A stretch of DNA of 55,529 bases from Betaproteobacteria bacterium TMED22 (GTDB lineage: Bacteria; Pseudomonadota; Gammaproteobacteria; Burkholderiales; Eutrophovitaceae). Under the pieces are notes generated by a model, which was given only the letters and a program-made list of their open reading frames with translations, had not been told where the DNA came from and did no database searches. Of this stretch, positions 1 to 55,529 are shown piece by piece. A program made the position numbers and the translations under genes. Each line of letters begins with the position of its first letter. Position 1 is the first letter of the stretch. The stretch lies in contig NHCB01000006.1 in assembly GCA_002167745.1 (NCBI GenBank), positions 131,577 through 187,105 of the forward strand, written 5' to 3'.

Positions 1-1661
1 GGAACATCAATTCTAAATAGCGGTGGTTGTGCAATGTATATGTGACCACCTTGGATGAGCTTCGGGAAGTGACGAAAAAACAAAGTCAATAAAAGAACTT
101 GGATGTGCGCGCCATCAACGTCCGCATCCGCAAGAATATTTATTTTGTTGTATCGCAGATTCGATAAATCTGCAGAATCACCCAAAACATGATGGTCGAC
201 CCCAATTGCAACAGCAATCGCCTCAATCTCCTTATTCGAATAAAGGGAATTTGGTGCATCCTGCCATGTATTTTTTGGCTTACCCTTGAGTGGTAAGATT
301 GCCTGAAATTCTTTATCCCTAGCACCTTTAGCGGAGCCCCCTGCGGAGTCACCCTCAACGATGAATAGCTCATTCCGAGCCGGATCCTCAGAGGCACAAT
401 CTGTTAACTTGCCTGGCAAAACAGCTACCCCAGAGCTCTTTCGACGTTCTGTTTTTTGAGCTGACCGCGTACGTTGAGCTGCTTGGCGAAGCACTAACTC
501 AGCAATGCGTTTCCCTTCGTCTACGTGTTGATTTAGCCATAATTCAATTGGATCTCGAATCATCTGGGAAACGAGCTTAAATGCGTCCCGAGATATCAAC
601 TCATTCTTTACCTGTCCTTTAAATTGTGGATCCAGGATTTTGCATGCAAGGACAAAACTAGCTCTACTCCAGACATCATCTGGCACTACTTTTAAACCTC
701 GTTGGCCCATTGCATGGTGATCAATAAAGCTCTTTATAGCCTGATAAACGCCGTCTCTCAGCCCCGACACATGTGTGCCACCTTGCCTTGTAGGAATCAT
801 ATTGACGTAAGACTCACTAATAACTTCTCCATCTCCCGTCCAAGATAATGCCCACTGAGCACCCTCCCCTTCCGCAAATGAATCAGATTCTGATGAATTG
901 GCGATGTATCGTTCACCAAAAAATGTGGTCGCGACAGCATCCTGGTCGGTCATAGCTTCGGCAAAATATCCCTCGATTCCTTTGGGAAAATGCCAGCTCT
1001 GAAGGTCGATCTCCCCATGCTTTTCTAACCCCAAAGAAAAGCGAACCCCAGGCAGCAGCATCGCCTTAGCTCTGAGTAATGCGGTGAGCTCAGAAATATC
1101 GAATTTAACACTATCAAAGTATTTTGGATCCGGCCAAAATCTAATTCGAGTACCTGTCTTACTAGACGGTAACTTTTTATGTTTTTTTAACGGCGTTTTA
1201 ATTTTTCCGTTTGGACCGAATGTAATTTGATAAAGCGCGCCGTCTCTCTTGACTTCAGCCTCCAACTTTGACGACAGTGCATTACTGACGCATACACCGA
1301 CACCATGCAAACCACCAGCTATTCGGTAAACTGACTCGGAATCTGTCTTCCGAAACTTCCCACCTGAGTGTAAGGTCGTAAAAATAACTTGTATCGCGGG
1401 AATTTTCTTAGTTTTATGAATATCAATCGGAATACCTCTGCCGTCATCAACAACTTCAGCAGAACCATCCTCATAGATCGTAATCTCCACATTCTTTGCG
1501 TATCCGGCGAGCCCCTCATCTGAAGCGTTATCGATGACTTCCACTAAAGCATGATTTGGATTAACGGGATCGGTGTACATCCCCGGTCGATGTAAAATAG
1601 GCGTTAGATCCTCTAGTATTTCAATATCGTCAGCTGTGTATGTCGTCAGTTTCTTACCCAT
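1..1661 (-). CDS. parE: DNA topoisomerase IV subunit B (3' end beyond window)
   Basis: ATPase subunit of the type IIA topoisomerase that decatenates daughter chromosomes together with ParC. The minus-strand frame stays open from an ATG at 1661 to the window edge (553 codons), so the C-terminus is missing; the family is about 630-660 residues. The N-terminus reads MGKKLTTYTADDIEILEDL and is followed by the GHKL ATPase region (VEVIDNASDEG). The TOPRIM part is clear, with EGDSAGGSAKGARDKEF near residue 432 and DADVDGAHI near residue 512. An AAAGGG-like ribosome site lies just upstream of the ATG. ParE rather than GyrB is preferred because of the short N-terminus and the LPLKGKPKNTW stretch after the TOPRIM start. 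The next gene is a same-strand LysR regulator, with no obvious functional link. Confidence 0.95.
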   Translation of the reverse strand, partial: MGKKLTTYTADDIEILEDLTPILHRPGMYTDPVNPNHALVEVIDNASDEGLAGYAKNVEITIYEDGSAEVVDDGRGIPIDIHKTKKIPAIQVIFTTLHSGGKFRKTDSESVYRIAGGLHGVGVCVSNALSSKLEAEVKRDGALYQITFGPNGKIKTPLKKHKKLPSSKTGTRIRFWPDPKYFDSVKFDISELTALLRAKAMLLPGVRFSLGLEKHGEIDLQSWHFPKGIEGYFAEAMTDQDAVATTFFGERYIANSSESDSFAEGEGAQWALSWTGDGEVISESYVNMIPTRQGGTHVSGLRDGVYQAIKSFIDHHAMGQRGLKVVPDDVWSRASFVLACKILDPQFKGQVKNELISRDAFKLVSQMIRDPIELWLNQHVDEGKRIAELVLRQAAQRTRSAQKTERRKSSGVAVLPGKLTDCASEDPARNELFIVEGDSAGGSAKGARDKEFQAILPLKGKPKNTWQDAPNSLYSNKEIEAIAVAIGVDHHVLGDSADLSNLRYNKINILADADVDGAHIQVLLLTLFFRHFPKLIQGGHIYIAQPPLFRIDV

Positions 1662-1784
1662 ATACCCTTTTACTTTCACTCATCTTCAAATGGAGCATCC
1701 AGTTACATTTTTCACTTATAAACGCGTGTCGAACTATGTTGGTTCGCCAGTGTAACTGAGTTTTAAACTGCAGCAACAATATCG

Positions 1785-2750
1785 TTATCTGCCCATTTCA
1801 ACTACGACACCCGGCTTAGACCTTAGCCTTGGAACTGGCTTAGATGGTTTACTAGGGTGCAATAAAGGAATCTTTACGAACTCATCTTTGATAAAATCAA
1901 CGAACAATTTGACTTTACGAGGAATCAATCTTGTTGAAGGATAAACAGCTGAAATCCTGATCGGATCCGGAGCATAATCGTTCAAGATTGAGACTAAAGT
2001 ACCATTCTCTATTTCCTCCTTAACAAGTAGAGCAGGGATCAAAGCAATGCCCACACCATTAATTACAGCATCTCGAATTGCGTATCCGCTATTTGCTCTA
2101 AAATTACCTCCGACTTTTATAGATACAAGACCGTTGGCATCACGAAAGGGCCAGACGCTCGAAAAAAGATGTGTGTACGTAATGCAGTTATGGATTTTTA
2201 GTGCGTTCGGAGTTTGAGGCACACCGTGTTGCGATAAGTAAGATGCAGACGCTACGCAAACCCGCGCACTACTCCCGATATGTCGGGCTACTAACTGAGA
2301 ATCCTCGAGCTCGCCGAATCGGATAGCCACATCGAATCCCTCCTGAACAAGATCAACGTAGCGGTCATCTAAAGACAAGTCGACTCCCATCCCCGCAAAC
2401 TTATTTCTAAATGCAAGTAGTAACGGAAGCATATAAATTTGACCAAATGCCACGGGACTGCTAATGCGAAGGGTACCAGTTGGCTTATTTTGTAGGCCAA
2501 GTACCTCCGTTTCTAGCTCGTTAACGTCATCAATAATTCTCTGACAACGCTGAAAGTATTCTCTACCTGCATCCGTCAATGAAATTTTTCTCGTGGTTCG
2601 GTTCAATAACCGAACTCCAAGGCTTTGCTCGAGTCTATTCATGTGCTTACTGACGGAAGGTTGTAGCATATCCTGCTCCCTCGCAACAGCAGAGAAACTT
2701 CCAGTCTCGACAATACGAACAAACAGCTTCATTAACTTGAATCTATCCAC
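1785..2750 (-). CDS. LysR-family transcriptional regulator
   Basis: DNA-binding regulator of 321 residues. The N-terminal winged helix-turn-helix covers about residues 1-60 (SFSAVAREQDMLQPSVSKHMNRLE) and is followed by the LNRTTRKISLTDAG wing typical of the DhmR/AaeR-like LysR branch. A periplasmic-binding-protein-like effector domain fills about residues 90-295. The basic, proline-rich tail after residue 300 is longer than usual. The start is a GTG; an AGG lies seven bases upstream, and family members begin with the same MDRF..M..F pattern. LysR proteins often control a divergent neighbour, but here the upstream side carries only the two predicted small RNAs. It may control itself, those RNAs or distant genes. 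The effector is unknown. Confidence 0.93.
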   Translation of the reverse strand: MDRFKLMKLFVRIVETGSFSAVAREQDMLQPSVSKHMNRLEQSLGVRLLNRTTRKISLTDAGREYFQRCQRIIDDVNELETEVLGLQNKPTGTLRISSPVAFGQIYMLPLLLAFRNKFAGMGVDLSLDDRYVDLVQEGFDVAIRFGELEDSQLVARHIGSSARVCVASASYLSQHGVPQTPNALKIHNCITYTHLFSSVWPFRDANGLVSIKVGGNFRANSGYAIRDAVINGVGIALIPALLVKEEIENGTLVSILNDYAPDPIRISAVYPSTRLIPRKVKLFVDFIKDEFVKIPLLHPSKPSKPVPRLRSKPGVVVEMGR

Positions 2751-2851
2751 AATATGACCTATATATGAAAATAACGAATATATAATACCTAATTACAATT
2801 ATTAGTTTATATAAAAGAATATAAAGATATAAAAAATATTTAAGATATGTA

Positions 2852-2878
2852 TTGACGCATCGCAACAATTGCTATAAT
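2852..2878 (+). promoter_or_regulatory. Predicted sigma-70 promoter of small RNA 1
   Basis: A -35 hexamer TTGACG (2852-2857) and a perfect -10 hexamer TATAAT (2873-2878) are separated by 15 bases. A TG one base before the -10 (2870-2871) makes it an extended -10. The short spacer is compensated by the extended -10. Transcription would start at about 2885, four bases before the first hairpin. No protein-coding gene lies between this promoter and the terminator at 2928-2955, which is why an RNA gene is proposed. Confidence 0.7.
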
Positions 2879-2884
2879 GTTTTA

Positions 2885-2955
2885 ATTGTTCTCTTTAATC
2901 TCCTCCTCCAAAAAAGAGAAATTTTATAAGCCCTCCCTTGTGAGGGCTTTTTTTT
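2885..2955 (+). ncRNA. Predicted small RNA 1 with anti-Shine-Dalgarno loop
   Basis: A transcript of about 71 nt is predicted between an extended -10 promoter and an intrinsic terminator. It holds a perfect 8-bp hairpin, TTCTCTTT (2889-2896) with AAAGAGAA (2913-2920), whose 16-base loop displays CCTCCTCC (2902-2909), complementary to ribosome-binding sites. The terminator hairpin follows after seven bases. A near copy lies 240 bases downstream. This architecture (CCUCCUCC loop, then terminator, tandem copies) recalls the CcsR/cuckoo small RNAs of Alphaproteobacteria. The likeness is in design only; homology was not tested. No open frame of note overlaps it. A role in blocking translation initiation or titrating a regulator is inference. 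Confidence 0.75.
2928..2955 (+). terminator. Intrinsic terminator of small RNA 1
   Basis: Perfect 8-bp stem AAGCCCTC / GAGGGCTT (2928-2935 with 2942-2949), a 6-base loop, then a run of eight T residues. This is a strong rho-independent terminator on the plus strand. Confidence 0.9.
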
Positions 2956-3123
2956 GTTACGCAACATAATAGTAATTATTTGGTATGTTGAAAGCACTTC
3001 ACAATAAAAGTCATATATATTCCAAATGTGAATATATTATATTCATCTGGTCTATATTGTATTACTTTAAGAATAAAATTACCATTCAAAACGTGGCATA
3101 CACATCGAATCCTTGTGGGTTTG

Positions 3124-3198
3124 TCATGATATCTCTTTAATTACCTCCTCCCTAAAGAGAGATCCCTTAGCCCCCCACTCCCCCTGGGGGGCTTTTTT
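3124..3198 (+). ncRNA. Predicted small RNA 2 with anti-Shine-Dalgarno loop
   Basis: Second copy of the same design. The 8-bp hairpin TCTCTTTA (3132-3139) / TAAAGAGA (3153-3160) carries a 13-base loop with CCTCCTCCC (3144-3152), followed by a strong terminator at 3169-3198. The hairpin region matches small RNA 1 closely (CTCTTTAAT, then CCTCCTCC, then AAAGAGA), while the flanks differ. The stem bases differ between copies but pairing is kept, which supports a folded RNA. The 5' end is uncertain: no convincing sigma-70 promoter is seen 30-50 bases upstream, so it may use an alternative sigma factor or be cut from a longer transcript. Confidence 0.7.
3169..3198 (+). terminator. Intrinsic terminator of small RNA 2
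   Basis: A 9-bp GC-rich stem AGCCCCCCA / TGGGGGGCT (3169-3177 with 3185-3193) with loop CTCCCCC, followed by six T residues. The C-rich loop and stem add further potential ribosome-binding-site complementarity. Confidence 0.9.
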
Positions 3199-3265
3199 CA
3201 GGAAAGTAAATAAGTGTTTAAGAGGCGTTTTGGGCTAATCGCAATTTCCGGTAAAAATAACTAAA

Positions 3266-3556
3266 ATGGCATCAACCCTCAATATTTATGGGGCAGTTTC
3301 AAGAATAGTTGGCATATTTAAACGCACCAACAAGACAAAGTTTATGGCAGAAGTATTTGGCTCGAGTTCAATTATAAGAAATAGAATCGCAGCTCTAACG
3401 GAAGAGCACCGCGGTCTTGACGGGGCTGTCAGCGCCTTGATTGAATCGCATAAACCCGACGAATTACACTTAAAGCGAATGAAGAAACGCAAACTTTTGT
3501 TAAAAGATGAGATTCTTCGACTCCAAAAAATGTTAGTGACTGACGTACCCGCATAA
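3266..3556 (+). CDS. YdcH/DUF465 family protein
   Basis: Small helical protein of unknown function (DUF465/YdcH, SlyX-like). The signature is at the C-terminus: HRGLDGAVSALIES, then DELHLKRMKKRKLLLKDEI, which forms an antiparallel coiled-coil pair in this family. Usual length is 65-75 residues, and this frame gives 96. Residues 1-26 may therefore be untranslated, with the true start at the ATG at 3344 (70 residues). Neither start has a strong ribosome site. The gene follows the terminator of small RNA 2 by 67 bases, so it probably has its own promoter, and it ends in a bidirectional terminator shared with ilvD. The family is common in Proteobacteria but its role is not established. Confidence 0.85.
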   Translation: MASTLNIYGAVSRIVGIFKRTNKTKFMAEVFGSSSIIRNRIAALTEEHRGLDGAVSALIESHKPDELHLKRMKKRKLLLKDEILRLQKMLVTDVPA

Positions 3557-3583
3557 AAAAACCACCGCGAGGGTGGCTTTTTT
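3556..3583. terminator. Bidirectional terminator between DUF465 gene and ilvD
   Basis: CCACC / GGTGG stem (about 3562-3575) flanked by an A run on the left and a T run on the right, so it can end transcription from both sides. It lies in the 42-base gap between two convergent genes. Confidence 0.75.
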
Positions 3584-3598
3584 ATGCTCTGTTAAGCA

Positions 3599-5281
3599 TT
3601 AGCCTAAATTATCAGTTACCGCACCCTTTGAGGCGGTCGAGACTAAATAGGCGTATTTGGCAAGTAATCCGCGCTTGAATCGAGGCGCTGGTTGTTTCCA
3701 ATTGCTCCTCCGCCTAGTGAGTTCGTCATCGGACACCTTCATCTCAATTAATAACTTATGTGCGTCAATCGTTATCTCATCACCCTCCTCAACCAAAGCG
3801 ATGTTACCCCCTACAAACGCCTCGGGCGCCACATGCCCGACGACCATCCCCCAAGTCGCTCCTGAGAATCGTCCATCAGTTAAAAGCCCAACCGACTCAC
3901 CGAGTCCGGCACCAATCAACGCAGAAGTTGGGGCAAGCATCTCTTGCATTCCTGGGCCTCCTTTGGGCCCTTCATAGCGAATCACTAACACATCTCCAGC
4001 TTTTATCTTACCGCCCATGATTGCTTCCATTGTCTCCTTTTCAGAGTCAAATACTCTTGCTGGGCCAGTAATGACAGGGTTCTTTAATCCTGTAATTTTA
4101 GCTACACACCCTTCTGTTGCGAGATTACCTTTTAATACAGCCAAGTGACCTTGCTTATAAAGAGGTTTATCAAATGGTCTGATTACGTCTTGCTCCGGAG
4201 AAGGCTCGCTCGGGATCTGCTCCAGTTCCTCAGCGATAGTACGACCAGTAATAGTCATACAGTCACCGTGCAGCAAACCATTCACCAATAACATCTTAAG
4301 CACCTGGGGAACACCGCCAGCCTTATGCAAGTCAACTCCAACATATTTACCTGAAGGCTTAAGATCACAAAATACTGGTGTTTTTTGACGAATACGCTCA
4401 AAGTCATCAATGGTCCAATCAATCTCTGCCGCCGATGCGATCGCCAAATAATGTAGGACAGCATTTGTAGAACCGCCCGTTGCCATAATTAATGAAACCA
4501 CGTTTTCGATCGATTTTTTAGTGATGATATCTCTTGGTCGGATATTATTTTTTATTGCATTGACTAAAACTCGACCAGAGTCTCCTGCTGAATCCGCCTT
4601 CTCTGGATCAACTGCCGCCATCACCGATGAGCCCATCAAACTCATTCCCAATGCTTCAAAAGAGGAAGACATAGTATTCGCTGTAAACATACCCCCACAG
4701 GCTCCAAAAGTCGGACATGCATTTTTTTCAATACCAACAAAATCCTCTTTTGAGATTTTTCCAGCACTAAAAGCCCCTACCGCTTCATAAGCGCTTGCAA
4801 TCGTTAAATCTTCGCCTTTCCAGTTACCCGGTTTAATGGTCCCACCATACACATATATCGCTGGAACGTTCATTCGCGCTATAGCCATCATGCCGGCGGG
4901 CATATTTTTATCACATGCTCCAACAACTAGCACACCATCCATCAACTGACCATTGACCGAAGTTTCAATTGCATCTGCAATTACCTCTCGTGAGACCAAC
5001 GAATATTTCATACCATCAGTTCCCATACCAATACCATCGGTTACGGTGGGAACTCCAAAAACCTGTGGCATACCATTTGCCTCTCGAATACTTTCCATTG
5101 CACGATCGACGAGCGGCTGAATACCTGCGTTGCAAGGGTTCATATTAGAATGTCCGTTGGCGACCCCGATGATTGGCTTCTGAAAGTCATCATCCCCAAA
5201 ATCTACAGCCCTTAACATCGCCCTATTGGGTGCGCGCACATCACCACCCGTAATGATCTTACTTCGCCAATTGTCAGCCAT
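3599..5281 (-). CDS. ilvD: Dihydroxy-acid dehydratase
   Basis: Fe-S enzyme that dehydrates 2,3-dihydroxy-isovalerate and 2,3-dihydroxy-3-methylvalerate in valine and isoleucine synthesis. The full length of 560 residues fits the short IlvD/EDD family form. Three cysteines at the expected cluster positions are visible: Cys50 (NMNPC), Cys123 (GACDKNMP) and Cys195 ([10 protein letters not shown]), the pattern of the [2Fe-2S] type. The C-terminal part has [24 protein letters not shown] in pieces and GHVAPEA, all family hallmarks. A GGGGAGA ribosome site lies upstream of the ATG. The gene is divergent from a LysR regulator, with a palindromic site in the gap. No other branched-chain genes are nearby. 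Confidence 0.97.
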
Positions 5282-5418
5282 TTTCAGTCTCCCCTAATCT
5301 GGTTAAATTTATAGCTCCAAAAGATAACAAATCTTGACTAAGAGTACCTTTTGAAATTTATTGGTATTCGTCAAACTACACGCATAATTCATCTTAAATT
5401 GCGAATAAAGCGCCCAAA

Positions 5419-5439
5419 GACAATATTATTTAAATTGTC
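5419..5439. promoter_or_regulatory. Candidate operator between ilvD and LysR gene
   Basis: Inverted repeat GACAAT-N9-ATTGTC with an AT-only centre, in the 220-base divergent gap, about 60 bases before the LysR start. Such dyads in divergent LysR promoters are usual regulator sites. Assignment to this LysR protein is inference. Confidence 0.4.
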
Positions 5440-5501
5440 AGCTCTTTCGATGTCAGGGTCTAATATATTATTACGCTAATTTTAATATATAATATATATA
5501 T

Positions 5502-6401
5502 ATGGAGTTACGACACCTGAGATATTTTGTGACCGTTGCAAGCGAACTGCATTTTGGGCGTGCCGCACACAAGCTTCACATCTCCCAACCCCCGCTTTCG
5601 ATGCAAATCCGGGACTTGGAGCGGGAAGTTGGTGTGGAGCTCCTCTACAGAACCAAAAGGAGCGTGTCACTCACTCAAGCGGGTAGCGCCTTTTTCGATG
5701 AGGCAAAAGATATTTTGAGACGGGTGAATCACGCCAAAACCTCAGCACAGCAGGCGGCAAGAGGCGAAATAGGCGACCTCACTATAGGGTTCATAAGCGT
5801 CGCTGATTATAATCTTCTTCCATACGTTCTCCGAGAATTTCAAAAAAAGTACCCTTCTGTTTCACTTGGACTGCGAGAGGCGACGACAGACACCCAGCTT
5901 ACAGATTTGCGAAACGGCGTTATTGATCTTGGCTTTTTACTACCGCCGGTAAATGCCGAAGGAATCAAGTCATTTCTGATCGCAAAAGAAAAACTGATCG
6001 CAGTATTACCAGCGAACCACCCCGAGGCAACAGCTAAACACGCAATTTCGATAAGATCGTTAGCATCTTCTTCCTTTATTATGACGCCACGGCAACATGC
6101 GCCAGGGTTGTACGACAGCATTATTAGATTTTGCGAAAAATTTAAAGTCTATCCACACATCGCGCAAGAAGCTATCCAGATGCAGACAATCGTCAGTTTA
6201 GTCTCAGCAGAGATGGGGGTTTCTTTAATCCCCGAATCAATACAGAAACTTCAACGAACAGGAGTGGTCTATAAGGCAATAAAAGAAGTTACACCTACCA
6301 TTGAGATTCATTTGGCGTGGAAAGAATCCAATCAATTACCAAGCTTAGATAGATTTTTGGAATTCACCAAAAAATCCATGAAAACATACGAAAAAGACTG
6401 A
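5502..6401 (+). CDS. LysR-family transcriptional regulator, CatR/BenM-like
   Basis: Regulator of 299 residues. The N-terminus MELRHLRYFVTVASELHFGRAAHKLHISQPPLSMQIRDLE in its parts (MELRHLRYFV, HFGRAA, ISQPPLS) is the hallmark of the CatR/BenM/CbbR-like branch that often responds to aromatic or organic-acid inducers. The effector-binding domain spans about residues 90-290. It is divergent from ilvD with a dyad between them, so control of ilvD is possible. It is equally possible that it acts on a distant catabolic operon. It stands four bases before the tsaE start on the same strand, so tsaE may be read through from it. The inducer cannot be told from sequence. Confidence 0.93.
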   Translation: MELRHLRYFVTVASELHFGRAAHKLHISQPPLSMQIRDLEREVGVELLYRTKRSVSLTQAGSAFFDEAKDILRRVNHAKTSAQQAARGEIGDLTIGFISVADYNLLPYVLREFQKKYPSVSLGLREATTDTQLTDLRNGVIDLGFLLPPVNAEGIKSFLIAKEKLIAVLPANHPEATAKHAISIRSLASSSFIMTPRQHAPGLYDSIIRFCEKFKVYPHIAQEAIQMQTIVSLVSAEMGVSLIPESIQKLQRTGVVYKAIKEVTPTIEIHLAWKESNQLPSLDRFLEFTKKSMKTYEKD

Positions 6402-6405
6402 CAAA

Positions 6406-6858
6406 ATGGTGACAAAAAGACTTCATTCCGAAGAAGAAACATTGCTATTTGGGGAAGTAATAGCCAAGGGTTTAAAAGCCGGAACATTTTGCTCTCTTGA
6501 AGGATCATTAGGGGCCGGAAAGACTTGCGTTTCGAGGGGTATTTTACGAGGAATGGGACATACAGGTCATGTCAAAAGCCCTACTTATCCCCTGGTAGAA
6601 ATTTATAATTTAAAAACGCTAACCATCTGCCATTTTGACTTTTATCGAATCACCAACCCTTTAGAAATCCTGGAAGCAGGCTTTAGAGACATGTTTAGTG
6701 GGACAAATATTTGTCTCGTTGAATGGGCCGAAAAAGGAAAAGGAGTGATACCACGGCCGGACATCACCATATCCCTAAGCTTTAACCAAGACTCAAGAAA
6801 TGTTTCAGTAAGTGCGATCAGTCAACTTGGACAACAGTGCTTGGAGGGACTACTGTAA
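6406..6858 (+). CDS. tsaE: tRNA t6A threonylcarbamoyl transfer ATPase
   Basis: P-loop ATPase that works with TsaB and TsaD to place the N6-threonylcarbamoyl group on A37 of ANN-decoding tRNAs. At 150 residues it has the normal size. Motifs seen: Walker A GSLGAGKT (residues 33-40), SPTYPLVEIY, HFDFYR and LVEWAEKG, all diagnostic for TsaE. It begins four bases after the LysR stop, and its TAA stop overlaps the amiC start as TAATG, so the two are translationally coupled. The tsaE-amidase pair is widely conserved in Proteobacteria, usually with mutL and miaA directly downstream. Here those two lie 4-5.5 kb away. Confidence 0.96.
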   Translation: MVTKRLHSEEETLLFGEVIAKGLKAGTFCSLEGSLGAGKTCVSRGILRGMGHTGHVKSPTYPLVEIYNLKTLTICHFDFYRITNPLEILEAGFRDMFSGTNICLVEWAEKGKGVIPRPDITISLSFNQDSRNVSVSAISQLGQQCLEGLL

Positions 6859-8057
6859 TGCTTCAACAAATCATGAGAATTCTATTATCGATATTGCTGT
6901 GTACCAACCTCATCAATGGAGCAATATCGGCAAATGAGGTGAAAGACTACATTGAGTCAGTCACGTATAAGCGCGATAAAAAACAAGCTCTAATCGAAAT
7001 CAAATTCTCTCGAGATACCAAATATCAATATAATCAACTTCAAAATCCTGATCGCCTGTACTTTGACTTAGAGGTCTCAAAAATCGATGCAAAACTTCGC
7101 TCACTCGTTACGTCAGTGAATAAGAAGACTGGACTGTTAACTAAAGCAGTCATCGCGAAGAATAAGCCAAGCATTGTGCGCATCGTTTTCCAACTATCGC
7201 CCGGTATTAACACGCGCGTTAACGGCAATAACCGCATAATAAAAGTTCTCGCATCACATAGCGAAATTCCCGATCTGATTGATAATTTTTACCAAGCTGA
7301 ATCCACCCAAACAAAAAATAAAATATGGGAAAAAGAGCAATACGTAATCGCCATTGATGCAGGGCATGGCGGTAAGGATCCCGGAGCAGTAGGACGCAAA
7401 GGTACGACGGAAAAATCTATTAATTTATCTATCGCAAAAAAACTAAAAAAATATATCGATAAAGAACCAAATATGAAAGCCGTTCTGACAAGAGATAAGG
7501 ACGTTTACGTCAAATTACGTGATCGGATAAAAAAAATAAGGAAACATCAACCCACTATTTTTATATCTATCCATGCCGATGGCGCTAAAAACAAAAAAGC
7601 GAGTGGATCTTCAGTTTTTATCCTTCCACGCAAAGACGAGGTCGCGAGTTCTCGTTACGCGAAAAACCTTGCCGAAAAGGAGAATGAAATGGACCTGCTG
7701 TTTGATCCTGATATTGATAACAGAGACAAAGATACTCAAAAAACCATCTTAGACCTATCTCAAAACGTAACACGGTACCTGAGTGAAAGACTGGGTACGA
7801 GCGTACTTAAGCGCGTCGGTAAAGTTAATAATCTCCATAAAAAGAAAGTTGAAAAAGCAAACTTTGCTGTATTGAAATCGATCGATGTATGTTCAATTTT
7901 AGTCGAGACTGCATTCTTGAGTAACAGTGAAGAAGAAAAACAACTAAGGACTTCAGCTTATCAAGATAAGCTTGCTCTGGCGATTCTCAGAGGTATTAAA
8001 GATTTTTTAAAAAACACGCCACCTGAACAACTCGGCGTCAAGATATCGAGAAATTAA
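6858..8057 (+). CDS. amiC: N-acetylmuramoyl-L-alanine amidase (AMIN + Amidase_3)
   Basis: Periplasmic zinc amidase that cleaves the amide between muramic acid and the stem peptide, needed to split septal peptidoglycan. It has 399 residues from the ATG at 6858, chosen because GGAGGG lies nine bases upstream and the start overlaps the tsaE stop (TAATG). Order: signal peptide (about residues 1-25, MRILLSILLCTNLINGAISA), AMIN localisation domain (about 30-140), then the catalytic Amidase_3 domain. Zinc ligands are His170 (DAGHGG), Glu185 (TTEKS) and His239 (SIHAD). The catalytic Glu350 sits in VETAFLSN. AmiB is equally possible as a name; no LysM repeat follows. The protein is unusually rich in lysine. 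Confidence 0.93.
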   Translation: MLQQIMRILLSILLCTNLINGAISANEVKDYIESVTYKRDKKQALIEIKFSRDTKYQYNQLQNPDRLYFDLEVSKIDAKLRSLVTSVNKKTGLLTKAVIAKNKPSIVRIVFQLSPGINTRVNGNNRIIKVLASHSEIPDLIDNFYQAESTQTKNKIWEKEQYVIAIDAGHGGKDPGAVGRKGTTEKSINLSIAKKLKKYIDKEPNMKAVLTRDKDVYVKLRDRIKKIRKHQPTIFISIHADGAKNKKASGSSVFILPRKDEVASSRYAKNLAEKENEMDLLFDPDIDNRDKDTQKTILDLSQNVTRYLSERLGTSVLKRVGKVNNLHKKKVEKANFAVLKSIDVCSILVETAFLSNSEEEKQLRTSAYQDKLALAILRGIKDFLKNTPPEQLGVKISRN

Positions 8058-8660
8058 TTGCTTACACCAAACGACGAGATGATAACTGGGATACTTCTAG
8101 CAGCTGGTATGGGCAAACGATTTGGTTCTCAAAAATTAATGGCCAAACTTCCATCAGGGACACCAGTTGCAGTTACCTCATGGAGAAATCTAGAGACGGC
8201 AAATAAAAAATCATTCGCCGTGATTCGACAAAACGATAGCGAACTTAGGTCATTATTTGAAGATGAGAATATTCCCTTTGTTGTTTGTGAAGACGCACAT
8301 ATGGGCATGTCTCGCAGTCTGTTAACTGGCATACAGAGTAGTCTCAAATCAAGCGGATGGATTATCGCACTGGGAGATATGCCATTTATAGATCCGAAGA
8401 CCATAAAGAAGATCATTTGTGATATGTCGAACATAAAACATAAAACAATATTCCGACCAATATTCCAAAAACAGGCAGGAAACCCAGTAGGATTAAATCG
8501 CGAACTCCTTAATGAATTAATGACTTTGAAGGGCGACCAGGGAGCCCGAGAAATAATCAAAAGAGACAAGCGCAGAATTCATCAGATTCCTGTTAACGAT
8601 AGCGGCATCATCAAAGATATCGACACTCAACGAGATTTACTCGAACTCAATAAAGATTAA
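8058..8660 (+). CDS. MobA-like nucleotidyltransferase
   Basis: NTP-transferase-fold protein of the MobA/MocA group. The N-terminus ILLAAGMGKRFGSQKL is the nucleotide-binding signature LAAGxGxRxG...K, and a metal-binding aspartate is seen in LGDMPFI. Related enzymes attach CMP or GMP to the molybdenum cofactor or help mature xanthine dehydrogenase. No molybdoenzyme is nearby, so the substrate is open. The TTG at 8058 directly follows the amiC stop and has a GAG eight bases upstream. An ATG at 8079 (193 residues, closer to where family members start) is an alternative. Its stop overlaps the convergent flavin-reductase gene by four bases. Confidence 0.82.
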   Translation: MLTPNDEMITGILLAAGMGKRFGSQKLMAKLPSGTPVAVTSWRNLETANKKSFAVIRQNDSELRSLFEDENIPFVVCEDAHMGMSRSLLTGIQSSLKSSGWIIALGDMPFIDPKTIKKIICDMSNIKHKTIFRPIFQKQAGNPVGLNRELLNELMTLKGDQGAREIIKRDKRRIHQIPVNDSGIIKDIDTQRDLLELNKD

Positions 8661-9328
8661 GTGTATTCGCCGTCCCAAGAGCCGGGTTGTAGCGAAGCAT
8701 CTCGGCCGTCATCGGACACCTTTGGTCTATTGAGAGAAAAAGTATTTTCTGGCGTTACTTGACAATAATCCATATAACCCATCCGCCCCATTAATCCTGC
8801 TTTTGCCGTATCAAACAAACCACCTGAAAGATACTCATCGTCAATAAATACGCCCACTACAAAGCCTAGAATCATGCTGTAGCATGATGCACTTTCATTT
8901 TCAGGGTCTTTAGGGATTGGAATCACTTTCCACAGTTTACACTCAAGCGCCGCAGGACTATCAGCAATACGGAGCGGCGCCACCAAACGAGACTGAACTG
9001 ATTTGAGGTTAGCCAAATCAAATTCATTAACGTCTTTGGAAACAGTGGCTGAACTCATATTCATCTGATCGCGCAAACCATAGGTGGCGAGCGAACAAAC
9101 GAACTCCTTGGTCTCCTCTATATTCAATAGCGTATCTTTTTTTTGATTAGAGGAAATCATCACCATTGGGGGTGAGTCACTAACAGCATTAAAGAAACTG
9201 TAGGGCGCGAGATTTACCTCATTTTTACTAGACATCGTGGAAACCCAGCCTATGGGTCTCGGAGCGACTAGTGCTTTAAACGGATCATGCTCAAGGCCAT
9301 GATCATTTGCTTGCGTTTCATAAAACAT
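8657..9328 (-). CDS. Flavin-reductase-like, FMN-binding split-barrel protein
   Basis: FMN-binding protein of the flavin reductase/DIM6-NTAB family, 223 residues. The motif LVAPRPIGWVST near residues 20-32 and LAPYSFFNAVSDSPPMVMIS after it are typical of the branch that includes many uncharacterised cytosolic flavoproteins. These may reduce flavin with NAD(P)H or use bound FMN on a small substrate. The gene ends in the stop of the convergent MobA-like gene (4-base overlap). It lies 33 bases downstream of pntB on the same strand, so it may be the last gene of the transhydrogenase operon. The specific reaction is not known. Confidence 0.87.
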   Translation of the reverse strand: MFYETQANDHGLEHDPFKALVAPRPIGWVSTMSSKNEVNLAPYSFFNAVSDSPPMVMISSNQKKDTLLNIEETKEFVCSLATYGLRDQMNMSSATVSKDVNEFDLANLKSVQSRLVAPLRIADSPAALECKLWKVIPIPKDPENESASCYSMILGFVVGVFIDDEYLSGGLFDTAKAGLMGRMGYMDYCQVTPENTFSLNRPKVSDDGRDASLQPGSWDGEYT

Positions 9329-9361
9329 ATATGAGTCACCTCAGTTTTGGACAGTAGCAAA

Positions 9362-10783
9362 TTAATCCAGCGCCTTCAAAATATCTTCTACCACTTTTTT
9401 CGCATCACCAAAGACCATCATCGTCTTATCCATATAAAATAATTCATTATCCAGTCCCGCATAACCAGAAGCCATTGACCTCTTATTCACAATGACGTTA
9501 CTGGCTTTGTATGCCTCTAGAATCGGCATTCCATAAATCGCACTTCCTGGTGTTCTAGCGGCTGGATTAACCACATCATTGGCTCCCAACACAAACACCA
9601 CGTCAGTTTGACCAAAATCACTATTAATGTCCTCCATCTCAAATACTTGATCATAAGCAACTTCTGCTTCAGCAAGCAAAACGTTCATATGTCCTGGCAT
9701 GCGCCCGGCCACCGGATGAATCGCATAACGAACCTGAACGCCCTTGGCTATCAATTTCTCAGTCATTTCTTTGACAGCATGTTGCGCCCGAGCAACAGCT
9801 AGGCCATACCCAGGAACAATAACTACAGAATCAGAGTTGCCTAAAAGGAAAGCAACATCATCGGCGCTACCAGATTTAACAGGCCGCGCCTCTGATGAAC
9901 CGGCTTGAGCACCCTCTTCTGCACCAAAGCCGCCAAGAATTACGCTAAAAAAGGACCGATTCATCGCCTTACACATAATATAGGAGAGAATTGCCCCGGA
10001 AGAACCCACTAAGGACCCTGCAATAATCAACATTGAATTGTTTAGTGAAAATCCGATGCCAGCAGCAGCCCAACCAGAGTAACTATTCAACATTGAAACA
10101 ACAACGGGCATATCCGCTCCGCCGATTGGAATTATTATCAGTACGCCCAATACGAAAGCAATCGCCATCATGATGACAAATGGTAGCCACTGTTGCGTCA
10201 TGAAGAACCATACACCACAACCCAACATGAGAAGTGCTAAGACCAGGTTCACCAAATGCTGGCCTTTAAAAACAATCGGCGCTCCTTGAAAAATTCGAAG
10301 CTTATAACTGCCGGATAGTTTTCCGAATGCTATTACTGACCCAGAGAAGGTGATCGCTCCGACAAATGTCCCAACAAAAAGCTCAAAACGATTGCCAATT
10401 GGAATAAGTCCGTCTACCAATTCGATTCCCAAGGCTTTAGGTTCAGCAACCGCGGCCACAGCGATGAACACGGCAGACATACCAATCATGGAGTGCATAA
10501 AAGCAACCAATTCAGGCATTTTTGTCATCTCAACACGTTTAGCCATTATCGCACCAAGTCCTCCACCAACAACCATTCCTCCAAAAACATTTAGTAAGCC
10601 CGATTGAGCTTCGCCAGACAATTTCAGTATGAGGGCCACTGTCGTTAGCACTGCGATCGTCATGCCAGCCATCCCAAAAGCATTTCCCAAACGAGATGTA
10701 TTGGGGTGCGATAGACCCTTGAGCGCCTGGATAAAACAGACTGAAGCGAGCAAGTACAAGAGCACTACGAAATTCATACTCAT
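9362..10783 (-). CDS. pntB: NAD(P) transhydrogenase subunit beta
   Basis: Membrane plus NADP(H)-binding subunit of the proton-translocating transhydrogenase, which makes NADPH from NADH using the proton gradient. It has 473 residues (family about 460-480). About nine membrane helices fill residues 1-260, and the C-terminal dIII domain has [36 protein letters not shown] and [19 protein letters not shown]. The ATG overlaps the pntA2 stop by four bases (ATGA), showing tight coupling. Order of transcription is pntA1, pntA2, pntB, then perhaps the flavin-reductase-like gene. Confidence 0.97.
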
Positions 10784-11097
10784 TTTGAAGCTCCTTCAAT
10801 GACTTTCTTTTGTTTCTTTTTAAACATTTCCAACATACGTCTCGTTACCAAAAACCCACCAACGACGTTAACTGAAGCAAGAGCAACCGCAGCTAACCCC
10901 ATAATTTGACCTAGCAGGGTTTCAGTCAGCGCTGCCGCCAACATGGCTCCAACAATCACAATTGCCGATATTGCGTTTGTGACAGACATCAGAGGCGTAT
11001 GTAGGGCAGGAGTCACATTCCAAACCACGTGATAACCAACGTAAATAGCCAACACAAAAATAATGAGATTGATAATCGTTGGGTTAATAACTTCCAT
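10780..11097 (-). CDS. pntA2: NAD(P) transhydrogenase subunit alpha part 2
   Basis: Small membrane subunit of 105 residues supplying the membrane helices that in E. coli form the C-terminus of PntA. Three hydrophobic segments (about 7-24, 35-56 and 60-85) and a lysine-rich cytosolic tail ([10 protein letters not shown]) are seen. A separate alpha-2 is the three-subunit arrangement known from Rhodospirillum rubrum and many Alpha- and Betaproteobacteria. It lies 27 bases after pntA1 and overlaps pntB by four bases. Confidence 0.95.
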
Positions 11098-11124
11098 GTG
11101 GTGACTCCCTATCCAAAAAATACT

Positions 11125-12237
11125 TTAATCAGAATTTGACGACACCAAGGTGCCAGATACAATTTCATCCTCTAGGTTTAATGCGAAGGAACCATTATCT
11201 TGATTCGTGATCAGTTCCATAAAATTTAATAGATTTTTCGCATATAAAGAACTCGCATCAGACGCGACACTCGAAGGAATGTTGACGGAGCCGATCAAGG
11301 TAACACCATACTGTGTCGAAACTTTATTCGCTTGCGTCAATGGACAATTCCCACCTTGCTCAGCTGCCATATCGACAATTACAGAACCAGGTTTCATAGA
11401 CTTGACCATTGCCTCGGTCACCAAAACCGGTGCAGATTTTCCAGGAATAAGGGCGGTGGTGATAACAATATCCGCTTGTTTCAATCGCTCAGCAATTAAG
11501 TCGGCTTGACGTTGCTTATAGTCCTCACTCATTTCTTTGGCATACCCTCCCTCGCCTTTGGCAAGCTCTTGCTCATCATCTGTTAGAGGGACCTCAATAA
11601 ATTTTGCGCCTAAAGACTCAACTTGCTCTTTCGTTTCTGGTCTCACATCGGTGGCTTCAACCACAGCTCCCAAACGTTTCGCGGTAGCAATCGCCTGAAG
11701 ACCTGCAACACCAACGCCCATCACGACGACTCTCGCAGCTTTTATCGTTCCGGCTGCAGTCATCAACATGGGCATAAGTTTCGGATAAGCATGCGCCGCC
11801 ATTAATACTGCTTTGTATCCAGCCAAATTAGCCTGCGAAGAAAGGACATCCATTGATTGAGCACGAGATATTCTCGGTAATCGCTCCATTGAAAAACCAA
11901 TCACGCCAACTTTTTTTAGCCTCTCAATAGAGACTTCATTGTGGGGTTGAAGGAGTCCAACCATGACTTGACCGCGCTTTAATAACTCTGCCTCCTCCGG
12001 CTCAGGACTTTGGACTTTCAATAAAAGTTCCGCTTGCGCGTAAACCTCAGCCGCGCTATCCACCAAACTTGCACCAGCTGCCACATATGTCTCATCGGGA
12101 AACGACGAATTTTTCCCAGCTCCTGCTTGAATGATGACTTGATGAAGTCCTTTGGATACGAATTTTTTGACCGTCTCTGGAGTTGCTGCGACACGATTCT
12201 CACCGTCTACTATCTCCGCTGGAATTCCAATTAACAT
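11125..12237 (-). CDS. pntA1: NAD(P) transhydrogenase subunit alpha part 1
   Basis: Soluble NAD(H)-binding (dI) subunit, 370 residues. Hallmarks: IGIPAEIVDGENRVAATPETV at the N-terminus (in pieces), SMERLPRISRAQSMDVLSSQ, the Rossmann motif GVGVAGLQAIATAKRLGA, and the mobile-loop region near DYKQRQADLIAERLKQADIVI. The ATG at 12237 is preferred over the TTG one codon upstream because AGGAAGGG lies at proper distance. It is the first gene of the pntA1-A2-B operon and is divergent from mutL across a 170-base gap. Confidence 0.96.
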   Translation of the reverse strand: MLIGIPAEIVDGENRVAATPETVKKFVSKGLHQVIIQAGAGKNSSFPDETYVAAGASLVDSAAEVYAQAELLLKVQSPEPEEAELLKRGQVMVGLLQPHNEVSIERLKKVGVIGFSMERLPRISRAQSMDVLSSQANLAGYKAVLMAAHAYPKLMPMLMTAAGTIKAARVVVMGVGVAGLQAIATAKRLGAVVEATDVRPETKEQVESLGAKFIEVPLTDDEQELAKGEGGYAKEMSEDYKQRQADLIAERLKQADIVITTALIPGKSAPVLVTEAMVKSMKPGSVIVDMAAEQGGNCPLTQANKVSTQYGVTLIGSVNIPSSVASDASSLYAKNLLNFMELITNQDNGSFALNLEDEIVSGTLVSSNSD

Positions 12238-12412
12238 CAATAAATACCCTTCCTCTTTTCATCGAGAAAAAATTTCTCAACCCGCAAGCTAGATATTCCT
12301 CGCTTGCATTCCGCCCCCTTGCAAACACTAAAATACTCTTGACTTGCCTAACCTGAACTAAATTCTACATTAAGGAAAAATTAGTCGTTCAAATTCTGTA
12401 CCATTAATCATT

Positions 12413-14212
12413 ATGTCTTTAATAAAACCTCTACCGGATATCTTAATCAGTCAAATTGCAGCCGGAGAGGTTGTTGAACGACCTGCTTCACTTCTTAAAG
12501 AATTATTGGAAAACAGCATCGACTCAGGTGCTAACGAAATTAACATTGCCATCGCTGAAGGTGGCATGCGCGAAATTCGTGTTTCAGATAACGGTCCAGG
12601 GATTCCAAAGAATCAACTTCCATTGGCATTATCACGACATGCAACAAGCAAAATAAGTAGCCTAGCCCATTTAGAGTCAATAACTAGCCTTGGATTTCGA
12701 GGAGAAGCTTTAGCATCAATTGCTTCTGTATCGCAGTTAGTTCTATCCAGCAAACATCAAAGTGACACTCATGGCTGGGAAATCAGGGCCGAAGGGAGTC
12801 GAGTATCCGAAGTCAGGCCCTGCGCACTTGAGCAAGGCAGCATTGTCTCCGTTAAAAATCTCTACTACAACACCCCTGCCCGCAAAAAGTTTCTTCGAAC
12901 ACAAAACACCGAGTATGGTCATTGCGACGAAATATTCAAACAAGCTGCACTCGCTCATCCAGCTATCGAGTTTTCAATTTCTCATAACGGTAAGCTTCGC
13001 CGAAGAGCGAATACCAAAAAGATTGAAACACGAATTCGTGAAGTTCTTGGCACTGATTTAACTGATGCGAGCATTTGGGTCGAAGAAGGTACCGAGAACC
13101 TATATATCCGAGGGTTTGTTCAACAACCAGCCTATGATAGGGGCACTAAAGATACTCAATATCTTTTCATAAACGGTCGATTCATCCGCGACCGAGTAAT
13201 CTCGCATGCAATAAGGCAAGCTTTCAGCGATGTCACACATCATGGCAAATCAATTTCATACATTCTGTTTATTCAAATTAACCCGAAATTAGTCGATGTA
13301 AATGTGCATCCGAGAAAAACAGAGGTACGTTTTCACCAGTCCCAAGCCATTCATCAATTTGTTTTCCATGCAATCGAAAAGAAACTCTCTTCAGCGGAGC
13401 ACGTACCTAAAAAAAGTACTCACTCATTTTTTTCAGACCAAGGTGCAACAATCTCACCACAACACTCCCGGCTACAAAATAATCTCGCATTTACAATGGA
13501 TAAAAGAGGGAGACCCCTCACCAGCCTTGACATCTCACAAAACGCTGATTCTCCAGATTATGATGAAAAGGAAGCAACCTCGACAGATATTTCAGATTGG
13601 AATCAGGTTGACGAAAATAAACAACATGATTATCCCCTAGGTTTCGCGCTTGCCCAACTCAGCGGAATATATATTCTCACCCAGAATCGGGAAGGTCTCA
13701 TCATTGTTGATATGCACGCCGCCCACGAGCGAATTGTTTATGAGCAACTAAAAACTGCACTAGATTTAAACGAAATTCCCAAGCAAGCACTATTAATTCC
13801 CATTGACGTCGGATTAGATCTTACTCAAATGGCAGTCATACACGAAAATGCGTCTCTATTAAACACGTTAGGATTTGAATTTTCCATCTCCGGCCCCGAG
13901 AACGTCGCGATAAGGGCGATACCCTCTTTTCTCGATGCAAGCAAAGTATCTGCATTAGTAACGAGCGTCATTAACGACATAACCGATTTCGGCGCCACAC
14001 GAGTTCTACAGGAACATCGAAACGACATACTATCGACATTGGCATGTCATTCTGCGGTCCGAGCTAATCGAAAGCTCTCAGTGGAAGAGATGAATAACTT
14101 ACTTCGAGATATGGAACGCACCGAGCGGTCTGACCAATGTAATCATGGTCGACCCACTTGGTTTCAGATTTCGCTGTCCGAGCTTGATCATAGGTTTATG
14201 CGTGGCCAATAG
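12413..14212 (+). CDS. mutL: DNA mismatch repair protein MutL
   Basis: Coordinates mismatch repair between MutS and strand incision. It has 599 residues. The N-terminal GHKL ATPase has ELLENSIDSGA, DNGPGIP and GFRGEALASIASV. A low-complexity linker covers about residues 330-410. The C-terminal dimer domain keeps the metal-binding endonuclease motifs DMHAAHERIVYE (about residue 432), ACHSAVRAN and CNHGRP (about residue 575). This suggests a nicking MutL as in Bacteria without MutH rather than the E. coli type. A -35-like TTGACT lies about 75 bases upstream, but no good ribosome site is seen. It is followed 36 bases later by miaA, the classic pair. Confidence 0.96.
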   Translation: MSLIKPLPDILISQIAAGEVVERPASLLKELLENSIDSGANEINIAIAEGGMREIRVSDNGPGIPKNQLPLALSRHATSKISSLAHLESITSLGFRGEALASIASVSQLVLSSKHQSDTHGWEIRAEGSRVSEVRPCALEQGSIVSVKNLYYNTPARKKFLRTQNTEYGHCDEIFKQAALAHPAIEFSISHNGKLRRRANTKKIETRIREVLGTDLTDASIWVEEGTENLYIRGFVQQPAYDRGTKDTQYLFINGRFIRDRVISHAIRQAFSDVTHHGKSISYILFIQINPKLVDVNVHPRKTEVRFHQSQAIHQFVFHAIEKKLSSAEHVPKKSTHSFFSDQGATISPQHSRLQNNLAFTMDKRGRPLTSLDISQNADSPDYDEKEATSTDISDWNQVDENKQHDYPLGFALAQLSGIYILTQNREGLIIVDMHAAHERIVYEQLKTALDLNEIPKQALLIPIDVGLDLTQMAVIHENASLLNTLGFEFSISGPENVAIRAIPSFLDASKVSALVTSVINDITDFGATRVLQEHRNDILSTLACHSAVRANRKLSVEEMNNLLRDMERTERSDQCNHGRPTWFQISLSELDHRFMRGQ

Positions 14213-14248
14213 TCACATGAGCACTCGCATGTCAGTCCATAGTTCGAG

Positions 14249-15190
14249 ATGAAAAAGGACGTTGTACCCGAGGCAATCTGCCTCTTAGGCCCAACGGCCA
14301 GCGGCAAAACTAGTATCTGCATCGAACTAGCCCGGCATTTTCCAATTGAAGTTATCAGCATAGATTCCGCGCTTGTCTATCGTCATATGGATATTGGAAC
14401 GGCCAAGCCAAATGCCGAGGAATTAGTACAGTGTCCTCATCACTTGATTAATATTCTAAATCCAAACGAGCACTACTCCGCCGCAAAGTTCAAACTAGAG
14501 GCAGAGAGAATTGTTCATGAAATTACTCTCCGTGGCGCGATCCCAGTGCTTTCCGGAGGCACGATGATGTACTACAAAACACTCAAGACTGGCTTAAATA
14601 AATTACCCGAGCGGAATACCCAAATTCGCGAAGTGATTGACTCGGATGCAAAACAACACGGATGGCCTCATATTCATAACCAATTACGTAAAATAGATCC
14701 TGAAACAGCACATAGACTGAACCCTAATGACTCTCAGAGAATTCAGCGCGCAATGGAAGTATTCCAAATAACGGGCGAACCCATGAGCAAACTACTCAAC
14801 AAACCAGATACGAAAAAAGGCTCCTTGAATACAATCGATATTGCGCTTGTGCCTGAATCACGGACAACATTACACAAGCACATTAATAGTCGATTCAAAC
14901 AAATGATTAACAAGGGATTAATCGATGAAGTAATCAACCTTAAGAAAAATTGGAAACTGTCGTTAGACATGCCTTCGATGAGATGCGTTGGTTATCGACA
15001 GGTTTGGGAATTTCTAGATGGACATTACGATAAGGATACTCTAGTCGATAAAGGCTCTGCAGCCACTCGCCAATTGGCCAAACGGCAGCTGACTTGGCTG
15101 CGTAGCTTTACAATTGACCATGTAGTTGACCCGTACGAACCTGATACCCAATCTTGTATTCGACAAGTCTTACAGACTCTAGAACGCTGA
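14249..15190 (+). CDS. miaA: tRNA dimethylallyltransferase
   Basis: Adds the isopentenyl group to A37 of tRNAs that read UNN codons. It has 313 residues, normal for the family. Seen: P-loop LLGPTASGKT (about residues 12-21), the DSALVYRHMDIGTAKP substrate motif, HHLINILNP, and the C-terminal MPSMRCVGYRQVWEFLDG. It sits 36 bases after mutL on the same strand. Its stop is one base from the end of convergent xseA. The hfq gene that often follows miaA is absent here. Confidence 0.97.
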   Translation: MKKDVVPEAICLLGPTASGKTSICIELARHFPIEVISIDSALVYRHMDIGTAKPNAEELVQCPHHLINILNPNEHYSAAKFKLEAERIVHEITLRGAIPVLSGGTMMYYKTLKTGLNKLPERNTQIREVIDSDAKQHGWPHIHNQLRKIDPETAHRLNPNDSQRIQRAMEVFQITGEPMSKLLNKPDTKKGSLNTIDIALVPESRTTLHKHINSRFKQMINKGLIDEVINLKKNWKLSLDMPSMRCVGYRQVWEFLDGHYDKDTLVDKGSAATRQLAKRQLTWLRSFTIDHVVDPYEPDTQSCIRQVLQTLER

Positions 15191-15191
15191 A

Positions 15192-16535
15192 TTAGGAATC
15201 ACGCAAACGTTTTGCCGCAACCAATGTGTCGAGTGCACCATCGCTCAGTTGCACAATCAATCGATCGTCTACGCAAACAGAGTCAGCACTTCTCACAATA
15301 TCGCCCGCTGTACTTCTCACTATTGAGTAACCTCGACATAGAACTTGCTCAGGATCAAGGTGAGACAAGCTACTCTTCGCAATAGATAAACGCACTTGCA
15401 ATTGACTAATAATGCTAACCATTTCACGATCCATTCGTTTTTTCCTATCTTGGAGTAATTCTGAAGAACGATTAACATCAGGTCTCGCCCGAGAAAGCTG
15501 ACCCTTCTTAGCGATTAAACGAGTTTCTTGTCCGCGTAGTAATCGCTTCATGCCGTTGTTGAGCCTTGTTGCCAATCGATTCAACTCATGGACGTAAAAA
15601 ATATTTTGTTTGCCTGGATGAATGAGTCGACGATTTAAGTAATCAATATTCTGCTGACTTGCATCCAGCTTACTTAGAATGTTTTTAGTCATTCTAGCTA
15701 AAAACCTTTGAAGATCGAGGCTGATTTCATCAAAAGCAGATACTGCAGCGGTCGCGGCGGCCGTCGGCGTCGGCGCACGATAATCGGATACAAAATCAAC
15801 CAATGTAGTGTCAGCTTCATGCCCAACCCCAGAAATAACAGGAATTGGGCATCGAACAATTGCTCGGATTAGGTCTTCAGAATTAAACTCCCATAAATCT
15901 TCAAGGCTGCCGCCTCCGCGACAAACGATCAGTCCCTCAACCTCCAAACGGTCGCTAGCTAGCGTAACCGCTTCTGCCAGTTTTTTACCGGCTCCGACAC
16001 CTTGCACCGGTGAGGGATAAATAATTACTGATACGTTGGGCGCACGATCGGCTAACGTTTTACAAACATCTCGAAGTGCAGCAGCGTCTCGTGAAGTAAC
16101 GACCCCTATTGTTTTAGGGAACCGGGATAACGGAATCTTGTTACTTAAGTCAAACAACCCCTCGGCCGCAAATTTTCTTTTTTGAGTCTCGTATAACTCA
16201 AATAAACGACCAAGACCAGATTTACGAACTAGTTGCGCGATTAATTGGAATTCCCCCCTTTTTTCGAACATTGAGGGAGCCGCTAATATTTCCACCTCAA
16301 GCCCATCAGAGATATTAAATTCAATATCACTCGTACGAGAGCGAAATAGGACACATCTAACTTGACTCAATTCATCTTTCAAAGAGAAATAGCAATGACC
16401 TGATGCAGCTCGAACAAAATTCGAAATTTCACCTCTAACCCAGATCTCCGAAAAGTGCCCCTCGATCAATGATTTGACTGTTTTCGTAACTTGATAGACA
16501 GACAGGACTTTAGATTGAATGCCGCTTTCACTCAT
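15192..16535 (-). CDS. xseA: Exodeoxyribonuclease VII large subunit
   Basis: Large subunit of the single-strand exonuclease ExoVII, 447 residues from the ATG at 16535. An open frame extends further upstream, but family proteins start at the SVYQVTKTVKSLIEG OB-fold segment, and GGTGAG precedes this ATG. Order: OB fold (about 10-110, with WVRGEISNF and YFSLKD), catalytic domain with GVVTSRDAAALRD, YPSPVQG, CRGGGSLEDLW and GVGHEADTTLVDFVSD, then a long coiled-coil helix region with arginine and lysine repeats. The small subunit xseB is not in the window. It is convergent with miaA and divergent from exbB. Confidence 0.96.
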   Translation of the reverse strand: MSESGIQSKVLSVYQVTKTVKSLIEGHFSEIWVRGEISNFVRAASGHCYFSLKDELSQVRCVLFRSRTSDIEFNISDGLEVEILAAPSMFEKRGEFQLIAQLVRKSGLGRLFELYETQKRKFAAEGLFDLSNKIPLSRFPKTIGVVTSRDAAALRDVCKTLADRAPNVSVIIYPSPVQGVGAGKKLAEAVTLASDRLEVEGLIVCRGGGSLEDLWEFNSEDLIRAIVRCPIPVISGVGHEADTTLVDFVSDYRAPTPTAAATAAVSAFDEISLDLQRFLARMTKNILSKLDASQQNIDYLNRRLIHPGKQNIFYVHELNRLATRLNNGMKRLLRGQETRLIAKKGQLSRARPDVNRSSELLQDRKKRMDREMVSIISQLQVRLSIAKSSLSHLDPEQVLCRGYSIVRSTAGDIVRSADSVCVDDRLIVQLSDGALDTLVAAKRLRDS

Positions 16536-16818
16536 ATTGCTCACCAGTAAAATTAATTTGGACGTTATAAGCACGCATTCTATGGTAAAAAACATGACCT
16601 GGTTAAGTAAACTATTGACATTCAACGAACTTTTTTTGGTGAGTAATCCACAAGCGTCACAATTTGGTAAAAAATCATTTATAAACACGAGTTTAACTTA
16701 AAAATTTAGATAAATATATGATTTATATACATATTTTTTATTTCGGGGTAATTATGCTCAGAATTCGTCTGTGAAATATGACTATTTAACCTCCATTGAC
16801 ATGAATTTACCCACAAAC

Positions 16819-16827
16819 TTATCCACA
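16819..16827 (+). promoter_or_regulatory. Consensus DnaA box
   Basis: Perfect TTATCCACA, with a one-mismatch copy (TTACCCACA) three bases to its left. It lies 17 bases after a TTGACA hexamer, so it overlaps where a -10 element would be. Binding by DnaA is inference. Confidence 0.4.
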
Positions 16828-16846
16828 GTCGGCACACAAAAACTAT

Positions 16847-16867
16847 TGTTAAGTCTTATACTTAACA
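16847..16867. promoter_or_regulatory. Candidate operator upstream of exbB
   Basis: Perfect dyad TGTTAAGT-N5-ACTTAACA about 105 bases before the exbB start. The size and symmetry suit a dimeric repressor. It does not resemble a Fur box. The cognate regulator is unknown. Confidence 0.45.
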
Positions 16868-16972
16868 TCATTTACATTTTATAAAGTAAAAATATACAAC
16901 GTTGAACTTGCTGGTAGTAACTCCGACGTTTAAAGTGGTGGCCTAAGTAACTAGTACCCAAAGGTTTATATC

Positions 16973-17584
16973 GTGATCGAAATCATCAAAGCTGCCGGAT
17001 GGCCAATTTGGCCGATTATATTTTGCTCTGTCATTGCGGTAGCAATTATTGCTGAACGCTTTTACTCGCTAAGACGCGAGGCCGTGGTTCCCAAAAACTT
17101 ACTCGGCGAGACAGTGAGCAAACTAAAGACGTCAGGCGTAACTCAGGACCTCATATCAAAAACTGAAGCCTCTTCACCACTAGGACGGGTGTTCGTCGCA
17201 GGGTTAAAAAATCTAGGAAGCACCAAAGAGGTAATGAAGGAAGCGATTGAGGAAACTGGTCTTGAAGTTGCTCATGAGATGGACCGCTACCTTACTACTC
17301 TTGGAACCATCGCCACAATGGCGCCGCTACTAGGCTTATTGGGAACAATCATCGGGATGATTGAAATTTTCGGCGCATCCACGCCTACCGGTATCACTGA
17401 TCCAGCTCGGCTCGCACATGGTATTTCAATTGCGCTTTACAACGCCGCATTTGGAATTATCGTAGCACTGCCAAGTCTCGTATTTTATCGCCACTTCCGA
17501 TCAACAGTAGATTCTTTAATGGTCCAGATGGAACTACAAGCGGTAAAACTAGTAGAAATGACCCACGGTAAAAGAACTGACTAA
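16973..17584 (+). CDS. exbB: MotA/TolQ/ExbB proton channel protein
   Basis: Inner-membrane proton-channel subunit that, with ExbD, energises TonB-type or Tol-type envelope work. It has 203 residues with three hydrophobic segments (about 8-28, 105-128, 145-170), including TMAPLLGLLGTIIGMIEIF, the family signature. The start is a GTG giving MIEIIKAAGWP. The next gene is exbD, eight bases downstream. No tonB or tolA is nearby, and the conserved betaproteobacterial exbB-exbD-lpxK order makes an envelope-maintenance role likely. Confidence 0.94.
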   Translation: MIEIIKAAGWPIWPIIFCSVIAVAIIAERFYSLRREAVVPKNLLGETVSKLKTSGVTQDLISKTEASSPLGRVFVAGLKNLGSTKEVMKEAIEETGLEVAHEMDRYLTTLGTIATMAPLLGLLGTIIGMIEIFGASTPTGITDPARLAHGISIALYNAAFGIIVALPSLVFYRHFRSTVDSLMVQMELQAVKLVEMTHGKRTD

Positions 17585-17592
17585 ATTTAATT

Positions 17593-18006
17593 ATGAATTT
17601 TCGACGAACCTCTTTTAGAGAAGAACCCGACATAAATCTGGTTCCATTCATTGATGTCTTAATTGTAATTGTCATCTTCTTGGCTGTCACAACCACGTAT
17701 TCAAAATACGCCGAACTAAAAATCAACCTGCCGGTGGCTGATGCAAATACCGTTGATCAGCCTATCGATAAACTTGAAATCGCCATCTCGCAGGCTGGAC
17801 AATACTTTGTTAATGGTCGTGAAGTGCCCATGGAAAGTCCAGTCCTTTTCGCAGAGATACTTCGGCAAATTGCAGGTGCGGGCTCTGACCCTGTAATCAT
17901 TATCAGCGCTGACTCTAATACAACTCATCAATCGGTCATTTACACCATGGAAGCCGCTCGATTAGCCGGCTATGGACGCATCACTTTCACGACGCAAAAG
18001 AACTAA
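17593..18006 (+). CDS. exbD: ExbD/TolR family protein
   Basis: Partner of ExbB, 137 residues. One membrane helix (about 15-38) carries the conserved proton-path aspartate Asp21 in NLVPFIDVLIVIVIFL, followed by a periplasmic domain ending in ITFTTQ. It is coupled to exbB with an eight-base gap. A possible 31-codon ORF fills the space to lpxK. Confidence 0.94.
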   Translation: MNFRRTSFREEPDINLVPFIDVLIVIVIFLAVTTTYSKYAELKINLPVADANTVDQPIDKLEIAISQAGQYFVNGREVPMESPVLFAEILRQIAGAGSDPVIIISADSNTTHQSVIYTMEAARLAGYGRITFTTQKN

Positions 18007-18016
18007 ACTGATTGCT

Positions 18017-18112
18017 ATGCCAAGGCATTCGTCGTTAGCCAAATTACAACAAGAATTACAACATCCTAAACCAATGGGCGTCTTCCTTGCTGACATAAAG
18101 GACTTAAAATAA
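18017..18112 (+). CDS. Possible small ORF between exbD and lpxK
   Basis: ATG at 18017 to TAA at 18110-18112 encodes 31 residues (MPRHSSLAKLQQELQHPKPM, then GVFLADIKDLK). It starts ten bases after the exbD stop, and its TAA directly abuts the lpxK GTG, so it fills the spacer exactly. No good ribosome site is seen before it. AAGGA near its end serves lpxK. It may be a real coupling peptide, a decayed gene end or chance. No family is recognised. Confidence 0.35.
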   Translation: MPRHSSLAKLQQELQHPKPMGVFLADIKDLK

Positions 18113-19093
18113 GTGCCACGCTCATGGGCGCGCCTAAATGCGCTATCAATTGCCTCATTGCCTCTGGCGCTAGTTTTCTTGCTATTAACTGCGGCTAGGC
18201 GACTACTATTTCGTATGGGCATACTCAATTCAACAAAAATTAACGTGCCCATCATCGTTGTGGGTAACATCACCGTGGGTGGAACTGGAAAAACACCAGC
18301 AGTAATTGCAATTGCTAATGCCCTAAAGGATTCGGGTTTTACCCCGGGCGTCATCACAAGGGGTTACCTAGGTGATGGAACAGAACGTGAAGTTACAGAT
18401 ATCAATACCTCATCTGAAGTTGGCGATGAAGCCATTCTCATCTCACATAACGTTCCTTGTCCGGTCTGGGTTGGGCCTAAGCGGGTTAACAGTGCACTGC
18501 AACTGCTTAAAAAGTATCAAAATATAAATGTAATAATTAGTGATGATGGACTACAACACTATGAGCTAGAAAGAGACATGGAAATCGTAGTGATTGATGG
18601 GGATCGTAAGTTTGGAAATGGTCTACTACTGCCCTCTGGGCCCCTAAGGGAACCAACGTCAAGGATTCGAACATGTGATCTAGTCCTTATTAATGGAACA
18701 GATAATTTAAACCTAAATGTGCCAACGATCAGTATGAAGCTTGTTGGAGAAACCTTTCATAAACTGTCTGACCCGACAATTACGTGTAACGCAGCCGATC
18801 TGTCTAAAAATCCAGTTACGGCCATCGCTGGGATTGGAAATCCAGAGCGATTTTTTCAGCATCTAAACGCACTAGGTCTTCGACCCAACACCAAACCCTT
18901 TCCAGATCATCATGAATACTCCGCTGCAGACCTCAATGAAATTGAGCATGATATCGTCATAATGACTGAAAAAGATGCGGTAAAATGCAGAGATATTGGG
19001 GGGAAAGAGTGTTGGTTTCTTCCAGTCAGTGCACAATTCGAAGGCCAACTCATTCAAACCATCATAGAGAAACTTAAAAGTTGTCATGGATAG
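18113..19093 (+). CDS. lpxK: Tetraacyldisaccharide 4'-kinase
   Basis: Phosphorylates the 4' position of the lipid A precursor at the inner membrane. It has 326 residues. An N-terminal membrane helix (about 12-35) is followed by [16 protein letters not shown] with the P-loop at residues 55-61, [26 protein letters not shown] and GPLREP, all LpxK signatures. The start is GTG, with AAGGA ten bases upstream. The stop overlaps the start of the Trm112-like gene by eight bases. LpxK, YcaR and KdsB together serve lipopolysaccharide core assembly. Confidence 0.96.
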
Positions 19094-19256
19094 AAAACTG
19101 CTTGATATATTGGTATGCCCTATATGCAAAAGCGATCTAGATTTACAATCAGAGAAGAGTGAATTAGCGTGCAAACCATGTAAACTCGCTTTCCCGATCA
19201 AGGATGGAATACCAATTATGCTAGAAGAAGAAGCCCGCCAAATTCTTGTCGACTAA
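19086..19256 (+). CDS. ycaR: Trm112-like/YcaR family zinc-ribbon protein
   Basis: Small protein of 56 residues, [18 protein letters not shown] at the start. Cys-x2-Cys at residues 11-14 and a second Cys-x2-Cys at 29-32 form a zinc ribbon, ending in [12 protein letters not shown], the typical Trm112/UPF0434 closing motif. The ATG lies inside the last codons of lpxK. Its place between lpxK and kdsB is strongly conserved in Proteobacteria. In E. coli the equivalent is YcaR, whose exact function is not settled. Confidence 0.92.
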
Positions 19257-19280
19257 CTAGCCAAACATCCTGAGATAGTT

Positions 19281-20042
19281 GTGAATTTTAAAGTCGTCAT
19301 CCCTGCTCGCTTCGAATCTACTCGATTTCCTGGGAAGCTATTGTCCACGATAAATGGACAAACAATCATCAATCACGTCATTAACGTCGCACAAAGGTCG
19401 GGAGCTTCAGAAGTGATCGTGGCGACCGATGACGAACGTATTGCCCAATCAGTAAAAAATCCTGAATGCGAGGTAATCATGACCAGCACAAATCATCAAA
19501 GCGGGACTGATCGCATCGCAGAAATAGTAGAAAAAAAGAATTGGGATTTAGAGGATGTAATCGTCAATCTGCAAGGCGATGAGCCATTTGTTCCTGCTGA
19601 ATTAGTGACCTCTGTTGCTGAAGCATTAGCGGTTACGTCAAGCGCCGCAGTTTCAACAATATGTTTTCCCATCACAGAACGGGCAGATCTTTTCGATCCC
19701 AATCTAGTTAAGGTTGTCATAGATCATAAAAATTACGCCCTTTACTTTTCTAGAGCACCAATCCCTTGGTCAAGAGATACCTTTTCGGCAGAAAAAAAAG
19801 CTCTTCCGGTTGACTATGCTGCATTGGGTCATATTGGAATTTATGGATATCGAGTAAAATTTTTAATCGAGTATGCAGACCTGCCTCATAGTCTGCTTGA
19901 AAATCAGGAGAAACTAGAACAATTAAGGATACTGCAGGCAGGACACAAAATAATTACCGTACTGACTCATACTCCGCCTGCGCCGGGAATCGATACTCCT
20001 GCCGACCTTGAAAGAGCGCGTCAGCTCGCCAGCACGCTATAA
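19281..20042 (+). CDS. kdsB: 3-deoxy-manno-octulosonate cytidylyltransferase
   Basis: Makes CMP-KDO from CTP and KDO for attachment to lipid A. It has 253 residues, the normal length. Seen: VVIPARFESTRFPGKLL at the N-terminus, NLQGDEPFV, YFSRAPIPWSRD and GHIGIYGYR, all KdsB signatures. The start is a GTG at 19281, 24 bases after ycaR. It ends 95 bases before adk. Confidence 0.97.
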   Translation: MNFKVVIPARFESTRFPGKLLSTINGQTIINHVINVAQRSGASEVIVATDDERIAQSVKNPECEVIMTSTNHQSGTDRIAEIVEKKNWDLEDVIVNLQGDEPFVPAELVTSVAEALAVTSSAAVSTICFPITERADLFDPNLVKVVIDHKNYALYFSRAPIPWSRDTFSAEKKALPVDYAALGHIGIYGYRVKFLIEYADLPHSLLENQEKLEQLRILQAGHKIITVLTHTPPAPGIDTPADLERARQLASTL

Positions 20043-20137
20043 TTTTTGTTTTAAATTTAATAAAAAGTAAAAAAAACTATGGTTATGCCTTCCGAGATTA
20101 ACTAAAGAAGTGACTAACAGTAAAATAAGGAATCAAA

Positions 20138-20797
20138 GTGAGATTAATATTACTTGGACCGCCTGGGGCAGGCAAAGGCACACAGGCGACTTATATCATG
20201 AAAAAGTACGACATCCCGCAAATCTCAACAGGAGATATGCTGAGAGCCGCAGTAAAAAACGGGACAAACTTAGGACTTGAGGCTAAGAAATTCATGGATT
20301 CTGGAGGGCTCGTCCCTGACGCAGTAATCATTGGTCTTGTAAAAGAACGAATCAGTCAAGAAGACTGTGCTAATGGCTTCCTCTTCGATGGCTTTCCCAG
20401 AACTATTCCTCAAGCGGATGCTTTGAGCGACGCCGGTGTGGATATTGATTATGTAATTGAGATTGATGTTGACGACGAAGAAATTATTAACCGTCTGTCA
20501 GGGCGCCGCGTGCATCCAGACTCTGGACGAACTTACCACGTAGTATTTAACAAACCAAAGCAAGAGGGCATAGATGACGTCTCTGGAGAACCACTGGTAC
20601 AGAGGAATGATGACATGGAAGAAACAATCAAGAAACGTTTAGAGGTTTATCACGAACAAACCGAACTTTTAATTGGTTATTATTCCAATTTAGCTCAAAA
20701 ACTAGACGGTTACGCACCCAAATATGCAAAATTTTCAGGGGTCGGGTCACTAGAATCGATACGAGATAAAATATTTGAAACCCTTAACTCTGAGTAA
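20138..20797 (+). CDS. adk: Adenylate kinase
   Basis: Interconverts ATP + AMP and 2 ADP. It has 219 residues, the long form with a LID of about 30 residues ([13 protein letters not shown]). P-loop [10 protein letters not shown] at 7-16, then [19 protein letters not shown] and RLSGRR. The LID lacks the four-cysteine zinc site. The start is GTG with AAGGA seven bases upstream. It stands 75 bases ahead of the PPi-dependent phosphofructokinase, which suits a group of energy-balance genes. Confidence 0.97.
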
Positions 20798-20872
20798 TCG
20801 GATTCTCACTAAACCGTCCCAAAACGCCATTAATAATAAGTCCTCTAGTTCATTAACTATTTAGGTAATACG

Positions 20873-22138
20873 ATGAGAAAACCATCCAATGCTTTTTATG
20901 CACAGTCTGGCGGTGTTACCGCTGTCATTAATGCTTCTGCTGCTGGTGTCATTGAAACGGCCCGAAAGAACAAACACAAGATAGGAAATGTTTATGCTGG
21001 CAGGAATGGCATCATTGGAGCGCTAACTGAAGATTTAGTGGATACATCAAAGGAATCCGTAAGCGCAATTTCGGCGCTTAAACATACTCCCGCGGGCGCG
21101 TTTGGATCTTGCCGTTATAAACTCAAATCACTCGAAGAAAATAGGGCTGAATACGAACGCTTAATAGCTGTTTTCAAGGCGCACAATATTGGATATTTTT
21201 TCTACAATGGAGGAGGTGACTCAGCCGATACGTGTTTAAAAGTATCGAAAATATCAAAAGGATTGAATTATCCAATACAAGCGATACACATACCTAAAAC
21301 TGTAGATAATGATTTGCCGGTCACAGACTGCTGCCCTGGATTCGGGTCAGTTGCAAAATATGTTGCCGTTTCAACTCGGGAAGCAAGTTTTGACGTAGCC
21401 TCTATGGCGAAAACATCGACTAAAGTTTTTATTCTTGAAGTGATGGGACGACATGCAGGTTGGATTGCAGCGGCTGGCGGGCTCGCTTCCACTTCTGACA
21501 GCCCGTTACCTATTATCATTTTATTTCCTGAGGTTATTTTTAACCGTAAGAGGTTTATCAAAAAAGTTCGAGAAAAGGTCAGGAAGTGCGGTTATTGCTC
21601 TATTGTTGTCTCAGAAGGAGTCAAAGGTGCAAACGGAAAATTTTTATCTGATCAAGGCCTCACAGATGCCTTTGGACATGCCCAATTAGGAGGGGTGGCA
21701 CCCGTCATAGCGAATATCATTAAAAATGACCTTGGGCTCAAGTATCATTGGGGCGTAGCAGACTACCTCCAAAGAGCAGCAAGGCATATCGCGTCTAAAG
21801 TTGATGTTGATCAAGCTTACGCACTTGGGGAGTCAGCGGTTAAGCTTGCAATGCAAGGTCACAACGCAGTAATGCCTACAATTGAACGTATATCAGACAG
21901 TCCGTACCGTTGGCAAATTAGCAGCACGCCGTTATCTCGAGTGGCTAATGTAGAAAAGAAAATGCCAAAAAAATTTATCAGTAATGATGGCTTTGGCATA
22001 ACTCCAAGTTGCGAACGTTACCTTAAGCCGCTCATTAAAGGCGAAGCCTACCCACCATTTAAGGACGGGCTACCAAAATATGTTGTACTAAAGAATAAAT
22101 TGGTCGCTAAAAAAATCGGGATGGACTTCAAACTTTAG
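20873..22138 (+). CDS. pfp: Pyrophosphate-dependent 6-phosphofructokinase
   Basis: Reversibly phosphorylates fructose 6-phosphate with PPi instead of ATP. It has 421 residues. The substrate loop reads NGGGDSADT (residues 112-120), with Asp116 where ATP enzymes carry glycine, and IPKTVDNDLP (140-149) carries Lys142, the residue that marks PPi use; Asp145 is the expected catalytic base. The phosphosugar-binding EVMGRHAGW is present. A downstream H+-translocating pyrophosphatase on the same strand completes a PPi economy, an arrangement known from methylotrophs. Use of ATP is unlikely given these residues. Confidence 0.93.
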   Translation: MRKPSNAFYAQSGGVTAVINASAAGVIETARKNKHKIGNVYAGRNGIIGALTEDLVDTSKESVSAISALKHTPAGAFGSCRYKLKSLEENRAEYERLIAVFKAHNIGYFFYNGGGDSADTCLKVSKISKGLNYPIQAIHIPKTVDNDLPVTDCCPGFGSVAKYVAVSTREASFDVASMAKTSTKVFILEVMGRHAGWIAAAGGLASTSDSPLPIIILFPEVIFNRKRFIKKVREKVRKCGYCSIVVSEGVKGANGKFLSDQGLTDAFGHAQLGGVAPVIANIIKNDLGLKYHWGVADYLQRAARHIASKVDVDQAYALGESAVKLAMQGHNAVMPTIERISDSPYRWQISSTPLSRVANVEKKMPKKFISNDGFGITPSCERYLKPLIKGEAYPPFKDGLPKYVVLKNKLVAKKIGMDFKL

Positions 22139-22252
22139 TGGTTTTTAAGAGTTAATTGTTATTTTCAGGTACAATTCTGCGCAAATAAAATTTAAAAGAA
22201 GCGCCTCTCACTTGAATTTTTGGGAATGGCTGCTGAGGAATTTAGGGTATTT

Positions 22253-22270
22253 GGCCGACCCTTATCGGCC
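22253..22270 (+). promoter_or_regulatory. Hairpin in the hppA leader
   Basis: GGCCGA-CCCTTA-TCGGCC forms a 6-bp stem about 30 bases before the hppA start. There is no T run after it, so it is not a normal terminator. It could be a leader stability or attenuation element. Its function is inferred only from its position. Confidence 0.35.
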
Positions 22271-22301
22271 ACTTAACTACAAAAAGTAAGGGGGGACGTT
22301 G

Positions 22302-24332
22302 ATGTCTTCAGGACTCGTGATAGCCTTAGTTTGCTCGATTGTAGCCGTAATTTACGGCGCACTTTCAATTCAATGGATTTTGCGCCAGCCAGCCGGTAAC
22401 AGTCGGATGCAGGAAATTGCCACCGCGATTCAGCAGGGTGCGCAGGCTTATCTAAATAGACAGTATTATAGTATCGCCGTTGTCGGTATTATTTTATTTG
22501 TTGCGCTCGGATTCGCTCTTGATTGGTACACAGCCATAGGCTTTCTGGTCGGAGCAATACTCTCAGGTGCAGCGGGATACATTGGTATGTTTATCTCTGT
22601 TCGCGCGAACGTGCGGACGGCAGAGGCAGCAAATAATGGAATCAATGCCGCCCTGAATGTTGCGTTCAGGGGTGGGGCTATCACAGGCATGTTAGTGGTT
22701 GGTCTTGGTCTGCTTGGAGTAGCAGGTTACTTTGGTGTTGTCTCCCACCTCACTGGGGATACCGATGAAGCATTACATGCTCTAATTGGTCTTGCTTTTG
22801 GTGGATCGCTAATTTCGATATTTGCCCGATTAGGTGGCGGCATCTTTACTAAGGGCGCTGACGTAGGAGCAGATCTAGTTGGTAAGGTTGAGGCAGGGAT
22901 TCCAGAGGATGATCCAAGGAATCCAGCGGTTATCGCCGACAACGTGGGTGACAATGTTGGGGATTGCGCAGGGATGGCAGCCGACTTATTTGAAACTTAT
23001 GCGGTTACTATCGTAGCAACAATGCTACTGGGTGGGCTCATGATGGGTGACATGGGTGAGACTGCAATAATTTATCCCCTTGTGCTTGGTGGCGCATCAA
23101 TTATTGCCTCGATAATCGGAACCTTCTTCGTCAAGGCCTCCGAGGGCGGCAGTATCATGGGCGCGCTCTACAAAGGAGTGATTGTCTCCGGCGTTATCGC
23201 TGCCGTCGCATTTTACTTTATAACGGATTCAATGATGGGTAGCGAGGCTATCAACCTGTTCTATGCTGGCCTGGTTGGACTTGTTTTAACCGGTGTTCTG
23301 ATTGTTATCACTGAGTACTACACCTCAACTGAATACGCACCCGTCAGGCATGTTGCAGCAGCATCAGAGACTGGTGATGCAACCAACATTATCGCTGGCT
23401 TAGGCGTATCAATGAAATCGACGGCGCTTCCAGTGCTGGCAGTATGCGTTGCTATCGGCGCTTCTTACGGTCTGGCGGGACTGTACGGAATTGCAATCGC
23501 AGCAACCGCTATGCTGTCTATGACAGGTATGGTCGTAGCTCTAGATGCCTACGGTCCTATTACTGATAATGCGGGCGGGATTGCTGAAATGGCAGAGCTG
23601 CCCTCAAAAATTCGAGATATTACTGACCCACTAGATGCCGTTGGTAACACTACTAAAGCTGTGACCAAAGGTTACGCTATTGGGTCCGCTGGATTAGCTG
23701 CTTTGGTTTTATTTGCAGACTATACAAATACACTTGAATCAGCGGGCAAACTGGTTGAGTTCTCTTTATCAGATCCTGCAGTCATTATTGGCCTATTCCT
23801 TGGCGGAATGATCCCTTACCTTTTCAGTGCCATGGCTATGGAGGCTGTGGGACGTGCAGCGGGTTCCGTGGTTAATGAGGTAAGGCGTCAGTTCAGAGAA
23901 ATTCCCGGCATTATGGAAGGAACAGGAAAACCTGATTACTCAAAGGCTGTTGATCTCCTGACTCGCTCAGCTATTAAAGAAATGATGATCCCATCCTTGC
24001 TGCCAGTTCTTGCCCCAATTGTGGTGGCATTCGGCGTGAATTGGCTGATGGGACCAGGCGAAGGAGTTAAAGCTCTTGGTGGATTACTCATAGGAACAAT
24101 TATCACCGGTATATTTATCGCGATCTCAATGACGACAGGTGGAGGCGCTTGGGATAACGCAAAAAAATATATTGAAGATGGCAACTGTGGCGGTAAAGGT
24201 TCTGATGCTCATAAAGCCTCTGTAACTGGAGATACTGTTGGTGACCCATACAAAGATACTGCAGGCCCAGCGGTAAACCCACTGATTAAAATCATCAATA
24301 TCGTGGCGTTGTTATTGGTTCCACTTCTTTAG
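22302..24332 (+). CDS. hppA: K+-independent H+-translocating pyrophosphatase
   Basis: Membrane pyrophosphatase that hydrolyses PPi and pumps protons, with about 16 membrane helices in 676 residues. PPi/Mg-binding motifs [20 protein letters not shown] and the C-terminal [14 protein letters not shown] are intact. In [10 protein letters not shown] the residue at 452 is lysine; K+-dependent enzymes have alanine there, so this one should not need potassium. The ATG at 22302 follows AAGGGGGG at six bases. It ends at a strong bidirectional terminator. It pairs with pfp, and the enzyme could also run in reverse to make PPi. Confidence 0.96.
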
Positions 24333-24345
24333 AAGACAACTTAAT

Positions 24346-24386
24346 AGCGATAAAAAAGGCTCCTATCAGGAGCCTTTTTTATCGCT
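24346..24386. terminator. Bidirectional terminator hppA / DUF502 gene
   Basis: Long perfect stem: AGCGATAAAAAAGGCTCCT pairs with its complement across a short loop. The inner GGCTCC / GGAGCC stem is flanked by A and T runs, giving termination from both directions. Confidence 0.93.
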
Positions 24387-24394
24387 GAAGCAAA

Positions 24395-25000
24395 TCAGTC
24401 ATTTTTCTTAGATTGCTGAATCCCAGCGGTCACAGCCAACCGCATGGCTTGCTCGCGCGGCATATCGATCGGCGTGAGCTGGGAGCGGGGTACAAATATC
24501 GTGTACCCGCCGATCTGGTAACTCATCGGAAGATAAACTGCAACACGACCGTCAGGAACCATGCCAGGCGGCAAATCAGAAAATTCTTCACGAGTCAGAA
24601 ATCCCAGGAGCCTAACATCCAAATTCGGCATATCTACCATTACCACCTGGAAATTCTCGCCCTTGTCATCGCCCGCAAATAGTCCAAAAAACTCCTTAAG
24701 AGCGCTATATATCGTCTTTATTAGAGGTACTTTCAGAAAAAATCGCTCAGTCAAATTAAAGATACTGCGTATGACATATGCACGCATTAATATGCCTATT
24801 ACAAATACTGCGGCACAGCCAGCAGCAAGTCCCATACCAGCAACATACGTTCCTTCAGGTAGGATCATTTGCAATGGAGAGACCATAAAAGACTCTGCTG
24901 TCGTAAACAACCAAACCAGTAGATAAATAGTTGCCAGTACAGGTAAGGCGGTGAAAAGGCCCGTCAAAAAAACTTTACTGATGAACTTCATCACGGTCAT
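24395..25000 (-). CDS. DUF502 family membrane protein
   Basis: Inner-membrane protein of 201 residues and unknown function. Two membrane segments (about 8-32 and 50-75) are followed by a soluble part with VPLIKTIYSALKEFFG, GFLTREE, PPGMVPDGRVAVYLPMSYQIGGYT (in pieces) and the family end DMPREQAMRLAVTAG. The start has AGGGGAGC directly upstream. DUF502 proteins are widespread in Proteobacteria and plants, and no enzyme activity is assigned. It is convergent with hppA. Confidence 0.92.
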   Translation of the reverse strand: MTVMKFISKVFLTGLFTALPVLATIYLLVWLFTTAESFMVSPLQMILPEGTYVAGMGLAAGCAAVFVIGILMRAYVIRSIFNLTERFFLKVPLIKTIYSALKEFFGLFAGDDKGENFQVVMVDMPNLDVRLLGFLTREEFSDLPPGMVPDGRVAVYLPMSYQIGGYTIFVPRSQLTPIDMPREQAMRLAVTAGIQQSKKND

Positions 25001-25148
25001 GCTCCCCTAAATAAGTAAGAACTGCTCTCTTTAAAACAGTATATTGTGATATTGATAACTGTTTATGCGACTAAAATCAATGTTGGTCGAATAAAAATTT
25101 GAAGTCAGTTAAGCACCATTAAACAGCTAGAGTAATACCTTGTGCACT

Positions 25149-28100
25149 TTACCTGAATAAACTCTTGAGGGCTTTGCCAGTAGCTAGAGAGGTTTGCTTA
25201 GCCAAACGGTCTGGCGAACCTTGGAACAGCACATAACCACCCTCTTCACCACCTTCTGGCCCTAAATCAATCACCCAATCTGCGCTGCCAATCACGTCAG
25301 TATTATGCTCTATAACTACAACGGTCCCTCCCGCATCAGAGAGCCGCCTAAGTGTTTCAATTAACTTCTCAACATCCGCCATATGTAGTCCAACAGTAGG
25401 TTCGTCGAGTACGAATAATGTTCGATTTTGCCCAGACTGCCCAGAGCGATCATCAGTATCAACTCGAAATTTAGATAATTCTGACACTAGCTTAACTCTT
25501 TGAGCCTCCCCCCCTGACAAAGTGCTACTGTGTTGACCAAGCCTTAAATAGCCCAAACCTAATTCATTCAGTAGGATAAGTTTTTTGTTAATTCTCGGAT
25601 GCGCACTGAAGAGCTCCGCAGCATCTTTGATACTAAGATTCAATACATCCGCTATTGAGTGGTCGTTATACCGAATCTGTAAGGTATCTTTACTAAACCG
25701 GTCACCGCTGCACACTTCGCATACGGTTCGCACATCAGGTAAAAAATTCATCGCTATTTTTTGTATTCCTTGGCCTTCACAGCCCTCGCAGCGACCGCCT
25801 TTAGTGTTAAAGCTAAATCGAGCGGAACCATATCCTCGGACTCGCGACTCGGTTGTCGCTGCAAATAGCTTTCTTACCTCATCCCAGATGCCCGTATAAG
25901 TCGCAGGACAAGAACGCGATGTTTTGCCAATAGGTGATTGATCGACTTCAATTACTCTAGAAAAATATTGCATTCCTGAGATATTCGAACAATCTGAAAA
26001 ACTTTGGATTTGAATATCTGGTTTAGATCTTGAGACAAATTGATCCATGTTTGCCCGTAATACGCCTCGAATCAGACTGGATTTACCACTACCCGATACG
26101 CCCGTAATTACAGTTAGATGACCAATAGGTATTTCGGCATCAACGCTTTTAAGGTTATTACGTGTTGCGCCGTTGATTTGTATGAAATCAGTTGATTTTT
26201 TAACTCGATTTTTATCGCTGACCGAGTTACATTTCTTCAATGTTAAGTAACGCCCTGTGATGGAAGCATCATCGCGCATAATCTCTAAGGGAGAACCGAG
26301 CGAGATGATATGCCCTCCCTCACTACCCGCACCTGGTCCTAAATCAACTACAAAATCAGCTTGCTTGATTGTGTCCTCATCATGTTCAACCACTACCAAA
26401 GTATTCCCATTATTTTGAAGATGTTTGAGCGCTCTCAATAGCACATCGTTATCTCTAGAGTGCAAACCAATTGTCGGCTCATCCAAAACATACACGGCAC
26501 CGCGCAGGTTTGACCCTAACTGCGCAGACAAACGCATACGTTGAGACTCACCACCGCTCAGGGTTGGTGCGGAACGGTTTAACGTCAAGTAAGTTAAACC
26601 AACCTCGGTCAAAAAACGTAAACGAGATAGGACCTCCTTCAGTAAGTCGTTCGCAATTAACTGTTCTCGTTCTGTTAACTGGATTTCTGAAAGCGACCGA
26701 TAGAGAGACCTAACGGAAGTAGAGACTAAATCGTTTATTGTAAGATCTTTCCAAACAACACTTCTCGCCTGAGCATTCAATCGAATTCCGTCACATGTTC
26801 CGCATACAGCCCTACTTGAATCATCCGTATTTTTCGCCCTCTCAGTTTCTACTTCAATCTCATCCTTGAGGCTCTTAATGGCACTTGCCTTACACTCAAG
26901 TGTCCGCCCTGTCCCTTGGCAAGTGTCACACCATCCATATTTAGAATTAAACGAAAACAAACGTGGATCTAACTCATCGAACGATAGTTGACATGAAGGG
27001 CATGCTCTTTTACTTGAAAAGCTTTGCTGTTCATAAACTCCGCCGGATAATAAACCGTCAATGTCCGAAATGACATTAAAAAATCCATCTCCAAAGCTCA
27101 GAGCATTTTCAACAATATCGGAAATTTCTCCACGTTGTGTTTCCGAAACTTTGATACTCGCCAGTGGTAGCTCAATCGTATGTTCTACGTAACGATCTAA
27201 ATTAGGAAAATCATCTGTTTTGACGAAGACGTTATCCACTAAAAGGTGCGTAAATCCTTTTTTTCGGAAAGTCTCAGCTAAGTCTTTGTATACTCCTTTT
27301 CGAGAACGGACTAAAGGAGCTAAGAATCCAATATGAATGCCTGCGTATTGGTCTAGTAATCGCTCAACAATCGTATTTGGATTTTGCGGTTCAATTTTAA
27401 CTTGGCAGTCTGGGCAATATTGAGTCCCAACTTTTGACATCAGTAGTCTCAAGTAATGGTAAGTCTCGGTTACGGTTCCAACGGTACTTTTAATTCCCCC
27501 ACGGCTAGTGCGTTGCTCAATCGCTACGGCCGGTGGAATGCCATAAACGGCATCAACGTCAGGCTTCTTACCAATGTGAATAAATTGTCTCGCATACGCA
27601 TTCAAAGACTCTAAATAACGCCTTTGACCCTCCCCGTAAATGATGTCAAACGCCAGAGAGGATTTGCCGCTACCGCTAAGTCCCGTAATAACAGTCATTT
27701 TTTGATGAGGAATGTTGACACTCACACCCTGTAGATTATTTTCCCTTGCATTCCTTATAGATATCGCGCTTGGAACCAACTCGCCGATACCTGAACTCGG
27801 CTGATCGTCATCGATCATCATCGAACCATCAGAATGAGTCCTATTAAAATGTAATAGCTCATACCCCGTTAAAGAGGATGTCTCCTCTGATATCCTTTCG
27901 GGAGATCCAAAGCATACAACTTCACCCCCCCCATCACCTCCTTCAGGACCTAAGTCAATAATCCAATCAGATGCGGCGATTAAATCTAAGTTGTGCTCAA
28001 CTACCACGATCGAAGCTCCGAGGTTCACGAGCGCCCGCAGTGCAATAAGTAATTTCTTAACGTCATGGAAATGTAAACCGGTCGTCGGCTCATCGAGTAA

Positions 28101-30716
28101 GAAGAGCGTTTGGTTAACTGACCGAGTAGATGCTTCGGAGATGTAACTTGCAAGCTTTAGCCTTTGAGCCTCTCCTCCGGATAACGTCGGTACGGGCTGA
28201 CCCAATTTCAAATACCCTAAACCAACATCAACTAAAGGTTGTAGCTTACGAGAAGTTTTTCCTAAATCCTTAAAAGCCAGTATGGCTTCCGATATCGTTA
28301 GATTTAGAACATCATCAATATTGGCCGAACCGATATTTGGTAAGTCGATCTGAATCTTTAAAACATCTTTACCGTATCTCTTGCCGTTACATTGGTTACA
28401 TCGGAGATAAACATCTGATAAAAATTGCATCTCCACCAACTCGAAGCCACTACCAGAACAATTTTGACACCTGCCCTTCCCGGAATTGAAACTAAAATAA
28501 CTTTTATCGAAACCAGCCTTCAATGCTCCAGGTGAAGCAGCAAATAGATCTCGTATACCATCCAATGCGCTCACATAGCTGACAGGATTAGAGCGAGACG
28601 ATTTACCGATTGGCCTTTGATCCAGCATAACGACTTTGTTAATCAAATCTAAATTTTTGAAGCCTCCGACCCCATCAGTAGAGATTCCTTTCCCTTCTAT
28701 ATGTCGAGATATTTCTTTAAATAAAGTATCTTCAATAAACGTTGATTTTCCAGATCCAGACACTCCAGTGATCGAAACCAAATGGCCCAGTGGAATATCG
28801 ACATCAATGTGCTTCAGATTATTGCGGCTAGCACCCAATACACCTAACCACTGAGTTTTTCCTGTATCAACTGGCTTGTTGGATATGGAATCTACAACTG
28901 AACGCACACCCAGCAAATATTCGGCCGTGAGGCCAGAATCGGTACTTAAGCCACTTGTTCTGCCAAAATACTCGACACATCCACCGTTCTCTCCTGCCTG
29001 CGGTCCAATATCCAACAAAAAACTCGCAGCGCGTATGATTTGTGGATCATGCTCAACCACCACAATTGTATTTCCATTTTGTTTGAGTCGATTAATTACC
29101 GAAATCACCTTCTCAATGTCTCTTGGATGCAAGCCAATAGAGGGTTCGTCCAGTAAAAACAAGGTTTGCGTTAATGATGCGCCCAACGCGGTCGCTAAGT
29201 TTAATCGTTGAGTTTCTCCTCCAGATAGAGTTCGAGACTGCCGATCCAGCGTCAAGTACCCCAGACCTACATCTTCCAAAAAATCTAATCTCGATATGAT
29301 TTGATCCAAAATTAATTGGCTCGAATCATCTTTACTCATCTCTTGCCAACGATTCTTTTCTTTATTGATAAATCTTTTCAAATCGCATATTGGAAGCGTA
29401 TTTAATTGATGAATTGACATGCCACTAATGGTGATTAATTCCTCGCTATCCAACTCAAGACCTGGGTGCTCAAAAGGAACTGCTGTATTGTCCTCTCCAG
29501 ATTTGTTTGATCCGATGCGCCAGAGTAGAGCACTCGGCTTTAACCGACTGCCATTGCAATCTGGACAAATCGAATATGATCGATATTTGGCAAGTAGGAC
29601 CCTTATGTGCATCTTGTAAGCTTTTGTCTCAAGCCACTCAAAAAAACGTCTAACTCCATACCAATACTTTGGCCAAGATTTGCGCCAACTAACCCACTCA
29701 GGATCACCCTCTAAAACCCACTGTTTGTCGTCTTGACTCATATCACACCAAGGCGTGTCAATAGCAATATTTCGTCGAAGAGCAGACTCAAGTAGCTCGT
29801 TTTGACAATCAGAATAGCTATCAGTCTGCCAAGGACGGACTACCCCGCCCTCAAGTGAAAGCTTGGTGTTCGATACCACCGAATCCATATCGATACCAAT
29901 TACGCGGCCAAAGCCTCTACAAGTTGAGCAAGCACCTACCGGTGAGTTAAAAGAAAATAACCCAGCGCTTGGCGGAGAATAGTCAATATTACAACTAGCG
30001 CAATGAAATCGATTGCTAAAACTTACCGCGTCATTCGCTATTTCGCCCATCAAGTAAGGTGCAACAGAACACTTCCCTTGACCAACACGAAATCCGGCTT
30101 CAATAGCCTCTCTCAACCTCGATTCTTCCACAACGTTCAAATCAAACCGATCGATAACAACATAAGTCTGATCTTTCGCGCGAATCAAACGATCATAGCC
30201 CTGAGCGGCTAAGTAACCTTCGATTTCTTCTGCCGTGAAATTCTCGGGCACAACAACAGGAGCCTTTACAACGACCCGATCTAGTTGCTGATCAGCCAAT
30301 CTACACATGATGGTATCTAGATCATCAATCTCAACCGGTTGTGCGCAACCTTCACAATACAGTCTTGCATACTTAGCAAACAGTAACTTTAAATAATCCG
30401 AAAGTTCGGTCATCGTGCCGACAGTGGAGCGGGATGTTTTCACCGCATTCACTTGATGAATCGCAATAGCGGGAGGAATCCCCTCTATGCTTTGAACTGA
30501 TGGTCGGTCCATACGATCGAGAAATTGTCTAGCGTAAGAGGAAAAAGTTTCCACATACCGCCTCTGTCCTTCAGCATAAAGGGTGTCAAAGACCAAGGAA
30601 GACTTTCCGGAACCTGACACTCCAGTTACGGCAATAATTTCTCCGAGCGGAAGGTCCAAATCCATATTCTTGAGGTTATTTTGAGTCGCCCCTCGAATTT
30701 TGATATGTTTTCTCAT
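25149..30716 (-). CDS. uvrA: Double-length (tandem fused) UvrA
   Basis: Damage-recognition ATPase of nucleotide excision repair, here 1855 residues, about twice the usual 940-960. Two full UvrA copies lie head to tail. P-loops GxSGSGKS lie near residues 32, 648, 1008 and 1537, and LSGGE signatures near 497, 842, 1383 and 1730. Zinc-module cysteine pairs (CxxC) occur in both halves, and GIPPA.AI motifs near the N-terminus of each. The join is near residue 960-970, after a short acidic linker (MMIDDDQPSSG). Each copy has its own substitutions, so the duplication is old. The ATG at 30716 is chosen over an upstream TTG because family proteins start at this point. Fused UvrAs are known, for example in Chlamydia. 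Whether an ordinary uvrA exists elsewhere is unknown. Confidence 0.96.
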   Translation of the reverse strand: MRKHIKIRGATQNNLKNMDLDLPLGEIIAVTGVSGSGKSSLVFDTLYAEGQRRYVETFSSYARQFLDRMDRPSVQSIEGIPPAIAIHQVNAVKTSRSTVGTMTELSDYLKLLFAKYARLYCEGCAQPVEIDDLDTIMCRLADQQLDRVVVKAPVVVPENFTAEEIEGYLAAQGYDRLIRAKDQTYVVIDRFDLNVVEESRLREAIEAGFRVGQGKCSVAPYLMGEIANDAVSFSNRFHCASCNIDYSPPSAGLFSFNSPVGACSTCRGFGRVIGIDMDSVVSNTKLSLEGGVVRPWQTDSYSDCQNELLESALRRNIAIDTPWCDMSQDDKQWVLEGDPEWVSWRKSWPKYWYGVRRFFEWLETKAYKMHIRVLLAKYRSYSICPDCNGSRLKPSALLWRIGSNKSGEDNTAVPFEHPGLELDSEELITISGMSIHQLNTLPICDLKRFINKEKNRWQEMSKDDSSQLILDQIISRLDFLEDVGLGYLTLDRQSRTLSGGETQRLNLATALGASLTQTLFLLDEPSIGLHPRDIEKVISVINRLKQNGNTIVVVEHDPQIIRAASFLLDIGPQAGENGGCVEYFGRTSGLSTDSGLTAEYLLGVRSVVDSISNKPVDTGKTQWLGVLGASRNNLKHIDVDIPLGHLVSITGVSGSGKSTFIEDTLFKEISRHIEGKGISTDGVGGFKNLDLINKVVMLDQRPIGKSSRSNPVSYVSALDGIRDLFAASPGALKAGFDKSYFSFNSGKGRCQNCSGSGFELVEMQFLSDVYLRCNQCNGKRYGKDVLKIQIDLPNIGSANIDDVLNLTISEAILAFKDLGKTSRKLQPLVDVGLGYLKLGQPVPTLSGGEAQRLKLASYISEASTRSVNQTLFLLDEPTTGLHFHDVKKLLIALRALVNLGASIVVVEHNLDLIAASDWIIDLGPEGGDGGGEVVCFGSPERISEETSSLTGYELLHFNRTHSDGSMMIDDDQPSSGIGELVPSAISIRNARENNLQGVSVNIPHQKMTVITGLSGSGKSSLAFDIIYGEGQRRYLESLNAYARQFIHIGKKPDVDAVYGIPPAVAIEQRTSRGGIKSTVGTVTETYHYLRLLMSKVGTQYCPDCQVKIEPQNPNTIVERLLDQYAGIHIGFLAPLVRSRKGVYKDLAETFRKKGFTHLLVDNVFVKTDDFPNLDRYVEHTIELPLASIKVSETQRGEISDIVENALSFGDGFFNVISDIDGLLSGGVYEQQSFSSKRACPSCQLSFDELDPRLFSFNSKYGWCDTCQGTGRTLECKASAIKSLKDEIEVETERAKNTDDSSRAVCGTCDGIRLNAQARSVVWKDLTINDLVSTSVRSLYRSLSEIQLTEREQLIANDLLKEVLSRLRFLTEVGLTYLTLNRSAPTLSGGESQRMRLSAQLGSNLRGAVYVLDEPTIGLHSRDNDVLLRALKHLQNNGNTLVVVEHDEDTIKQADFVVDLGPGAGSEGGHIISLGSPLEIMRDDASITGRYLTLKKCNSVSDKNRVKKSTDFIQINGATRNNLKSVDAEIPIGHLTVITGVSGSGKSSLIRGVLRANMDQFVSRSKPDIQIQSFSDCSNISGMQYFSRVIEVDQSPIGKTSRSCPATYTGIWDEVRKLFAATTESRVRGYGSARFSFNTKGGRCEGCEGQGIQKIAMNFLPDVRTVCEVCSGDRFSKDTLQIRYNDHSIADVLNLSIKDAAELFSAHPRINKKLILLNELGLGYLRLGQHSSTLSGGEAQRVKLVSELSKFRVDTDDRSGQSGQNRTLFVLDEPTVGLHMADVEKLIETLRRLSDAGGTVVVIEHNTDVIGSADWVIDLGPEGGEEGGYVLFQGSPDRLAKQTSLATGKALKSLFR

Positions 30717-30826
30717 ACGTAATGAACGCCCCAATGATTCTTACCGATGTAACGCGGATAATCTGTAAGATAGACTAAATATAAAGAAATTGGTTTAAAA
30801 ATTAAGACTAGACACTAGATTCAATC

Positions 30827-31288
30827 ATGATGACCTTCATAAAAAAAATTTCTCAACTATTTCAATCACAATCGACAGCTACAACTGATGCATCGAAAGC
30901 AAGCGATATCAAGTCCGCAGTGGCTTCTTTACTGTATGAGGCCGCTCGCGTTGATAGAGATGTTACAGATAAGGATCTCGTGGTCGCTGCAGAGTCCCTA
31001 AGCAGTCTCACTGAGAGCAGCAAAACAGAGGCTCAAGAGCTTTTAACGGTAGCATCTATCCCGGAGAATCGTCCCACTTCTTACCACCCGCTCGCAAGAA
31101 TTATCAATAAAGAGTTCACATATGATCAAAAATGCGAGCTCATCACATCCATGTGGTCGATTGCCCATTCGGATGATTTCGTGGATCCACACGAGGATCA
31201 CATCATAAGAAAAATGTCAGATCTTCTGTATGTGACACATCAAGACTTCATTCACGGAAAAATAAAAGCGCGAAAAACGGGTGTCTGA
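30827..31288 (+). CDS. TerB-like (COG4103) protein
   Basis: Helical cytosolic protein of 153 residues resembling the TerB fold. AVASLLYEAARVDRDVTDKD and LITSMWSIAHSDDFVDPHEDHIIRKMSDLL (shown in parts) are the two related acidic helical repeats with conserved aspartates that bind metal in this fold. The N-terminal part is polar and variable. The name comes from tellurite-resistance operons, but stand-alone relatives like this are common and have no shown tellurite role. It is divergent from uvrA across 110 bases and is followed by the ChaN-like gene after 98 bases. Confidence 0.85.
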   Translation: MMTFIKKISQLFQSQSTATTDASKASDIKSAVASLLYEAARVDRDVTDKDLVVAAESLSSLTESSKTEAQELLTVASIPENRPTSYHPLARIINKEFTYDQKCELITSMWSIAHSDDFVDPHEDHIIRKMSDLLYVTHQDFIHGKIKARKTGV

Positions 31289-31386
31289 ATAGGGCAACCA
31301 GTCATAAAAAGTTTAAAAACCGAACTTAATTCCGTTCATCTCATCAAAATGGTTGTTTCTTAATTTTCCTATATTGGATAACTTGC

Positions 31387-32568
31387 ATGTTTCACTTCTC
31401 AATTCGTCAAATTTTCTTGACCCTCATCACATTACAAATTTTGTCTTTAATTACGTCCCCTGGCTCTGAAGCCTGGGCGTCGGAGCATGAGGCGCTGTGC
31501 AAAACGGCAGGAGAATGGTTAATCCCGAGCAAGGCGGGCGGATTGAAGGCAACCCATTCGACAGTATTTGAAGAAATCAATAATGTCGATTTTGTTTTGC
31601 TGGGCGAGCAACACGACCAAGCTCAGCATCACCGGTGGCAAACACAAATGCTATCAGCTCTGCTGTCGCACAGAGATCAAATAGCAATAGGACTAGAAAT
31701 GCTCCCTAAATCTAGCCAATCAACTCTCGATGCTTGGGTAAACGGGCAACTATCAGTAAAGGATTTTTTAGCGAACACGGGCTGGTATGAAACCTGGCGC
31801 TTTGATGTGGAACTCTACATGCCGATCCTCAATTTTGCGCGAGAAAATCGCGTCCCGTTGTATGCGTTGAACGTCCCAAGGGAAGTCATATCAAAGATAT
31901 CTTCATCCGGCTGGGATGCCGACATGACCGAACTGACAAAACCAGCTGATGCCAGTCAGGGTTACAGATCATTGCTTAAAGAGGTGTTCCAATATCACGA
32001 AGGAAGCGATGAAAAACAACTAGAATTCTTTATTCAGGCACAACTTACCTGGGACAGAGCGTTCGCCGAAGGCTTAAAGGCGGCAAGAGATGAAACTTCT
32101 CGCCTAATCGTAGGGATCATTGGATCTGGTCACTTAACCTATGGCTTTGGCGTCAAACGCCAATTAAACGCTATCGGTCAATATAATGTATTTACCTGGA
32201 TTCCGACCAACATTGGTAGTTCTTGTAAGTCACTTGATTTGATAAATGATGATGGTGATTTCATTGCTGATGCAGTTTTCTTAACGTCCGGAAGCTCAGT
32301 ATCGAATAAAAAACATAAATTAGGACTTTTCCTAATTGATGGCAAAACTGGCGTTGTCGTAGGTGATGTTCTAGACAACAGCATTGCCAAGCAATCCGGA
32401 TTCCAGACAAACGATATGATCATAGAGGCCGCTGGGCAACCCGTAGCAGACAGTGGTGATCTTATCGCCATTATTCAGAATCAGACACCCGGATACTGGC
32501 TACCCATCAAAATAAAGCGTAATGATGAGATCAAGGAAATACTGGCTAAAATACCAGCCCAAAAATAA
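31387..32568 (+). CDS. ChaN-like protein with C-terminal PDZ domain
   Basis: Exported protein of 393 residues. A signal peptide covers about 1-31 (LTLITLQILSLITSPGSEAWA). The ChaN/DUF399 domain spans about 55-280, with LLGEQHDQAQHH (Glu74, His76), IGLEMLPKS, GWYETWRFDVELYMPIL and IIGSGHLTYGFG. ChaN homologues are haem- or iron-binding lipoproteins in other bacteria. A PDZ-like domain follows (about 300-390, with GDVLDNSIAKQSGFQTNDMIIEAAGQPV in parts). No lipobox cysteine is visible. Three bases separate it from the M1-like peptidase gene, so they are probably co-expressed. Substrate and partner are inferred only by family. Confidence 0.88.
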   Translation: MFHFSIRQIFLTLITLQILSLITSPGSEAWASEHEALCKTAGEWLIPSKAGGLKATHSTVFEEINNVDFVLLGEQHDQAQHHRWQTQMLSALLSHRDQIAIGLEMLPKSSQSTLDAWVNGQLSVKDFLANTGWYETWRFDVELYMPILNFARENRVPLYALNVPREVISKISSSGWDADMTELTKPADASQGYRSLLKEVFQYHEGSDEKQLEFFIQAQLTWDRAFAEGLKAARDETSRLIVGIIGSGHLTYGFGVKRQLNAIGQYNVFTWIPTNIGSSCKSLDLINDDGDFIADAVFLTSGSSVSNKKHKLGLFLIDGKTGVVVGDVLDNSIAKQSGFQTNDMIIEAAGQPVADSGDLIAIIQNQTPGYWLPIKIKRNDEIKEILAKIPAQK

Positions 32569-32571
32569 CCA

Positions 32572-34578
32572 ATGGTTATGTTGTCAATAAGACCGAGGGC
32601 CCTTAGTTGGGTACTGAGCGCTTTAGTGTTTGGCATTGCTTTTGAGGCTTTTGCCACGGAACCGCCTCATATCGCATTAGACATTATTTATGACGAACAA
32701 GCGAGACGTGTTCACATAGAAGCTAAAACTACGTTATCAGAAAGTGCATCTCGCTTCTATTTATCCAAAGCGTCTACAATTGAAACCTTGGATCCAGCAC
32801 CAGGAATAACAATTAAAGAAAGTTATGACGCTCATGTATTTAGTCTCAGAAACGGAGAGCAAGAAGCCACAATCAGGCTTACTTATTCACTTTCGTTACC
32901 CCGTCCAAATCAGCTAGGTAGCAGTGCTGAATCCTCCGGCCGCATAGACTGGTCGGGCACTTCGACCAACGCGTTTTTGCCAGGCAGCAGGCTTTGGTAT
33001 CCATTTTTCAATCAACCAAGCACGGTGCGCCTAAGGGTTAAAACAGTTGCTGAATTAAGGGCAATAGCACCAGGCTTGCCAATCACACACATGGAAGAAG
33101 ATGGTTATGCAGTAAGCATCTTCGATATGTCAAAACCAATTCTAGGTGTTGATTTAATGATTGGCCACTGGTTGGTCCAACAAAAAGTGATGACCGGAAT
33201 GGAGGAAAAGATCCTTTTGCAAACGTACTTTAATGAGGAAAATGCTGATATAGCTAAGGAGTACCTGGATCTTTGTGAGCGCTATATAATTTTTTACGAA
33301 AAACTCATTGGTCCCTATCCGTACTCCAGCTTCACCGTCGTATCCAGCCCCCATCCAGCCGGTTTAGGGATGCCATCCCTTACGTATATCAGTGAAAAAA
33401 TTCTCAAGTATCCATTCATTAAAAACCAATCATTACCGCACGAGATAGTGCACAACTGGTGGGGTAATGGTGTACGTGTGGACTATGAACTCGGCAATTG
33501 GTCGGAGGGACTGACCACTTATATGGCTGATTATTGGCAGGTAGCACTAACTAGCGAAAATGCGGCTAAAGAAATGCGTTATGGATGGCTTAGAAATTAC
33601 GCATCAATCTCTGATGAAGACGAGGAATCGCTCCAAGCATTTACAAGCAGACATCACACCGCCTCATCAACAATTGGTTATGGTAAAGCAGCGATGGTTT
33701 TCCATATGTTAAGAAATACTATCGGTAATAAACCGTTTATCAATTGTTTAAGAGAGTTTTGGCTGGAATACCAATATAAATCTGCGAGTTTTCACGACAT
33801 TCGAGATACCTGCCAGAACCATACTAATTCGGATTTGACTCTTTTTTTCGATACTTGGATTTCAACTGTGGACGCACCGACACTTGATACGAACTTAACG
33901 CAAAGCTCTCCAACCAACCACCAACTGACTGTCAATCAAAACGGAAATTGGGCCTATCCCTTAGAGCTTGAGATATCTGGGGACAGTAATAAAATCAAAT
34001 TAACTAAAATGATTCGTGGTGAAGAAACAACATTTGTAATACCAATTGGTGCAACAAAATCCACAGAAATCAAGTTAGACCCAAACTTTAATGTTTGGCG
34101 TCATTTGTATGCGACTGAGCTCGTTGGCACAATCAGGGATTTTATCGCAGCGAAAAAACCTATTTATATACAGTTAACCTCCAATATCCAAAATAGCGCC
34201 GACATTATTTCAACATATTTTTTGGAAGATATGATCCAAAATAAATACGGCCCTAACTTTACCAACCCCAAGAAGCAACCAACGATCATCGTAGCAGACA
34301 TAACTAACATAACTGAGCACCTGAATACCTCAGATAATGCGAACGAAATTAATCATCTAATGCCTTTATCAGGAACAGACTTGGTCATGGCTTCAACATA
34401 TATAGGGGGTACGGCTACGTTACTCATTGGCATATCTGAATCAATAAGCGCAAAAGATCTTTCGATCTTGATTTCACGAGCTCGTCATTATGGAAGGTAC
34501 TCGTGGTTGAAAGTCGTTAAAAGTGGACGGACAGAAAAAGGGAAATGGTCTATCCGAGAAAAAATATTTTCATATTAA
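32572..34578 (+). CDS. M1-like zinc metallopeptidase, exported
   Basis: Predicted periplasmic aminopeptidase-like enzyme of 668 residues. A signal peptide covers about 1-28. The catalytic centre is PHEIVHNWWGN with His290, Glu291 and His294, and Glu312 in GNWSEGLTTY as third ligand. There are 17 residues between His294 and Glu312, one fewer than the usual 18 of M1 enzymes, as in a bacterial sub-branch with the VDYExGNW pattern. A C-terminal region of about 200 residues follows. No GAMEN exopeptidase motif was found, so exo-specificity is uncertain. Its stop lies six bases from the convergent RecE-like gene. Confidence 0.9.
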   Translation: MVMLSIRPRALSWVLSALVFGIAFEAFATEPPHIALDIIYDEQARRVHIEAKTTLSESASRFYLSKASTIETLDPAPGITIKESYDAHVFSLRNGEQEATIRLTYSLSLPRPNQLGSSAESSGRIDWSGTSTNAFLPGSRLWYPFFNQPSTVRLRVKTVAELRAIAPGLPITHMEEDGYAVSIFDMSKPILGVDLMIGHWLVQQKVMTGMEEKILLQTYFNEENADIAKEYLDLCERYIIFYEKLIGPYPYSSFTVVSSPHPAGLGMPSLTYISEKILKYPFIKNQSLPHEIVHNWWGNGVRVDYELGNWSEGLTTYMADYWQVALTSENAAKEMRYGWLRNYASISDEDEESLQAFTSRHHTASSTIGYGKAAMVFHMLRNTIGNKPFINCLREFWLEYQYKSASFHDIRDTCQNHTNSDLTLFFDTWISTVDAPTLDTNLTQSSPTNHQLTVNQNGNWAYPLELEISGDSNKIKLTKMIRGEETTFVIPIGATKSTEIKLDPNFNVWRHLYATELVGTIRDFIAAKKPIYIQLTSNIQNSADIISTYFLEDMIQNKYGPNFTNPKKQPTIIVADITNITEHLNTSDNANEINHLMPLSGTDLVMASTYIGGTATLLIGISESISAKDLSILISRARHYGRYSWLKVVKSGRTEKGKWSIREKIFSY

Positions 34579-34584
34579 TCTTGA

Positions 34585-35316
34585 TTATGGATGTTGTCTG
34601 GGAACTCCACGAAACCCTTTGATATAAGCCTCTTTTGCTTCAGACAATAGCTCCTCTGCTCGAACTAGCTGCGGCTCTTCTAAAATGTCTAACTGGATTC
34701 GAAAAGGCTTAGTTAAGTCGATACATAAAAACCCAAAATTAAATGACCGATGGTGTAAATATTTGAGACCATCCAAATAATGACCTGCTTGAATTAGGAA
34801 TCCATTACGATCTCGATTTTTCAAAAAACGTTTTTGATTTTTCCCTGAAAAAGTTTTGAGATCAATCACAAAGTCCTCAGTAATAATATCTGGTCTTGCA
34901 CGCCACGAAGAACCTGATTCATCTTTCCAATATATCGAGGTTTCTACGTCACCCAGGCTAACCCAATCACAGAATAATTTGTTTGACCACTGATTTAGTT
35001 GATTGCGTGCGCCTTTAATGTTTTGCAGATCAAATTGACTGAGTCTGTGGTCTGTCCAGCCGTTAGTGATCTCGGTCATATCTAGATTAAAGTCGTCAGG
35101 CTCCTCAAGGACTAAACGGTGGAAGATGGCACCTAAAATTGAACTCCTGGATATTTCCTTATTGCGCCGCTTAAAAGACGAATAAGCGGACCTCAACTTT
35201 GAGCTGGATACATACTCTTCTCGACCTAGATACTCACTTAGGGTGTCTCGAATCGCCACACACTCATTCGGGTTGAGTTGCGGCAACTCGTTTTCCGAAG
35301 CGCCATAGCCTCTCAT
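34585..35316 (-). CDS. RecE-like PD-(D/E)XK nuclease
   Basis: Stand-alone nuclease of 243 residues resembling the exonuclease domain of RecE/DUF3799. The motif set is complete: His66 (GAIFHRLVLEEPDDF), Glu125, Asp143 (RPDII), Asp152-x-Lys154 (VIDLKTF) and Gln176-x3-Tyr180 (QAGHY), the motif of RecB/Cas4-type nucleases. It lacks the RecE N-terminal region and has no RecT partner here. It lies four bases after rlmJ on the same strand and is last in a four-gene operon, so a DNA-processing role linked to RlmJ or to nucleotide sanitation is possible. No phage genes surround it. Confidence 0.82.
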   Translation of the reverse strand: MRGYGASENELPQLNPNECVAIRDTLSEYLGREEYVSSSKLRSAYSSFKRRNKEISRSSILGAIFHRLVLEEPDDFNLDMTEITNGWTDHRLSQFDLQNIKGARNQLNQWSNKLFCDWVSLGDVETSIYWKDESGSSWRARPDIITEDFVIDLKTFSGKNQKRFLKNRDRNGFLIQAGHYLDGLKYLHHRSFNFGFLCIDLTKPFRIQLDILEEPQLVRAEELLSEAKEAYIKGFRGVPRQHP

Positions 35317-35320
35317 AATT

Positions 35321-36157
35321 CTAATCTATCATCTGATTAAGGAGTCGACAGTCACCCGACGAATCAAATCTGCCCAACAACCAACGACCAATAACATCCA
35401 CAACCGACTCAAACTGGTACGGAGGATTCACTATCAATAGACCGCAAGCATTCATCAAACCTGGAAATAATACTTTCGGTAGGTATATTTCCGATCGGAG
35501 CACCGGTTTGCTCCCAAATCTTTTTACTCTTTGTATCAATTCCCATGTAACTGACTCATTCATCACCGGATACCATATGGCATACACTCCAGTAGCAAAC
35601 TTTTTTAATCCCATTTCGATTGCGGATGCGACACGCTCAAACTCTGCCGGTCGGTCATATGAGGGATCCATAAATATCAATCCTCTACGCTCCTTTGGTG
35701 GCAAAACAGACTTAGTTAATCTGAACCCATCCTCACTTCGCACCTCAGTTCGTGGCCAGTCTTGACTTACCAGTTTTAATTGCCTTACATCTGAAGCGTT
35801 AAACTCGTTTAGCACCAAACGATCCTGTTGCCGTAAAAGATGTCTAGCAATCACTGGGGAACCTGGATACCTGAGAAGATAGCTGCCTACATTATCACTA
35901 TTAAGAATTTCAAGGTAAGGGCTAATCTCAGGTGGGTATTCGGTACTCCCAAATATGCGGCCTGCACCTTGAGCGAATTCCTTATTTTTGATAGCCCACG
36001 GATGCGTTAAGTCGTAGTGCCCAATTCCTGCGTGAGTGTCAACATAAACGATTGGCCGATCTTTCCTTTGTAAGCTTAAAATTAATTGTGACAAAAGAGC
36101 ATGTTTGAAGACATCAGCAAAATTACCCGCATGGAAATGATGTCTGTAAGCGAACAT
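35321..36157 (-). CDS. rlmJ: 23S rRNA (adenine-2030-N6)-methyltransferase
   Basis: RlmJ methylates A2030 of 23S rRNA with S-adenosylmethionine; its mutants were first noted for failing to use external DNA as nutrient (name ComJ/YhiR). It has 278 residues. The N-terminus MFAYRHHFHAGNFADVFKH is diagnostic, followed by VYVDTHAGIGHYDL, the DPSY-type motif (FMDPSYDR, which positions the target base) and NPPYQFE near the C-terminus. It lies four bases upstream of the RecE-like nuclease, which fits the old idea of DNA use, although the family's known activity is rRNA methylation. Confidence 0.95.
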   Translation of the reverse strand: MFAYRHHFHAGNFADVFKHALLSQLILSLQRKDRPIVYVDTHAGIGHYDLTHPWAIKNKEFAQGAGRIFGSTEYPPEISPYLEILNSDNVGSYLLRYPGSPVIARHLLRQQDRLVLNEFNASDVRQLKLVSQDWPRTEVRSEDGFRLTKSVLPPKERRGLIFMDPSYDRPAEFERVASAIEMGLKKFATGVYAIWYPVMNESVTWELIQRVKRFGSKPVLRSEIYLPKVLFPGLMNACGLLIVNPPYQFESVVDVIGRWLLGRFDSSGDCRLLNQMID

Positions 36158-36179
36158 GAGTTAGCCAATCAGAGCAAAC

Positions 36180-36536
36180 CTACTTTAACTCAGTATATTT
36201 CTGATGTTTACCCTTACTTAGCGCTATAGGATATTTTTTGTGATTAACAGCCATCTTTTGATGACTAGCTTCTATGAGATCGATCTCTAACATATCAGCC
36301 ATACGAACTAAATAAAGCAAGATATCAGCCATCTCAAAAGATACTTCTACTTTTTTGGAATCATCTATATTTTGTGACTCAGTCTCCGTAATCCACTGGA
36401 AATGCTCCATCAATTCACCTGTTTCCGTCGCTAACGCCATCGAGAGATTTTTAGGGCTGTGAAACTGATCCCAATCGCGTTCCTTAGAGAACGCTCTAAG
36501 CTCTAAAATCAGCGACTGTAAGCTGTCTTTAATCAC
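36180..36536 (-). CDS. MazG-like nucleotide pyrophosphohydrolase
   Basis: All-alpha NTP pyrophosphohydrolase of 118 residues similar to dCTP pyrophosphatase (RS21-C6). The metal-binding pattern Glu38, Glu41, Glu44 (TETGELMEHFQW) and Glu68, Asp71 (EMADILLYL) is intact. Such enzymes remove modified or excess dCTP-type nucleotides. It lies 13 bases after the SLOG protein gene and 22 before rlmJ, in a same-strand operon. The exact substrate is not shown by sequence. Confidence 0.93.
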   Translation of the reverse strand: MIKDSLQSLILELRAFSKERDWDQFHSPKNLSMALATETGELMEHFQWITETESQNIDDSKKVEVSFEMADILLYLVRMADMLEIDLIEASHQKMAVNHKKYPIALSKGKHQKYTELK

Positions 36537-36549
36537 GCAAGTACCGGTG

Positions 36550-37305
36550 TTAGTCCTGGGTTACATCCGACTGAGAATCAGATGCTTTATTACGAGGAAA
36601 ACGCCTCCCTGAACCACGTCTGCGTCTCTGTCCTGGTGACTTATTACTCCTAGGCTTGCCGTTCGCATTACCGTTTTGATCTCCATCAGAGACTTGCGCT
36701 GATCCATTCTCATCAGCAGTAGTGGGTTGGGATTTCTCAGGATTACGACGTTTTTTAGGCCCAAGACCCAGAAGCGCCCGCATAGTCTCATAACCGAACC
36801 GCTGAGCACGTTCTGTCGCGCTTGACTTGGGACCGGTGACATTAAGGGTCATTAGTCCCTTTTCTTTGATGAAATCCGCAATCACCTTTCCTGCCTGACC
36901 CGGTTGGAGGTCTCCACCATTAACCAGACGGTACGTTTTACCTAGCTGCACACAATAATCAAGCGCCTCTTCAGGCTCATCTTCGATATCTCCAAAAAAG
37001 ATAATAGCAGTGCCGTCACTGTCTTTAACATTTTGCCTAATACTATCGCTGGTATCAGCGCCGGGCAGCTCTTCAACAGGGTAACTATCAGGCACGAATC
37101 CGTCCTCTGCCATACGACCTTCAGCGCAAGATCCGCCACACTCGGAACCGAACTCAAGGGCCGCATCGAGTACCCCCCTACTCACGCCTGTTTGTGCGTT
37201 GGTTAAGATCTTTAGACGGCCGCTTTGCAAACCGGATATACCGGACTGCCCTGAAGACGACTTACCTCTTTTCTTGAAACGAGAATCTCTGTTGTTTCTT
37301 GACAC
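36550..37305 (-). CDS. SLOG-fold (YpsA/molybdenum-carrier-like) protein with basic tails
   Basis: A 251-residue protein whose centre (about 28-185) matches the putative molybdenum-carrier/YpsA branch of the SLOG nucleotide-binding superfamily. It has TNAQTGVSRGVLDAALEFG, ECGGSCAEGRMAEDG, YPVEELPGADTSDS, DSDGTAIIFFG and LNVTGPKSS. The N-terminus (about 1-28) and the C-terminus (after about 190) are disordered, basic and rich in Arg, Gly, Asn and Ser (GQRRRRGSGRRFPRNK), suggesting RNA or DNA contact. The start is GTG with GAGG five bases upstream. It is the first gene of an operon with MazG, rlmJ and the RecE-like nuclease. SLOG proteins often bind nucleotide-derived ligands; the ligand here is unknown. 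Confidence 0.82.
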   Translation of the reverse strand: MSRNNRDSRFKKRGKSSSGQSGISGLQSGRLKILTNAQTGVSRGVLDAALEFGSECGGSCAEGRMAEDGFVPDSYPVEELPGADTSDSIRQNVKDSDGTAIIFFGDIEDEPEEALDYCVQLGKTYRLVNGGDLQPGQAGKVIADFIKEKGLMTLNVTGPKSSATERAQRFGYETMRALLGLGPKKRRNPEKSQPTTADENGSAQVSDGDQNGNANGKPRSNKSPGQRRRRGSGRRFPRNKASDSQSDVTQD

Positions 37306-37834
37306 CTAAACCTCAATTAACAAGGACAATAAAATGCGTGACTAGTTTTGAAGGACAAATCACGCGGTTAAATAAATATAAATATAATTTTCGTAACTCT
37401 TCAACTAACTAAGTGCCATATCATCGAGTAGATATCAATCATAATATCTGCACCATTTCGCGGTTGTGATGATTCTAGCCAATGGTTTCTAAAGTTTAAG
37501 GATGGCACTTACGTTTTAGCGTGCCAGGCTCCATTCCGAGGAATTTTTGGTCGAATAGCTGCCTAATTTCTTAGATCCTAACGCTAGATGCCCAAGGGCT
37601 TAACTCGGATTTTTATCCCTTAATTCTGAGTTTCCACGCATCTCCGTGTGAAACAATGTAACACTTTTTTCACTCCTGTCAAATTATTACCAAAATTACT
37701 TGCTCGTCCCCTTGTTGAGGTCACTTCAGGGTCCACCCACATCGTATCTTAATATTTTGTCTAACGCGCTCACGTTTGATATCCTTCTCACATAATTTAG
37801 AACATTACACTTTAGGCTGAGGAGTATTGGCTGT
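37306..37834. other. 529-base gene-free region with candidate RNA structure
   Basis: No credible gene. A frame from 37432 to 37566 stays open for 44 codons and reads protein-like (FKDGTYVLACQAPFRGIFGR) but has no ATG, GTG or TTG. Hairpins on the plus strand: TGGCAC..GTGCCA near 37503-37526, AACTCGGA..TCTGAGTT near 37602-37632 (one G-U pair), and GTTTCCACG..CGTGTGAAAC near 37630-37653 (one bulge), with T6 about 11 bases later. The region separates two divergent genes. It may hold a structured leader, a small RNA or a decayed gene. Confidence 0.5.
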
Positions 37835-38230
37835 ATGGCTACAGAAAAAAAATCAATAGACGAACTCTCAATGGATCCATCTGAATTATTCCGTGAAGAG
37901 ACAATCACCGACCGGAAAGTCGGAACCATAAGGGTTCTAACGCCGATCACTCCTAACGGGGACCATGACGCGAGCAGAGACACGATCTACGCAGGAGAAA
38001 CTCAAATTATGACGCCAATGGGCGCACTTCCAATCGCATTTCAAATTGAAGCGAACTCATTATCCACAGCCGTTGAAGGATATGGCGATGCCGGTAAAGC
38101 TGCTGTGGAGAAAGCAGTTAAAGAACTTCAGGAAATGAGGCGTGAACAGGCATCATCTATAGTATTACCTGGAGGCGGCCAAGGAGGAATGCCTGGAACA
38201 GGACCCGGTGGTGGACTAAAACTCCCTTAA
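37835..38230 (+). CDS. Conserved hypothetical cytosolic protein with Gly-rich tail
   Basis: 131 residues with no signal peptide or membrane segment. The core (about 10-100) includes ELSMDPSELFREETITDRKVGTIRVLTP in pieces, YAGETQIMTPMGALPIAFQIEA and a helix with KAVKELQEMRREQASS. It ends in a flexible tail with GGGQGGMPGTGPGGG. I do not recognise an enzymatic family. The pattern resembles an uncharacterised betaproteobacterial protein group, from memory and not tested. TGAGGAGT lies about ten bases upstream of the ATG. It is convergent with the CoA transferase gene (6 bases). Confidence 0.8.
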   Translation: MATEKKSIDELSMDPSELFREETITDRKVGTIRVLTPITPNGDHDASRDTIYAGETQIMTPMGALPIAFQIEANSLSTAVEGYGDAGKAAVEKAVKELQEMRREQASSIVLPGGGQGGMPGTGPGGGLKLP

Positions 38231-38236
38231 AAAATA

Positions 38237-39433
38237 TCAGGTTTTCCCATCAGAAACCGCACGAGCGTCAATTAAACTTTCAATTTCTGAGTCATCATAA
38301 GAAAGTTCTCGTAAAACCTCCCGCGTATGCTGACCCAGAGATGGAGCGGGAGAAACGCGATCAGGCGAAGTCTCTGACCAATTGCTTGGCGTTTTTGTTG
38401 CATACAAACTTCCCTCTGTGGGATGTTGCTCATCGAGCAAAAAACCAGTCTCCAGTAAGTGCTCATCTGACAATAAGTCGTCTACAGCGTTCATCTTCGC
38501 AACCGGCACATCGACATCCTGAAAAAATGCCATCCAATAATCCGTATCCTGATCTTTTATTATTTCTGATAGGAGATCATAAATTTCACCGATATTTTGA
38601 GCTCTAGCAGCGTGTGTTGTGAATTTCGGATCACTCATCATTTCAGGTTGGTTCATCGCAGTCCAGAATCTTGTCCATTGGGCTTCGTTGTAAACTAAAG
38701 CGCAGATGAAACCATTTTTGGTCTCGTAAACACGTCTGTGCTTTAAACGTTCGTATCCTGACGGACCGATTGGTGGCTTAAAGCTCAAACCCGCCATGTG
38801 ATCGCCTAAGACGAAATGTGAGATTGCTTCGAACATAGGAACTTCTATGGATTGACCGCGACCAGCTTTTTCCCGTTGATACAAAGCCGCGGTCACCGCA
38901 TAAACTGCATGCAAACCTGTAACACGATCAGCGAAATTAAGCGGCACATACCTTGGTGTCTCCCGACCTTCCTTGGACACTAACCACGGAACCCCCGTGC
39001 TGCCTTGAATTAGATCGTCGTATGCTGCCCTTCCCGCTCTAGGACCATTTTCCGAGTACCCGTATGCCCCCACATAAATAATATTCTTATTCAGAGCACT
39101 CACCTCTTCGTAGGATAAGCCTAAACGTGCCATCGCTTTCGGTCGGACATTATAGATCAGCACATCGCTACGTAAAATTAACTTTTCAATAACAGATTTC
39201 CCAGAGGCGTGTTTTAAATCAACCGCGATACCTTTCTTGCCGCGGTTTAAATGCAAGTGCAAATGACCCATATGAGGATTCGCCATGGGTCCTACGTCTC
39301 TCATATTATCTCCAGAGAATGGCTCGACCTTAATTACCTCCGCGCCTAACTCGGCTAATATCTGAGTCGCAAAGGGACCCATAACGACCGTAGTTAGATC
39401 CAGTACTTTAACACCGTCAAGTGGACCTGCCAT
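38237..39433 (-). CDS. CaiB/BaiF family III CoA transferase
   Basis: Moves CoA between carboxylic acids through an aspartyl-CoA thioester. It has 398 residues. GVKVLDLTTVVMGPFATQILAELGAEVIKVEP (in parts) and NRGKKGIAVDLKH are family motifs, with catalytic Asp139 in RAAYDDLIQG. A C-terminal half with WMAFFQDVDVPVAKMNAVDDLLSD is typical. The ATG has AAGGAAGAG upstream. The substrate cannot be named. The nearby acyl-CoA synthetase suggests organic-acid activation, though the two are not in one operon. Confidence 0.93.
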   Translation of the reverse strand: MAGPLDGVKVLDLTTVVMGPFATQILAELGAEVIKVEPFSGDNMRDVGPMANPHMGHLHLHLNRGKKGIAVDLKHASGKSVIEKLILRSDVLIYNVRPKAMARLGLSYEEVSALNKNIIYVGAYGYSENGPRAGRAAYDDLIQGSTGVPWLVSKEGRETPRYVPLNFADRVTGLHAVYAVTAALYQREKAGRGQSIEVPMFEAISHFVLGDHMAGLSFKPPIGPSGYERLKHRRVYETKNGFICALVYNEAQWTRFWTAMNQPEMMSDPKFTTHAARAQNIGEIYDLLSEIIKDQDTDYWMAFFQDVDVPVAKMNAVDDLLSDEHLLETGFLLDEQHPTEGSLYATKTPSNWSETSPDRVSPAPSLGQHTREVLRELSYDDSEIESLIDARAVSDGKT

Positions 39434-39558
39434 GACTCTTCCTTCTTAAAATATTCGGTAACCTTATCTTTATTAGTCCACAAATTTAATAATTTTTCAG
39501 GACATACAAAGTAATTGTTTTACTTACTTCAGATAGCTGGCGGCAAGGTTACAACCAC

Positions 39559-39804
39559 CTAAGACGATGGAGGCGCTGGGCGCTCTTCACGATGCCTAAA
39601 ATTAATACGTGCCTTGGTTAAATCATAGGGCGAGATCTCAACCGAGACTAAATCACCGGCAGTAATTCGGATTCTATTTTTTCGCATTTTACCTGATGCA
39701 TATGCAATCACCTCAACGCCATTTTCGAGCTCAACCCGAAAAGTCGTATTTGGCAATATCTCCTGAACAGTACCGTCCATCTCAATTAATTCTTCCTTCG
39801 CCAT
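39559..39804 (-). CDS. infA: Translation initiation factor IF-1
   Basis: OB-fold factor that occupies the ribosomal A site during initiation. It has 81 residues. [44 protein letters not shown] (in parts) and [18 protein letters not shown] match the family. A tail [10 protein letters not shown] extends past the 72-residue E. coli form. Tailed IF-1 copies occur in many Betaproteobacteria, often as a second gene beside one in the ribosomal operon. AAGGGGC precedes the ATG. Stand-alone placement here fits that second-copy type. Confidence 0.96.
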
Positions 39805-39992
39805 TAAAGCCCCTTTATATTTAAATACTCACTAATGATTCATTAGCAATCAAAGTTAAAAATCACCCTTAAACGCGTATTTTAACTTCAATCGCATCTA
39901 AGAGTCGGCATAGTTAAGGTGCTCATATGCTGTACGAATATTATGTAGTCTGTTTCAATGACGAATATAAGACATTTAATTTAGGAAACTTC

Positions 39993-40616
39993 GTGAATCT
40001 TTACGAAAAATACATTCTTCCTCCAATACTCAACTGTGCGTGTGGATTACCTTTATTACGAAGTCATCGACAAGATATCGTTAAACGCGCTCGAGGATCG
40101 GTATTGGAAATCGGAATTGGATCATCCTTAAATAAGGATTTCTATAATCATGAGCAAATCACAGGGATAGTTGGACTTGATCCTAACGAATCACTGCTAA
40201 AAATAGCCCAAATAAATGAATCAGACCAGCCTAACACGATCAATCTGTCCGGAGGACTCTCTGAGCAGCTACCGTTCCCGAATAATCAATTTGATTCAGT
40301 GGTTGTAACGTTCTCTTTATGTACCATTCCAAAACCCGAACAAGCTTTAAAAGAGATAGGACGAGTTCTTAAATCAAAGGGGGCTCTACACTTTTGTGAA
40401 CATGGTCTGAGTCACGTCTCCAATATTGAAAAATTACAAAAATTTATCGAACCTATCTGGAAGCCCTTGGCTGGAGGGTGCCATCTGAGTAGAGATATGT
40501 TCAAGTTAGTGACTGATGGTGGATTTCAGTTGTGTGACCATGAAATGATATACGCAGATGGCGTACCTAAATTTCTTGGGCATCTATACAAAGGTTCCGC
40601 CAAGAAAATTAATTAA
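39993..40616 (+). CDS. Class I SAM-dependent methyltransferase
   Basis: Methyltransferase of 207 residues from a GTG at 39993, preceded by AGGA at six bases. The frame runs 22 codons further upstream, but the family starts near NLYEKYILPPILNCACG. Motif I is VLEIGIGSSLN (about residue 38), followed by GLDPNESLL and SVVVTFSLCTIPKPEQALKEIGRVLK. It resembles the METTL7/UbiE-like phospholipid or small-molecule branch. Its target is unknown. Its end overlaps the convergent acyl-CoA synthetase gene by eight bases. Confidence 0.87.
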   Translation: MNLYEKYILPPILNCACGLPLLRSHRQDIVKRARGSVLEIGIGSSLNKDFYNHEQITGIVGLDPNESLLKIAQINESDQPNTINLSGGLSEQLPFPNNQFDSVVVTFSLCTIPKPEQALKEIGRVLKSKGALHFCEHGLSHVSNIEKLQKFIEPIWKPLAGGCHLSRDMFKLVTDGGFQLCDHEMIYADGVPKFLGHLYKGSAKKIN

Positions 40617-42141
40617 GAGGTTTAATCGAAAGCAACTGACGTAAGTCAGTTTTAAGCACTTTGCCATAGTTGTTTTTTGGTAATGAATCGACAAAATGAT
40701 AATACTTTGGTCGTTTAAATCGTGCTATTCGACTCAGACAAAACTCATCCAAATCACGCTCATCCGCTAAGCATTGATGTTCCAGCACTACAAAAGCCAC
40801 GACACTCTCGCCCCACTCCTCGCTAAACTGTCCTACACAAGCCACCTCATTTACGGATGGATGCGCCACCAGCACCTCTTCGATTTCGCGTGGATAAATA
40901 TTTGATCCCCCACTGATTATTAAATCCTTTGAACGATCAATCAACGTTAAAAAACCATCCTCATCAAAAAAACCAATATCGCCCGTATGAAGCCAACCAT
41001 CTTTCCATGTGGCCCGAGTAGCAGCGTCATCATTCCAGTAACCACGTGCAACGACTGCACCCTTAACAAGAACCTCACCTATCGCACCTTTCGTGGCGGG
41101 CAAACCATCGTCACCAAAAATTGTAACTGATACACTACTTTGCGCCATTCCAACTGAAGCAAGGCGTTTTTCATATCTCTCGTGGGATGTGTTATTGATG
41201 ACTGTCTTCGACAGCACAGTTATTGTCATTGGAGACTCCCCCTGTCCGTAGATTTGGACAAAACACGGACCCAGCACATCAAGGGCCCGTTTGATATCTT
41301 CAACATACATCGGACCTCCGCCATATACGACTGTCTTCAGCCCTCTTAAAGAACATTGAGAACTTTCTTGAGATTGAACTAGCCGTTTAATCATGGTCGG
41401 CGCCAAAAACATGGTGACGCCATCCCAATCTTGTATCAGGCCTAACACTTCAGAGGGATCAAATTGTCCACCAGCAGGGATGACCTGATTCGCGCACCTC
41501 ATCACGTGAGGAAGATCATAGAACCCAGAGCCGTGCGAGATTGGCGCCGCATGAATAATACTATCCGCCGCCGAAATGTTATCCACATCCACGAGGTAGC
41601 TCATTGCACCAATAAGCATATTATGGTGCGTGATCATAACGCCCTTCGGCTTGCCTGTGGTGCCACTCGTATAGAAGAGCCACGCAAGCGCATCTGGCTG
41701 CACCTCCACCATATCGATCTCTTGACCCGGATTCACCATATCTTGATATTCATCAGAATCGACATCCACCACTTCAACTTTGGCTGAATTTTGGAAATCC
41801 CCTTCCCGCTGAAGCTTACTCGATATAAAGCATACTTTTGAGCCGGAGTGTTCCAGCATATAGTTGATTTCTAAAGTATGGAGTTTCGCGTTAATGGGAA
41901 CTACTGATAAACCCGCGAACCAAGCCGCATATCGAATAACGAGATATTCTGGATGATTAGGCATCGCGATAGCGACTCTATCCCCTACATTTAGAGATAA
42001 CTCAGCCGTCATGGAAGCCGCCAGGTAACGAACGCGCTCATAAAACGATCGATAGTTATACAGCGTCTTGCTTCCAATCGAGACAGCGGCTCGTTCAGGA
42101 TGTAGCTTATGCGCTTTCAGCAAAATATGGGCAATATTCAT
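40609..42141 (-). CDS. Acyl-CoA synthetase (AMP-binding)
   Basis: ATP-dependent acyl-CoA ligase of 510 residues. The ATP/AMP motif is YTSGTTGKPKGVMITHHN (about 155-172), with YGQGESPMTI, WLHTGDIGFFDEDGFLTLIDR and the C-terminal lysine motif PKNNYGKVLK. The acyl group is probably medium or long chain or aromatic; the sequence does not settle it. It is divergent from the SRPBCC gene, with 88 bases between starts. No strong ribosome site is seen. Confidence 0.94.
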   Translation of the reverse strand: MNIAHILLKAHKLHPERAAVSIGSKTLYNYRSFYERVRYLAASMTAELSLNVGDRVAIAMPNHPEYLVIRYAAWFAGLSVVPINAKLHTLEINYMLEHSGSKVCFISSKLQREGDFQNSAKVEVVDVDSDEYQDMVNPGQEIDMVEVQPDALAWLFYTSGTTGKPKGVMITHHNMLIGAMSYLVDVDNISAADSIIHAAPISHGSGFYDLPHVMRCANQVIPAGGQFDPSEVLGLIQDWDGVTMFLAPTMIKRLVQSQESSQCSLRGLKTVVYGGGPMYVEDIKRALDVLGPCFVQIYGQGESPMTITVLSKTVINNTSHERYEKRLASVGMAQSSVSVTIFGDDGLPATKGAIGEVLVKGAVVARGYWNDDAATRATWKDGWLHTGDIGFFDEDGFLTLIDRSKDLIISGGSNIYPREIEEVLVAHPSVNEVACVGQFSEEWGESVVAFVVLEHQCLADERDLDEFCLSRIARFKRPKYYHFVDSLPKNNYGKVLKTDLRQLLSIKPLN

Positions 42142-42229
42142 ATCTTTAATTTTAGTGCTTATACGAGCGTGTTACATTATGCGATTAAAGAGAACCATAA
42201 ATCTAGAAGAAAAGCTCAGAGGAGAAAAT

Positions 42230-42772
42230 ATGGGACGCTACCTTGCCAGAGCAATAAGCATCATCCTACTCATTCACGCGCAATCGGTTGTTGCGGCTAA
42301 TGCACCTGAATTAAACGTTAAACATGCCGTAGTCATTGATGCTCCAGCGGAAAAAGTCTGGGAGATTGTGAGCGACTTCGGCGGCTTGCATCGCTGGCTT
42401 GTTTTTATCGAAGACACAAAGATCATACTAGGCAAAAATAGAGAGCAAGGTGCCATTCGTTTACTGACTCGTCGCAATGGAACAAAAGTTGAAGAACGAC
42501 TCGTTGAATATGATCCTTACAGGATGACCGCCTCTTACACATATGTACAAGGCCAGCCGCTATCAAGTGATTACTATTCAACAATGACAGTTTTAGGGTT
42601 AGACGATGGTCGATCACAGGTTGAATGGAAAGCCACCTTCAAGCGCCTACACTACTGGATGGATACCCCGCCAATTGGAAAGGATGACGAGACTCTCGTG
42701 AAAATCTTGAATAAAGTATATTCGGTCGGCCTTCAAGCAATGAAGGAAAAAATTGAGTCAGGGATTCTATAA
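42230..42772 (+). CDS. Secreted SRPBCC-fold protein
   Basis: 180-residue exported protein. The ATG at 42230 follows GGAG at five bases and gives the signal peptide MGRYLARAISIILLIHAQSV up to about residue 23. A longer frame to the left overlaps the synthetase gene and is not used. The SRPBCC/polyketide-cyclase-like fold is seen in VVIDAPAEKVWEIVSDFGGLHRW and VEWKATFKRL, and the family includes lipid- and MxaD-like proteins. The bound ligand is unknown. Confidence 0.87.
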   Translation: MGRYLARAISIILLIHAQSVVAANAPELNVKHAVVIDAPAEKVWEIVSDFGGLHRWLVFIEDTKIILGKNREQGAIRLLTRRNGTKVEERLVEYDPYRMTASYTYVQGQPLSSDYYSTMTVLGLDDGRSQVEWKATFKRLHYWMDTPPIGKDDETLVKILNKVYSVGLQAMKEKIESGIL

Positions 42773-42848
42773 TTTGATTAAATATCACTTAAAAACCTAT
42801 TCCAAATAATGACTCCAATTAATTCGGTCCATTAAGTGCATTACAAAT

Positions 42849-43148
42849 ATGTCAGCCCTTGTTCACTTCGAAAGTCGCATAGGAAACTTAATTATGTTTA
42901 AGCAGCACGCGACCCAATTACTTCAACTGATGGGACTGTCCGGAGAAGTGCCTAGCGCCATTTTGCCAGAAGATATTTCTGTAGCACTTACTCGTGCACG
43001 CGAACATCCGTCTTTGATCAACTGCTCGAAGAGCGACAGCAAATCAGCATATAACGACAATAACGTCAATTTGAGAACTAGAGCAAAGCCTCTTTTTGAT
43101 TTACTTGAAAGAGCAAAGTCTCAAAATTGTGAAGTTATTTGGCACTAA
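42849..43148 (+). CDS. DUF1840 domain protein
   Basis: 99-residue protein of the small betaproteobacterial DUF1840 family: LIMFKQHATQLLQLMGLSG, VPSAILPEDISVALTRARE and LRTRAKPLFDLLERAKSQN match the family pattern. The middle (about 50-72) is polar and variable. No membrane segment. Function unknown. No good ribosome site is visible. It lies 76 bases after the SRPBCC gene on the same strand. Confidence 0.85.
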   Translation: MSALVHFESRIGNLIMFKQHATQLLQLMGLSGEVPSAILPEDISVALTRAREHPSLINCSKSDSKSAYNDNNVNLRTRAKPLFDLLERAKSQNCEVIWH

Positions 43149-43215
43149 TCCAGCCATTATTTTCTTTGTTGAAAAAGCATAGATACCCATCTCAAATATC
43201 AGGAGCACAGAATCC

Positions 43216-43992
43216 ATGCCAAACAGTAAAAGTTTTTTCCGGCTTGATAATAAAGTTGCTGTCATTACGGGGGCCAGCCGAGGGATCGGTAGATCAATAG
43301 CCATTGCTTACGCTAGATATGGAGCGAAAGTTATCGTATCAAGTAGAAAAATTGACGTCTGTGAAGAAGTGGTGAATGAGATTCGATCCATTGGAGGAGA
43401 GGCAACCGCGACTGCAGCCAACATATCGGAAAAATCAAGCTTGGAGGAGTTGGTGGATTTCTCGGTATCAACCTATGGAGGAATCGATATTTTGGTTTGT
43501 AATGCAGCCTCCAATCCATTTTATGGTGAATTAAAAGACATACCAGACGAGGCCTTTGAGAAAGTTTTGAAAAATAATATTCTCAGTAACCATTGGTTGT
43601 CCGCACTTGTATCACCACATATGTCCAAGAGAAATGGCGGATCGATTCTTATCGTTTCATCAATCGCAGGACTTAAAGGATCACCCGGACTTGGAGCATA
43701 TGCGGTATCCAAAGCCGCAGACATGCAATTAATAAGGAATTTAGCTATTGAATTGGGAGATAAACGTATCAAAGTTAACGGCATTGCTCCCGGCCTTATT
43801 AAAACTGATTTTGCCAAAGCACTTTGGGAGAACTCAAAGATTCGTAGCCACTACGAAGAAAAAACTGCCCTAAAGAGAATCGGCGACCCAGACGACATCG
43901 CTGGTGTTGCACTATTCCTAGCTTCAGGAGCATCTAGTTACGTTACTGGCCAAACAATCGTCGCAGATGGTGGTATCACCATTAACGGTTAG
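43216..43992 (+). CDS. Short-chain dehydrogenase/reductase
   Basis: NAD(P)-dependent oxidoreductase of 258 residues with the Rossmann motif TGASRGIG (18-25). Catalytic Ser149 and Tyr162-x3-Lys166 (GAYAVSKAADM), NAAS at 96-99, and the C-terminal YVTGQTIVADGG. The substrate is unknown; FabG-like fold. RBS AGGAGCACAGAATCC is seen upstream of the ATG. It lies upstream of the GST and transporter genes on the same strand. Confidence 0.94.
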   Translation: MPNSKSFFRLDNKVAVITGASRGIGRSIAIAYARYGAKVIVSSRKIDVCEEVVNEIRSIGGEATATAANISEKSSLEELVDFSVSTYGGIDILVCNAASNPFYGELKDIPDEAFEKVLKNNILSNHWLSALVSPHMSKRNGGSILIVSSIAGLKGSPGLGAYAVSKAADMQLIRNLAIELGDKRIKVNGIAPGLIKTDFAKALWENSKIRSHYEEKTALKRIGDPDDIAGVALFLASGASSYVTGQTIVADGGITING

Positions 43993-44055
43993 ACTGTATA
44001 AAGAAATATGTCAAGTATGCCCACTAGACACTCATTAGACGAAAGATAAATCAAA

Positions 44056-44967
44056 ATGGCTGAACTTATTCTGCATCACTACACGGCATCTCCTCTATCA
44101 GAGAAGGTCAGAGTTATTCTAGGTTTAAAAAATTTATCGTGGCGCTCGGTAGAAATACCAAACCTTCCTCCGAAACCAGATGTGATGCCATTAACCGGTG
44201 GATACCGAAGAACACCAATCATGCAAATAGGTGCTGACGTTTTTTGCGATAGCCAACTCATCCTTTCAGAACTCGAACGTCAAAAACCCTCCAAATCTAA
44301 CAATATGGGCTTAATCCAAATGGTCAATCGGTGGTGCGATACCTTGTTTCACCCCGTAGTTAAAATAGCTGTAGCTGCATCAGCAACTGAGCTTCCTCAA
44401 GAATTCTTAGAAGATCGACAAAAATTATTTTTACATGAATATTCAGATATTGAATCTGCTAAGGCACGAATTCCACACTACACGGCGCAAATTAGAGCTC
44501 AACTCGGATGGGCGGAAACCTCTTTAAAAGAACAGAATGAGTTTCTCATAAGCAGCTCGGCAAGTATGGCAGATGCGTCCTTATTCGCTCTCATATGGTT
44601 TATTAGAAGACGTTGGAAAAACGGAGTCGAGTTTTTAGAAGAATTTCCTAATATTTGTCGCTGGGAGGAATCGGTAAAAAAAATTGGACACGGCGTACCT
44701 ACCGACATGACATCCCAGGAAGCATTAGACGTCGCAAAAAATACTGAGATAATTTTCGACACACACATAGATACTAACGATGTCCATAATCTCTCTATCG
44801 GCGACCACGTATCGATTATTGCAGACGCGAGGACAGGTGAAGAAAAAGTCCAGGGACGTATACACACAATGGAGCCGAACAGAATTGGTCTACTCCATAC
44901 GAATGATCGCGTTGGTACTGTTTGCATTCATTTTCCAAAAATAGGATACGTATTTGAACGTATTTAA
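44056..44967 (+). CDS. Glutathione S-transferase-like protein with extra C-terminal domain
   Basis: 303 residues. The N-terminal thioredoxin-like GST domain reads LILHHYTASPLSEKVRVILGLKNL (in parts) with PIMQIGADVFCDSQLILSEL. The helical C-terminal GST domain covers about 90-220. From about residue 225 a short extra beta-rich domain follows (IGDHVSIIADARTGEEKVQGRI and HFPKIGYVF). This extension is shared by a set of proteobacterial GSTs of about 310 residues, from memory. The Ser in SPLSEKVR could be the catalytic residue. The last 14 bases overlap the longer frame of the next gene. Confidence 0.85.
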   Translation: MAELILHHYTASPLSEKVRVILGLKNLSWRSVEIPNLPPKPDVMPLTGGYRRTPIMQIGADVFCDSQLILSELERQKPSKSNNMGLIQMVNRWCDTLFHPVVKIAVAASATELPQEFLEDRQKLFLHEYSDIESAKARIPHYTAQIRAQLGWAETSLKEQNEFLISSSASMADASLFALIWFIRRRWKNGVEFLEEFPNICRWEESVKKIGHGVPTDMTSQEALDVAKNTEIIFDTHIDTNDVHNLSIGDHVSIIADARTGEEKVQGRIHTMEPNRIGLLHTNDRVGTVCIHFPKIGYVFERI

Positions 44968-45013
44968 ATCTAAATGTCGGGTGGCTAGACCAGATAACCA
45001 AGGAGAAACCAGC

Positions 45014-45988
45014 GTGTCAATATATCCGAAATATAATTTTCTTAAATTCATTATTATCGCAATAGCATTGACGTCGATCGGCTTACACGGCTGCTCAGAC
45101 CAAAATGGTAGTACTCGAACATATAAACTGGTCACAGGACCTCAAGGAGGAGCTTGGTACCCCTTAGGCGGCGCACTTAAAGCACTGATAGAAAATGATC
45201 AGTCCGACATTAAAGTGCAAGTCTTGCCCGGTGGCGGCGTGTCTAACGCACTCGCTTTACACACGGGACAAGCACAAATCGCTTTAGCGCAAAGCGTTAC
45301 TAGTCTAGACGCCATTGATGGCAAACCACCATTCCAAGAACCACTGCAGAACATATGTAATATTGCGACCTTATATAGACAGTACTTCCAAGTGGTCACG
45401 CTTGCGAAATCAAGCGTGAACAATCCATTCGAATTAAAAAATAAAGTTTTAGCGACTCAGCCAAAGGGCGCTACGGGAGAGGCAATAACGAATCATCTGT
45501 TACAAGCGCATGGTATGGACTATGAAAGCCTAGACAACGTGAGCTTTGGCTCCTACACGGATTCAGTAACGCTCATGAAAGACGGGAATGCGGACGTATT
45601 TACCTTAACAACCACTATTCCATCTGGCGCAGTAATGGATCTAGCTAGTTCTCGCTCCATTAAACTGATGTCCATGAGCGAAGAATCTCACAAAAAAATG
45701 CTGAAGATAAACTCAAAATATGAAAGAGGATTTATTCCTAAAGGGACGTATCCAAAGCAAAATGATGATGTCGCAACAATCTTCTGGTACACCCATCTCG
45801 CAGCACGTTGCGATGTGGAAAACCAAGTTATTTCGCGCATCCTCGATGTCGTTCAGTCCGGCTCAATGGAATTGGTTTCAGTGACTAAAGCAATCGAAGG
45901 ATTGGATATTGAAACTATGACCCGAGATATTGGCGTTCCGATGCATCCTGGAGCAATTGAATGGTACGAAAAGCAAAAGCAACAATAA
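45014..45988 (+). CDS. TAXI-type TRAP transporter receptor, lipoprotein
   Basis: Substrate-binding protein for a TRAP transporter, 324 residues. The GTG at 45014 is chosen because AGGAG lies eight bases upstream; it gives a signal peptide ending in a lipobox LHGC near residue 27, so it should be membrane anchored. TAXI motifs: YKLVTGPQGGAWYPLGGALKALIE (in parts), LPGGGVSNALALHTGQAQIALAQS and HPGAIEWYE. TAXI receptors take glutamate, other dicarboxylates or unknown acids. It is followed by the fused permease after 30 bases. Confidence 0.93.
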   Translation: MSIYPKYNFLKFIIIAIALTSIGLHGCSDQNGSTRTYKLVTGPQGGAWYPLGGALKALIENDQSDIKVQVLPGGGVSNALALHTGQAQIALAQSVTSLDAIDGKPPFQEPLQNICNIATLYRQYFQVVTLAKSSVNNPFELKNKVLATQPKGATGEAITNHLLQAHGMDYESLDNVSFGSYTDSVTLMKDGNADVFTLTTTIPSGAVMDLASSRSIKLMSMSEESHKKMLKINSKYERGFIPKGTYPKQNDDVATIFWYTHLAARCDVENQVISRILDVVQSGSMELVSVTKAIEGLDIETMTRDIGVPMHPGAIEWYEKQKQQ

Positions 45989-46018
45989 ATCTTAAGCATC
46001 CGTTAAAAGGTCATGCCA

Positions 46019-47875
46019 ATGTTTAAATCTGTGAACGCGATGGCAACAATCATATCCTTAGTTGCTCTATCGATGTCTGGATTTCATTTGTACATTGCTT
46101 GGCAAGGGCCCCCTGACGCACTCACACTCCGGGCGATGCACCTAGCGTTCGCACTAACACTGGTCTTCCTCACAAGCGCCAGCACCCTTAATAAGGAGGG
46201 CAAATCACGCTTCAGAATAGATTCGATACTGTTAATTGCTCTCACAGTTTTCGCATGCGGCTACTTAGTTCTAAATCAAGACTATATCGTGAGCCGAATG
46301 GTCTATGTAGATCCACTGAGGCCTATCGATTGGGTACTAGGCATCATCACAGTAATTCTAGTGCTCGAGGGAACACGACGAGCTGTAGGGTGGGCACTTC
46401 CTATAACCGCTATTGGATTTCTCATTTACGCATTAACAATTGGCGGCGTAGACGTTGAGCGAGTTATCGAACAAATGTACATGGGTACAGAGGGAATTCT
46501 TGGAATCCCCCTATATGTCTCAGCTACATATGTCATGTTATTCATTCTTTTCGGCGCACTAGTTGAGAGAACGGGCACTGGCGCTTTATTCATGGATTTT
46601 GCAATGGGACTTGCTGGTCATTCCGCAGGAGGGCCCGCAAAAGTCTCATGCATCACAAGTGGTATGTTCGGGACAGTCTCTGGAAGCGCGGTAGCAAATG
46701 TTATGACAACTGGCGCATTCACAATTCCTCTAATGAAACGACTCGGATACAAACCTGCCTTTGCGGGATCAGTAGAGGCAGTTGCCTCAACAGGCGGTCA
46801 GATTATGCCGCCCATCATGGGGGCCACAGCATTTATCATGGCTGAGTTTCTGGGCATCAGCTACCTTAAAGTGGCTATGTACGCACTGCTACCGGCATTA
46901 CTTTATTACATCGCATTATTTTTAAGCATCCACTTTGAAGCAAAAAAAAATGGGATGCATGGTTTGGACAAATCCGAGCTACCAAGAGTGGCCACAGTAC
47001 TTAAAGAACGCGGTCACTTATTTCTGCCGTTAATTATCATTGTTGGCACCCTGCTCCTCGGGTTTAGCGCACCCTTTGCCGCACTATGCGGAATCGCTAG
47101 CACCATTCCCACCGCGCTCATGAGAAAATCGACAAGAAAGTACATTAATTTTAATAATATTCTTAAAGCACTTGAAGAAGGCGCAAAAAATACTGTAACG
47201 GTAGCATTATCCTGTGCTTGCGCAGGAATTGTTATAGGGGTAATTTTCATTACCGGATTAGGACTAGAGTTTACGAATTTGGTACTCTCTGCCGCAGATA
47301 ATCATCTATTTTTAGCCCTCATTCTCACAAGTTTTGCAGGTATCTTACTCGGTATGGGGATGCCAACTGCGCCCGCTTACATCATGCAAACAGCGCTACT
47401 AGTCCCTGCGCTTGTGAAACTCGGCGTTATAGTAGAAGCGGCCCACATGTTTGTCTTCTATTTTGCAATCCTGTCTGCCATCACGCCACCTGTCGCACTC
47501 GCTGTTTATGCGGCTAATGGAATTTCACGAGCTTCTATTTGGGACTCCAGTATTGCTGCACTAAGACTAGGTGCTACTGGCTACATTATTCCTTTCATGT
47601 TTGTCTTTGGGCCATCACTCCTCTTAATTGGGAGCGGTATAGAAGTGTTACAAACAAGCATTACCGCAATTATTGGAGTTATCTGCCTCGCGTCTGGACT
47701 ATCTGGCTACCTATTTACGCCAACCTCAATTTGGGAGCGCTTAAGTTTATTGACTGCGGCATTAGTACTCATCAAACCAGGCCTCGAGACCGACATTCTT
47801 GGAGCCGCACTCATAATATTCACACTATTTTTTCAGCTACGCCGTAAATCAAGCACTATATCGACAACCGACTAA
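46019..47875 (+). CDS. TRAP transporter fused permease (DctQM-type)
   Basis: Integral membrane protein of 618 residues with about 16 helices, combining the small DctQ-like and large DctM-like parts of a TRAP symporter, the usual partner of TAXI receptors. Signature: TSGMFGTVSGSAVANVMTTGAFTIP (in parts), PIMGATAFIMAEF, GMGMPTAPAYIM and ILSAITPPVALAVYAANGI. The ATG at 46019 is preferred because AAAAGG lies eight bases upstream. An ATG six bases earlier has too little spacing. It imports a substrate with Na+ or H+; the substrate is unknown. Confidence 0.95.
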   Translation: MFKSVNAMATIISLVALSMSGFHLYIAWQGPPDALTLRAMHLAFALTLVFLTSASTLNKEGKSRFRIDSILLIALTVFACGYLVLNQDYIVSRMVYVDPLRPIDWVLGIITVILVLEGTRRAVGWALPITAIGFLIYALTIGGVDVERVIEQMYMGTEGILGIPLYVSATYVMLFILFGALVERTGTGALFMDFAMGLAGHSAGGPAKVSCITSGMFGTVSGSAVANVMTTGAFTIPLMKRLGYKPAFAGSVEAVASTGGQIMPPIMGATAFIMAEFLGISYLKVAMYALLPALLYYIALFLSIHFEAKKNGMHGLDKSELPRVATVLKERGHLFLPLIIIVGTLLLGFSAPFAALCGIASTIPTALMRKSTRKYINFNNILKALEEGAKNTVTVALSCACAGIVIGVIFITGLGLEFTNLVLSAADNHLFLALILTSFAGILLGMGMPTAPAYIMQTALLVPALVKLGVIVEAAHMFVFYFAILSAITPPVALAVYAANGISRASIWDSSIAALRLGATGYIIPFMFVFGPSLLLIGSGIEVLQTSITAIIGVICLASGLSGYLFTPTSIWERLSLLTAALVLIKPGLETDILGAALIIFTLFFQLRRKSSTISTTD

Positions 47876-47976
47876 TAATGTGGTCACTGCATTACTTTCC
47901 GAATTCTTTACTTTGGGCAAACAACATTTCTAAATTACAATGGTCGATATGAAGACTACCATACTGAAACTATAAG

Positions 47977-48699
47977 ATGTTTGACTGGATCGCCTCTCCT
48001 GAGGCATGGGTTGCGCTCGGGACCTTAACAGCCTTAGAGATTGTTCTAGGTATTGATAATATAATTTTCCTATCGATACTTGTGAACCGATTACCACAAG
48101 GCCAACGTAACTTTGCGAGGCGCCTGGGGCTTTCCTTAGCCATGTTTGCAAGACTAGGTCTGCTTTTTTCACTCGCATGGGTTATGTCTCTGAGAGAACC
48201 GATTTTAACCTTTGAAGCCTTTACGATTTCAGGGCGAGACCTCATATTGTTTTTCGGTGGACTGTTCCTTATTGTGAAGGCAACACAGGAAATTTACGAA
48301 GCCCTAAACGGAGTTTCGTCCGAACGAACCTCAAGCGGAAGGGCTAGTTTATTCTCAATACTTATCCAAATAGCCATCTTAGATATCGTGTTCTCCCTTG
48401 ATTCAGTGATCACAGCAGTCGGCTTAGTCGATCAACTCAGCATAATGGTCATAGCAATTGTCATCGCTGTGGGCGTAATGATGTTCGCAGCGGAAGGTAT
48501 TGGTAATTTTGTTGATAAGCACCCGACCATTAAAATACTTGCGCTAGGTTTCTTAATATTAGTTGGAGTTGTATTGGTTTTTGAGTGCTTTCAAATTCAC
48601 ATACCCAAATCGTACATTTACGTTGCGATGGCGTTTTCCCTGGCAGTCGAACTGATTAATATCAAAGCTCGAGCAAGGAACAAAACGTCCTCTCCGTAG
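47977..48699 (+). CDS. TerC family integral membrane protein
   Basis: 240 residues, about seven membrane helices. Motifs ALEIVLGIDNIIFLSILV and LQIAILDIVFSLDSVITAVGL (as IQIAILDIVFSLDSV) each carry the conserved aspartates of TerC/Alx proteins. This branch (YgdQ/YoaE-like) may move manganese or other metal, but the role is not settled. No tellurite operon is present. It is convergent with the SMP-30 gene (7 bases). Confidence 0.93.
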   Translation: MFDWIASPEAWVALGTLTALEIVLGIDNIIFLSILVNRLPQGQRNFARRLGLSLAMFARLGLLFSLAWVMSLREPILTFEAFTISGRDLILFFGGLFLIVKATQEIYEALNGVSSERTSSGRASLFSILIQIAILDIVFSLDSVITAVGLVDQLSIMVIAIVIAVGVMMFAAEGIGNFVDKHPTIKILALGFLILVGVVLVFECFQIHIPKSYIYVAMAFSLAVELINIKARARNKTSSP

Positions 48700-48706
48700 G
48701 ATCCAA

Positions 48707-49630
48707 TTAGGTATTTAGAAAGTTAAGCGGCAAGCCTGGACAGTGCCACTCAAAAGCGTAGAGTCGACCCAAACCGGAGGAGGTAACGTAAGCTGTTCTG
48801 AGTTCTGGCCCACCGAAACACACATTAGTCACCATAAGATCAAAGTCAGGAACGGGTACCCTCGCGCGAACCTCTCCCGAGGGGGCGATTGCCGTAACAC
48901 ATCCAGTACCTAAAGTTGCAACAACGACATTCCCTTCCGCGTCGACAGCAAGTGAGTCAAGCCGCTCATATCCATTAAATTTGTGTAACAACCGACCTGG
49001 CCAAAAAAGACTTGGGCCATTTTTTTTCAGTATGCCAGGTGATTCAATATCAAAGGCCCATAGTCGGGCGGCATTTGTTTCAGCAACGTATAAGGTCTTC
49101 TCGTCTGGAGACAAACCAATACCGTTTGGAGTATCGAAAGGATGAATCAACTCGATAATCATGGACCCATCCGTCTTGGCATAAAAAATTGAACCTCGAT
49201 CAATTTGTCGACCTCGACGCTTACCAAGATCTGTGAAATAAAATCCACCTTGCCGGTCAAAAACAATATCATTAGGACCCCTAAGCGGCTCGCCATCACA
49301 CTCCGTATAAATCGAATGCACCACTCCATCTTCCAAGTTTACAGATTGAATTGATCCGCCCACATAATCATCCGGCATTGTCTCACCAGGACGATTAAAT
49401 GGTCCATTTTTCGTCCAAACAAAACCACCGTTATTGCATATGTACATTCTTCCGTCAGGACCCAATGCGGCTCCATTAGGGCCTCCACCACAATCGGCAA
49501 CAATTGTCTGCTCTCCAGAAGCATCAACACGAGTCAGTGTGCCTCGTTCGATCTCCACGAGTAGAACAGATCCATCCTCCATGGCAACAGGCCCTTCAGG
49601 AAACAATAATCCTCTACAAATTTCTCTCAC
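48707..49630 (-). CDS. SMP-30/gluconolactonase family protein
   Basis: Six-bladed beta-propeller hydrolase of 307 residues, which opens sugar or other lactones with a divalent metal. Metal ligands are suggested by FPEGPVAMEDG (Glu12), RGPNDIVFD (Asn), NGIGLSPDEKTLYVAET and LDSLAVDAEGN (Asp). The start GTG has GGAGGGG upstream. It follows an SDR gene by 41 bases on the same strand. An SDR making a lactone and this enzyme opening it would fit a sugar or acid oxidation route, by inference. Confidence 0.92.
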   Translation of the reverse strand: MREICRGLLFPEGPVAMEDGSVLLVEIERGTLTRVDASGEQTIVADCGGGPNGAALGPDGRMYICNNGGFVWTKNGPFNRPGETMPDDYVGGSIQSVNLEDGVVHSIYTECDGEPLRGPNDIVFDRQGGFYFTDLGKRRGRQIDRGSIFYAKTDGSMIIELIHPFDTPNGIGLSPDEKTLYVAETNAARLWAFDIESPGILKKNGPSLFWPGRLLHKFNGYERLDSLAVDAEGNVVVATLGTGCVTAIAPSGEVRARVPVPDFDLMVTNVCFGGPELRTAYVTSSGLGRLYAFEWHCPGLPLNFLNT

Positions 49631-49671
49631 AGTAAATCCCCTCCAAAGTAAAACGCTATTCGAGTTTCCTC

Positions 49672-50469
49672 TTATAGCATCATCACACCCCCATCAACAT
49701 GATAAGACTGCCCTGTTATGAAATCAGAGTCTTTTGTCGCCAAGAAATATGCCATTGCGGCAACATCCTTGGGTGTTTGCGCCCTCGCCATAGGAACACC
49801 TTGCACGCGTTGATTCCACGCAGACCCGCGAGGCGTATTTTCAATAGCCGTCCACTCAGCGTCAATTTGGACCCACATATCCGTATCAACCGGCCCAGGA
49901 CAAATACTGTTTACCGTAACGTTCGGTGACAATTCTGATGCTCCCGATTGAGTGATCATAATTACTGCTGCTTTACTCGCCGAGTAAGCACACATAAATT
50001 TTCTTCCTGCTCGCCCCGCTATGGAGGCCATATTAATGATCTTGCCTGAAGGCCGGCCTTCCGATATCGGTGTTTGATTCAACATTTGTTTAGCGCCCGC
50101 CTGTACACAAAAAAACAACCCTTTGGCGTTCACATTTTGCATGTAATCCCAATCTTCTTGAGTCGTATCAAGAAAAGGTCTTACCCTAATTACTCCCGCA
50201 TTATTAACTAAGACATCAACGCGACCAAACCGCTTGACTGATTCAGTCATCATACTGGCGGGGGCCTCAGGTTGAGTAATATCCAACCCTAAAGGAACGA
50301 CATCTGCACCTAATTTATGAAGCTCATCAGCTAGGGATATCACCAATTCCTCGTTTGAATCAACCAAGACCAGTTGAGCACCATCCGACGCATAACGCCT
50401 CGCAATCTGCTCTCCAATACCCCGTCCTGCGCCCGTGATAACAGCAACAACGCCTTTTAACCCATGCAT
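49672..50469 (-). CDS. Short-chain dehydrogenase/reductase
   Basis: 265-residue NAD(P)-dependent oxidoreductase. TGAGRGIG (12-19), VNNAGVIRVRP (88-98), Ser149 and Tyr162-x3-Lys166 (AYSASKAAV), and the C-terminal FITGQSYHVDGG. It lies eight bases after the amidase gene and 41 before the SMP-30 gene, forming a three-gene group. The Asp at about residue 37 (VLVDSN) after the second strand suggests preference for NAD over NADP. Confidence 0.94.
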   Translation of the reverse strand: MHGLKGVVAVITGAGRGIGEQIARRYASDGAQLVLVDSNEELVISLADELHKLGADVVPLGLDITQPEAPASMMTESVKRFGRVDVLVNNAGVIRVRPFLDTTQEDWDYMQNVNAKGLFFCVQAGAKQMLNQTPISEGRPSGKIINMASIAGRAGRKFMCAYSASKAAVIMITQSGASELSPNVTVNSICPGPVDTDMWVQIDAEWTAIENTPRGSAWNQRVQGVPMARAQTPKDVAAMAYFLATKDSDFITGQSYHVDGGVMML

Positions 50470-50477
50470 AAATTTCC

Positions 50478-51914
50478 CTAAACCTCTCTTGAGGCAACAT
50501 CTGGCCTTTCAAGATGCCAATCAGTATTAGCTTGAAATGCTTGAGCGATTTTTAAAATCTTAAGTTCATCAAATGGTCGGCCGTAAATCATGAGACCGAT
50601 CGGCAACCCTTGCGCATTAAAACCACAGGGGACTGTAACCGCGCTCAAGTTAAGTATATTTCCAATAGCTGTATTACGTAAACAGCTGACATTTATTTTT
50701 GAGTAAGCCTCAACGCTGGATTGACAGTTAGCTAGCGCGCTCGGAGGTATCATGACAGTAGGCACGAGTAAGGCGTCCGTGGTGTCAAAAAAATCAATTG
50801 CTTGCTTCCTAATTAAAGTAAGACCATTTTTAATATTCAGATATTCGATAGCGGTTACATCTCGCCCCTTGATTATTCGATGCGAAACTACAGGGTCCAG
50901 TTCGTGAAAATGCTCATCGATCAACTTTCGATTTGAGTAATAAGCCTCAGCCGCGATCACTAACCCTTTGGGATTTAATGCTTGGGCAGCATTTGCTACA
51001 TCGAATGACCCGTGTTTAATACTGGCCTCTAGATCCAAGAATACATTACCCGTTTCTAAAACAGACGCTTCAACCTCTGAATCGCATTCCTCAAAAAAGA
51101 CACCTTCGGGAAATACTAACTGGTATCCAGTTAAAGAATTCGAGGACTCATTGCTTTTCCCCTCTATCAAAGGGCGGAAAACTTGCATTGACGGATCTTC
51201 AGAATCTTTCGCTGCCATCAATCGATAAACAGCTTCTGCATCTGCGGCATCCCGAGTTAGAGGTCCGACTGAATCTAGCGTCCAACTCAGAGGAAAAACG
51301 CCTCGACGGCTAATTTGTCCGACCGTCGTTTTTAGACCAGTCACGCTATTAAATGAGGCTGGAATTCGGACCGAACCGCCAGTATCACTCCCTAGAGCCA
51401 TCGGAACAAGACCTGCACCAACGGCAACTCCTGAACCACTACTCGAACCACCTGGCACGTGGTGTTTGTCAGCCCAAGGATTGACTGGTGTACCGAGGCT
51501 ATTGTTGACTCCGACCCCACCATAAGCAAGCTGGACTGTATGAGTTTTACCGATAAGTACGGCTCCGAGGGCTTTTAGCCGAGACACAATAAAAGCATCA
51601 CTTTTTGGCACATTTTCACTTAGTAAGTCTGTGCCCGCGCGAGTCGGGACCCCAGCTACATCGTAGAGATCTTTAATTGCATAAGGAATTCCATGCAGAG
51701 GACCATGATCAACACCCCCATTGAGGTTTGCATCGGCTTCCCTCGCCTCCTCCAACGCTCGGCTCTCAAGAATTTCAACAAACGCACGAAGGGCCCCATC
51801 GTACTTTTTGATCCTATCTAGATAAAATCGAGTTATATCCTCAGAACTCAGTTCCCCAGAACGAAGTTTTATACCAAGCGCAATAATAGACGAAAACGGA
51901 TCGAATGACGTCAT
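50478..51914 (-). CDS. Amidase signature family hydrolase
   Basis: 478-residue amide hydrolase with the Ser-cisSer-Lys triad. Lys81 is in PYAIKDLYD, the cis-Ser loop is GGSSSGSGVAVGAG (residues 155-168), and the nucleophile Ser181 is in SDTGGSVRIPAS. It is related to indole-acetamide, urea-type and aryl amidases, and GatA-like; GatB/GatC are absent so a tRNA role is unlikely. It is upstream in an operon with the SDR and the SMP-30 protein. The substrate is unknown. Confidence 0.93.
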   Translation of the reverse strand: MTSFDPFSSIIALGIKLRSGELSSEDITRFYLDRIKKYDGALRAFVEILESRALEEAREADANLNGGVDHGPLHGIPYAIKDLYDVAGVPTRAGTDLLSENVPKSDAFIVSRLKALGAVLIGKTHTVQLAYGGVGVNNSLGTPVNPWADKHHVPGGSSSGSGVAVGAGLVPMALGSDTGGSVRIPASFNSVTGLKTTVGQISRRGVFPLSWTLDSVGPLTRDAADAEAVYRLMAAKDSEDPSMQVFRPLIEGKSNESSNSLTGYQLVFPEGVFFEECDSEVEASVLETGNVFLDLEASIKHGSFDVANAAQALNPKGLVIAAEAYYSNRKLIDEHFHELDPVVSHRIIKGRDVTAIEYLNIKNGLTLIRKQAIDFFDTTDALLVPTVMIPPSALANCQSSVEAYSKINVSCLRNTAIGNILNLSAVTVPCGFNAQGLPIGLMIYGRPFDELKILKIAQAFQANTDWHLERPDVASREV

Positions 51915-51981
51915 AACGACGAGTCCCCTTGATAAAAAAAATTACTCCAGATACATCATATCTAATACACAACAATAGTAC

Positions 51982-52743
51982 CTAAACACCAAGAATAAGC
52001 GGTATTACCTCATTAATTGAGTCTCTTAAAACTCCATCAGCTACGTCGTCATACTGTGTCGCTTGATTATTGACGATAATTAACTTAGCACCAGCCGCTT
52101 TGGCAACATCCACAGCACCAGCAATTGGAAAAACCTGCAACGTAGTGCCAATGCACAACAATAAATCACTATTTTTCACATAATCAAATACCATAGCGAT
52201 CTTGGTCTCATCGAGTGGTTGCCCAAAAGAAATCGTATCGCTTTTCAAAATACCATTGCAATCTAAGCAGCTCGGATCCAAGTTCCCGCCGCTTACACGA
52301 GTAAGCTCGTCTTTCATCCTGGTTTTCTTTTGGCATGACATACACATAACGCGATGAATCGTGCCATGGATCTCAATGACTTTACTGGGAGTATTTCCAG
52401 CAGCTTGATGAAGGCCATCAATATTTTGGGTAACCAGGGAGGTGAGCTTACCTGTCTGCTCAAAAGAAGCAATCGCATCGTGCGCACTGTTGGGTGCGGC
52501 TGTTAATGCAGGATGTTTTAAACGTGATTGCCAAGCGAGACGCCGTACCTCGGGATCAGACATATAAAACCTAATATCTGACATCTTTTCGGCGAGCGGG
52601 TTTTTTGTCCACACACCCTGAGGACCTCGAAAATCAGGGACTCCTGAATCGGTCGATACCCCTGCTCCTGTCAAAATGACGACATTAGGTACCTCTTGAA
52701 TCATCGCCCTAGCACGCTCGATACATGATGTTTCTGAAATCAT
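51982..52743 (-). CDS. Sir2 family NAD-dependent protein deacylase
   Basis: 253-residue sirtuin. GAGVSTDSGVPDFRG binds NAD, with TQNIDGLH and the catalytic His126 in EIHGTIH. A zinc ribbon has CMSC (134-137) and CLDC (159-162). The ATG at 52743 overlaps the upstream esterase stop by one base (TGATG). It removes acyl groups from lysines of its target. A link to the acyl-CoA genes around is only inferred. Confidence 0.94.
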   Translation of the reverse strand: MISETSCIERARAMIQEVPNVVILTGAGVSTDSGVPDFRGPQGVWTKNPLAEKMSDIRFYMSDPEVRRLAWQSRLKHPALTAAPNSAHDAIASFEQTGKLTSLVTQNIDGLHQAAGNTPSKVIEIHGTIHRVMCMSCQKKTRMKDELTRVSGGNLDPSCLDCNGILKSDTISFGQPLDETKIAMVFDYVKNSDLLLCIGTTLQVFPIAGAVDVAKAAGAKLIIVNNQATQYDDVADGVLRDSINEVIPLILGV

Positions 52744-53849
52744 CACGAGTGACTTATCGCCCTGAAGAGAAAAGGTAGGCTTTTGTCGAGCCGATAATCA
52801 AGATCTGAATGGTTATCGGCAAATTCCTCGTAAACGTGCTTGACGCCATAATCATTTAAGCGCTTGGATAATATTCTCGTTCCATAGTGGATAAAATACT
52901 GATCACTAGTCCCACACTCTATCCAAATACCTTTTAGTTTCTTTAAATTACTGCTAAAACGCTTTACAAGATGAATTGGATCATGAGCCAACCAACGTTT
53001 CCAACGTAGTTCAATCAACTCACCTGTGTCCATATCAAAAGGAACTCTAAAACCAAGTGATGCTTTTGGGTCTGGATCGTATGTCGCGGCCATACAAAGA
53101 CTCATCAGGCAATGACCATCAGAAAATGATATTTTTTCTCTCGACCAGGCAGACTTTAAAAACCGCTTGATTCGACCATCATCTAGCCCTTGCGAGACGA
53201 GCTCACGCCGAGCTTTCTCCTTTTTTGAAAATTTCTTGGATGAATAGTCGCCAACGGTATACTTCGCTAATGCATCTAGAGTACTTGGCCAATCTCGACG
53301 ATAGACAAAGTCAAAGTAAGCATCCCCAGAAAGATTCCCGATAGCACCCCAGACATCTGGATGTTTCATTCCCTGGAGCATCGCTCCATAGCCACCAGAT
53401 GATTTACCAAAACAAGCTCTATACTTGGCGGCCGCTTTAGTCCGAAAATTATCATCAACAAAAGGCACCAGCTCTCGAGTTAGGTAGTCATCATAGGCAC
53501 CTAAGGCGGAGGAATTAATATATTGATTACCGCCAAGAGAAGTAAAACAGTCAGGAAATACGGCAATCACGGGGCCAATCTTTTTCTCAAACACTAAACG
53601 GTCTAACCGCTGTGGCATGCTTTCCCCAAAGGGCTTCCAGTTGAGGCGAGCGGGGCCAGAGGATGTAAATCCCGCTAAATCATAAAACACCGGATATCGT
53701 TCATCAGGCTTTGATGCGTATCCTGGGGGTAACCAGACCATTAGATCCCTGCGCCAAGGGTCTTTGAGGGGGTTACCCCTCAAAACGTCAGAAACATGCT
53801 CGAGCCTTACGAGCTCTCCCTTGGGATGCTTCATTCTCTTTAAGCTCAT
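52743..53849 (-). CDS. Alpha/beta-hydrolase (esterase D-like)
   Basis: 368-residue putative esterase. The nucleophile elbow is GKSSGG (G148-K-S150-S-G152), preceded by a long N-terminal domain with VWLPPGYASKPDERYPVFYDL. The C-terminal half contains VYEEFADNHSDLDYRLDKSLPF, where the Asp/His pair (NHSDLDYR) is expected. It starts right after the Rap1a-like gene stop. It has no signal peptide, so it is cytosolic. Relatives of this D-like shape act on siderophores or ester-bound substrates; the substrate is unknown. Confidence 0.86.
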   Translation of the reverse strand: MSLKRMKHPKGELVRLEHVSDVLRGNPLKDPWRRDLMVWLPPGYASKPDERYPVFYDLAGFTSSGPARLNWKPFGESMPQRLDRLVFEKKIGPVIAVFPDCFTSLGGNQYINSSALGAYDDYLTRELVPFVDDNFRTKAAAKYRACFGKSSGGYGAMLQGMKHPDVWGAIGNLSGDAYFDFVYRRDWPSTLDALAKYTVGDYSSKKFSKKEKARRELVSQGLDDGRIKRFLKSAWSREKISFSDGHCLMSLCMAATYDPDPKASLGFRVPFDMDTGELIELRWKRWLAHDPIHLVKRFSSNLKKLKGIWIECGTSDQYFIHYGTRILSKRLNDYGVKHVYEEFADNHSDLDYRLDKSLPFLFRAISHS

Positions 53850-54197
53850 TCAGCGCTTTCGACATGCGTACGCTTCAGACATCGCCTGTCGGACTGCATC
53901 GGCACCAGATAAACGCTCTAAATTCACATCGGAGTTTAAATATAATCGTACCGTTTCCTCAAGATCCAAGCGGGTGACCGATTGCGGCGTACAAAAAAAC
54001 AACTCATTAAAAGCATCATGGATACCAAGTACAAATGCACTAAACTGTTTTTTTCTTGTGGCATCCGATTGAGCCGTCCAACCTCGAATTTCTGATAAGG
54101 ACACGAACTGTTTTTGTATCTGTGCCGCACTTAACGACGTCGTGCCGATTGTAAAAAAGAAAAGAATCAGCGCCAAACGTCTTACCCTCAACGACAT
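53850..54197 (-). CDS. Rap1a/Tai-like exported protein
   Basis: 115-residue exported protein. Signal peptide about 1-24 (LALILFFFTIGTTSLSAAQ). The mature part resembles the Rap1a/Tai fold (immunity to T6SS amidases): FSAFVLGIHDAF, FFCTPQSVTRLDLEETVRLYL and AVRQAMSEAYAC. Two cysteines (about Cys69 and Cys112) fit the expected disulfide. No T6SS effector is nearby, so it may simply be a fold relative. A near-perfect ribosome site AAAGGAGG is eight bases upstream. It starts an operon with the esterase and the sirtuin. Confidence 0.8.
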   Translation of the reverse strand: MSLRVRRLALILFFFTIGTTSLSAAQIQKQFVSLSEIRGWTAQSDATRKKQFSAFVLGIHDAFNELFFCTPQSVTRLDLEETVRLYLNSDVNLERLSGADAVRQAMSEAYACRKR

Positions 54198-54416
54198 ATC
54201 TTTAACCTCCTTTAAAAAAACTTAAAACCCAACAACATATTATTATGAAGAGTTACTCGCCCTGCATTAACTCATCATTCTGCCTAACTTTAAAAATTAA
54301 GCTTCACTCTGAGCGTAGTCAAGAAATTAGCTGGCAATAGACCTAGGATTTTGATCCATCTATTTCGAACTTGAAGATTAAATTATTCGGCCTCTTTTAC
54401 AACAAAATTATTGTTC

Positions 54417-55310
54417 CTAAATCGAACGGAGACGCCTCACAAAGTCTGCCGTATGAGCGCCTATTTCATCAGGACTATCTTCCTGAATAAAATGTAATCC
54501 AGGGACAGTCACTTCAGTTTGGTTTGGCCACTGGCGACAAAGTTCACGCTGTCTTCCAACAAGAATAGACCCAGGTTCCGCATTAATAAAGAGCTTTGGT
54601 ATTCGGGAGGTTTCAAGCCATTGAGAGTAGTCTTGAACAACGCGTACAACGTCATCGGGCTTACCATCGATAGGAATCTGCCTCGGCCAGGACAAGGTTG
54701 GTCGTCTGTCCTCTCCTGGAGATTTAAACGGTCTACGATACTCATCCATCTCGGTATCTTTTAATTGGCGCAAAATAGATCCTGGGAGCACGCGCTCAAC
54801 GAATACATTCTTATCTAGGATCATCTCCTCTCCCGCAGGAGACCGAAAACCTTGAAAAATTTTACGCGCATTTTCAGGCCAGTCATTCCAACTCATAGCG
54901 TCGACGATTGCCTCCATGTAGACAATCCCCTGCACTCTATTTTCATGTTTGCGCGCCCACTCGAACGCTAGAGCAGACCCCCAATCATGCACCACTAAAA
55001 TGATACGGTCACCCAAGTTTAATTTATCCCAAGCGGAAAAAAGATACTCTCTTTGCTCCGAATATGTATATCGAGTGTGATCTGATTCCGATAATTTTTC
55101 AGAATCTCCCATCCCAATCAAATCGCAAGCGACTAGTCTACCGATACCCGCGCAATAAGGCATGATATTGCGCCACAGATAAGATGAAGTTGGGTTGCCA
55201 TGCTGAAAAACTATCGTATCTCCGTGTCCCTCATCAATGTAGGACATTTTCTTTCCATTAATATCAATCGTCTTCTTAGTCGCAAAGGGTAAATCACTCA
55301 GCATCTTCAT
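54417..55310 (-). CDS. LinB-like haloalkane dehalogenase (HLD-II)
   Basis: 297-residue alpha/beta hydrolase. The catalytic pentad is complete at LinB-like positions: nucleophile Asp109 and halide-binding Trp110 (VVHDWGSA), Asn39 ([14 protein letters not shown]), acid Glu133 (YMEAIV) and base His273 (GLHFIQED). LinB from lindane degraders has these at 108, 109, 38, 132 and 272. LSWPRQIPI and KLFINAEPG also match LinB. It cleaves carbon-halogen bonds of haloalkanes. GGAG lies two bases before the ATG at 55310 and eight before one at 55304, so the latter may be the true start. The neighbouring enoyl-CoA hydratase is upstream on the same strand. Confidence 0.93.
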
Positions 55311-55319
55311 ATCTCCTGT

Positions 55320-55529
55320 CTAACGTCCTTCAAAAATAGGTTTTTGTTTGCCAACAAATGCAGCAATTCCATTCTGAGCATCTTCAGTTCCCACCATCCG
55401 AGTAATTTCCCGAGTCTCCCTCTCCATCTGTGACTCGAGGGTGTCATTAGGAGACATAAGCACCAATCTCTTGACACCACCATGCGCAAGTGTGGGGCCT
55501 GCAGCAATATCTTTCGCTAGCTGATCAAC
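55320..55529 (-). CDS. Enoyl-CoA hydratase/isomerase (N-terminal part beyond window)
   Basis: The frame is open from the right edge to the stop at 55320 (70 codons incl. stop). The C-terminal part reads VKRLVLMSP, ETREITRMVGTEDAQNGI and AAFVGKQKPIFEGR, typical of crotonase-fold proteins (AFLEKRKPxFxGR ending). The stop lies nine bases before the haloalkane dehalogenase start, so they are probably one transcript. Confidence 0.9.
   Translation of the reverse strand, partial: VDQLAKDIAAGPTLAHGGVKRLVLMSPNDTLESQMERETREITRMVGTEDAQNGIAAFVGKQKPIFEGR

Follow-up and report, generated by a model that had tools for sequence, protein, structure and literature searches.

Two small-RNA-like units stand in tandem beside a divergent LysR-type regulator gene in Betaproteobacteria bacterium TMED22, and each carries an anti-Shine-Dalgarno (anti-SD) motif in a hairpin loop that is closely followed by an intrinsic terminator. 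Probably, these units are trans-acting sRNAs that mask Shine-Dalgarno (SD) sequences and are switched by the LysR protein, working like AbcR1/2 with LsrB/VtlR. By kind they are anti-SD sRNAs, and we do not claim membership of the AbcR group for them. From its sequence, the combination of regulator gene and RNA seems to be a gene-control switch, as yet unnamed, of a kind known from other bacteria.

The stretch of DNA that we analysed (the window) is 55,529 nt long, and both units are found in the 515 nt that separate the LysR gene from a DUF465 gene (Table 1). Their hairpins have CCUCCUCC in the loop, with a terminator 7–8 nt after each (2889–2949 and 3132–3193), and the motifs of the two copies are spaced 242 nt apart. 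In copy 1, a stem of 8 bp (2889–2896/2913–2920; TTCTCTTT/AAAGAGAA) closes a loop of 16 nt, and the linker to the terminator is 7 nt long (ATTTTAT). In copy 2, the stem is also 8 bp (3132–3139/3153–3160; TCTCTTTA/TAAAGAGA), the loop has 13 nt and the linker 8 nt (GATCCCTT). The z-scores of the minimum free energy were −3.97 for copy 1 and −4.55 for copy 2, and none of 200 shuffles folded equally well. The predicted fold of sRNA1 consists of two stem-loops, the first of which holds the anti-SD in its loop, while that of sRNA2 has extra leader stems and the anti-SD within a loop. These results agree with the preliminary description of this DNA, which had reported two sRNA-like units with anti-SD loops and terminators in a host that it took, correctly, to be betaproteobacterial. 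The loop of the copy 2 terminator (3169–3193) is itself C-rich (CTCCCCC), as it is, similarly, in other copies of the same genus, and is a possible second pairing site.

Table 1. Coordinates of the features at the locus, in positions of the window.
Feature	Position	Strand	Basis and remarks
LysR-type regulator gene	1785..2750	-	Pfam HTH_1 and LysR_substrate; divergent from the sRNAs, presumed controller
Imperfect LTTR-type dyad GAATATATAATACCT	2776..2790		by eye; GAATATATAATATTC in G007
GAATATA half-site	2817..2823		alignment of 7 genomes; ~67 nt upstream of presumed sRNA1 start
Promoter P1 (TTGACG, 17 nt, TAATGT)	2852..2880	+	pattern picked by eye from alignment; start near 2887
sRNA1 (predicted, ~70 nt)	2887..2956	+	folds, terminator search, alignment; anti-SD hairpin, then terminator
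Hairpin 1, loop AATCTCCTCCTCCAAA	2889..2920	+	identity 0.73 over 2888–2920
Intrinsic terminator 1	2928..2955	+	hairpin 2928–2949, then T-run
Perfect 15-bp dyad GAATATATTATATTC	3030..3044		centre ~55 nt upstream of presumed sRNA2 start
Promoter P2 (TTGTAT, 17 nt, TACCAT)	3057..3085	+	pattern picked by eye from alignment; start near 3092
sRNA2 (predicted, ~108 nt)	3092..3199	+	variable leader, anti-SD hairpin, terminator
Hairpin 2, loop ATTACCTCCTCCC	3132..3160	+	mean pairwise identity 0.86 over 3131–3161
Intrinsic terminator 2	3169..3198	+	hairpin 3169–3193; loop also C-rich
DUF465 gene	3266..3556	+	

The motif CCTCCTCC is found six times in the window versus 0.99 times expected, and none of 100 shuffles reached six. 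The genome has 50 exact sites. At 11 of these a stem of at least 6 pairs surrounds the motif, and TTTTT follows downstream in three of the 11, namely copy 1, copy 2 and L037. At L037, the T-run comes straight after the hairpin, without a separate terminator hairpin, and the combination of loop motif and separate terminator hairpin is present only at copies 1 and 2 among the 50 genomic sites. The plasmid collection that we searched gave no match.

Of the eight other genomes that represent the genus, six had the region in a blastn search of 100 genomes (own genome included), and one of the six (G003) was matched by the copy 2 part only. Here, copy 1 (L057:1744–1815) has decayed, with a loop reading CTCCTACT and the terminator gone, and copy 2 still folds. 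On the sequences, this suggests that the two copies may be partially redundant. In G001, copy 1 sits at the end of a contig (L153) whose last ~50 bases resemble a sequencing adapter, presumably Nextera, so that G001 informs on copy 1 only. G005, a genome 64% complete, had no LysR match. That fold and loop are conserved, as the preliminary description had supposed, is borne out by the retention of the pair in six congeneric genomes besides this one, with copy 1 decayed in one. In the alignment of seven genomes, the mean pairwise identity was 0.77 and 0.73 in promoters 1 and 2, 0.73 and 0.86 in the hairpins, 0.83 and 0.78 in the terminators, and 0.90 in the dyad region (3028–3045); the other measured stretches had 0.39–0.53, save the linkers (0.78 and 0.67) and positions 2957–2970 (0.68). 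The tandem pair was seen in this genus only, and elsewhere there is one motif cluster per locus (nine loci, 700 nt inspected).

The two window copies have a 7-bp stem core in common (TCTCTTT/AAAGAGA). A compensatory change between their hairpins can therefore not be claimed from these two copies and was rejected, and the earlier statement that the copies keep pairing with different stem bases does not hold. The terminators of the two copies do covary. Within the genus, hairpin 1 varies little: of 14 pairs, five are altered on both sides, and three of these belong to the terminator and two to the hairpin. The stems differ by lineage (TTCTCTTT, CTTCTTT, TCATCTTT, TTCTTCT, ATAAGGTTCGT and CCACGTAA), and all are paired. 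Nine distinct stems had 63 of 63 inner pairs, versus a mean of 41 with reshuffled arms and none as high in 20,000 trials, in a test that favours pairing through its choice of arms from folds. In a fit of 19 sequences to the model, changes on both sides were seen in 11 of 14 pairs versus a shuffled mean of 4.5, a count that leans to structure because the alignment follows the model. Judging from these sequences, the covariation that supports the hairpin appears to come mainly from outside the genus.

The divergent LysR gene, which the preliminary description had overlooked, is the best guide both to the regulation of these RNAs and to their relatives. It adjoins the pair in the same-genus loci that were fetched, and its linkage to the hairpin extends to other genera and a second family. 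Its nearest PDB chains are 3hhg_A (2.6e-55) and 3mz1_A (1.5e-49), then 3t1b and 3szp; we take 3hhg to be CrgA, and 3szp and 3t1b to be AphB. With LysR as anchor in two overlapping sets of 120 and 399 genomes, and with orthologs defined by E 1e-110 or better, we found an ortholog in 19 genomes: eight of the genus, G009, G010, G011, G012, G013, G015 and G016 of the family, and G038, G084, G127 and G165 of a second family. The copy of G004 is a fragment cut by a contig end. G012 was set aside because its upstream region has only 86 nt, which left 18 assessable orthologs.

By eye, a hairpin with an anti-SD loop stands upstream of LysR in 16 of these 18, across two families: 8/8 in this genus, 4/4 in genus g4, 1/1 in g3 and 3/4 in the second family. 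The hairpin of G013 (g4) is without a terminator arm, in G084 the motif immediately precedes a hairpin instead of lying in its loop, and no anti-SD hairpin was seen upstream of the ortholog of G009. A strict scripted pattern (a 7-nt motif in a loop on at least 6 pairs, then a terminator) was applied to 12 of the 18 regions, including two of this genus. It passed in nine of the 12, failing in G013, G009 and G084, as compared with one of 6000 dinucleotide shuffles and none of 19 other LysR genes (20 homologs, 19 with upstream DNA). Paired stems and loop, which the preliminary description had looked to related genomes for, were found in the genus and, with LysR, in a second family.

An ORF of 49 codons ending in FPYLP separates the anti-SD hairpin from the LysR box at three LysR-linked loci of the second family (L161, L177 and L178, in G038, G127 and G165), and from this position the RNA there may constitute the 3' portion of a small mRNA. 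CcaF1-CcsR is a precedent for such an sRNA. The L178 version of the ORF had no Pfam match, and G084 has a shorter relative of it. At L180, L181, L184 and L185, LysR homologs with a similar box stand in divergent orientation to a gene whose product looks secreted, and by eye no sRNA is present.

A promoter-like pattern precedes each unit. TTGACG-17-TAnnnT (P1; first box TTAATG in G003) and TTGTnn-17-TAnnAT (P2) are both present in 7/7 genomes, counted on the same alignment from which they were picked by eye. A generic promoter scan gave nothing on the sRNA strand, neither P1 nor P2. LysR-type regulators commonly bind dyads of the sort seen here near −65. The imperfect dyad upstream of copy 1 occupies the place of GCATGAATAATATTC in genus g4 and lies beyond a scan of the perfect dyad with three mismatches. 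The dyad upstream of copy 2 occurs in perfect form nowhere else in the genome, and it is similar to GAATATATAATATTC and GCATGAATAATATTC, which relatives have upstream of their first unit. With up to two mismatches it was no commoner in the genome than its reversed control (7 versus 9 per strand), and with up to three mismatches it showed no enrichment in the window. From these sites we infer that LysR may control both copies. A second dyad, GAATAAAGTATATTC (42709–42723), is one mismatch off and was rejected as a regulatory site since it lies inside an open frame.

In the mechanism that we propose, the LysR protein would bind the dyads upstream of each sRNA promoter, and would set the transcription of the two tandem sRNA genes, directed away from its own gene, in response to a signal. 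Each sRNA would end in a terminator whose U-tail suits Hfq, for which the genome has an hfq gene (101.5 bits), and would display CCUCCUCC in an open loop. CCUCC-rich loops can pair with SD sequences. The loop would pair with GGAGG-type SD sequences of several mRNAs and block ribosome binding. Ribosome-binding-site targeting, which the preliminary description had raised, seems the likeliest mode of action. SD masking by this design is shown for AbcR1/2 (PMC8844928) and for NmsR (PMC5362039), and SD pairing is predicted for ncS27, with growth effects (PMC5688073). In nine genomes, a perfect GGAGGAGG stands 2–10 nt before ATG in 61 cases versus 40 in the reversed control, and perfect-complement targets were rejected on this comparison; the enrichment is mild, and we therefore name no target. 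Of the five cases in the own genome, one heads a frame of more than 14 codons (222 codons, L204).

The closest parallel is with AbcR1 and AbcR2 of Sinorhizobium, Agrobacterium and Brucella, which are likewise tandem sibling sRNAs beside a LysR gene, where LysR activates AbcR1 and Hfq is involved (PMC8844928, PMC7486931). The first anti-SD of AbcR1/2, which is CUCCUCCC-like and lies in a 5' hairpin loop, has its counterpart in CTCCTCCTCC of copy 1 and CCTCCTCCC of copy 2. In contrast, a second anti-SD (UUCCCCUC) lies between the stem-loops of AbcR1/2, whereas the window linkers are without it. AbcR1/2 are alphaproteobacterial RNAs of 114–121 nt, unlike the shorter betaproteobacterial RNAs of the window, and AbcR2 uses RpoH1 in S. 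meliloti. The window locus further differs in that its LysR gene is divergent and has 3hhg as nearest solved relative, and in the dyad-like site before each copy. The VtlR/LsrB box GCAT-N3-TG-N3-T is not matched by the window sites GAATATATAATACCT and GAATATATTATATTC, and by eye only G015 fits it among the LysR-linked regions. The name AbcR is absent among the 30 Rfam matches listed. Among the open-licence PMC papers listed in our searches, none appeared to describe an anti-SD sRNA linked to LysR from a betaproteobacterium.

Two further systems resemble the locus in part. NmsRA and NmsRB of Neisseria (NgncR_162/163) are tandem sibling anti-SD sRNAs of betaproteobacterial origin that lower the expression of TCA-cycle enzymes (PMC5362039). 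They differ in having three stem-loops and one anti-SD placed between stems SL1 and SL2, while the window anti-SDs sit in loops; moreover, they lie near lrp, are linked to RelA, and are 70% alike as siblings. The CcsR/cuckoo RNAs (RF02344, ar14) have CUCCUCC in wide hairpin loops and a terminator, and the likeness in design that the preliminary description had pointed out is real. Their model, however, is alphaproteobacterial with two anti-SD hairpins, and scored 30.7 and 30.2 bits here versus a gathering score of 58.8. Matches to Phe_leader, tsr31, MicC and other Rfam families were below cut-off and were judged chance or a shared terminator. The suggestion of a new family finds support only in that no Rfam family reaches its gathering score in the window; double-hairpin sRNAs with an anti-SD have been described before, from betaproteobacteria (ncS27/BdhR1 and S17 of RF02278) and from Neisseria (NmsR).

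Possibly, although we consider it unlikely, the two units are unrecognised members of RF02278 that diverged in an AT-rich lineage, with LysR as a local addition. This is a claim about kinship, and the mechanism would be much alike. RF02278 (ncS27/BdhR1, ncS05, ncS62 and Bordetella S17) has the same overall plan of short hairpin and terminator RNAs with an anti-SD in the same class of bacteria; ncS62, ncS05 and ncS27 measure 57–92 nt, overexpression of ncS27 slows growth, and S17 binds Hfq (PMC5688073, PMC11722255). The best RF02278 match in G002 is copy 1 (26.5 bits), and the model built in this analysis also finds RF02278-like loci elsewhere (L220 and L225). Among 100 relatives, 32 have an RF02278 match above the cut-off, but none of the 17 of this family does, and the model scored only 20.4 and 20.0 bits on the window against a gathering score of 50. 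The anti-SD is also placed otherwise: the RF02278 layout has an unpaired UGUCUCC at the 5' end, a UCCUCC loop on an 8-pair stem made partly of anti-SD bases, and a terminator, of which only the loop anti-SD, here in a wide loop, and the terminator are found in the window. Of 30 RF02278 loci, none had this LysR gene in the flanking DNA that was fetched, nor the DUF465 or IlvD gene, and ten LysR-linked loci (L153–L157, L160–L162, L177 and L178) gave no RF02278 match at E 0.5.

Our own models show how far similar RNAs extend. Model R1, searched against 17 genomes of the family, yielded three additional weak matches in the own genome (E 0.03 to 0.36), the best of which (L134) is a hairpin with terminator without the anti-SD motif. 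Model R2 matched 18 of 399 genomes of the order at E 0.01, ten of this family and eight others. One locus was viewed by eye in each of the eight outside genomes; all eight show an anti-SD-type motif within or at the loop, and this LysR gene was absent from them, as were the DUF465 and IlvD genes. These matches indicate that RNAs built to this general plan are common in the order. Three loci of family f2 (L223, L224 and L226, in G066, G186 and G110) have an anti-SD-loop hairpin with terminator and the loop TTCCTCCTCCTT, and G066 has two R2 matches. At L219 (G400, family f38) a strong hairpin (TGTATCTTT...AAAGATACA) with loop CCTCCTCCTCC is followed by a terminator. Neither the f2 loci nor L219 are beside this LysR.

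It is improbable that the units act in cis, as a leader or attenuator that terminates transcription prematurely before the downstream gene. In the window, copy 2 ends ~66 nt before the DUF465 gene, and copy 1 gives weak Phe_leader matches (31.5 bits here, at most 37.5 in relatives, cut-off 55). However, in six relatives ~420–840 nt separate copy 2 from the matched part of DUF465, and this greater distance makes a cis-leader function unlikely. Open frames of 47–94 codons (the longest per locus) cross the motif in 4/4 loci of g4, but they are unlike each other and have the motif in different phases, and we take them, on their sequences, as probable chance. G010 has no frame of at least 25 codons, and no ORF of at least 60 aa overlaps either copy in the window. 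A protein-titrating decoy of the CsrA/RsmE type, which the preliminary description had also considered and which two hairpin units in tandem might suggest, is very improbable, as GGA, the core of the CsrA site, is absent from both predicted RNAs (2887–2956 and 3092–3199).

Returning to LysR-switched, SD-masking sRNAs, we tentatively suggest, with slightly more doubt than trust, that a betaproteobacterial module of LysR and anti-SD sRNA, spanning at least two families and four genera, reached the same layout as the alphaproteobacterial LsrB/VtlR-AbcR module by independent evolution, and that the sRNA was later duplicated in tandem with its own LysR site. The LysR gene offers an anchor for finding short, fast-changing RNAs where a covariance model fails, as is apparent from the RNA of G165, which was found via LysR and gave no match to model R1 at E 1, even with filters off. 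The locus provides small-genome marine betaproteobacteria with an anti-SD sRNA group that has a named candidate regulator, and it lends itself to a clear test of whether LysR-driven anti-SD sRNAs have evolved repeatedly. If so, a LysR switch driving a loop-displayed anti-SD RNA would be a recurrent regulatory solution, and the variable stem and constant loop would show that the loop alone is the effector.
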